Below are positions 1 to 43,910 of a stretch of DNA of 43,910 nt, in pieces. Numbering within the stretch: the first letter of the stretch is position 1; every line of letters starts with the position of its first letter. The stretch is from Candidatus Omnitrophota bacterium (GTDB lineage Bacteria; Omnitrophota; Gorgyraeia; JABMRN01; RBG-13-46-9): assembly GCA_016782445.1 (NCBI GenBank), contig JADHYM010000007.1, forward strand, positions 1 through 43,910, given 5' to 3'. The notes under the pieces are model-generated. The model ran no database searches. It saw nothing but the letters and a program-made list of their open reading frames with translations, and was not told the origin of the DNA. The translations under genes and the position numbers were made by a program.

Positions 1-4
1 TAAA

Positions 5-37
5 CCCAGCACTTATTTTGATAAAATAAGTGCTGGG
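5..37. terminator. Terminator-like hairpin CCCAGCACTTATTTT-N-AAAATAAGTGCTGGG, near-copy of the one at 2017-2056
   Basis: Near-perfect inverted repeat; no strong T-tract on either side, so terminator function is uncertain. Confidence 0.5.
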
Positions 38-245
38 GAGAAATCTTAAATACACCAATTGCCGTGTCCGCCAGAGGCGGATCAGCCTCGGGCTGAAGCC
101 ACAAAATTCGTCTGAAAGGTCGCGCCGCATCCATCCTGCCTCTATGGCAATGCCCGTAACCCTCTATTAATCAAGCCGCCGGAAGGACGCCGATTTACAG
201 CCTAATACTAATATAGTAGCGCTGGAGAAAAAGGCGTGCAAATGC

Positions 246-273
246 TTGACAAAGCTAACTATTGTGGTATACT
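246..273 (+). promoter_or_regulatory. sigma70-type promoter, TTGACA-16 nt-TATACT with extended -10 (TGG)
   Basis: Consensus hexamers upstream of the porin CDS. Confidence 0.6.
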
Positions 274-484
274 TTTATCAAAAGTTAGTTGCTTACAGTG
301 TCTATACCGTCACGTGTGCTCTTCAAAAAAGGCCAGGAAAGGGGGGAGGAAATAAATTCATTATATTAGGCTACATAAGTACAAGTGATGATATGGTTAT
401 ATAGAAAACAATAAACTAGGCCAATAGTATTACATTAAGAAACGGACTTATACAATTGGCGATTTTTTATAAGGAGGAAAAATA

Positions 485-1996
485 ATGAGATTATTACGTA
501 CAATATGTGTTATGGCACTAGTCGTGGGGCTTGCCTCAGGCGCTTACGCCGCGACACAAAGCGTAAAAATTTCCGGTGATCTAGAAGCCCGGGGATTTTT
601 TAGAAACAACTGGGCAATCGGATATAACGGAGATACAGCCGCGACAGCTGCGGGCTTGCTGACTACCGGAGTAAACAGACCCAGTCAAAACTGGCTCATG
701 TCGACAGCCGAGATCCAATTAGACGCGGATCTTACTGACAACGTAGCCGCGGTAATTCGCCTAGTTAACGAGCGCGATTGGGAAGTAACCGCACCGCTAG
801 CCGGTTCAAGAGTAGGCACTACCAATTTGGCTCAAAATGGCCGAGGTTTATACGCTGTACAGAACGATGATCAGTATGATATAGGCGTAGACCTTGCTTA
901 TATCGAGCTCAGGGAATTCTTGTATTCCCCGCTTACGTTAAGAGTAGGTCGTCAGGACCTGTGGTTCGGCAGAGGTTTCATTATCGGCAGAAACCAGAGA
1001 AATCCGAACAACATTCAGGCTCCGGAATACACGGCTTACAACTCTTTTGACTCGATTCGAGCCACGTTAGACTATGATCCCTGGACAATCGATGTTGTGT
1101 ATGCAACAATACGCAATAATGGCGTCCAGATGAACGCTGATGTGGACCTCATAGGAACTAACATCGGATACATCTTTGACTCGTGGAACGCTGAAGCTGA
1201 ATCTTACTTTTGGTACAAATCAGATAAGCAAACCCTATCGACAATGCAAGCCAATAACAGCGACGTGTATACATTCGGAGCGCGCGGCAGCTTTGATCCG
1301 ATAGAAAATCTTACAGTTCTGGCTGAAGGCGCCATGCAGACCGGCAATATCATTTTAAGTGATATTCAAATCGAAAGAAGGAAACGTTTCGGTATGGCCG
1401 CGGACATCGAAGTTGAAAGCAGGCATTTTAAGGACAGTTTTGCCTGGAAGCCGGTCATCAGCGCAGAGTATATTTTCTACTCTGGCGACAGGGAAGCTGA
1501 CAGATTCGATGATGAAACAAGAGCGCGACCAGGGCAAACGGGGAATGGCAATTTTGAGGCCCCAGGCACTACTGGTAACTGGTATACTGGATGGGATCCG
1601 ATGTATAGAGGTAAATTTGACACTGCCTACCGTGAATTTATAGGCACTTACTATGCAACATGGCAGTATCCTGTGAGGCCAAGGGCTTATCAATCATGCG
1701 CAGACGCTTCATACACGAACCAGCACCAGGCAATCGCGAAGGCTACGATCGAACCTATGGATGATTTAATGATTCAAGGTAAGGTTGCTTTCTTCTGGTT
1801 GGACCATTTAATTACTTCTATGGAACCATTCAGAAACCAGTTCGTAGGAACAGAGTTCGACGCGCAGCTTTCATGGGATTACACCGAAGACGTGAACTTT
1901 GGCCTTTTGGGTGCGTGGTTTATACCCGGTACTATTTATGATGATCGTAACAACAATGCTACCGAGGTTGTCGGTCACGTCAGCGTAGATTTCTAA
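485..1996 (+). CDS. Outer-membrane beta-barrel porin, alginate-export-like
   Basis: Signal peptide MRLLRTICVMALVVGLASGAYA; alternating beta-barrel pattern; motif LTLRVGRQDLWFGRGFIIGRN typical of alginate-export-like porins; RBS aaggagg. Confidence 0.7.
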   Translation: MRLLRTICVMALVVGLASGAYAATQSVKISGDLEARGFFRNNWAIGYNGDTAATAAGLLTTGVNRPSQNWLMSTAEIQLDADLTDNVAAVIRLVNERDWEVTAPLAGSRVGTTNLAQNGRGLYAVQNDDQYDIGVDLAYIELREFLYSPLTLRVGRQDLWFGRGFIIGRNQRNPNNIQAPEYTAYNSFDSIRATLDYDPWTIDVVYATIRNNGVQMNADVDLIGTNIGYIFDSWNAEAESYFWYKSDKQTLSTMQANNSDVYTFGARGSFDPIENLTVLAEGAMQTGNIILSDIQIERRKRFGMAADIEVESRHFKDSFAWKPVISAEYIFYSGDREADRFDDETRARPGQTGNGNFEAPGTTGNWYTGWDPMYRGKFDTAYREFIGTYYATWQYPVRPRAYQSCADASYTNQHQAIAKATIEPMDDLMIQGKVAFFWLDHLITSMEPFRNQFVGTEFDAQLSWDYTEDVNFGLLGAWFIPGTIYDDRNNNATEVVGHVSVDF

Positions 1997-2016
1997 CTTT
2001 TGATTGTTTAGTTTAA

Positions 2017-2056
2017 CCCAGCACTAATTTTATTCAAAATTAGTGCTGGGTTTTTT
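2017..2056 (+). terminator. Rho-independent terminator of the porin gene
   Basis: CCCAGCACTAATTTT-attc-AAAATTAGTGCTGGG followed by TTTTTT. Confidence 0.9.
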
Positions 2057-2100
2057 ATTGACCTTTTTCTTAAGGTACATTAGAATATACCTATTAATAA

Positions 2101-2183
2101 GGTCCTTCTGCGCCTTAGGCGCATCAGGATCAATTCGCACTTATAACTTATGTCGCACAGGTGCTCCATAAGTTATGTGCTCA
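2101..2183. repeat. Structured intergenic element: GGTCCTTC-[hairpin]-TCAGGATC followed by a second hairpin; motif shared with 11098-11180
   Basis: TGCGCC-TTA-GGCGCA hairpin inside GGTCCTTC/TCAGGATC flanks; GCACttATAACTTATG/CATAAGTTATGTGC hairpin downstream. Confidence 0.5.
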
Positions 2184-2196
2184 TTGGAGGTGGGGT

Positions 2197-2379
2197 ATGA
2201 ATTTAGCTACTGGCGCGCTTGTTTTCTCAGGATTTTTCTTTATAGTTTTAGGTGTCGCTTCGAAGATTATGGGGTGTTCGCTTTTATCGCCTTTTGTTCA
2301 GTCCACGCTCGGGTACTTTGTCGGGGCCAATACCTGTATTTTACTTGCCCTTATAATCGATAAATTTGATAAACGCTAA
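2197..2379 (+). CDS. Small two-TM membrane protein
   Basis: Start placed at ATG 2197 behind GGAGG; hydrophobic segments FSGFFFIVLGVAS and YFVGANTCILLALII. Confidence 0.55.
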   Translation: MNLATGALVFSGFFFIVLGVASKIMGCSLLSPFVQSTLGYFVGANTCILLALIIDKFDKR

Positions 2380-2406
2380 GAATTCAATCTCGGCCAAAAC
2401 TTACGC

Positions 2407-3126
2407 ATGAGAAAAATAGCCTTTTTGATTGCAGTGGCTATTCTTATAGCCATTTCAGTTTATTTTTTCAAAGATAAGATCCTTTCTTTTGTAAAAGGAC
2501 CAAAGCCCGTTTTGGTCAAAATAATAAAACATTTTCCCTTTACCAAAGAAAATTCTCTTAAAGAATGGGAAGAGAAGGTGTTGAAAGGTAAGGTCGTATA
2601 CGCGCTTGAGCAGCGCGACCCGAACTCATACGTGCGCGCCTCTTCAGATAATACCGCTTCTGCTCTTTATTATAAGATCAAACTTGATATTAGCAACAAC
2701 CCTGTAATAGAGTGGAAATGGCGCGTGGACGAATTTCCGAAGCGGAAGTTTCCTGAAACTTTAAGCGGTAAGAAGGAGGAGGACTTTGCGGCGCGTGTGT
2801 ATATCATGTTTCCCGCTGCTTTTTTTACAGGGTCCAAGGTCGTAGAATACATCTGGTCCGAAACAATCCCCGAAGGAACGCATGGCACGAGCGGTTATTC
2901 AAAAAACATAAAACTTTTGGTGCTTGAAAAAGGCTCTTCGGACGGCGAATGGCGTTTTGAAAAAAGGAATATATACGAGGACTATCTTAAGCTATTCGGT
3001 AAGCGCCCCAAGTTAAACATAGGCGCCATCGCTTTTATGACAGACGCCGATTCGACTAAAACAAGCGCGAGCGCGACGTACGATGAGATAAAAATAGGCT
3101 ACGAAAAGAAAGAGGACGCAAAATGA
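2407..3126 (+). CDS. DUF3047-like secreted/anchored protein
   Basis: N-terminal TM; body resembles DUF3047 (VIEWKWRVDEFP ... DFAARVYIMF ... IGAIAFMTDADSTKTSASATYDEIKI). Confidence 0.7.
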   Translation: MRKIAFLIAVAILIAISVYFFKDKILSFVKGPKPVLVKIIKHFPFTKENSLKEWEEKVLKGKVVYALEQRDPNSYVRASSDNTASALYYKIKLDISNNPVIEWKWRVDEFPKRKFPETLSGKKEEDFAARVYIMFPAAFFTGSKVVEYIWSETIPEGTHGTSGYSKNIKLLVLEKGSSDGEWRFEKRNIYEDYLKLFGKRPKLNIGAIAFMTDADSTKTSASATYDEIKIGYEKKEDAK

Positions 3127-3554
3127 AGAAGATAAGATTTAAGAAAATTACGAACAATCCTTTGCAGAAAAGGTATCTCTTTGTAATCATTCTGGCTATG
3201 GCAGTGCCTCTTGTAATAATGGCAGGATGTCTTTACTACCTCATATTCCAGCTAATGGCAGAACAGCTGGGAATTCCGGAATCCATTGCTTATAACCTTT
3301 TTCCGGTCGTGAATCAGGTAAATACGATTCTTCTCATAGCGCTCCCGCCGGTAATAATAGTGCTTTTTGCGCTTGGGCTAGTGCTTTCGCACCGCCTCAT
3401 CGGGCCTTTGAACAGGCTCGAAAACGATCTAAAACAGATAGCCGAAGGAGATTATTCTATAAGGCTTGCAATGAGAAAAGATGATGACCTGAAGCCAATC
3501 GCGAACGCTATTAATATAATAATTGATAAGCTGGAGAAAAAAAGTGATTCATAA
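3123..3554 (+). CDS. Membrane protein with a stand-alone HAMP domain
   Basis: Two TM segments followed by RLIGPLNRLENDLKQIAEGDYSIRL; no kinase or MCP domain follows. Confidence 0.7.
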   Translation: MKKIRFKKITNNPLQKRYLFVIILAMAVPLVIMAGCLYYLIFQLMAEQLGIPESIAYNLFPVVNQVNTILLIALPPVIIVLFALGLVLSHRLIGPLNRLENDLKQIAEGDYSIRLAMRKDDDLKPIANAINIIIDKLEKKSDS

Positions 3555-4341
3555 AACAGCCATTGTTTCCAAAAATGCGAAAATAGATAAAAGTGTGGAA
3601 ATCGGTCCCTATGCAATCATAGAAGGCGATTGTGTATTAGAGAAAAATGTAAAAATCTACGCCCACGCTTATATAGCGGGCGGTACGGAAATAAAAGAAG
3701 AGACCGAGGTACACATGGGTGCGGTCCTTGGGCATGCCCCGCAGGATCTGGCATATGAGGGAAAAAAGACGTTTCTCAAAATAGGAAAGAAAAATATAAT
3801 AAGGGAATACGTAACGGTTCACCGCGGTACCAAGGAAGGAACATCTACTATTATAGGTGACGAGAATTTTTTGATGGGGCTTTCGCATGTGGGACACAAT
3901 TGCAACATAGGGAATAAAGTCGTTTTAGCAAACGGGGCGCTTCTCGCCGGCTACATAAACGTCGGTGACGCTGCGTTCATATCAGGCAACGTAGTGGTGC
4001 ATCAATTCTGCAATATAGGCACGCTATCTATAATAGGAGGGTTTTCCGGGGTTAACAAGGACGTTCCTCCGTACATGGCCGTGCGCGGCCCCTCAAGCGT
4101 GTGGTCAGTGAACCTCGTAGGGCTTAGAAGGGCGGGGTTTGACAGAAGCGTAATGCGGGATATGCGCGAGGCTTTCAGACTAATCTATAAAGAGGGCCTT
4201 AATACGAAGCAGGCCGTAGAAAAGATATTGGAAAAGAAACCCGGTAAAGAGATCATGCATCTTGTTGAATTTATCAAAAATTCCAAAAGAGGCATATGTA
4301 AATACAGGTATACACCGGACGATAAAGAGTATTTTAAATAA
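3544..4341 (+). CDS. lpxA: Acyl-ACP--UDP-N-acetylglucosamine O-acyltransferase (GTG start)
   Basis: Hexapeptide left-handed beta-helix; IHKTAIVSKNAKIDKSVEIGPYAIIEG; SHVGHNCNIGNKVVLANGALLAG; C-terminal helical domain. Confidence 0.92.
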   Translation: MIHKTAIVSKNAKIDKSVEIGPYAIIEGDCVLEKNVKIYAHAYIAGGTEIKEETEVHMGAVLGHAPQDLAYEGKKTFLKIGKKNIIREYVTVHRGTKEGTSTIIGDENFLMGLSHVGHNCNIGNKVVLANGALLAGYINVGDAAFISGNVVVHQFCNIGTLSIIGGFSGVNKDVPPYMAVRGPSSVWSVNLVGLRRAGFDRSVMRDMREAFRLIYKEGLNTKQAVEKILEKKPGKEIMHLVEFIKNSKRGICKYRYTPDDKEYFK

Positions 4342-4352
4342 GGAGGTACAAG

Positions 4353-4718
4353 ATGGCAAAGAAGAACAAGCAGGATTGGCACGATGATTTCTCGAACACC
4401 CTTGACGAAACGAAGAAACGCCTGAAGCAATTCGGCGAGGACCTGGGCGTCTGGGCCAAAAAAGGCGAAAAAGAAATAGTGAAGGCCTCGCAGGCCGGCA
4501 AGGCGCAGATAGATATTTTAAGCCTCAACGTGAAAAAGGAAAAGCTCTATTATGACTTGGGCAAGAAAGTAGTCGCTCTAAACGCAAAGAAAAAACTCGG
4601 GATCCCGGAGCTTGAGTCTTTCTGGAAGAAGCTTCGCCAGCTACAAAAGGACGCCCGCAAAAGAAAACAAGCACTTCATGCCGTCACCCACTCCGGGAAC
4701 AAAAGAAAACGCAGTTAA
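4353..4718 (+). CDS. Small Lys-rich helical/coiled-coil protein
   Basis: RBS aaggagg; charged helical composition; no domain recognised. Confidence 0.55.
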   Translation: MAKKNKQDWHDDFSNTLDETKKRLKQFGEDLGVWAKKGEKEIVKASQAGKAQIDILSLNVKKEKLYYDLGKKVVALNAKKKLGIPELESFWKKLRQLQKDARKRKQALHAVTHSGNKRKRS

Positions 4719-5790
4719 GTATAACCGCCTGAAGGTAAAATTCAGGCTCGCTGGGATAGCTTTTACCGCGCTTTATCTTTTGTTTTTTCAAGCCCTTCTT
4801 TCCCGGTGGCTTGAGGAATCAGCACTTGGCTTTTCAGGCCAATTCTATATAGCGCTTATTCTGTACCTTGCGGGATTCGGCGTGGTTTATTATATAGTCG
4901 ATTTTCCGCTAAGCCTCGCAGGCGGCTTTTTACTCGAACGCCGGTTCAGTCTTTCTTCCATAAGCTTTGCGAATTGGCTAAAGGATAATCTCAAGGCTTC
5001 AGTGATCTCGTCTATCTTTTTTGCCTTTTTCATTTTAGCCCTATATTTTCTGTTAAGAAGCGCACCCCGCGCCTGGTGGTACTTGATAACAGTCTTCTAT
5101 TTTTTTGCCACTATTTTTATGGCACGAATAGGGCCCCTTATCCTTATCCCGCTTTTTTTTAAATACTCGCCTGTTGAGGAAGGTTTAAAAAAAGATATAA
5201 TCGAACTTTCGAAAAAGTGCGACATAAAGCTCCTCAACGTCTATAAGATAAATTTTAGCTCGAAAACGAAAAAATTAAACGCTGCGCTTACAGGGCTCGG
5301 AAAATCCAGGCGCGTGATCCTCGCAGATAATCTCATCAGGGAATTCTCAAATGACGAAATAAAAGGTGTTCTGGCCCACGAGTTTGCCCATCATAAATAT
5401 ATGCATATATGGAAGCTTCTATTGTTCGGGTTCCTGGCGACAGGCATTTCTTTTTATTTTCTCTTTTTGGCTTCGCCAAATATCGCGAGAGTGCTAAATG
5501 CAAACGCGATTTATGACATAAGGCTATTGCCGGCGTACCTCTTTGTTCTCTTTTTGATTAGCCTGGTTATCATGCCGATACAGAACTGGTTTTCGCGGAT
5601 TCTTGAGCGCGAGGCAGACGCGTTCGCACTTAAAATAACGGCTGACAAGGATACCTTCATAAGCCTCATGCAGAAACTCGGCGATTATAATTTAGCTGAT
5701 CCCAACCCCCCTAAGCTCGTCAAGATCATCTTTTACAGTCACCCTCCTATCTCCGAACGCATCGAGTTCGCGAAAGCTTTCAAAACTTAA
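4678..5790 (+). CDS. M48 (Ste24/CAAX-protease-like) integral membrane metallopeptidase
   Basis: HEFAHHKYMH zinc motif, multiple TMs, downstream EREADAFAL; start probably ATG 4678. Confidence 0.88.
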   Translation: MPSPTPGTKENAVKYNRLKVKFRLAGIAFTALYLLFFQALLSRWLEESALGFSGQFYIALILYLAGFGVVYYIVDFPLSLAGGFLLERRFSLSSISFANWLKDNLKASVISSIFFAFFILALYFLLRSAPRAWWYLITVFYFFATIFMARIGPLILIPLFFKYSPVEEGLKKDIIELSKKCDIKLLNVYKINFSSKTKKLNAALTGLGKSRRVILADNLIREFSNDEIKGVLAHEFAHHKYMHIWKLLLFGFLATGISFYFLFLASPNIARVLNANAIYDIRLLPAYLFVLFLISLVIMPIQNWFSRILEREADAFALKITADKDTFISLMQKLGDYNLADPNPPKLVKIIFYSHPPISERIEFAKAFKT

Positions 5791-5798
5791 GCAGAGTT

Positions 5799-5932
5799 AG
5801 CTTCCGAAGGGCGTCTACCTCGCTGCTCACCCCATCTATTGTGATAAAAATCTCAAAATGTCGCTGGCGAGGGTGAAAGATATACGAGTTCGGCGCAAAA
5901 GTTCGCCTCTCGGTAGGCGCCCTCCGGAAGCT
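5799..5932. repeat. Large nested stem-loop closed by a 21-nt imperfect inverted repeat
   Basis: AGCTTCCGAAGGGCGTCTACC (5799-5819) pairs with GGTAGGCGCCCTCCGGAAGCT (5912-5932), two non-Watson-Crick positions; two internal hairpins. Confidence 0.6.
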
Positions 5933-5939
5933 TTATGCA

Positions 5940-5986
5940 CGCAACCGATGAACGCAACCGTTTCTCGCGACGCAACCGTAACCGCC
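5940..5986. repeat. CGCAACCG-type repeat, related to 10877-10986
   Basis: CGCAACCGATGAACGCAACCGTTTCTCGCGACGC resembles CACAACCGATAAACGCAACCGTTTCGCAGGACGC at 10935; its 3' part matches the reverse complement of 10877-10904. Confidence 0.6.
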
Positions 5987-6008
5987 CGACGGATAACGGA
6001 TTTATTTC

Positions 6009-6036
6009 TTGACAAATAAAATATATCTGATAAACT
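6009..6036 (+). promoter_or_regulatory. Promoter of the riboflavin operon, TTGACA-16-TAAACT
   Basis: Located just upstream of the FMN riboswitch. Confidence 0.55.
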
Positions 6037-6045
6037 AATATCACG

Positions 6046-6211
6046 ATCTTCGGGGTGAGGCGGAACTCCTCAACCGGTAGTAAACCCCGGTACAAATCAA
6101 ATGCGCGGCATTTGTTATTTGTAACGGCGTAAAGCCTACGAGCTTCGAGTAATTCGGGGCAGATCCGGTGAAATTCCGGGGCCGATGGTATAGTCCAGAT
6201 AGAAGAAGAAT
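6046..6211 (+). ncRNA. FMN (RFN) riboswitch with an extended internal arm
   Basis: ATCTTCGGGG ... ACCGGTAGT ... AAGCCTACGAGC ... GGGGCAGATCCGGTGAAATTCCGGGGCCGATGGTATAGTCCAGATAGAAGAAGAAT; located upstream of ribBA. Confidence 0.93.
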
Positions 6212-6229
6212 CGCAAATGAAGTTTATTT

Positions 6230-6252
6230 AAATCCCCGAAGTTTTTCGGGGA
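6230..6252 (+). terminator. Attenuator/terminator hairpin of the FMN riboswitch
   Basis: AAATCCCCGAA-gttt-TTCGGGGATTT between riboswitch and ribBA ATG. Confidence 0.7.
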
Positions 6253-6276
6253 TTTTACATTTTATAACAAAAAAAT

Positions 6277-7476
6277 ATGCAACTAAACACTATAAAAGAA
6301 GTAATAGGCGACCTTAAAAAGGGAAAAATGTGCATCGTAATCGACGATGCTTCGAGAGAAAATGAGGGCGACCTCATAATGGCCGCTTCGAAGGCAAGCC
6401 CGGAGGCCATTAATTTCATGACAAAGTACGGCCGTGGCCTCATATGTGTTCCCATGGAGGAGGCGGCTCTTGAAAGGCTTGGCCTCTATCCCATGTCGAG
6501 CGAGCGCCGAGACGCGTTTAAAACGGCCTGGATTATTTCGGTAGACGCCAAATCCGGCGTTACGACCGGAATATCGGCCCACGACCGCGCGCGTACAATA
6601 AAGCTCCTTTCCGGAAAAACCTCAAAGGCGAAGGATTTTATAAAGCCCGGCCATGTTTTTCCCCTGGCCGGAAAGCCGGGCGGGGTTCTGGTGCGCGCGG
6701 GGCACACAGAAGCCTGTATAGATTTCTTAAAGCTCGCTAAAATTCCCCCCACCGGCGTAATCTGCGAAATCATGAATGAAGACGGAACTATGGCGCGCAT
6801 GAAAGAACTCCTCGGGTTCGGAAAAAAACACGGACTGAAAATATGCGCGATAGCAGATCTTATAAAATATCGAACCAGATACGGCACTCTTATAGAAAAG
6901 ATAGCGGAAACCGTGATACCTACCAAATTCGGAACCTTCAGGGCGGTTGCCTACAAATCCAAAATTACAGGTGACCATCAGATCGCTCTCTTGATGGGCG
7001 ATGTTTCTAAGGATGTGTCCTTAGTGAGGGTTCATTCCCAGTGTATAACAGGAGACACGTTTCATTCGCTACGGTGCGATTGCGGCAATCAGCTTGAAAT
7101 AGCGCTTTCGGTAATCGCAAAAAACAAAAAAGGCGTGCTTCTCTATCTTTGCCAGGAGGGCCGTGGCATCGGCCTCGGGAACAAAATAAAAGCGTACGCA
7201 CTTCAGGATAAGGGACTCGATACGGTCCAGGCCAACGAATTGCTTGGCTTCAAGCCGGATCTAAGAGATTACGGCATAGGCGCGCAGATATTGGTGGATC
7301 TGGGGCTTAAAAAAATAAGGCTTCTCACAAATAATCCTCAAAAGATCGTGGGACTGGAAGGGTACGGCATAGAAATAGTCGAGCGCGTTCCCATAGAGGT
7401 AAAACCAACTAAGACAAATAAGCGTTACCTTAAGACGAAGAAACAAAAACTCGGGCACGTATTGAAACACGCTTAA
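6277..7476 (+). CDS. ribBA: Bifunctional DHBP synthase / GTP cyclohydrolase II
   Basis: RibB motif [17 protein letters not shown]; RibA motif [22 protein letters not shown] and [10 protein letters not shown]. Confidence 0.97.
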
Positions 7477-7481
7477 AAAAA

Positions 7482-7595
7482 TGATTACACAGATTTATTG
7501 CTTATAAAAATATGCAACTGAGATTACACAGATATTTCTGCTAATCTGTGTAATCTATAGTGCACAATTTTTTGAGCAAAAAATCGGCGTAATCA
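7482..7595. repeat. Palindromic intergenic element, copy A (~113 bp)
   Basis: Whole element is one imperfect palindrome with centre AGATTACACAGAT/ATCTGTGTAATCT and termini TGATTACAC.../...GTAATCA; second copy at 15567-15678. Confidence 0.85.
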
Positions 7596-7615
7596 AAATC
7601 AAAAGGGGGTATAGT

Positions 7616-8077
7616 ATGAAAATAGTAAAAGGTAACTTAATAGCAAAGGGTATGAAATTCGCCCTCGTGATCTCGAGGTTCAATGAATTTATCTCATCGA
7701 GGCTTCTCGTAGGAGCGCAAGAGGCGCTTATTCGGCACGGGGCAGATGAAAAGGATCTGGCCGTCATTTGGGTGCCGGGGTCTTTTGAGATTCCACCGAT
7801 CGCTTCAAAGCTTGTAAAATCAGATAAGTACGACGCTGTTATCTGCCTGGGTGCGGTCATAAAGGGCGAGACGCCACATTTTGATTACATCTCAAATGAG
7901 GCAGCAAAGGGCGTTGCGAATGTCGCGCTTACAGGTAAGGTGCCATGCATTTTTGGAGTCATAACGGCAGATACTCTGGAGCAGGCCATAGACCGCGCCG
8001 GCGCGAAAGGCGGAAATAAAGGGCGCGACGCAGCGCTTTCCGCGATCGAGATGGCTAGTCTCTATTCAAAGGTTTAA
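7616..8077 (+). CDS. ribH: 6,7-dimethyl-8-ribityllumazine synthase
   Basis: [41 protein letters not shown]-like; [24 protein letters not shown]. Confidence 0.96.
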
Positions 8078-8081
8078 GCAT

Positions 8082-8492
8082 ATGCGTAACAGGACAAAAG
8101 CGCGCGAGTGCGCGCTTAAAATCTTATATGCGGCCGATATAACAAAAGATGCGCCCGGAGACTGTTCGGATATCTTCTGGCAAACCCACGAGGCAGTGAA
8201 AAAGGAAGTCAGGGATTTTACCGCGTTTATCACCGAAGGCGTCCAAAAGAACGGTAAATACATAGACTCGGTTATTACCAAATATGCCAAAAACTGGCAG
8301 CTTAAGAGAATGGCGACGATTGATCGAAATATACTGCGAATCTCCACGTTCGAGCTTTTATTTGCCGAAGATGTGCCGCCGAAAGTGTCCATAAACGAGG
8401 CGATAGAGATGGCCAAGAAATACGGCGACAAGGACTCCGGTAAATTCGTTAACGGCGTGTTGGATAAAATCAATAAAACGGAGCAAAAATGA
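8082..8492 (+). CDS. nusB: Transcription antitermination factor NusB
   Basis: MRNRTKARECALKILYAAD; IDRNILRISTFELLF; KVSINEAIEMAKKYGDKDSGKFVNGVLDKI. Confidence 0.95.
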   Translation: MRNRTKARECALKILYAADITKDAPGDCSDIFWQTHEAVKKEVRDFTAFITEGVQKNGKYIDSVITKYAKNWQLKRMATIDRNILRISTFELLFAEDVPPKVSINEAIEMAKKYGDKDSGKFVNGVLDKINKTEQK

Positions 8493-9331
8493 ACCAGCGT
8501 TACGCGGACCTGCACGTGCACACCTATTTTTCAGACGGCACCTTTTCACCCGAAGAGGTCGTAAGAACCGCTAAAGAAAAAGGCTTAGCTGCGATTGCTA
8601 TTTGCGACCATGACTCGGTTGATGGCATTTCACCCTGCATTAAACTGGCCGGAGAGGAACTGGAGATAATACCGGGCGTTGAGCTTACGGTAATAAAGGA
8701 ACGAAGAGAAGTGCATGTATTGGGCTATTTCGTGTCGTGGGAGGAGAAATGGTTTGTCGATACGCTAAAGGATCTTCAGGAAAAAAGGGTGAAGAGGATG
8801 CGTAAAATGATAGAGAAGCTTGCGCACCACGGGATAGACATAGACGCTGAAGAGCTTCTTGAAGAGTCGGGGCAGGGCTCGGTGGGGCGTTTACATCTTG
8901 CGCGCAAGATGGCCCAAACAGGTCAGATTCCAACCCTCCAAACGGCTTTTGATAAATATATAGGTGACCTGAAACCCTGCTACGTGGAGGATGTAGGGTT
9001 TGAAGCGACTCAAGCCGTGGATACAATAATAAGAGCGGGAGGCGTTCCGGTTATCGCGCATCCGGGTATTCTGGGAAACGATGACCTTGTCCGCAAGTTT
9101 ATACGATACGGGATACGTGGCATAGAGGCATTTCATATTGATCAATCTTCTTCCGTAAGCAAAAAATACCAAAAAATGGCAGAAGAAAACAATCTTTTAA
9201 TAACAGGTGGTTCGGATTGTCATGGCCTTGCCAAAAAAGAGGTCCTGATGGGCAAGGTAAAGGTGCCATATCCCGTCGTGGAAAGACTGAAAGAGGAAAG
9301 AGATCGCATAAGGAATAAGTCTGCGGGATAA
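8489..9331 (+). CDS. PHP-domain phosphoesterase (YciV/TrpH-type)
   Basis: ADLHVHTYFSDGTFSPEEVV; AICDHDSVDGI; GVPVIAHPG; GGSDCHG. Confidence 0.9.
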   Translation: MNQRYADLHVHTYFSDGTFSPEEVVRTAKEKGLAAIAICDHDSVDGISPCIKLAGEELEIIPGVELTVIKERREVHVLGYFVSWEEKWFVDTLKDLQEKRVKRMRKMIEKLAHHGIDIDAEELLEESGQGSVGRLHLARKMAQTGQIPTLQTAFDKYIGDLKPCYVEDVGFEATQAVDTIIRAGGVPVIAHPGILGNDDLVRKFIRYGIRGIEAFHIDQSSSVSKKYQKMAEENNLLITGGSDCHGLAKKEVLMGKVKVPYPVVERLKEERDRIRNKSAG

Positions 9332-9335
9332 AAAA

Positions 9336-9788
9336 ATGCTGAACACTCACGAGCATTTTATGCGGGAAGCTATAAGGCTCGCAAGACGCGCAAAGGGCAA
9401 GACGTATCCCAACCCCGCGGTAGGGGCGGTGGTCGTAAACGACAAAAAAATTATAAGCAAGGATTACCATAAAAAATGTGGTTTGCCGCACGCAGAAGCA
9501 CTGGCGCTTGCGAAGGCCCGGGAAAAAGCCAAAGGAGCGTCTCTTTACGTAACGCTTGAGCCGTGCGCGCACCACGGAAAGACGCCTCCCTGCGTCAGCG
9601 CAATAATAAAAAGCGGGATAAAAAAAGTGTACGTCGGAATAAAGGACCCCAATCCCCTGGTTAACGGAAAAGGAATAAAAATGCTGCGCAATAATAATAT
9701 TTCCGTCAGGGTGGGCATTTGTAGGAGCCAGGCAGAAAAGCTTAACATCGATTACATAAAAAAGATGCAAGATACGAAAGCGAGATAA
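9336..9788 (+). CDS. ribD: Riboflavin biosynthesis deaminase (RibD N-terminal domain only)
   Basis: HAEALAL and TLEPCAHHGKTPPC zinc deaminase motifs; ends at ~150 aa, no reductase domain. Confidence 0.88.
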   Translation: MLNTHEHFMREAIRLARRAKGKTYPNPAVGAVVVNDKKIISKDYHKKCGLPHAEALALAKAREKAKGASLYVTLEPCAHHGKTPPCVSAIIKSGIKKVYVGIKDPNPLVNGKGIKMLRNNNISVRVGICRSQAEKLNIDYIKKMQDTKAR

Positions 9789-9790
9789 CC

Positions 9791-10426
9791 GTGTTTACGG
9801 GTATTATCGAAGAGACAGCAAGAATTAAAGAAATAACAAAAAAAAGAAGCTCTTACTTTTTGGGCATTCGCCTCGAAAATAAACTTGAGAATATTGAAAA
9901 AGGCCAGAGTATTGCGGTAAACGGCGCCTGCCTCACCGTTATAAAGCATTCTGAAAATGAGCTTTTTTTTGAAGTGGTGCCGGAAACTTTTTCGCGCACT
10001 TCCTTAAAGCGCCTTAAAAAGGGCGATATTGTAAACATCGAAAGGGCGCTACGCGTTTCATCGCGTATCGAAGGGCATTTTGTGCTGGGACACATCGATA
10101 CGGTGGGAAAAATCGTATCGATCGGAAAATTTCCGCGTTTTTACGTAGATTTATCCATAAGCGGCATGCAAGGCGGATACGTTGTGGAAAAGGGTTCGAT
10201 TGCCGTCGACGGCATAAGCCTTACAGTGGGCGATGTTTCTGAAAAGGGTTTAAGGGTTTATGTTATTCCGCATACCTTCGAAAAAACAAACATAAAGTAC
10301 AAAAAAATAAACGATCCCGTGAACATCGAATATGATGTACTCAGAAAATACATTGAAAAATCGGACGGAAAAAAACCGGAAAGCTATATCACCGAAGGTT
10401 TCCTGGCGGAAAAAGGTTTTATTTGA
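9791..10426 (+). CDS. ribE: Riboflavin synthase alpha chain (GTG start)
   Basis: MFTGIIEE start; two lumazine-binding repeats (VNGACLTV; VDGISLTV). Confidence 0.95.
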   Translation: MFTGIIEETARIKEITKKRSSYFLGIRLENKLENIEKGQSIAVNGACLTVIKHSENELFFEVVPETFSRTSLKRLKKGDIVNIERALRVSSRIEGHFVLGHIDTVGKIVSIGKFPRFYVDLSISGMQGGYVVEKGSIAVDGISLTVGDVSEKGLRVYVIPHTFEKTNIKYKKINDPVNIEYDVLRKYIEKSDGKKPESYITEGFLAEKGFI

Positions 10427-10474
10427 TTTTGTGAATTTTGTGTGGTAAGGTAAATCTTCAAAGGAGGTAAAGAT

Positions 10475-10807
10475 ATGAAAAAAATAGCTTTATTTATAGT
10501 TTTTGTAATGCTTTTTGCGGTTGCGAGCAGTGCGTTTGCCGATGATGCTCTGAAAAAACTTGGCAGGGGCGTTGCAAACGTGGCGACATGTCCGATAGAG
10601 ATCGTTTACAGGATAGCTGAAGCCAACAAAGAAAGCGGTCCGTTCGCTGCCATGACGTGGGGCGTTGTGAACGGCACATGGAGAACGCTGGTTCGGGCGG
10701 TAGTCGGGGCCTATGAAATCGTTTCGTTTCCCGTACCCATACCGGCGGATTACAAACCGGTTATCGATGACCCGGAATTTTTCTTGGGCGACGGGGGGCT
10801 CTATTGA
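10475..10807 (+). CDS. Exosortase-system-associated TIGR04073-like secreted protein
   Basis: Signal peptide; KKLGRGVANVATCPIEIVYR ... GPFAAMTWGVVNGTWRTLVRAVVGAYEIVSFPVPIPADYKPVI. Confidence 0.75.
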   Translation: MKKIALFIVFVMLFAVASSAFADDALKKLGRGVANVATCPIEIVYRIAEANKESGPFAAMTWGVVNGTWRTLVRAVVGAYEIVSFPVPIPADYKPVIDDPEFFLGDGGLY

Positions 10808-10830
10808 TTTAATTTCGCGACAAAGATACT

Positions 10831-10863
10831 AAAAAAGGCGGGTAACTCACCCGCCTTTTTTTA
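10831..10863 (+). terminator. Rho-independent terminator
   Basis: GGCGGGT-aactc-ACCCGCC followed by TTTTTTT. Confidence 0.9.
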
Positions 10864-10876
10864 TTAAAGTTGCATA

Positions 10877-10986
10877 GGCGGTTGCGGTTGCGTCGCGAGA
10901 AACGTCAATCGTCGAAGGGTTGCGTAAAAAGAGACACAACCGATAAACGCAACCGTTTCGCAGGACGCCACCGACCGACGCAACCG
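10877..10986. repeat. CGCAACCG-type repeat cluster with inverted arms
   Basis: CGGTTGCGTCG (10885-10895) pairs with CGACGCAACCG (10976-10986); internal direct copies; matches 5940-5986. Confidence 0.65.
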
Positions 10987-11097
10987 TCTAATGGAAGATT
11001 CTTTCCCATTGCATTTCATACCCCATTTATGTATACTATTCTATTACTCTATAGCTAGTAATATTGATATATAAGGCGAAAATTGTAGAAAATTCAT

Positions 11098-11180
11098 GGT
11101 CCTTCAGCAGTGGTAAATGCTTCCTAAGGGTCGCATTTACAGCACTGCCTCAGGATCGAATTTTCTTAAAGCGAAAATTC
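11098..11180. repeat. Structured intergenic element sharing the GGTCCTTC...TCAGGATC frame with 2101-2183
   Basis: GCAGTG-GTAAATGC / GCATTTAC-AG-CACTGC hairpin within the frame; GAATTTTC-N7-GAAAATTC hairpin immediately 5' of the tRNA. Confidence 0.55.
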
Positions 11181-11257
11181 GGGGCGTAGCGCAGCTTGGC
11201 TAGCGCGCTTGGTTCGGGACCAAGAGGTCGACGGTTCGAATCCGTCCGCCCCGACCA
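11180..11257 (+). tRNA. tRNA-Pro(CGG), CCA encoded
   Basis: Acceptor CGGGGCG/CGCCCCG; anticodon arm CTTGG-TTCGGGA-CCAAG; T arm GACGG-TTCGAAT-CCGTC; ends ACCA. Confidence 0.95.
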
Positions 11258-11392
11258 TTCTGCTTCGCCGAAGCGCTTTCGCCTTCGGCTTCGCAGGAAT
11301 TGGCGCGAAGCAGAGAAGTTCCTTCGAAGCTGAACGCGTAAGCAATTCAGCGAAGAAGAACCATTTTAGTAGTAAGCGTAACTTCTATACTC

Positions 11393-11670
11393 ATGTCAAA
11401 AAAACGCGCGCACATAATTTACTCCGGAAACGTCCATGGCGTGGGGTTTCGGTGGACAGCGGAAAGAGCGGCTTTTCCGCTTCACCTTACCGGCTGGGTT
11501 ATGAACTGCCCGAACGGAACGGTCGAAGTTACCTGCGAAGGCAGAGAAGATGATATTAATGCGTTTATCGACAGGGTAAAAGAAGAGATGTCCGGTTACA
11601 TAGGCTCCACGAGAGTTTCCTGGCAGGAAGCCACCGGCGAATTCAATTCATTTCACATACGGTCTTGCTA

Positions 11671-11671
<1 letters not shown>
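11393..11671 (+). CDS. Acylphosphatase
   Basis: IIYSGNVHGVGFRWTAERAA ... GWVMNCPNGTVEV. Confidence 0.9.
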
Positions 11672-14933
<3,262 letters not shown>

Positions 14934-14941
<8 letters not shown>

Positions 14942-15554
14942 CGACCAAGCAGTAAAGACATTTGTCGTCGGCGCGCTTGAGACAAACTGTTATCTTCTCT
15001 ATAGCCGAAAATCAAAAGAGGGCTTCCTTATAGACCCGGGCGCCTTTGACAGGCGCGTCGAAAAAGCCATAAAAGAAGGCGGTATAAGAATTAAAAATAT
15101 AATAAATACGCACGCCCATATAGACCACATCTCGGGAAACAAGAAGTTTGGGTACCCAATCCTTATTCACGAGCGCGATAACGAGCTTTTGCAGAACCCC
15201 TCCAAGAATTTGGCGTTTTTTGTCGGCCTTTTTTCGGAGTCGCCTTCGGCGAGCGGATTGCTTAAGGATGGCGATATCATAGAAGCTACGGATTTAAAAA
15301 TCAAGGTGCTACATACGCCGGGCCATACGCCGGGGGGCATATCGCTTCTTTGCGGAAACATGATTTTTACGGGGGACACGCTTTTTTGCGAAGGCGTGGG
15401 GAGAGTGGATTTTCCTTACTCAAACGAGAAAGCGCTTTTCGATTCGATAAGGAACAAGCTTATGAAGCTTGATGACTCTACAGAGGTTTTTCCCGGTCAC
15501 GGCCCGGCCACTACGATCGGGCATGAGCGAAAAGCAAACCCTTTTTTAGCTTAG
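14934..15554 (+). CDS. MBL-fold metallohydrolase (glyoxalase II-like)
   Basis: NTHAHIDHISG; HTPGHTPGGISL; FTGDTLFCEGVGRVDFP; PGHGPATTIGHE. Confidence 0.93.
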
Positions 15555-15566
15555 AAAAATGTATTT

Positions 15567-15678
15567 TGATTACACAGATTTTATGCTTATAAAAATATGC
15601 AGCCAAAGATTACACAGATAGAAAATTAATCTGTGTAATCTATATTGCACATTTATGAGCAAGAAATCCGTGTAATCA
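15567..15678. repeat. Palindromic intergenic element, copy B (~111 bp)
   Basis: TGATTACACAGATTTtaTGCTTATAAAAATATGCA...AGATTACACAGAT/ATCTGTGTAATCT...TGCACATTTATGAGCAagAAATCCGTGTAATCA. Confidence 0.85.
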
Positions 15679-15687
15679 TATTTAAAT

Positions 15688-16578
15688 ATGGAAGAACTTA
15701 TAAAACAATTTTTGGACTATCTTGCGGTAGAAAGGGGTCTAAGCGAGAATACCCTGGTAAGTTACGGGCGGGATCTGGCAAAGTTCTCGCAATTTCTTGG
15801 TTCGCGCAGCGCGCAAGACATACGTAAGATAACAAAAAACGATATATCGAAATATCTCTTTTTTTTGAAAGGCAATAAGCTGTCTTCGAATTCGATAGCA
15901 AGAAACCTCGTAGCGATAAAAGTTTTTTACAGATTTCTTGTCACGGAACGAATCATGACCGAAGACGTAGCCGGTATTTTTGAGTCCCCTAAAATTTGGC
16001 GGGCTCTCCCCGAGGTGCTTACAGGAGCCGAGGTGGCCAAGATCATAGAAAGCCCCTGCCCGAAGGACTCGGCGGGCCTTCGTGATAGGGCGGTGCTCGA
16101 GCTTATGTACGCTACGGGCATGCGGGTTTCCGAAGTGGCGGACCTTGTGCTTGAAGGGCTCAATCTCGACGTCGGTTTTATAAAATGCAAAGGAAAAGGC
16201 GGGAAGGAACGCATCATTCCGGTAGGGAGAAAGGCAAAAGACGCCCTTTTAAAATATCTTGAAAAATCCAGGAAGAAATTATCGAAAAAAGCCGCTCTTG
16301 ATAAGCATCTTTTTGTTTCGCGTCTTGGCAGGAGGCTTTCCCGGCAATCCCTGTGGAAGTTGATAAAAAAATACACGCGCCGGGCAGGTATAAAAAGGAA
16401 GATAACGCCCCACACGCTTAGGCACTCGTTCGCGACGCACCTTTTGGAAAGAGGAGCGGATTTGAGAAGCCTCCAGGAAATGCTCGGGCACGCGGATATT
16501 TCGACCACGCAGCTTTACACGCACATTGATAAATCAAGATTGAAGGGAATTCACAAGAAGTACCATCCAAGAGGATAA
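15688..16578 (+). CDS. XerC/XerD-type tyrosine recombinase
   Basis: SAM-like N-terminus; ATGMRVSEVADL; TPHTLRHSFATHLLERGADLRSLQEMLGHADISTTQLYTH. Confidence 0.95.
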   Translation: MEELIKQFLDYLAVERGLSENTLVSYGRDLAKFSQFLGSRSAQDIRKITKNDISKYLFFLKGNKLSSNSIARNLVAIKVFYRFLVTERIMTEDVAGIFESPKIWRALPEVLTGAEVAKIIESPCPKDSAGLRDRAVLELMYATGMRVSEVADLVLEGLNLDVGFIKCKGKGGKERIIPVGRKAKDALLKYLEKSRKKLSKKAALDKHLFVSRLGRRLSRQSLWKLIKKYTRRAGIKRKITPHTLRHSFATHLLERGADLRSLQEMLGHADISTTQLYTHIDKSRLKGIHKKYHPRG

Positions 16579-16580
16579 AA

Positions 16581-19232
16581 ATGGACCTAATTGTTACTCA
16601 CAATAACGCTGATTTCGACGCGTTCAGCTCGCTCGTCGCGGCTAAAAAACTTTATCCGGGCGCGAAGCTTCTCCTGCCCGGTTCGCAGGAGAAGTCACTC
16701 CGAGAATTTTTGTCCCTCGCGAAAGATAAGATAGCGGTGGAGAATGAAAGAACGTGCCCCTTAAACCGCGTCAGGCGCCTTATTATAGTAGATACCAGGC
16801 AAAAGCCAAGGATTGGTGCCGCTGCTTCTCTTTTAGCCAACCATTCCGTTGACGTACATATATACGACCATCATCCCAGGGCTGCTCACGACATAAAAGG
16901 CTCGCATGATGTTTTCAAGGAAGTCGGCGCGACCGTAACGATTCTTCTTGAAATATTGCGAAAGAAAAAAGGAGTGCATATTACGCCGCTTGAGGCAACT
17001 ATCATGCTCCTTGGAATATATGAAGAGACAGGATCCCTTACCTACAGGACCACTACGAAGCTGGACGTTGACACGGTCAGCTATTTGCTTTCAAAAGGCG
17101 CTAATCTGCAGGCTGCTGCTTCGTATATAAACAGGCACCTTACAGAGGCAGAGCTCGCTTTTTTAATAACGCTTCTTGATTCCACGAAGGTATTTTCCGT
17201 AAACGGCGTAAACGTGGCGATTGCCGAAGGAAATATAAAAGGTTTTGTAGGGGAGCTTGGCACGATTGTGCGCAAGCTGCAGGATATAGAGAATTTTCCG
17301 ATCCTTTTCGTTGTTTTCAGGATAGGCGAAAAGATCCGCTTGATGGCGCGTTCCAGATTCAAGGGCCTGGATGTTAATAGGCTACTCAAACAGTTCGGGG
17401 GCGGCGGGCACAGAAGCGCCGCGAGCGCAAAGATCAACGCTTCTTGCATCGAAGACACGAGGGAAAAACTTCTCAAGTACCTTAAATACCACATAAAGGT
17501 CAATGTTTATGCGAGCGACATAATGAGCTCTCCCGTGAAAACCATAACAGGGGATTATAGCGTGAAAAACGCGGAAAAACTTCTCCGAGAATATAAACTT
17601 AAAGGACTTCCGGTTGTAGAAAAGAATAGGATCATAGGCATGATCACGCTCGGCGATATTAGGAAGGCGCTGAAATACAAGTACGCCCATGCTTCGATAA
17701 AGGGATACATGCAAAGGTCCGTTGTCACAGTAAAACCCAACACCCCTCTTCATGTTATGCAGCGGGTAATGCTTGAGAAGAGAATAGGCCGTTTCCCGGT
17801 AGTGAAAAAAAGAGCTCTTGTAGGAATCGTAACGCGGACGGATATTCTTAAAAGCGTGCATAAAGGAATTTTTGAAAAAAAATCCGTAAAAAACGCGCGC
17901 CCCGGACTGAATGTAACCGGCAGGATGAAAAAAACTCTGCCGGCCGAAATACAGAAAATTTTGCATACAATAGGCAGCATGGCGAACAAAGCCGACTCAA
18001 GCGCTTTCGTGGTAGGGGGGCTTGTCCGCGATCTCATTTTAGGTGTAAAGAATTTTGACCTGGACATAGTCATCGAGGGAAACGCTATTGATTTTGGTAA
18101 GGCTCTAGCCGACCACTACAAGGGAAGCCTCGTAGTTCACAAAAAATTCGGAACATGCACGATTTTTATGAACTGGCCGAAGGGTTTGAGGCGTCCCGCG
18201 AACGCAGGCCAAAAATTCAAGATAGACCTGGCTACGGCAAGGCGCGAATCCTACGAGAGCCCGGCGGCGCTCCCGACGGTAGAATTCAGCACCCTGAAAG
18301 ACGATTTAAGAAGGCGGGATTTTACCATAAACGCCATGGCCGCGAGCCTCAATAAGAAAAATTTCGGGCAGCTTGTGGATTTCTTTGGCGGGGAAAACGA
18401 CCTCGAAAGGGGCGTAATAAGGGTATTGCACGACGCCAGTTTCATAGATGACCCGACGCGTATTTTTAGGGCCGTGCGTTTTGAGCAGCGCTTTGATTTT
18501 CACATCGACGGCTATACGGAAAATCTCATAAAGCACGCCATAAGAGAAGAGATGTTCAAAAGAACGGAAAATCAGCGTATCAGGGACGAGCTTGTTCTTA
18601 TGCTTCAAGAAGAAAACCCCCTGAAGGCCATAATGCGTATGAAGGAGCTGGGAGAGCTGCGGTTCATACATAAAAGAATTACGGTAACAAAAGAAAAGAT
18701 CCGCCTTTTTAAAAAGTTGAAAGGCGCTCTTATCTGGTATTCAAGAAGCAAATATACGGCATTCAGGGCCCGCAAAAGGCGCATAGACAGGTGGGTTCTG
18801 TACCTTATGGCGCTTCTTTTAGAAATTGGCCCGGAAGAGACAAGAAAAGTGTGCGAAAAATTCGCTCTCACGCGAATGGCCCGCATGAGGCTTATTTCCT
18901 GCAAAAGGAATTTTAAAAAAACCATGAAGGTCCTGTCGCAGGAATATGCCCGCCCCAGCGAGGTTTATTCCGCGCTCGCGTCGCTTTCTTTCGAGGAGAT
19001 ACTTTTTATCCGCGCCTCGGCTCAAGGTATCAGGGTAAGGAAGAGGATCGATGCCTTTTTCCGGGAATACAGCGACACGAAAATAAAAATAGGCGGAAAC
19101 GAGCTTAAAAAACTGGGTGCGGTACCTGGGCCGGTTTACAGGAAAATTTTGACTAGAACCCTACATAAAAAATTAGACGGGGAACTAAAGACGAAAAAAG
19201 ACGAAATCGAATTCGCTAAGAAATGTTTATGA
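16581..19232 (+). CDS. DHH/DHHA1 - tandem CBS - CCA/poly(A) nucleotidyltransferase fusion
   Basis: DHH: VTHNNADFDAFSS and DHHPRAAHD; GGGGHRSAA; two CBS units; class II NTase VGGLVRDLILGVKNFDLDIVIEG and RRRDFTINAMA. Confidence 0.93.
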   Translation: MDLIVTHNNADFDAFSSLVAAKKLYPGAKLLLPGSQEKSLREFLSLAKDKIAVENERTCPLNRVRRLIIVDTRQKPRIGAAASLLANHSVDVHIYDHHPRAAHDIKGSHDVFKEVGATVTILLEILRKKKGVHITPLEATIMLLGIYEETGSLTYRTTTKLDVDTVSYLLSKGANLQAAASYINRHLTEAELAFLITLLDSTKVFSVNGVNVAIAEGNIKGFVGELGTIVRKLQDIENFPILFVVFRIGEKIRLMARSRFKGLDVNRLLKQFGGGGHRSAASAKINASCIEDTREKLLKYLKYHIKVNVYASDIMSSPVKTITGDYSVKNAEKLLREYKLKGLPVVEKNRIIGMITLGDIRKALKYKYAHASIKGYMQRSVVTVKPNTPLHVMQRVMLEKRIGRFPVVKKRALVGIVTRTDILKSVHKGIFEKKSVKNARPGLNVTGRMKKTLPAEIQKILHTIGSMANKADSSAFVVGGLVRDLILGVKNFDLDIVIEGNAIDFGKALADHYKGSLVVHKKFGTCTIFMNWPKGLRRPANAGQKFKIDLATARRESYESPAALPTVEFSTLKDDLRRRDFTINAMAASLNKKNFGQLVDFFGGENDLERGVIRVLHDASFIDDPTRIFRAVRFEQRFDFHIDGYTENLIKHAIREEMFKRTENQRIRDELVLMLQEENPLKAIMRMKELGELRFIHKRITVTKEKIRLFKKLKGALIWYSRSKYTAFRARKRRIDRWVLYLMALLLEIGPEETRKVCEKFALTRMARMRLISCKRNFKKTMKVLSQEYARPSEVYSALASLSFEEILFIRASAQGIRVRKRIDAFFREYSDTKIKIGGNELKKLGAVPGPVYRKILTRTLHKKLDGELKTKKDEIEFAKKCL

Positions 19233-19265
19233 AAATTGTCATAAACGGTAAATAAGGAGAACAAA

Positions 19266-19646
19266 ATGGGCATGCGGCCGGAAAGAATGGCAGAGGCAAT
19301 AAAGCGCCTTGTGAGCGAGGTTATGCAGAGAGGGCTCAATGACCCCAGGATAAAATTTGTGACGATAACGAATGTTGAGGTAACTCCGGACCTGCGCCTT
19401 GCAAAGATCTTTTATAGCGTCATGGGGGACCAAAAAGAAAAAAAGGCCGTTGCGGCGGGGCTTAAAAGCGCCAAGTCGTACGTAAAGCGCCACGTCGGGG
19501 ACAATATCAGGGTGCGACATGTGCCGGACATCGTTTTTAAGGCAGATAGTTCCTCCGAATACAGGGCGAGGATAGATAATATTTTGAACAAAATTTCCAA
19601 GGAGAAAAAAAATGAAGGAAATGAAGAAAGTCATAACAGCGATTAA
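19266..19646 (+). CDS. rbfA: Ribosome-binding factor A
   Basis: RMAEAIKRLVSEVMQRGLNDPRIKFVTITNVEVTPDLRLAKIF; VRHVPDIVFKAD. Confidence 0.93.
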   Translation: MGMRPERMAEAIKRLVSEVMQRGLNDPRIKFVTITNVEVTPDLRLAKIFYSVMGDQKEKKAVAAGLKSAKSYVKRHVGDNIRVRHVPDIVFKADSSSEYRARIDNILNKISKEKKNEGNEESHNSD

Positions 19647-20580
19647 AAAACACAAGAGTTTTCTCGTAACATCCCATATTAACCTCGAGGGCGACGCGCT
19701 CGGAAGCCAGCTTGCCATGGCAGGGCTCTTGAAGGGGCTGAACAAGGAGTGTATTATTTACGACAACGACAAGGTGCCGTGGAGGTTCCTGTTTCTGCCG
19801 CGGGTGGGCCTCGTGCGCAATAAGATACACGATTTGGAGCACATTGACGCCGCGATAGTCCTGGACTGCCCTAACATTAAAAGGACAGGCAAGGTAAAGA
19901 ATACGCTCAAGAAGATGAAGTATATAATAAATATAGACCATCATGTAAGCAACGAAAAGTTCGGTAACATAAACTGGGTTGACCCGGGCTCGAGTTCCGC
20001 AGGGGAGATGGTCTATAGACTGTTTAAGGAATCGCGAACGCCGATTACGCGTGAAGTGGCGCTGGCTTTGTACATATCCATCCTTACCGATACAGGCTCC
20101 TTTAATTACAGCAACACCTCGCGCGTTACGCACGAGATCGTAAGCGACCTTCTGGGTTACGGAATAGAGCCGCAGTCCGTATCTCATTCCATCTACGAGA
20201 ATAAGTCGATAGGCGAGTTAAGGCTTCTTGGAAGGGCGCTTGAAAATTTGAATGTTACCGATGACAAGAGGGTTGCCTATCTTGTCGTGAGAAAAAAGGA
20301 CTTTAGAGTGACACGCACGAAGCCTTCCGCGTGTGAAGGCTTTGTTAATTTCGCCAGGTCCCTTAAAGGCGTTGAAGTATCGGCTTTTTTCCGGGAAGAG
20401 CTAAAGGGCAAAAGCCGTTTTAACGTAAGCTTTCGCTCGACGGGTAGCGTGAGCGTCAATAAGATCGCTGCGCATTTCGGCGGCGGAGGGCACAAGAATG
20501 CCGCGGGTTGTGTAATCTCGGGCCGCTTCAGGGACGTGGAGAAAAAAGTTCTCAAAAGAATATGCGATGAACTACGCTAG
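19612..20580 (+). CDS. nrnA: DHH/DHHA1 phosphoesterase, NrnA-like
   Basis: TSHINLEGDALGSQLAM; IDHHVSNEKFG; SILTDTGSFNYSNT; GGGGHKNAAG. Confidence 0.88.
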   Translation: MKEMKKVITAIKKHKSFLVTSHINLEGDALGSQLAMAGLLKGLNKECIIYDNDKVPWRFLFLPRVGLVRNKIHDLEHIDAAIVLDCPNIKRTGKVKNTLKKMKYIINIDHHVSNEKFGNINWVDPGSSSAGEMVYRLFKESRTPITREVALALYISILTDTGSFNYSNTSRVTHEIVSDLLGYGIEPQSVSHSIYENKSIGELRLLGRALENLNVTDDKRVAYLVVRKKDFRVTRTKPSACEGFVNFARSLKGVEVSAFFREELKGKSRFNVSFRSTGSVSVNKIAAHFGGGGHKNAAGCVISGRFRDVEKKVLKRICDELR

Positions 20581-21250
20581 CGGACTGCTTCTCGTTGACA
20601 AGCCGGGCGATACGACAAGTCATGATGTGGTCGACTTTATACGGAAGAAATTTGAACAAAAAAAAGTCGGGCATGCCGGCACGCTGGACCCGTTTGCGAC
20701 GGGCCTTCTCTTGATACTCTTGGGAGGGTTTACGAAAAGATCGAAAGAATTTTCCGATTGCGACAAGGAATATGAGGCCGTTCTCGAACTGGGCGCTTCG
20801 ACTGATACCGGAGACAGGGAGGGAAAGATAATTAGCGAAAAAAAGATACCCGATATACGGGAAGGGGAACTGCAAAAAGTTTTTTTGGAATTCTCCGGAA
20901 AAATAAAACAGGTTCCCCCGATGTTCTCGGCAAAAAAAATAAAAGGAAAAAAACTATATGATCTCGCGCGGCGCGGCATTGTAGTGAAAAGAGAGCCTAA
21001 GGAAGTTTTTATCCATAGTTTAAAGATATTAGACTTTTCGTTGCCCCGCGTTTCGTTTTATGCGAAGTGTTCAAAGGGAACCTATATAAGGCAGCTGGCC
21101 CACGACATCGGCGAGCGAATCGGCTGCGGCGGGTATCTTTCGGCTTTGAGAAGAACCTTCATCGGGCCGTTTTCAGTGCGCGAGGCGCTTCCGCTCGATA
21201 AATTGGAAAATGCGCAGCATTTTTATGAAAATATTCTACAGCCTCAATAG
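20567..21250 (+). CDS. truB: tRNA pseudouridine(55) synthase
   Basis: GLLLVDKPGDTTSHDVV; KVGHAGTLDPFATGLLLI; SKGTYIRQLAHDIG. Confidence 0.95.
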   Translation: MNYASGLLLVDKPGDTTSHDVVDFIRKKFEQKKVGHAGTLDPFATGLLLILLGGFTKRSKEFSDCDKEYEAVLELGASTDTGDREGKIISEKKIPDIREGELQKVFLEFSGKIKQVPPMFSAKKIKGKKLYDLARRGIVVKREPKEVFIHSLKILDFSLPRVSFYAKCSKGTYIRQLAHDIGERIGCGGYLSALRRTFIGPFSVREALPLDKLENAQHFYENILQPQ

Positions 21251-22163
21251 CTTCTTATCATCAGGGCTCGCTCGAAGAACATTCGTAGCGACAATAGGTG
21301 TTTTTGACGGACTGCATAAGGCTCATAAAGAGATCATAAAAGCCATGAAGAAAAAGGCCGGGGCACGCTGCAAGACCCTTGTGATAACGTTCAACCCGCA
21401 TCCTTTGAAGGTTATCTTTCCCGCGAAAAAGACGCCGCTTCTTGTGTCTTTTGCGCACCGGATGCGGCTGGTGGAGGAGGAGGGCATTGACGCGGCTCTC
21501 GTGTTGAGATTCGACAAAAAGCTTGCCGCTATGCCGATGGAGGAGTTCATAAAAAAAATACTGGGCAGAATACGCATAAAAGAGCTATGCGTGGGCGCGA
21601 ATTTCTTTTTTGGAAGACATAAAAAAGGGACGCCGAAAAAGCTGCGCGATTTTTCCGGGATTTTCAGATATAGAGTTACCTCTGTTCAACCCATTAAAAA
21701 GAAAGGCTTCACTATATCCAGTACCAGGATACGCCGGCTGATAAAGAGAGGGGAATTGTCTTCTGCAGAAGATCTCCTGGGGCGGCCTGTCAGTGTGTTG
21801 GGTACCGTTATTAAAGGCCACGGAAGAGGGAGAAGCCTCGGTTTTCCCACGGCTAACATTGACCCGCATCATGAAGCCATTCCGTTGTCAGGGGTTTACG
21901 CCGTGAAAATCAGGCATAATAGCGCTACCTACGGCGGGATACTGAACATAGGCACGCGGCCTACGTTTAGAATCGAGAGAGAAGAGCCCGAGCCTTCGAT
22001 AGAGGCTTATATATTCAATTTCAGGAAAAACATATACGGAGAGGATTTAGAGATCGGATTTGTAAAAAAGATACGGAATGAACGTAAATTCAGGCAGGTC
22101 GAGCAATTAAAAAGGCAGATTAAAAAAGATATGCTGCGTGCAAAAAAGGTATTGCGCCCATAA
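21225..22163 (+). CDS. ribF: Bifunctional riboflavin kinase / FAD synthetase
   Basis: TIGVFDGLHKAHKEII; SSTRIRRLIKRGEL; GHGRGRSLGFPTANI. Confidence 0.94.
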   Translation: MKIFYSLNSFLSSGLARRTFVATIGVFDGLHKAHKEIIKAMKKKAGARCKTLVITFNPHPLKVIFPAKKTPLLVSFAHRMRLVEEEGIDAALVLRFDKKLAAMPMEEFIKKILGRIRIKELCVGANFFFGRHKKGTPKKLRDFSGIFRYRVTSVQPIKKKGFTISSTRIRRLIKRGELSSAEDLLGRPVSVLGTVIKGHGRGRSLGFPTANIDPHHEAIPLSGVYAVKIRHNSATYGGILNIGTRPTFRIEREEPEPSIEAYIFNFRKNIYGEDLEIGFVKKIRNERKFRQVEQLKRQIKKDMLRAKKVLRP

Positions 22164-22209
22164 CTATATATATGATACTATATGGGCACTAAAAAGGAGG
22201 AAAGTGACA

Positions 22210-22479
22210 GTGACAGTAGCAAAAGAGAAGAAAAAGGAAATAGTAGACTCGTACAAGTATCACGAAAAAGACACAGGCTCTTCGTCCGTTCAGGCGGCTC
22301 TCCTGACAGAGAGGATCAATGCGCTCACCGAGCACTTTAAGAAGTATAAGAAGGACTTTCAGTCAAGAATGGGCCTTTTAAAGCTTGTATCGAAGCGGAG
22401 GCGGCATTTGGATTACTTAAAAAAACATGACAAAGCCGAATACGAAGAACTCGTGAAGAAACTCAATCTTAGAAAATAA
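22210..22479 (+). CDS. rpsO: 30S ribosomal protein S15 (GTG start, 22204 or 22210)
   Basis: HEKDTGSSSVQAALLTERINALTEHFKKYKKDFQSRMGLLKLVSKRRRHLDYLKK; AGGAGG RBS. Confidence 0.96.
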   Translation: MTVAKEKKKEIVDSYKYHEKDTGSSSVQAALLTERINALTEHFKKYKKDFQSRMGLLKLVSKRRRHLDYLKKHDKAEYEELVKKLNLRK

Positions 22480-22497
22480 GAAAAGAAGGGAAAAAAA

Positions 22498-24585
22498 ATG
22501 CAACAAAGTATAAGTACTATACTTGGAAGAGAAAAATTATCTATCGAAACAGGAAAAATGGCAAGGCAGGCGGACGGGGCCGTGACTATACAGCTCGGAG
22601 GGACAATGGTACTTGTTACCTGCGTTGCGTCCAGAGATGCGAGAAAAGGGACGGATTTTCTGCCGCTTACCGTGGAGTATCAGGAGAAGACGTATGCGGC
22701 CGGAAAAATACCCGGAGGATTTTTTAAAAGAGAGGGAAGGCCCTCTGAAAAAGAAATACTGACCGCGCGTTTAATAGACAGGCCCATAAGGCCGCTTTTC
22801 CCGTCCGGCATGGTAAACGATATACAGGTAGCGGCGCTTGTTCTTTCAAGCGACGGGGAAAATGACTCGGATGTCCTGGCGCTAAACGGCGCCTCAACCG
22901 CTCTTATGATATCTAACATACCTTTTAACGGGCCCATAGGGTGCGTTAGAGTGGGCTTGATAGACGGAAAACTTGTCCTCAATCCGACCTTTAATGAACT
23001 TGAGTCGAGCGAACTGGATCTTATCGTGGTCGGAACCGGCGATAAGGTCATGATGATGGAGGCCGAGTCTAAGGAGATCACCGAGGAAAAGATAGAAGAA
23101 GCCATAGAGTTTGCAAGGCCCCACATAAAAGCTATCGTAAAAATGCAAGATGAGCTCGCGAAAAAAATCTCGCGCCCCAAACGAAAAGACGTAAAGGTTG
23201 TGGGAGGCAAGAAAGAGCTTTATGAGGAAATAAAGTCAGCCGCCGCAGAAAGGCTGAAGACTATAAATACGCTTGGCGACAGGGAAAAGCGCAGATCCGA
23301 GCGCGAGGCGCTTACCGGGGAATTGATAGAAAAATTTACCAAGAAGGAAAACCCGGAAGAAGAGACCGATATCAAGTTCGTTATCGAAAAGGTAGAAAAA
23401 GAGGTTGTGCGAAAATACATAGCCGAAGGCGAAAAACGCGTTGACAAGAGGGCCCTGGATGAAATACGGCCTATTCGATGCGAGACAGGCCTTTTACCGA
23501 GGGCTCATGGTTCCGGACTTTTTACAAGAGGCGAGACCCAGGCCCTATGCGCGACGACCCTCGGCACGAGCGATGACGAGCAACGGATAGACGCGCTTGA
23601 GGGGGAAAGTCACAAGGCGTTTATGCTTCATTATAATTTCCCGGCTTTTAGCGTGGGCGAGGTAAGGCCATTTAGAGGCCCCGGCAGGCGCGAGATCGGG
23701 CACGGGGCGCTCGCGGAAAAATCCCTGAAACATGTTATGCCCTCCGGTGAAAAATTCCCTTATACGGTGCGTATAGTTTCGGATATTCTTGAGTCAAACG
23801 GCTCAAGTTCGATGGCGAGCGTGTGCGCCGGTTCGATGTCGCTTATGAATGCCGGTGTCCCGGTGAAGGAAGCTGTCGCGGGAATAGCAATGGGCCTTGT
23901 GGACGATTACGGAAAGAAGATTTTATTGACCGACATAGCGGGTGTGGAAGACCACTACGGCGACATGGATTTCAAGGTTGCCGGCACGGCCAAGGGCATA
24001 ACCGCGGTACAGGTTGATCTTAAAATAAAAGGCATTGATATGGATCTCATTAAAAAGGCGTTTAAGCAAGCCAGGAGCGCGCGCCTTAAAATTCTCGAGG
24101 CGATGAACAAGGCGATATCCGGGCCCCAGGGCGAAATATCTGATTACGCGCCAAAGATAATCAATATAAAAATCAACCCCGGGAAGATAAAGGACGTAGT
24201 TGGCCCGGGAGGCCGTATTATAAAGAAAATAATAAAGGATACGGGCGCCACTATCAACATAGAGGATGACGGCACTGTGCAGATAGCCTCGACTGACAAT
24301 GACGCGGCAAAAAAGGCCCTCGATATTATAAAGGGCCTGACAGCCGAAGCCGAAATAGGAAAGATATACAAGGGAAAGATAACCCGCCTTATGGGCTTCG
24401 GGGCTTTCTGCGAAATATTTCCGGGCAAAGAAGGCCTGATACGCGTTTCGGAACTCGCTAATAAATTCGTAAAAGATGTCGCGAGTGAGGTAAGTGTTGG
24501 CGACGAGGTAACAGTGAAGGTCATAGAGGTAGACCCTCAGGGCCGCATAAACCTAAGCAAGAAACAGGCCGAGTCAGGACATTGA
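22498..24585 (+). CDS. pnp: Polyribonucleotide nucleotidyltransferase
   Basis: Two RNase PH domains, KH domain (KIKDVVGPGGRIIKKIIKDTGA), S1 domain. Confidence 0.98.
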   Translation: MQQSISTILGREKLSIETGKMARQADGAVTIQLGGTMVLVTCVASRDARKGTDFLPLTVEYQEKTYAAGKIPGGFFKREGRPSEKEILTARLIDRPIRPLFPSGMVNDIQVAALVLSSDGENDSDVLALNGASTALMISNIPFNGPIGCVRVGLIDGKLVLNPTFNELESSELDLIVVGTGDKVMMMEAESKEITEEKIEEAIEFARPHIKAIVKMQDELAKKISRPKRKDVKVVGGKKELYEEIKSAAAERLKTINTLGDREKRRSEREALTGELIEKFTKKENPEEETDIKFVIEKVEKEVVRKYIAEGEKRVDKRALDEIRPIRCETGLLPRAHGSGLFTRGETQALCATTLGTSDDEQRIDALEGESHKAFMLHYNFPAFSVGEVRPFRGPGRREIGHGALAEKSLKHVMPSGEKFPYTVRIVSDILESNGSSSMASVCAGSMSLMNAGVPVKEAVAGIAMGLVDDYGKKILLTDIAGVEDHYGDMDFKVAGTAKGITAVQVDLKIKGIDMDLIKKAFKQARSARLKILEAMNKAISGPQGEISDYAPKIINIKINPGKIKDVVGPGGRIIKKIIKDTGATINIEDDGTVQIASTDNDAAKKALDIIKGLTAEAEIGKIYKGKITRLMGFGAFCEIFPGKEGLIRVSELANKFVKDVASEVSVGDEVTVKVIEVDPQGRINLSKKQAESGH

Positions 24586-25034
24586 GGAAAAACCTAAAGA
24601 TCAGGATAAGAAAAAAAGAGGGCGCTCTTGACCTGCCGCTGCCGCGCTACATGACACGCGGCGCAAGCGGGATGGATCTCTTCGCAGACGTTCAAGACGA
24701 AACAATTATAAAGAGCGCCGAGGTAAAACTCATATCGTGCGGTATCTACATAAGCATACCGGAAGGATACGAGGCAGAGGTGAGGCCGAGAAGCGGACTC
24801 GCCCTTAAGCACGGTATAACGCTCCTCAATTCACCCGGTACAATAGACAGCGACTTCCGGGGCCTGGTGAGCCTTATCGTGATAAACCTCGGCAAGAAGG
24901 ATTTTGTCGTGAAAAGAGGCGACAGACTCGCCCAGATGGTGATAAAAGAAGTCGTGAGGGCTGATTTGCTTTTAGTTGACTCACTTGACCGGACCGAACG
25001 CGACGCGCGCGGATTCGGTCATTCCGGCAGATAA
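24582..25034 (+). CDS. dut: dUTPase (TTG start)
   Basis: GASGMDLFAD; VRPRSGLALKHGITLLNSPGTIDSDFRG; RGDRLAQMVI; RGFGHSGR. Confidence 0.94.
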   Translation: MRKNLKIRIRKKEGALDLPLPRYMTRGASGMDLFADVQDETIIKSAEVKLISCGIYISIPEGYEAEVRPRSGLALKHGITLLNSPGTIDSDFRGLVSLIVINLGKKDFVVKRGDRLAQMVIKEVVRADLLLVDSLDRTERDARGFGHSGR

Positions 25035-25041
25035 ACCTTAA

Positions 25042-27171
25042 ATGAAGGAATCAAGAATAAGAGAAATAAAGGCGATACTTCTTTTTGCGATAGCGATAAT
25101 CGTATTTATAAGCCTTCTCTCTTTCGACTATAATGACCTGGCATTTTTTACCTCCCGCCCGAGTATTGTTAAATCAAACATCGTAGGCGCGGCCGGAGCG
25201 TATCTCGGATTTTTTCTTATTTTCATCATGGGAAAAAGTGCGTTTGTGATACCCTTTGTCATTGCGATAAGAGCCCTCGGTGCTTTTGCGGAAGAAAAAC
25301 CGCGCAGATTACATCTTCAGCTTTTCGGAATGATTTTTTTCATTCTTGCGGTCAGCGCCATAGCCAGCCTTATAGGCCAAGAGACGCAAGCCGGCCGCTT
25401 TGCGAGGGGTGGGATCACGGGGCTTGTATTTTCCGATTTTCTTCTTCGGTATCTTGGCTCGGCAGGTTCAAGCATAGTAATAACGGTGCTTGTTCTGCTG
25501 TCGTTCCTCATTGCCACGGATTTTATGCTCCTTCCGTTTTTGTCGGCATTTTTGAAGGTGCCCAAAAAAATAGCCAAATACGCTACTAATTTTTTCGCTA
25601 GCGTTAGAATAAAACGAGAAAAACCTAAACTCATCAGGGCGTCGCGCCCGGAAGAGGCCCCAAGGATCAAGCCGCCGGTAAAAATGCCCGTGAAGACAAA
25701 ACTTGCTCCAGAAGCGCCAAAGACAAAAAAAGAGGCGCCTAAACCGGTTAAAATAAAAGAGCCAGCGAAACCGTATGAATTGCCGTCTCTTGAACTTCTT
25801 GATTCTCCTCCGCCCATGGGGGAAAGAGAGATCAAGGATAACTTCGAAGAGAATTCAAAAATACTCGAAGAAACCCTTCTTGATTTCGGCATCGAGGCGA
25901 AGGTTGTTGAGGCAAGTAAGGGCCCGGTTATCACAAGGTATGAACTTCTACCCGCCCGAGGCGTGCAGGTTCACCGCATATCCGCGCTCATAGACGACAT
26001 CTCGCGATCGATGAAGGCGACGAGCGTGCGCATTGTGGCGCCCGTACCGGGAAAGGGCACGGTCGGCGTTGAGGTCCCGAATTCAAAAGGGACGCTTGTA
26101 TATTTGAAAGAAGTGATAGAGTCGAAGGAATACAAGAAACCTGAGTCTCTCCTTAAACTCGCCCTCGGTAAGGACATTTCCGGCGCGCCCATCGTTACCG
26201 AACTTGACGACATGCCGCACCTTTTAATAGCCGGGGCAACCGGCTCCGGGAAGACGGTTTGCGTGAATAGCATTATAAGCTCGCTTCTTTTTAACGCGAC
26301 GCCCGATGAGCTTAAATTCATAATGATAGATCCGAAGCGTGTGGAGCTGGCGGCCTTCAACGGCCTGCCGCACCTTCTGGCACCGGTAGTAACAGAGCCG
26401 AAAAAAGTATCCCACACCTTAAGTTGGGTCGTGGACGAGATGGAAAGGCGCTACGTGCTTTTCGCCGAGGTTACGGTGAGGAACATAGACGGCTATAATA
26501 AGAAGGCTAAAAGAGAGAATTTCATGATACTCCCGTACATTATTCTAATAATCGACGAGCTGGCGGACTTGATGCTCGTATCTGCACAGGAAGTGGAAAA
26601 CATGATCACGCGCCTGGCGCAGCTTTCGAGAGCCGTCGGCATCCATATAATTATAGCTACACAGAGGCCGTCGGTTGATGTAATAACAGGCGTCATAAAG
26701 GCGAATTTCCCGGCGCGCATTTCGTTTAAGGTAGCATCCAAAGTAGATTCAAGGACCGTTCTTGATGTAAACGGCGCGGAAAAACTTCTCGGGAAAGGTG
26801 ACATGCTTTTTATGGAGCCGGGAACCCCCAAGCCGGTCCGCGCCCAGGGATGTCTGGTGAGCGACGAGGAAATAGAAAAATTGGCCTCGTTTATAAAATC
26901 GCAAAGAGGTCCGGAATTCGTGGAGGATATTGTCAAGGCCGAATCAAAGATGAAGCATAAGTCGTTCGAAAAGGACGAGATATACGAAGAGGCAGTGAAG
27001 GTAGTTCTTCAGACCAAACAGGCCTCTGTTTCCATGCTCCAGAGGCGTCTCGGAGTGGGGTATACCCGCGCTGCGCGCCTCGTAGATATGATGGAAGACG
27101 AGGGAATCGTAGGGCCGTACCAGGGCTCAAAGCCGCGGGAAATACTTATAGAGGGCCAAGATGGATCCTAA
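25042..27171 (+). CDS. ftsK: DNA translocase FtsK/SpoIIIE
   Basis: N-terminal TMs; Walker A HLLIAGATGSGKTVCVNS; gamma domain TKQASVSMLQRRLGVGYTRAARLVDMMEDEGIVGP. Confidence 0.97.
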   Translation: MKESRIREIKAILLFAIAIIVFISLLSFDYNDLAFFTSRPSIVKSNIVGAAGAYLGFFLIFIMGKSAFVIPFVIAIRALGAFAEEKPRRLHLQLFGMIFFILAVSAIASLIGQETQAGRFARGGITGLVFSDFLLRYLGSAGSSIVITVLVLLSFLIATDFMLLPFLSAFLKVPKKIAKYATNFFASVRIKREKPKLIRASRPEEAPRIKPPVKMPVKTKLAPEAPKTKKEAPKPVKIKEPAKPYELPSLELLDSPPPMGEREIKDNFEENSKILEETLLDFGIEAKVVEASKGPVITRYELLPARGVQVHRISALIDDISRSMKATSVRIVAPVPGKGTVGVEVPNSKGTLVYLKEVIESKEYKKPESLLKLALGKDISGAPIVTELDDMPHLLIAGATGSGKTVCVNSIISSLLFNATPDELKFIMIDPKRVELAAFNGLPHLLAPVVTEPKKVSHTLSWVVDEMERRYVLFAEVTVRNIDGYNKKAKRENFMILPYIILIIDELADLMLVSAQEVENMITRLAQLSRAVGIHIIIATQRPSVDVITGVIKANFPARISFKVASKVDSRTVLDVNGAEKLLGKGDMLFMEPGTPKPVRAQGCLVSDEEIEKLASFIKSQRGPEFVEDIVKAESKMKHKSFEKDEIYEEAVKVVLQTKQASVSMLQRRLGVGYTRAARLVDMMEDEGIVGPYQGSKPREILIEGQDGS

Positions 27172-27913
27172 AGAGATAGGAAATATACTTAAAGCGGCGC
27201 GCGCCAAAAAAAACGTATCTCCTGAAAAGATCTACAAAGATACCCGAATACAAAAGCATGTAATACGCGCCCTGGAGAACGGCAATGCGGAAGAATTTCT
27301 TGAAGGCACTTATGTCGTTCTTTTTCTGAGAAAGTATGCCTCCTACCTTAACCTGGACGCTGAAATCCTCGCAAGGGACTACAAATCTTTTTGCAAAAAA
27401 GACACCGAACAAAAATTAGAACCTCAGAGGGAAGCCGAGGCCCGGGAGCTAAAAAGACGCGAGAGCCTTCTCCGCTACGCTTGCCTTTTGCTTTCCGCGA
27501 TTTTTATTGTTCTTTTGCTTTTATTGGGAGTAAGGCTTTTGTATTCAGGCGCAAAAAACTTTGCCGCAAACGTACGGAAAGAAAAAAATAGTAACACTCG
27601 CGAAGTAAAAACGCAAAGCGTGTCCATACCGAAAAGCGAAAAAATATCCCTCAAACTATACGCGACGGATGACGTATGGATGGAAATCAAAGAAGACGGG
27701 AAAAAAGTTTTCAGGGGCACGCTTAGGATCGGCAAAGAGAAAAAGCTGGAGGCGGATAAGAGTTTTTCGCTGTGGCTCGGAAAGGCCGAGGCGGTTGATC
27801 TAACGGTAAACGGAAAAAGTATTGCACCGGTAGCAAGAGGCGTGCAGAAAAACATATTAATTACGCGCGATGGGATAAAAGTCGGAAACAAATGGATAGC
27901 GCGTTCCCCTTGA
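27161..27913 (+). CDS. RodZ-like protein (HTH - TM - DUF4115)
   Basis: IGNILKAARAKKNVSPEKIYKDTRIQKHVIRALENG; TM; C-terminal beta domain. Confidence 0.85.
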   Translation: MDPKEIGNILKAARAKKNVSPEKIYKDTRIQKHVIRALENGNAEEFLEGTYVVLFLRKYASYLNLDAEILARDYKSFCKKDTEQKLEPQREAEARELKRRESLLRYACLLLSAIFIVLLLLLGVRLLYSGAKNFAANVRKEKNSNTREVKTQSVSIPKSEKISLKLYATDDVWMEIKEDGKKVFRGTLRIGKEKKLEADKSFSLWLGKAEAVDLTVNGKSIAPVARGVQKNILITRDGIKVGNKWIARSP

Positions 27914-29277
27914 ACCCGCCCGCTTACATACCCGAAATATTCGTAATAAGCCTGGGCTGCCCGCGTAACCTCGTCGACTCTGAGGTCATGATAGGGGCGC
28001 TCGTAAAAAAGGGCTTTCGCATATCTTACGAGCTTAAAAATCCGGATATAGCCATAGTCAATACGTGCGCCTTCATAAAGGATGCCAGGGCCGAATCGAT
28101 AGATATTATTACACAGCTCGCAGCGCTAAAAAAAGACAAAAAAGTTAAAAAACTTATTGTTATCGGATGCCTGGCTGCAAGGTATGCCGGCCAGCTGCGG
28201 GACGAAATAGAGGAGATAGACGCGGTGCTTGGCGTTGACGAATTCGCTAAAATACCCGCTTATATCGACAGGATCTTAAAGGGAAAAAGTCTCGTACGTG
28301 CCCCTAAAAAACCGAAATTCTTATATGATCATACTCATAAAAGAATATTAATGACGCCTGTGCATTCGGCCTACATAAAAATCCAGGACGGGTGCAGGAA
28401 TTTCTGCAGCTATTGCGTCATACCCGCCATACGCGGAGCTTTCCGTTCGCGCGTTATCGGGTCGGTTCTGAAAGAAGTAACCTATCTTAAGTCCGGCGGG
28501 CGGCTTAAAGAAATAAACATAATAGGCCAGGATACGACTCTCTACGGGATAGACAGATACGGAAGGTACGAACTTCCTAAACTTTTACGCAAGGTCTCTT
28601 CGGTTATGAAAGACGGCTGGGTCAGGCTTCTTTACACGCATCCGGCGCATTATACGGACGAGCTTATAAAAACGATAAGGGAAGAAAGGTCCATATGCCG
28701 CTACCTCGACATGCCGATCCAGCATATAAACGAAAAGATCCTAAAAAAAATGAATAGACACATCTCTAAAAAAGGTATAATATCCCTTATTGAAAAGCTT
28801 AGAGAAAGAATACCGGGTCTTGCGTTACGGACATCCATAATAGTGGGGTTTCCGCAGGAGACGGATAAAGATTTCTCGGAACTTTTAAGCTTCATGCGCG
28901 AGGCGCGGTTCGAAAGACTCGGCGTTTTTATCTATTCCCGGGAAGAGGGAACGAAGGCCTTTAATTTTAAGGGCCAGGTGCCGGAAAAAATCAAGAAGGA
29001 AAGATTTAAAGAGCTAATGAAACTTCAAAGGGAAATAGCTTACGAGAACAATAAAAGGTTTCTAGGTAAACGCATGCGCGTTCTCGTGGACGATGAGGAC
29101 AAATCCTCGCCAGGGCACTATATAGGACGAACCGAATATGATGCGCCCGAGGTTGACGGCAATGTCTTTGTAAAATCCGGGTTAAAACTTAAGAAGGGTG
29201 ATTTTGTAAACGTGAAGATAGACGGCACCCTTGAGTATGATTTAATGGGAACGGCGCTTACGGGGGTTCGCGCATGA
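27892..29277 (+). CDS. rimO: Ribosomal protein S12 methylthiotransferase
   Basis: SLGCPRNLVDSEVMIG; radical SAM QDGCRNFCSYCVIPAIRG; TRAM-like C-terminus. Confidence 0.95.
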   Translation: MDSAFPLNPPAYIPEIFVISLGCPRNLVDSEVMIGALVKKGFRISYELKNPDIAIVNTCAFIKDARAESIDIITQLAALKKDKKVKKLIVIGCLAARYAGQLRDEIEEIDAVLGVDEFAKIPAYIDRILKGKSLVRAPKKPKFLYDHTHKRILMTPVHSAYIKIQDGCRNFCSYCVIPAIRGAFRSRVIGSVLKEVTYLKSGGRLKEINIIGQDTTLYGIDRYGRYELPKLLRKVSSVMKDGWVRLLYTHPAHYTDELIKTIREERSICRYLDMPIQHINEKILKKMNRHISKKGIISLIEKLRERIPGLALRTSIIVGFPQETDKDFSELLSFMREARFERLGVFIYSREEGTKAFNFKGQVPEKIKKERFKELMKLQREIAYENNKRFLGKRMRVLVDDEDKSSPGHYIGRTEYDAPEVDGNVFVKSGLKLKKGDFVNVKIDGTLEYDLMGTALTGVRA

Positions 29278-29825
29278 CGCTTGCGAATAAACTAACAATA
29301 TCGCGGATTTTTCTGGCAGGTATTTTCATGGCTTTTCTTTTCGGGCACGGGCTCCTCTCTAAGGTGATTGCGCTATGCGTTTTTATCGCGGCCTCGCTTA
29401 CGGATATCCTGGATGGTTACTTCGCGAAGAAGCGCAACGAGGTATCCGCTTTCGGCAAGCTCATGGACCCGATAGCCGATAAAATGCTTACACTGGCCGC
29501 GTTTTTGGCTTTTGTTGAGATGAAGATAGTTCCGGCGTGGATAGTGGCTATAATAATTTTTCGGGAATTTTTGATCACGGGCCTGCGCATAATAGCCCTT
29601 AAGAACGGGAAAATAATCGAGGCCGGCCGCACCGGCAAGCAAAAGACGTTTTTCCAGATCGTCGCGATATACGTGATACTTATTTTTATTATATTTAACG
29701 TTCAATACGAGTTTCAGAATATTGTTTTTTTCATGATGCTCGTCGTAACAAGTCTTACGCTTATAAGCGGCGCGATATACATTGAAAAAGCGCGCGCGTA
29801 TTTTCTAAATGAAAAAAATCGCTAA
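29274..29825 (+). CDS. pgsA: CDP-diacylglycerol-glycerol-3-phosphate 3-phosphatidyltransferase
   Basis: CDP-alcohol motif SLTDILDGYFAKKRNEVSAFGKLMDPIADK. Confidence 0.94.
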   Translation: MTLANKLTISRIFLAGIFMAFLFGHGLLSKVIALCVFIAASLTDILDGYFAKKRNEVSAFGKLMDPIADKMLTLAAFLAFVEMKIVPAWIVAIIIFREFLITGLRIIALKNGKIIEAGRTGKQKTFFQIVAIYVILIFIIFNVQYEFQNIVFFMMLVVTSLTLISGAIYIEKARAYFLNEKNR

Positions 29826-30261
29826 AATAGTAGCAACTCTTTTCTTTGTCGGCTACATTCCTGTGGCCCAGGGTACAATAGCAAGCGCAATCGCGGTTTT
29901 CGCGTGCGCTTTTTTGAGCCGTTACCCTGCGGCGTATATTGCGGTGACTCTTGCGTTATTGGCCCTGGGCTTTTGGGCATCGCGTCGCGCCGAGCAAGAA
30001 TTCGGAAAAAAGGACCCTTGCGAGATCGTCATAGACGAATTTTCAGCAGTTTTCATCGTATATCTTTTTATCCCGTTTACTCTAAAAATAGCCGTTATCG
30101 GATTTCTTCTTTTCCGGGCGCTCGATATTTTCAAGCTACCCCCAATAAAAAAACTCGAATCCCTTCCAAAGGGCCGAGGTATCATGCTTGACGACATCGC
30201 AGCCGCCATCCTCGCCAACGTAATCCTTCAGATTCTCGTTTTCTGCCTCAGGATCTATTGA
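29809..30261 (+). CDS. pgpA: Phosphatidylglycerophosphatase A
   Basis: PVAQGTIAS; DPCEIVIDEF; RALDIFKLPPIKKLESLPKGRGIMLDDIAAA. Confidence 0.93.
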   Translation: MKKIAKIVATLFFVGYIPVAQGTIASAIAVFACAFLSRYPAAYIAVTLALLALGFWASRRAEQEFGKKDPCEIVIDEFSAVFIVYLFIPFTLKIAVIGFLLFRALDIFKLPPIKKLESLPKGRGIMLDDIAAAILANVILQILVFCLRIY

Positions 30262-30288
30262 TCCTTATTCTAAAATGCCGATAGTATA

Positions 30289-30461
30289 AAGGGGTTTCGG
30301 GCGGTGCTTCCGCTCGTCGCTCCTTCGGGGGATAGGCGCCCCCTCAGTCGCTGCCGTGAAAAAGTGCTCATGATCTACTGCGCAAAAAATTGCGCAACTA
30401 AATGGCGCCAATTGTATGAGCACTTTTTCAAGGTTCGCTCCAGCACCGCCCGAAACCCCTT
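30289..30461 (-). ncRNA. Candidate structured RNA element, copy 1 (three helices, conserved loops)
   Basis: P1 20 bp perfect (30289-30308/30442-30461); P2 14 bp (30358-30371/30416-30429); P3 5 bp (30327-30331/30339-30343); loops match copy 2 while stems differ. Confidence 0.7.
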
Positions 30462-30636
30462 ATCATTCTACCCTAGATACTTGACTTTACAAAATTAATT
30501 GGCCAAAGTATGAAGTTGGGCGGCAAGCGGATGTCTTGTAGGTGACGTTTTCTAATCCTCTCTTCTTGTGATGTATAGTGGTTACAGAAACACCCGTCTG
30601 CAGCGCCTGCCGTATTGATAAATAATCAAAAAGATA

Positions 30637-30665
30637 TTGACAAATAGTTAAATAAGAGGTAGTAT
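30637..30665 (+). promoter_or_regulatory. Promoter TTGACA-17-TAGTAT
   Basis: Upstream of the BNR gene. Confidence 0.5.
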
Positions 30666-30708
30666 AAGAGCTCTAAAAATGATGTGCTTGGCTAGAAAAG
30701 GAGAAAAA

Positions 30709-32235
30709 ATGTATCGGCTGCTCATGATTTTAATATTATCAAGTTTCGTTTTTGTCATGCCGGCAGAAGCCCAGACCTGGGACGATATCACGCAAGGGAT
30801 CGCGGATAATGAATTTTATTCCGTGGCACAGGACGTTTACACGACCGGTGATATCTACGTCGGCACTGAAAGGGGCCTTTATAAAAAACCTATTAAAAAA
30901 GGCGGGTGGCAGCAGATTTTCATGTGCCGCGGCCAGTATAAAGGAGTAAACGATATTTGTATCACCGAAGGCGGTGAAATCCTTATCGCAACAAAAAACG
31001 GAGCGTATAGATCAGACGCCTCCGGAAAAAACTGGGCAAGGCTTTTTAAGGGCGTCGGAGCGCAAACGAACTGCACGAAAATTCTAAAAACTCCCGGTGA
31101 GGAAAGCCGTCTTTACCTTGGCACGCAAGGAGGTATGGTTTCGAGTGACGCTAACGGCCGGTCGTGGGAACGCTTCGTGGGTATCCTGGGCACGGGGAGG
31201 GTAACGCGGTTTGCGCGCGCCGAGACAACCTCGGGCAACTACCTTTTTATTATCTGCAATAACGACCTTTACAGGTTTTCCGAGGAGGACAATTCCGTTA
31301 AAAAGATTTTTATCGCGGATCCGGTTGTGCCCCTTGAAGAAAGCGATGAAGAGGAGCTCCGCGAAACCGAGGATGTTTTCTTGCTTCGTGAAGTGCGAGC
31401 GTGGAACGGGCGGGTTCATCTCGCAACTTCGAGGGGCATATTTATATCGGAGAATTCAGGTGAAGAATTTACCCGGTTCAATTCAAGCGGCCTTGGTACC
31501 CTGAAAATTAACGATATCCTTTTAGCAAAGAAAGGGCGCTTATTTGCTGCTACTGAAAGGGGCGTATTCTGCTATGACGATAAAGAAAAACACTGGCTTT
31601 CCCTGTACAGCGGAACAATTGATCTCTCAGCCCGGAGGCTCGCGGAGACCGGCTCGGGGTATATTCTCGCAATTTTTAATAATCGAATATATCTCTTGCG
31701 CGGAAAGGATTTCATGAATCCGGAAGAGATTCTCTTCAGTCTAAAGCGCGAACCTACCATACGCCAGGTTCAGGAAGTCGCGATACAGTACGCCGAGGTG
31801 TCTCCCAATAAAATAAAGCGATGGAGGGAAAAAGCGCGCATAAAAGCAATTCTTCCCAAGTTTAATATAGGGGTAGATCATTCAGCGAGCGATACCTATG
31901 AGATATATACAAGCAGTAAAGACTCATACTGGATGTATGGCCCGAGAGATAATACTGAAGGCTGGGACATGAATTTGAGCTGGGATCTCTCCGAGCTTAT
32001 ATGGAATCCCGATCAGACCACCATTGACATACGAAGTAAGCTTATGGTGCAGCTACGGGATGACATACTTGACGAGGTCACGCGAATCTATTTTGAAAGA
32101 AGACGGCTTCAGATAGGGCTCGCTGCCGGCGCGCAAGAGACCGAAATATCCACGGTAAACAAGAAACTTAGGATCGACGAACTCACCGCTAACCTGGATG
32201 CATTCACCGGAGGCTGGTTTTCCAGGAAACTTTAA
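30709..32235 (+). CDS. Secreted BNR/Ycf48-like beta-propeller protein with extra C-terminal domain
   Basis: Signal peptide; repeats such as IYVGTERGLYKK, ILIATKNGAYRSDASGKNWARL, LYLGTQGGMVSSDANGRSWERF; start placed at 30709 behind aggag. Confidence 0.78.
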   Translation: MYRLLMILILSSFVFVMPAEAQTWDDITQGIADNEFYSVAQDVYTTGDIYVGTERGLYKKPIKKGGWQQIFMCRGQYKGVNDICITEGGEILIATKNGAYRSDASGKNWARLFKGVGAQTNCTKILKTPGEESRLYLGTQGGMVSSDANGRSWERFVGILGTGRVTRFARAETTSGNYLFIICNNDLYRFSEEDNSVKKIFIADPVVPLEESDEEELRETEDVFLLREVRAWNGRVHLATSRGIFISENSGEEFTRFNSSGLGTLKINDILLAKKGRLFAATERGVFCYDDKEKHWLSLYSGTIDLSARRLAETGSGYILAIFNNRIYLLRGKDFMNPEEILFSLKREPTIRQVQEVAIQYAEVSPNKIKRWREKARIKAILPKFNIGVDHSASDTYEIYTSSKDSYWMYGPRDNTEGWDMNLSWDLSELIWNPDQTTIDIRSKLMVQLRDDILDEVTRIYFERRRLQIGLAAGAQETEISTVNKKLRIDELTANLDAFTGGWFSRKL

Positions 32236-32258
32236 GCGCACAGAGCTGATATTCCTTC

Positions 32259-32286
32259 TTGACAAAGCAGGCTTTACTGTTACAAT
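32259..32286 (+). promoter_or_regulatory. Promoter TTGACA-16-TACAAT (extended -10 TGT)
   Basis: Upstream of fabG. Confidence 0.6.
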
Positions 32287-32298
32287 ATTGATATTATT

Positions 32299-33039
32299 AT
32301 GCTACTAAAAGATAAAATATCAATAGTAACCGGCGGGGCTCGGGGGATAGGCAAGGCGATAGCGCTTAAGCTTGCCCAAGAAGGCTCTAATATCGCCTTC
32401 TGCGACGTCAACGCTGAAACCCTCGCATCAGCCGAAAAAGAGATACGGGCCACAGGAAGAGATGTCCTGTCAGCCAAAGTAGACGTTACTCTTTTCGAGG
32501 AAGCAAAATCCTTCGTCCAGAAAACCCTTGACAAATTCGGCAAAATCAATATACTTATCAACAACGCCGGTATTACCCGCGATGGACTCCTGGTTCGTAT
32601 GGGCGAGGCTGACTGGGATGCGGTGCTCAACGTTAACTTAAAAGGCACCTTTAATTTTACAAAAGCCACGGCCAAGGTCATGATGAAGGAGCGCGGGGGT
32701 AAAATAGTCAATATTGCCTCTATCATAGGGCTTATCGGCAATGCCGGACAGGCCAACTACGCGGCCTCTAAAGGCGGCGTAATCGCATTTACAAAAAGTA
32801 TTGCAAAAGAACTGGCCGCAAGAAACATAAACGTAAACGCAATCGCTCCGGGCTTCATAGAGACGCAGATGACCCAGAAGCTTACGGAGGACGTAAAAAG
32901 CGCCATAATGAAGCAGGTTCCTCTCGGGCGCTGGGGAACGGGTGAGGACGTAGCGAATATCGCGTTATTTTTGGTAGGCGACGCGTCGTCATATATAACT
33001 GGACAGGTGATCCAGGTAGACGGCGGAATGGTTACTTAA
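32299..33039 (+). CDS. fabG: 3-oxoacyl-ACP reductase
   Basis: [38 protein letters not shown] catalytic pattern. Confidence 0.95.
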
Positions 33040-33053
33040 AAAGGAGGAGGTAC

Positions 33054-33296
33054 ATGTCAAGCGCTGCAGAAAAAATTAAATCTGTTATCGCGGAACAACT
33101 CGGAGTAAAGCCGGAAGAGGTGACGGAAACCGCAAAATTTGTCGAGGATTTAGGGGCAGATTCCCTTGACACGGTAGAACTCGTCATGGCGCTCGAAGAA
33201 GAATACGGCGTAGAGATTCCGGACGAAGATGCAGAAAAGCTGACTACGGTTGGCGAAGCTATAAAATACATCGAAGAAAAGCTCGCTTCAAAATAA
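33054..33296 (+). CDS. acpP: Acyl carrier protein
   Basis: [42 protein letters not shown]. Confidence 0.97.
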
Positions 33297-33326
33297 TTAC
33301 TATTATAGTTTCCTTATAGCTTATAA

Positions 33327-34583
33327 ATGGATAAAAGGAGAGTTGTTATAACCGGCGCCGGCCTCGTAACGCCGGTTGGTAACAACGTTAAAGATTTTTG
33401 GAATGCAATTCTTGAGGGACGAAGCAATGTACAAAGGTTACAGTGTTTTGATCCCTCGAGATTTTCTTCACAGATAGGCTCACAGGTTTTAGATTTTGAC
33501 CCATCTTCTTTTCTAACCTTCAAAGAGAGAAAACATACGGACCGTTTTGTGCAGTTCGCGATTGGCGCATCCCGCCAGGCGGTAGAGGAAAGCAGGCTCG
33601 ACTTTAATAAAGAAGACCGTTACAGGATAGGTGTTATTGTGGGCTCCGGTATCGGCGGCCTTCATACGGTCGAGAACGAGCACAAGAGATACCTCGAGCG
33701 TGGCCCGGAAAAAGGCCCGGGAAAAATTTCCCCTTTTCTCATACCTATGCTTATCGTAAACATGGCCTCGGGGCAAATTTCGATACATTTCAAGGTTAAG
33801 GGGCCGAATACTGCTGTTGCCACTGCGTGCGCAACCGGAAACCACGCCATAGGTGATGCTTTCAGATTAATACAAAGAAGCGACGCGGACGTAATGATTG
33901 CCGGTGGCTCGGAAGCGGCTATAACGACTATGGGGTTCGGAGGTTTCTGCGCATTACGCGCTCTTTCCACGAGAAACGACGAGCCTAAAAAAGCATCCCG
34001 CCCCTTCGACAAAGAAAGAGACGGATTTGTAATTGGCGAGGGGTCAGGCGTTGTAGTTCTGGAGGAACTGGAGCGCGCTAAAAAAAGAAACGCACCCATT
34101 TATTGCGAGGTTATCGGATATGGCATGAGCGGAGACGCCTATCATATAACAGCTCCTGACCCAACCGGTGAAGGCGCTATTCGATGCATGCAGCTTGCGA
34201 TAGAGGACGCCGGCCTTAAACCGGAGGATGTAGACTACATAAACGCGCATGGCACATCAACGGTCTACAACGATAGAGTCGAAACGCTCGCGATAAAAAA
34301 GCTATTCGGCGCGCACGCAAAGAAAGTAGCTATAAGCTCGACAAAATCCGTTACGGGACACCTTCTCGGAGCGGCCGGCGGCATTGAAACGATAGCGACG
34401 GCGCTCGCGATAAAGAACGACATAGCCCCTCCCACGATAAACCTTGAAAATCCGGACCCGGATTGCGATCTGGACTATGTCCCAAACAAGTCGAGACGCA
34501 TGAAGATAAATACGGCTCTTTCCAATTCCCTCGGTTTCGGTGGCCACAACGCTGCCCTTGCCTTTAAAAAATACTCTGCCTAG
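33327..34583 (+). CDS. fabF: 3-oxoacyl-ACP synthase II
   Basis: RRVVITGAGLVTPVGN; VATACATGNHAIGDAF; INAHGTSTVYND; STKSVTGHLLGAAG. Confidence 0.96.
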   Translation: MDKRRVVITGAGLVTPVGNNVKDFWNAILEGRSNVQRLQCFDPSRFSSQIGSQVLDFDPSSFLTFKERKHTDRFVQFAIGASRQAVEESRLDFNKEDRYRIGVIVGSGIGGLHTVENEHKRYLERGPEKGPGKISPFLIPMLIVNMASGQISIHFKVKGPNTAVATACATGNHAIGDAFRLIQRSDADVMIAGGSEAAITTMGFGGFCALRALSTRNDEPKKASRPFDKERDGFVIGEGSGVVVLEELERAKKRNAPIYCEVIGYGMSGDAYHITAPDPTGEGAIRCMQLAIEDAGLKPEDVDYINAHGTSTVYNDRVETLAIKKLFGAHAKKVAISSTKSVTGHLLGAAGGIETIATALAIKNDIAPPTINLENPDPDCDLDYVPNKSRRMKINTALSNSLGFGGHNAALAFKKYSA

Positions 34584-34648
34584 CTTGCAAAGTTACTAAA
34601 TAACCGATATAATATAGTTAACAAGAAAAAAACATTCGGGGGAATCTT

Positions 34649-35455
34649 TTGAAAATGCGTAATGTTATAGCGGTTTTATCGGTAATAATATTTTTTGTAT
34701 CTTCATGCGAACTTTCGCGCGCCTCAGACGATATCATACTTGTTTCGACTGAAAAAGAGTGCCAAATAGGAAGGTCGCTTGCCGAGAAGGTCGAAGAAAA
34801 ATACGATGCCCCGGATGACCCGCTCGTGCAAAAAAGATTTGAAGACTTAGGAAAACGTCTTTCCAAGATCTGCGATAGACAGGACATTATATATCATTTC
34901 AAAGTCCTTAAAGCCGAAGAAGGCGAGGACGAGGAAAATTACTATAACGCGTTTTGCCTGCCGGGCGGCTACGTTTACATGTTTGAGCCGCTCATGGAAG
35001 TCCTTGAAACGGACGACGCGATTGCTGCGGTCATAGCCCATGAACTCGGACACACAACGGCCCGGCATGCTGTCAAGAGGCTCACGGCCTCTATTGGTAT
35101 AAAAGCCCTCATGATCCTGGCTGCGCTTGCGCCCTCGCGCGACAGATCAACACTTGCTGATGCAGGGAATGCCCTAACGCAGCTTATGATGGCTTATTCA
35201 CGCAAAGATGAGTATGAAGCGGACACATTGTCAGTGAAATACATGAAACAGGCCGGGCTTGATTCTGAAGGTGTTATAAAAAGTATGGAAACGCTTGCGC
35301 GTTTGAGGCAGAAGGGGCGGGAGCGTAAATATATACATTATCACACGCACCCGTATTTATCAGAGAGAATAGCCAAAGCGAGGGCCGAAGTAAAAGGCTA
35401 CGCTGATTTTAAGAGCTATATAAACGCGGGAAAAGAACCCGGTTTTGTATATTAG
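34649..35455 (+). CDS. M48 family metallopeptidase (lipoprotein-like)
   Basis: FVSSCELSRA; AVIAHELGHTTARHAVKRL; YSRKDEYEADTLSVKYM. Confidence 0.9.
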   Translation: MKMRNVIAVLSVIIFFVSSCELSRASDDIILVSTEKECQIGRSLAEKVEEKYDAPDDPLVQKRFEDLGKRLSKICDRQDIIYHFKVLKAEEGEDEENYYNAFCLPGGYVYMFEPLMEVLETDDAIAAVIAHELGHTTARHAVKRLTASIGIKALMILAALAPSRDRSTLADAGNALTQLMMAYSRKDEYEADTLSVKYMKQAGLDSEGVIKSMETLARLRQKGRERKYIHYHTHPYLSERIAKARAEVKGYADFKSYINAGKEPGFVY

Positions 35456-35895
35456 TAAAACCAGAGAAACGGCTTAGAGAGAACTTTCGCATCGTCAAAG
35501 CGCAGCGTCTCAAGCGCCATTCCTTCAAAACTACCCACAAACCTAAGATACGAGCCTTTCCTAACTTTTTTCACACTCTCGGCATCCATGGTCAGCACCA
35601 GCTCGTATTTCTTGTATCTGTAGCTCCTAGTAAGATATACGAGCGCTTTGCCGCTTTCGCCCGGGCTTTTTATGATATCCTTAACCTTGCCGGTTCCTTT
35701 TATGCTGTAGCCCTTAAATTCCTGAAGCAGGTCTGATTTCTGCATCGAGGTTTGGCCGGCTCTCGTAAGGCGCTTTAGGAGTTGGTTAAGATTCATGCCG
35801 TCAGCTGCATCTTTGGTATCCTCTGCGAAGCCAGCGCTAGGAGCAAGCACTAAACAAAAAATTAAAATAACTGAAAAAATAGTCTTTATATTCAT
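35452..35895 (-). CDS. Secreted protein of unknown function
   Basis: Signal peptide MNIKTIFSVILIFCLVLAPSAGFA; start placed at 35895 behind GGGAGGG. Confidence 0.65.
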   Translation of the reverse strand: MNIKTIFSVILIFCLVLAPSAGFAEDTKDAADGMNLNQLLKRLTRAGQTSMQKSDLLQEFKGYSIKGTGKVKDIIKSPGESGKALVYLTRSYRYKKYELVLTMDAESVKKVRKGSYLRFVGSFEGMALETLRFDDAKVLSKPFLWFY

Positions 35896-36045
35896 TTCAC
35901 CCTCCCTTTGTGAAAATAGTATACCATATCCTAATAATAAATACAAAGTCTTCTAAATTTTATACACCCGGTTGCGTTGAGGGAGAACGTATATTATTAG
36001 TGACGAGGCTGGAAGTTAATATTCTGAAGGCGCAAGTGAATAGCA

Positions 36046-36225
36046 ATAAAAGCGAGACACTGCGTCTTGTGCCGGAGCGGCGTTAAAAATCGCAAATACA
36101 ATCGCGCCATTTTACTGCGCAATTTTTTGTGCAGTAGCTATGAGCGATTTTTATAGAGTGAGAAAAAGGCGCGCATCCTTTTTCGAACGTCAAGCGGAGG
36201 TACAAGGCGCAGTGTCTCGCTTTAT
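36046..36225 (+). ncRNA. Candidate structured RNA element, copy 2
   Basis: P1 ATAAA(A)GCGAGACACTGCGTCTTGT/ACAAGGCGCAGTGTCTCGCTTTAT; P2 36084-36093/36144-36153; P3 36162-36169/36177-36184 with 7-nt loop; loops match copy 1. Confidence 0.7.
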
Positions 36226-36315
36226 AAATCAGGGCGTCGGAAAGATGCTCAGCTTGCAGCCGAGGAAAGCGCTTGACTAATAGAAAGCAGCGTGGTAAAA
36301 ACTTAAAAGAGGTTA

Positions 36316-36687
36316 ATGATGATATCTAACAGACGAGCGCATAAAAGATACAAGAAGGCTATTTTTTTTCGTATTGTAACCCCGGAGCCCCGGGAACTTA
36401 CCTCTATTGATATAAGCCTGGGAGGACTTTTGTTTGAATCCGGGACCTTTTGTAATGTGAACCAGATGCTTTCTTTGGAGATCATTATTCCCAATCGGAA
36501 GTCCATACCTTGCGAGGCCCGTATTGCATGGGTTTACCCCGTTCAATCCCAAAAGCTCCGATCTTCAGGTCGGGGATTGAACGGGGTGAACCCCGGAAAA
36601 AAAACCGCGCCGATTTACAAAGTAGGACTTCAATTTTTAAACCTCTCGAGCCGCGACCAGGAAAAGCTGAAAAATTTCATATACTGA
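36316..36687 (+). CDS. PilZ-domain protein
   Basis: NRRAHKRYKKAIFFRI; IDISLGGLLFESG; ARIAWV...YKVGLQFLNLSSRDQEKLKNFI. Confidence 0.85.
   Translation: MMISNRRAHKRYKKAIFFRIVTPEPRELTSIDISLGGLLFESGTFCNVNQMLSLEIIIPNRKSIPCEARIAWVYPVQSQKLRSSGRGLNGVNPGKKTAPIYKVGLQFLNLSSRDQEKLKNFIY
36530..36594. repeat. Palindromic element inside the PilZ coding sequence
   Basis: GGGTTTACCCCGTTCAATCCC (36530-36550) pairs with GGGGATTGAACGGGGTGAACCCC (36572-36594). Confidence 0.8.
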
Positions 36688-36706
36688 CCCCGCTTTTTAA
36701 CTATCC

Positions 36707-38719
36707 ATGAAATATGTAATCAAAAAAGAAAAATCCGTTTCCGGAAAGACCATTGACTATCAAAAGGACTTAAACGAAGAGCAGTACCGGGTCGTTACGG
36801 AAGCCGAAGGCGCCTCGCTTGTCCTGGCAGGAGCGGGAAGCGGGAAGACCAGAACCCTTATCTACCGCGTAGCGTATCTGTTGGGAAAGGGGATAGCTCC
36901 CGAGAACATACTTCTCGTAACCTTCACTAACAAGGCCGCGCGTAATATGCAGGACAGGATCGAGATGCTCCTTGAATCAAAACCAAAAGGCTTATGGAGC
37001 GGTACTTTTCATCACATAGGAAATCGCTCTATACGGCTTTTCACGAAAGAGCTTGGGTTTAGGGCAAACTTCGGCATCCTGGATGAGGAAGACGCGTTGA
37101 GCCTTATAAAGGTATGCATGAGCAGTCTGAATAAACCCGTAAAAAAAGACGAGTATTTTCCGAAGCCCAAGATAATCAGGTCTCTTATAAGCTTTTCGAT
37201 CAATACGGGAATCGCATTAGAGGCAACGATAGCCAAGCGCTATCCCTATTTTTTCCCTTACGCGGAGACGATCAAAAAGATAAGAGATGAATACGACGAG
37301 AAAAAGAAAAATTCCAACACCATGGATTACGACGACCTTCTGACAAACTGGCTGGCGATTTTAAGAAACTCAAGTTCTGCCAGGGAAAAATTTACGCAAC
37401 AGTTTCGGTATATACTTGTAGACGAATACCAGGACACAAATATGCTGCAGGCGGAGATCATAAAGGAGCTTGCATCGCGTCACGGCAACGTACTTGTAGT
37501 CGGCGATGACGCGCAGGCCATATATTCGTTCCGGGGCGCAGACGTATCGAACATACTAAGATTCCCGGATGACTATCCGGACGCGAAAATATTTAAGCTT
37601 GAGACAAACTACCGCTCGGCTCCGGAGATATTGGAACTCGCGAACGATTCAATATCTAAAAACAAACACCAATACGAAAAACACCTGAAGGCTAAAAACG
37701 AAAGCTTCCAAAAACCAGCGCTCGTGGAAGTCAAAGACCTTTATGAGCAGGCGGATTTTGTGGCCCAGCGGATCCTGGAGCTTCGTGATGAGGGAACGCC
37801 GCTTGGGAAAATCGCAGTTCTTTTCCGGGCGCATTACCAGGCGGCCGAGCTTGAAATGGAGCTAACAAAAAGAGGCATACCTTTCGTGGTTCGCGGGGGA
37901 GTGAGGTTTTTCGAGCAGGCGCACATCAAGGACGTTTTGGCTCATGTAAAGATTTTGTTAAATCCGTTTGACGAGATATCGTGGATGCGCGCTCTTTCGA
38001 TACAGCCCGGCATAGGATCAATATACGCAGGAAAGATTTTTGACGAATTTGCAAAAGCAGGCTCCCTTGAGAAGGTGATGGCGAAGGGGTTCGGCAGATT
38101 CTTACCGGAACGGGCGCAAAAAGGGCTCGCTAAATTTAAAAAAATAATAAAACCTTTATTGCGTGAGGGTATTAAAAAAAGGCCTGACGAAGCCATAAGG
38201 GCCGTAGTAGAGGCTGGCTATGATTCCTACGTGATGACGCATTTTGACAACGCTAGCGACAGGGTAGAGGACTTGCGCGAGCTCATAAATTTCGCCCATA
38301 CGTATAAAAGCGTATCAGGTCTTTTGCATGACATTACGCTTCGGGAATCCTTCAGGGGTGAAACGATACGCGAGGCCCCGTCGCACGAGGAGCACCTGGT
38401 TCTTTCAACGATACACCAAGCTAAGGGTTTGGAGTGGGGTGCCGTCTTCATTGTAGGATTGTGCGAGGGCCGATTTCCTCATCCGAAAGCCGCGCAGGAA
38501 CTGGTTGAAATGGAGGAAGAGCGCAGGCTCTTTTACGTCGCGGCTACCAGAACAGAAAGAGAGCTTTACCTTATTCATCCGATTACGAGATACGATTACA
38601 AAATGGGAACTGTCATTTCGAGAAAGTCGATTTTTATAGAGGAGCTTGATGAAAACCTTTATGACAGGTGGGACATAGAAGAAGATTCTGAAAAAGTTAT
38701 AGATTTAGACGAACAGTAG
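36707..38719 (+). CDS. UvrD/PcrA-type ATP-dependent 3'-5' DNA helicase
   Basis: LVLAGAGSGKTRTLIYRVAYL; VDEYQDTNMLQ; VGDDAQAIYSFRGAD; STIHQAKGLEWGAVFIVGLCEGRFP. Confidence 0.95.
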   Translation: MKYVIKKEKSVSGKTIDYQKDLNEEQYRVVTEAEGASLVLAGAGSGKTRTLIYRVAYLLGKGIAPENILLVTFTNKAARNMQDRIEMLLESKPKGLWSGTFHHIGNRSIRLFTKELGFRANFGILDEEDALSLIKVCMSSLNKPVKKDEYFPKPKIIRSLISFSINTGIALEATIAKRYPYFFPYAETIKKIRDEYDEKKKNSNTMDYDDLLTNWLAILRNSSSAREKFTQQFRYILVDEYQDTNMLQAEIIKELASRHGNVLVVGDDAQAIYSFRGADVSNILRFPDDYPDAKIFKLETNYRSAPEILELANDSISKNKHQYEKHLKAKNESFQKPALVEVKDLYEQADFVAQRILELRDEGTPLGKIAVLFRAHYQAAELEMELTKRGIPFVVRGGVRFFEQAHIKDVLAHVKILLNPFDEISWMRALSIQPGIGSIYAGKIFDEFAKAGSLEKVMAKGFGRFLPERAQKGLAKFKKIIKPLLREGIKKRPDEAIRAVVEAGYDSYVMTHFDNASDRVEDLRELINFAHTYKSVSGLLHDITLRESFRGETIREAPSHEEHLVLSTIHQAKGLEWGAVFIVGLCEGRFPHPKAAQELVEMEEERRLFYVAATRTERELYLIHPITRYDYKMGTVISRKSIFIEELDENLYDRWDIEEDSEKVIDLDEQ

Positions 38720-38747
38720 GGTAGGCTTAAGCCGCCCCTACTGTTTG
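38711..38747. repeat. CAGTAGGG-type hairpin, copy 1
   Basis: GAACAGTAGGGTAGGCTTAAGCCGCCCCTACTGTTTGC. Confidence 0.75.
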
Positions 38748-38762
38748 CAAGGAGCGTAAAAA

Positions 38763-38921
38763 ATGAAAATAAATATCCGGCACATAAAAGAAAAAGACAT
38801 TTTTGAACTGCAAATCGTCGAACCCCGCCTAAGAGCGCATTTTCTTCTAAATCGCAAGATCTTAAACGACCTGCGAGTTATTATCGAAAGAGCACTCCTC
38901 GACAGCGCTAATAAGAAATAA
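38763..38921 (+). CDS. 52-aa small ORF, unknown function
   Basis: MKINIRHIKEKDIFELQIVEPRLRAHFLLNRKILNDLRVIIERALLDSANKK; GGAG RBS 9 nt upstream; below the ORF-track cut-off. Confidence 0.5.
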   Translation: MKINIRHIKEKDIFELQIVEPRLRAHFLLNRKILNDLRVIIERALLDSANKK

Positions 38922-38961
38922 TCCACTAAAAAGTCAGTTAAATAAAAAAATTAGTAGCATA

Positions 38962-38997
38962 AAACAGTAGGGCAGGCTTAAGCCTGCCCTACTGTTT
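38962..38997. terminator. Perfect palindromic hairpin, copy 2 (possible bidirectional terminator)
   Basis: AAACAGTAGGGCAGGCTTAAGCCTGCCCTACTGTTT, 18+18 nt perfect palindrome. Confidence 0.65.
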
Positions 38998-39047
38998 CTG
39001 TACACTGCCTACTGAAATTAAGATACAAAAAAGGTTGATTCCTGTTA

Positions 39048-39075
39048 TTGAATTATTACACTATTGTGATATACT
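39048..39075 (+). promoter_or_regulatory. Promoter TTGAAT-16-TATACT with extended -10 (TGA)
   Basis: Upstream of the giant repeat gene; resembles the porin promoter. Confidence 0.5.
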
Positions 39076-39219
39076 TGTTACATAGAGTAAGAATAATAAA
39101 AAGTTAAATCTATGACTCTTATTTAATAAATTTTAAAAGTATAATATATCGAAAGATATATCTTTTTTTGAGCTAAACTTTAATTCTTTTAAAAAGTTAA
39201 CGTGGTATATGGAGCAAAA

Positions 39220-42200
39220 ATGTTAGAATATCAAGGACCATATAGTAAAAGAAACATTTATATCAAAATAATAGCATGGCTGGTGCTTATTACTTTTTCA
39301 TGGCAGCAGGTAAGCTACTCATGGGATTTATCCTACCTATCACGCCCCGCGTCAAAAGAAACGTCTTCTTCCGCCGCACTTCCTGAAAAAGAGATTAAGA
39401 TTACAAATTATGACCTTACATCAAATGACGAAAGCGAAATTAATGGCCTCTTGTCTTCTTCGAGAGAACAAGAAGAAGCAGGAACCTTCGCGCCTGCCCA
39501 TATTCAAAAAAGAGAAGCTGACCATGAGAGGCTTATACGAAAACAAAAAGGCATAGATTCTTTCGTGAACGACCTTTTGGGCAGGAAACGGATGAAGAAA
39601 AAAGATGCGGTTCCCTTGAAGAAGAAAAAAGGCGGGTCAGGAAGCGGAGCCCCGCGTGACCTCAACTGGACTCTTAGTGACTGGGATGAGGATGGAAATC
39701 CCCAGCAGCTAAATGTATACGAATATGACGGAAACGTTCTCAAGTCAATAACAAGTTATGACATAAGAGGGCTTGACGTCTCGCGATGGCTAAATGCAGG
39801 TGAAGAGCTTGAGAATAAAGACGGGGAGAAGTTTTTCGGTGGGTTTGACAAGGAGCTCGGAGAGGGCTTAGAATATGACCGCATATTGAATAAAATCGTA
39901 TATGAGGGTGGAGAAGGCGAGGAAAGAATTGCCTATATCTTAAGCGATTTTGACGAAAACGGAACGCCTCTTACTGTGAGCGTGTACGATTACAATAAAG
40001 ACGGCGACTTGAACGACAATCTTGACGAGGTGGTAACTTATGACATAAGCGGGCTCGATATCGATTTCTCAAGCGACGGCTGGAAAGGTCTACTTAACGA
40101 AGACCTGGTTACGCGCACGGCGGTGTACGAGGGCGAAAAAGACGAAGAGAAAATCGACTACATTCTCGACGACTATGCCGAAGACGAAAACGGTGTGAAC
40201 AGGCCGCATGAGGTAAGCGCCTACGATTATGAAGATGAAGATGACAAGAGAAAGCTTGTCAATATACGGAAATACGACATTTCAGACTACATAGGCAAAG
40301 AAAACTGGGAAGACATTCTTGCCGACCTTCTGGACGGAGATGAGGCAACGCTTGAGCTATATAAAAACGATCTTATAAGCGAGACGACCTTTACAGGGGC
40401 TGCCGATGAAGAGCGGGCAGACCAGGTATTTTATTACGCTGATGGCGAAATCGTATCGCGAAAGGACATGGAATATGTTGAGTATGACGAAAAATACGGC
40501 AAGAAAAAGCACGCGCTTCGAAGGTCGTTTACGTATGATACCGAAGAAATGGAAGCGGGCGAGGATAGGCGCGAGCGCGGTTCCGGAGAGTTGGTAACAG
40601 AAGATGAATTCAAGGGGGCCGCCGGCAAAGAGCAGGTAGTCCAGAGCTTTGAATATGAAGACGGCAAGATTATCGAAAGAAGAGATTACGAGTATGACGG
40701 CTTCCACTTGAGAAGCATTAAAACCTACGATACTTCCGGTATGGAGGAAAATGAAAATAGGCGCGCAAGGGGTGAGGGCTCACTGACCGAGGAATCCACC
40801 TTTGATGGCCGTTCAGGCCGCGAACAAATCCAACAAATTTTTTATTATGATTCCGAAGGCAACGTCGTAGAGCGCACTGACTACGAATACGAAAACGGCC
40901 GCCTCGTGGCAACATACGTATATGACACATCCAACATGGAAGAGGACGAAGACAGGCGTGAGCGCGGCACAGGAGATTTGACGGAAGAGTCAACCTTCGA
41001 AGGCCGTTCCGGCCGCGAAAGAATCCAGCAGACTTTCTATTATGACGAGGACGGCAACATCTTTGAGCGCAAGGACTATGAATATGAGAACGGCCGTCTT
41101 GTAGCTACATACACTTTTGATACCGAGAACATGGCCGAAGGCGAAGACCGGCGCGAGCGCGGTACCGGAGAACTGACCGAGGAATCCACCTTCGAGGGCC
41201 GAGCGGGCGAGGAAAAAATCCAGCAAACATTCTATTATGATTCCGATGGCAATATTATTTCCCGGAAAGATTACGAATATGAAAACGGCCGTCTCGTGGC
41301 CACATATACTTTTGATACCGAGAACATGGCCGAAGGCGAAGACCGGCGCGAGCGCGGCACGGGAGACCTGACGGAGGAATCTACTTTTGAAGGCCGTTCC
41401 GGCCGCGAAAGAATCCAACAGACCTTCTATTATGACGAGAACGGCGATATAATCGAACGGAAAGATTACGAGTACGATGGCCAACGGCTTGTTGCCGTAT
41501 ATACATTCAACACAGAGGATATGGCCGAAGGTGACGCAAGAAGAAAGCGTGGCACGGGAGACCTGACAGAGGAATCTATTTTTGAAGGCCGTTCCGGACG
41601 TGAAAGAATCCAGCAAACATTTTTCTACGACTCTGATGGAAACATCATCGAGAGGCGCGATTACGAATACGAAGGCAGGCGCCTTGTAAGGTCATGCGTA
41701 TATGACACAGACGACGAATCGCTTACCGAAGCCCAAAGGCGCGCGCGAGGCGAGGGAATGCTTGTCAACGAAGAATTTTATCAGGGTGTTTTTGGAAGAG
41801 AAAAGGTTAATTATACGGCTATTCACTCGGATATCTCACCGGATGACGGCCAATACCCTGACCCCAACGATCCTCAATTCCTGGAGGACGCGATAGCGAA
41901 CGGCGCTACCGTAGAATACTACACAAACGGAAAGGTCAAATCAATTAAATTCGTAGAGGAGGATGGCGAGCGCACTTATAGCTATGTTTACACGGGCGAA
42001 GAGGGCGAAGGCGCGCTTACAGAGGTTGGCGAGACAAAGCTTTACACAAGCGGCGCCGAGCCGGTTGAAAGACTTATAAATACCTTTATATATATAGGTG
42101 ACGAAGACAGCGAAACACTGGATTTAATAAATTCTCAAACCACTATAGTTGATTATATCTACGAAGAGGGGCTTTTAAAAGAAGTAATACAGTTTATTGA

Positions 42201-43910
42201 TGTCGAGGGGGGCACGCCGAGGATTTTTGATCCAGAGACAGATGTCTTAAAATCCCGCACAGTATATAAAGGCAATAAAAAAGGCGAAAAGAAAGTAGAT
42301 TATATACTTAAATACGCCTCAGACGGTACGGTCAGATCCAAATCAGTATACATATATGACGCGGAAACGCCTGGCACGGATGATAACCTTGACTATGTTA
42401 TCCAGTATAAGGGCGAGACAACCGAAAAAGAATTCAAATACATATACGACGGCGAAGAAGACAAAGAAAAAGTAATAATAGCCATAGAGTACCTGCCATC
42501 CGGCTACATAAAAGGCGTTAGCGTTTACAATTATGACCTTCCCGATACTGTATTTGGCGGAGACAGCAACGCGAGAACCCTCGATAAAGTTACTCTCTAT
42601 AAAAGCGTCCTTGAAACCGACGACCACGAAGCATTCTTAGCTGACTCCTATATAAAGCAGGAATCGTTCTACGAAGGCAGGGAATCGAAAGAAAGAGTGA
42701 AGCAGGTCTTTACGCATATGAAGAACAGAGGAGCATCCGGAACTACTATTATTGGTAGAACTGATTACTTTTACGATATTGATGCTGATGACGGCCTGGA
42801 TAGAACAGAGGCATATCAACTGGATGCCGGAGATAATTACGATCTGGAGGAAGGCGTAAAAACGCAGGAAGTTTTATATGTTGGCTTTGAGGGCGAAGAA
42901 AGGGCGGACCAGAGTTTTTCATTTAATGCAAATGGCAACAGAACACAAAAAACAATATATAAGTATGGCGTGAATAAACTGAGAGCCGGCGATGCCAATC
43001 TTCTGTGGAGCGACGCGCTTACCATAACAGAAGCATATAGCCACAACAACATTCTTGTTTCAGAGTCAGTGTATTCCGGATATCAGGGTGATGAACGAGT
43101 AGAACGCGTTTACAAATATGAAGCCGCGTTCGACGGCGATTTAATAAATGTGAGAAAAGTGTCAAGAACCGATTATTATTACCATGAGGATGGCAGAGTT
43201 AATTGCACAGAGACTTATGACATAGATGATAGATTCGGTATGATCATCGACCCTGAAAGCACGGAACTCTTGATCCAAATCACGGCTTACAACTATGACG
43301 CGAACGACAAATATAGACTTCTTACAACTATCACCACAGGCACGCAATATCACAAACAGAACGCGAGCCGTGTTTCGGGAACATACATGCAAACAGCGTA
43401 TTATAACGACTATGAGATAATATATTTGAGCGTTACAACAGGCGAAAGTTATTATGTCCATATCACAGATCCTGTGAGAAAAGTATCAGGCTCCTATACA
43501 ACTACATCAAACTATGATAATTTTGGAACACTCACCGATCAAACGACCGACGGATTTTCTTATAGATATGATTATATTGATAACCAAGTTACTACCGGTC
43601 AGTACACAACATACGCTGACAGCACAGCAGATTCTTCGATCTCCGGCGTAAAACAAATCGACGAATACGGAATAATAAGAGAAACGGTAACAACCGGCAC
43701 CAGCATTGATCAAAATGATAGAGTCACCGGACAATATGATACAATTTCTATTTATAGTGAAAATGGTATTCTGAGCCGCCAGGAGACAACAGGCGTCGGA
43801 TATTCATATGTCGACTTAAACGGAGACGGCACGATCGATGAAAACACAGAGCGCGTCGTATCAAGCTCTTACTCGACCATTGCCGACCAGGCCAACAACG
43901 ATTCCGCGAC
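39220..43910 (+). CDS. N-terminal part of a very large acidic repeat protein (open at window end)
   Basis: Uninterrupted frame of >1560 codons read manually from ATG 39220 (GGAG upstream); N-terminal hydrophobic segment KIIAWLVLITFSWQQVSYSW; tandem repeats throughout. Confidence 0.88.
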   Translation, partial: MLEYQGPYSKRNIYIKIIAWLVLITFSWQQVSYSWDLSYLSRPASKETSSSAALPEKEIKITNYDLTSNDESEINGLLSSSREQEEAGTFAPAHIQKREADHERLIRKQKGIDSFVNDLLGRKRMKKKDAVPLKKKKGGSGSGAPRDLNWTLSDWDEDGNPQQLNVYEYDGNVLKSITSYDIRGLDVSRWLNAGEELENKDGEKFFGGFDKELGEGLEYDRILNKIVYEGGEGEERIAYILSDFDENGTPLTVSVYDYNKDGDLNDNLDEVVTYDISGLDIDFSSDGWKGLLNEDLVTRTAVYEGEKDEEKIDYILDDYAEDENGVNRPHEVSAYDYEDEDDKRKLVNIRKYDISDYIGKENWEDILADLLDGDEATLELYKNDLISETTFTGAADEERADQVFYYADGEIVSRKDMEYVEYDEKYGKKKHALRRSFTYDTEEMEAGEDRRERGSGELVTEDEFKGAAGKEQVVQSFEYEDGKIIERRDYEYDGFHLRSIKTYDTSGMEENENRRARGEGSLTEESTFDGRSGREQIQQIFYYDSEGNVVERTDYEYENGRLVATYVYDTSNMEEDEDRRERGTGDLTEESTFEGRSGRERIQQTFYYDEDGNIFERKDYEYENGRLVATYTFDTENMAEGEDRRERGTGELTEESTFEGRAGEEKIQQTFYYDSDGNIISRKDYEYENGRLVATYTFDTENMAEGEDRRERGTGDLTEESTFEGRSGRERIQQTFYYDENGDIIERKDYEYDGQRLVAVYTFNTEDMAEGDARRKRGTGDLTEESIFEGRSGRERIQQTFFYDSDGNIIERRDYEYEGRRLVRSCVYDTDDESLTEAQRRARGEGMLVNEEFYQGVFGREKVNYTAIHSDISPDDGQYPDPNDPQFLEDAIANGATVEYYTNGKVKSIKFVEEDGERTYSYVYTGEEGEGALTEVGETKLYTSGAEPVERLINTFIYIGDEDSETLDLINSQTTIVDYIYEEGLLKEVIQFIDVEGGTPRIFDPETDVLKSRTVYKGNKKGEKKVDYILKYASDGTVRSKSVYIYDAETPGTDDNLDYVIQYKGETTEKEFKYIYDGEEDKEKVIIAIEYLPSGYIKGVSVYNYDLPDTVFGGDSNARTLDKVTLYKSVLETDDHEAFLADSYIKQESFYEGRESKERVKQVFTHMKNRGASGTTIIGRTDYFYDIDADDGLDRTEAYQLDAGDNYDLEEGVKTQEVLYVGFEGEERADQSFSFNANGNRTQKTIYKYGVNKLRAGDANLLWSDALTITEAYSHNNILVSESVYSGYQGDERVERVYKYEAAFDGDLINVRKVSRTDYYYHEDGRVNCTETYDIDDRFGMIIDPESTELLIQITAYNYDANDKYRLLTTITTGTQYHKQNASRVSGTYMQTAYYNDYEIIYLSVTTGESYYVHITDPVRKVSGSYTTTSNYDNFGTLTDQTTDGFSYRYDYIDNQVTTGQYTTYADSTADSSISGVKQIDEYGIIRETVTTGTSIDQNDRVTGQYDTISIYSENGILSRQETTGVGYSYVDLNGDGTIDENTERVVSSSYSTIADQANNDSA
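40564..41733 (+). repeat. Six tandem ~195-bp (65-aa) coding repeats
   Basis: R-R-x-R-G-x-G-x-LTEES-FEGRSGRE-IQQ-FYYD units starting at 40564, 40756, 40951, 41146, 41341, 41536. Confidence 0.9.

Follow-up and report, generated by a model that had tools for sequence, protein, structure and literature searches.

The window, by which we mean the whole stretch of 43,910 nucleotides of an Omnitrophota contig analysed here, belongs to a genome of 1.0 Mb in 37 contigs (86% complete) and contains two copies of a structured element, copy 1 at 30289–30461 on the minus strand, which is its sense strand, and copy 2 at 36049–36223 on the plus strand; the preliminary description of this DNA had placed both correctly. 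Several other features lie elsewhere in the window. There is an FMN riboswitch at 6042–6215 (Rfam RF00050, E 3.4e-17), and another dispersed inverted repeat, TGCACAATTTTTTGAGCA-like and with 52-nt arms in its first copy, occurs at 7482–7595 and 15563–15654. Two copies of 35-bp palindromes (AACAGTAGGGTAGGCTTAAGCC..TACTGTTT), 251 bases apart, are found at 38712–38997, and 195-base coding repeats, four to five in tandem, occupy 40741–41709 on the minus strand.

Read on the sense strand (minus for all parts of copy 1, plus for all parts of copy 2), each copy has a long closing stem, P1, that encloses two further helices, P2 and P3. The 5′ arm of P1 in copy 1 (30442–30461) pairs with the 3′ arm P1′ (30289–30308) as the perfect 20-bp helix first reported, 20/20 Watson-Crick, and P1 of copy 2 is 25 bp long (36049–36073 with 36199–36223), with 23 Watson-Crick pairs and two G.T pairs. 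P2 of copy 1 was also recognised earlier but is longer than supposed, with 14 bp formed by GAAAAAGTGCTCAT (30416–30429) and ATGAGCACTTTTTC (30358–30371); that of copy 2 is formed by TAAAAATCGC (36084–36093) and GCGATTTTTA (36144–36153). P3 is GGGGG-CGCCTAT-CCCCC in copy 1 (30327–30343) and GAAAAAGG-CGCGCAT-CCTTTTTC in copy 2 (36162–36184). All three helices do differ in sequence between the copies, with pairing kept in each. The P2 loop is conserved, as had been noted, but it is not a plain loop, and holds a further hairpin, TGCGCAA-TTTT-TTGCGCA in copy 1 (30379–30396) and at 36113–36136 in copy 2. The layout originally drawn stands, but it overlooked a pairing between the P2 and P3 loops: GGCG (30406–30409) in the P2 loop of copy 1 pairs with CGCC (30335–30338) in its P3 loop, and CGCG (36103–36106) pairs with CGCG (36170–36173) in copy 2. 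The folding of both sense strands is far below that of dinucleotide shuffles, whether computed for RNA (z -9.6 for copy 1 and -9.2 for copy 2) or for DNA (z -9.4 and -7.4).

These two copies are part of a dispersed, multi-copy family. A search with the conserved loop finds many copies in the same genome, and a covariance model built from 15 full copies (R1) matches copy 1 at 30284–30466 on the minus strand (E 3.8e-45), copy 2 (E 2.0e-36), and in all about 22 strong copies in the 1.0 Mb, several of them cut by contig ends. Matches are present in 14 of 59 related genomes, and a refined model (R2) finds them in at least 41 of 384 genomes of the class, where they are patchy, concentrated in some families, and often present in several copies each; because the R2 search scored at most seven candidates per genome, its counts are lower bounds. 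When 84,980 species genomes were scanned for the exact pattern, 35 stretches were returned, 32 of them in Omnitrophota, and every confirmed match is from this phylum. The other three, in Clostridia, Pirellulaceae, and Anoxybacillus, have no covariance-model match and are attributed to chance. The exact pattern is absent from the viral contigs searched, and copy 1 has no match among phage and plasmid records. That the element is not a known Rfam family was borne out, as nothing in Rfam 15 reaches the gathering level and four members gave nothing credible even at a permissive E of 5–10; nor did we find a description of it in the literature searched, the coverage of which is incomplete.

We have little doubt that the sense strand adopts a real fold, a three-way junction with P1 as its long closing stem and a kissing loop between P2 and P3. 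The element spans roughly 150–200 bases (about 170 nt) and is branched, with the consensus P1-GGAGCGA-P2-P3-CGRCAAGCGRA-P1′. P1 has about 20–25 bp and is free in sequence, and is followed by a GGA/GGA internal loop and GC/GC; P2 is lengthened by CUGU/ACAG, and its loop starts with ACAA or ACC and contains the extra hairpin in some copies; P3 carries GA/GA tandem mismatches, and CGRCAAGCGRA precedes P1′. The conserved unpaired core is GGAGCGA / CRAGCGRA, and the purines conserved next to P1 (GGA/GGA) and surrounding P3 (GA/GA) resemble tandem G.A mismatches. In 22 of 63 copies, about a third, the flanks beyond P1 pair further as an outer stem, P0.

Support for the helices comes from alignments of increasing breadth. 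Among copies from the same genome 96.1% are paired over 52 pairs, with two-sided changes in 28; across 12 genomes the figure is 94.5%, with two-sided changes in 45 of 55 pairs; and in the widest alignment (69 sequences) 94.9% of cells pair, as against 40–45% with slid partners, and two-sided changes are seen in 44 of 46 pairs. The observed pairing values were never attained by shuffled alignments. Shared ancestry was removed by comparing close copies in 27 disjoint pairs, in which P1 has 122 compensatory doubles, 38 single changes, and 13 broken pairs; the slid-pairing control for the same 27 gives 7–17 doubles and 127–151 singles. Further homologs with compensatory changes are present both in the window's own genome and in other Omnitrophota, and the earlier proposal that single-strand structure is under selection, rather than repeats being plainly copied, is upheld by loops that are conserved and stems that truly covary under shuffle and slide controls.

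The kissing loop behaves similarly. Most copies have a pairing of at least 4 bp between the P2 and P3 loops, and the combinations seen include GGCG/CGCC, CGCG/CGCG, CCTG/CAGG, CGCA/TGCG, CGCC/GGCG, CGAT/ATCG, and others. At the kissing positions two-sided changes occur in 4/4 pairs and 99.5% of cells pair in the 12-genome alignment, and an alignment-free test gives 4.48 for a copy's own loops and 3.88 (sd 0.11) for permuted loops. This covariation is tertiary, and palindrome copying does not explain it. Where one strand has a G.T wobble the complementary strand has an A.C mismatch, and the greater frequency of G.T pairs argues that it is the sense strand that is under selection: there are 66 G.T wobbles and 18 A.C mismatches counted as distinct genome-by-pair-by-type cases, and 45 and 8 in P1 only (raw P1 counts 53 and 7), although the alignment model tolerates G-U pairs and might tilt the count slightly toward G.T. 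Folding is thus specific to one strand, either as RNA or as single-stranded DNA, the wobble counts being compatible with both.

The placement of copies relative to genes (positions from ORF calls rather than annotations) is asymmetric. Of the gene 3′ ends within 60 nt of a copy, 28 (in 19 genomes) face the 3′ end of the element and three its 5′ end (p 4.6e-6); with the 3′ ends of gene and element adjoining, the sense strand of the element runs antisense to that gene. A sense promoter is not enriched (8 of 62 flanks with three or fewer mismatches, against 22% in shuffles), and a scan of the flanks shows no U-run after the element on the sense strand, no enriched terminator signal, and no T-run after P1 on the gene strand. 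Neighbouring genes have no common theme beyond ordinary operons; the only recurrent neighbours are ordinary conserved operons common to up to 5–6 loci, which is plausible by chance. We note also that GC skew in genome G007 follows the gene strand. The element was originally proposed as a new structured RNA family, and of this proposal the structured family stands, with covariation that includes a tertiary contact, but the RNA gene is doubtful, as sense promoters and terminators are not enriched, the sense strand is mostly antisense to its neighbour, and folding of single-stranded DNA accounts for the data as well.

Two congeneric genomes, G007 and G001, whose DNA is about 88% identical where it aligns, allow sites to be compared. 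The G007 copy at 1345690–1345960 has no counterpart at the matching G001 site, a copy on G001 contig C18 is absent from G007, and at one site G007 has a core of the kissing-loop family where in G001 the same P1 encloses another folded core. Another site (L133/L183) is occupied in both, so not all copies are recent. The region of G001 orthologous to that of copy 1, after pgpA, has no element, and a folded element before fabG in G001 is missing from that position in G000. Presence or absence by itself fits insertion or loss alike; it is the differences between relatives together with the copy number that we read as past mobility, and present or former mobility of the elements is in our view likely. 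There is no clear target-site duplication, the longest shared flank word being 5.2 against 4.8 bases, with element ends that are not exactly defined.

The P1 ends of these congeners are shared in sequence, whereas in G000 and between lineages they vary with compensation. The P1 word AGGACAGGATTTAAGCTG occurs 33 times in G007 and 12 times in G001 (two and one for a reversed control), and it encloses at least three different cores: core A, which is that of the kissing-loop family, core B, and core C, as well as near-empty hairpins. A match to an IS or MITE end had been named as evidence against a new RNA family, and we find part of such a match, in that P1 ends act like shared terminal inverted repeats, but in one genus only. 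Core B (TGAAAATTTTTCCC..GTGGTTTTGGACTTA..) has the same P1 ends at L206 (G001 C99), L207 (G001 C13), and L193 (G007 1366479–1366697). Core C (AATAAGCCTGTGGCAG...CTGCCACAGGCTTATT), with about 10 copies in G007, has the same P1 and GGAG flank at L194 (G007 752770–753039) and L195 (935868–936135). Small G+C-rich palindromes (for example CCTGCCCGTCCGGTCAGGCGGG) sit within the P2 loop, at its tip, in copies of the window's own genome (L016-L021) and elsewhere (L088, L091, L092), as if the loop tip tolerates inserts.

No specific mobilising machinery emerges from the genomes. The reverse transcriptase domain RVT_1 is absent from G000, G001, G002, G003, G006, G007, G009, G023, G055, and G032, of which G007 is a single contig, and since most carriers lack it, we reject retroposition driven by a reverse transcriptase (SINE-like, retron, or group II derived). 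Y1 HUH transposases are encoded by 12 of 13 carriers, but also by 37 of 46 non-carriers, and the kissing-loop element does not flank their genes, the loci carrying other palindromes or none; a RAYT/HUH enzyme was rejected as a specific partner on both counts. The Y1 transposase genes at L224, L225, and L228 (G007 and G006) have their own palindromes, distinct from the kissing-loop element. A candidate for an autonomous long version, 2.6 kb between P1-like words on G001 contig C107, consists of host fabG, acpP, and fabF beside separate elements and is not a transposon, and no autonomous partner element was found.

We favor, with modest confidence, the explanation that these are non-autonomous, mobile, MITE-like dispersed elements for which the single-strand fold is the substrate of mobilisation. 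A folded single strand (single-stranded DNA, or less likely a transcript) would be recognised by a putative mobilising enzyme, and only copies that keep the fold would be copied onward; stems could then drift in sequence while staying complementary, because only fold-keeping copies would spread. The main rival, which we regard as unlikely, is that the sense strand gives rise to a structured RNA of use to the host, an sRNA or an antisense 3′-end RNA kept for regulation. The strand-specific wobble, the kissing loop, the tandem G.A motifs, and the conserved unpaired core are typical of functional RNA or agree with it, but sense promoters are not enriched in the 62 flanks, there is no U-run, the neighbours are unrelated genes, copies are missing in congeners, and copies decay and carry nested inserts. 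It is less likely still that the gene strand matters, as a hairpin terminator or a stabiliser of the mRNA 3′ end of the upstream gene; the shared orientation, just past the stop codon, of 28 of the 31 copies within 60 nt of a gene 3′ end speaks for it, but the wobble asymmetry points to the other strand and the gene strand lacks a T-run. Placement at gene 3′ ends may be incidental, a consequence of where insertions are tolerated.

Complementary arms could also be maintained without selection. Quasipalindrome correction makes arms match, and template switching at the DNA level could account for P1 arms that are long and nearly perfect; the process is strand-symmetric, however, whereas G.T pairs outnumber A.C mismatches, and it leaves the 4-bp covariation between loops of separate hairpins unexplained, so we consider this very improbable and already largely refuted. 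There is a slim chance that the element is a distant member of a described RNA or repeat family that the searches missed, bacterial structured repeats being common (PMC2229807, PMC3733652, PMC2267715), but Rfam 15, phage, plasmid, and viral searches gave no match and the only pattern matches outside Omnitrophota fail the covariance model. Taking mobilisation through the fold as the preferred reading, we suggest tentatively that it could represent a new class of selfish element, spreading via a single-stranded intermediate that folds into a true tertiary structure, in which shape is selected over end sequence and the same end stem carries different cores.

Few structure-selected families have a kissing loop that covaries, and this one consists of repeats interspersed through genomes instead of a single conserved gene in each. 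Should mobility depend on the fold, MITE-like repeats would be linked to the biology of structured RNA or single-stranded DNA, in a tractable system with a fold that can be tested and that is defined already by numerous natural variants. The family also points to a source of genome rearrangement and of remodelled gene ends that is specific to this lineage, in a phylum of which little is known.

Comparison with known systems places the element near several of them. Integron attC sites have variable sequence and conserved structure, fold in a strand-specific manner, and lie beside stop codons, all of which the Omnitrophota element resembles; however, the RYYYAAC/GTTRRRY core is present in 0/65 copies, and these are dispersed rather than in cassette arrays, so identity with attC is rejected. 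The bcr repeats of the Bacillus cereus group are similar in size, lineage-specific, mobile-looking, and of predicted structure, but differ in sequence and phylum, and kissing-loop covariation is not known in them. REP/REPIN and TIR repeats with RAYT or TIRYT HUH transposases are likewise dispersed extragenic palindromes recognised as single-stranded DNA hairpins, and most carrier genomes do have Y1 genes, though unflanked by the element; REPs are simple hairpins of 20–40 bp with a GTAG or CGTC tag, unlike the branched element of about 170 nt described here (PMC3733652). Bacterial MITEs with stable transcripts include Correia/NEMIS, ERIC, and RUP (reviewed in PMC2229807). The element is short, non-coding, dispersed, and multi-copy, as DDE-type MITEs are, and shares with MITEs a size of 100–200 bp, an intergenic position, and a long stem closed by terminal inverted repeats; it departs from them in that P1 varies by compensated changes whereas the MITE terminal repeat is fixed, no TA target duplication is seen, and the fold is branched with a kissing loop and strand-specific wobble (PMC2229807). 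In kind the element is among the bacterial MITE/REP-like repeats (PMC2229807, PMC3733652), but its structure-based selection, tertiary contact, and swappable cores set it apart as a variant of its own.
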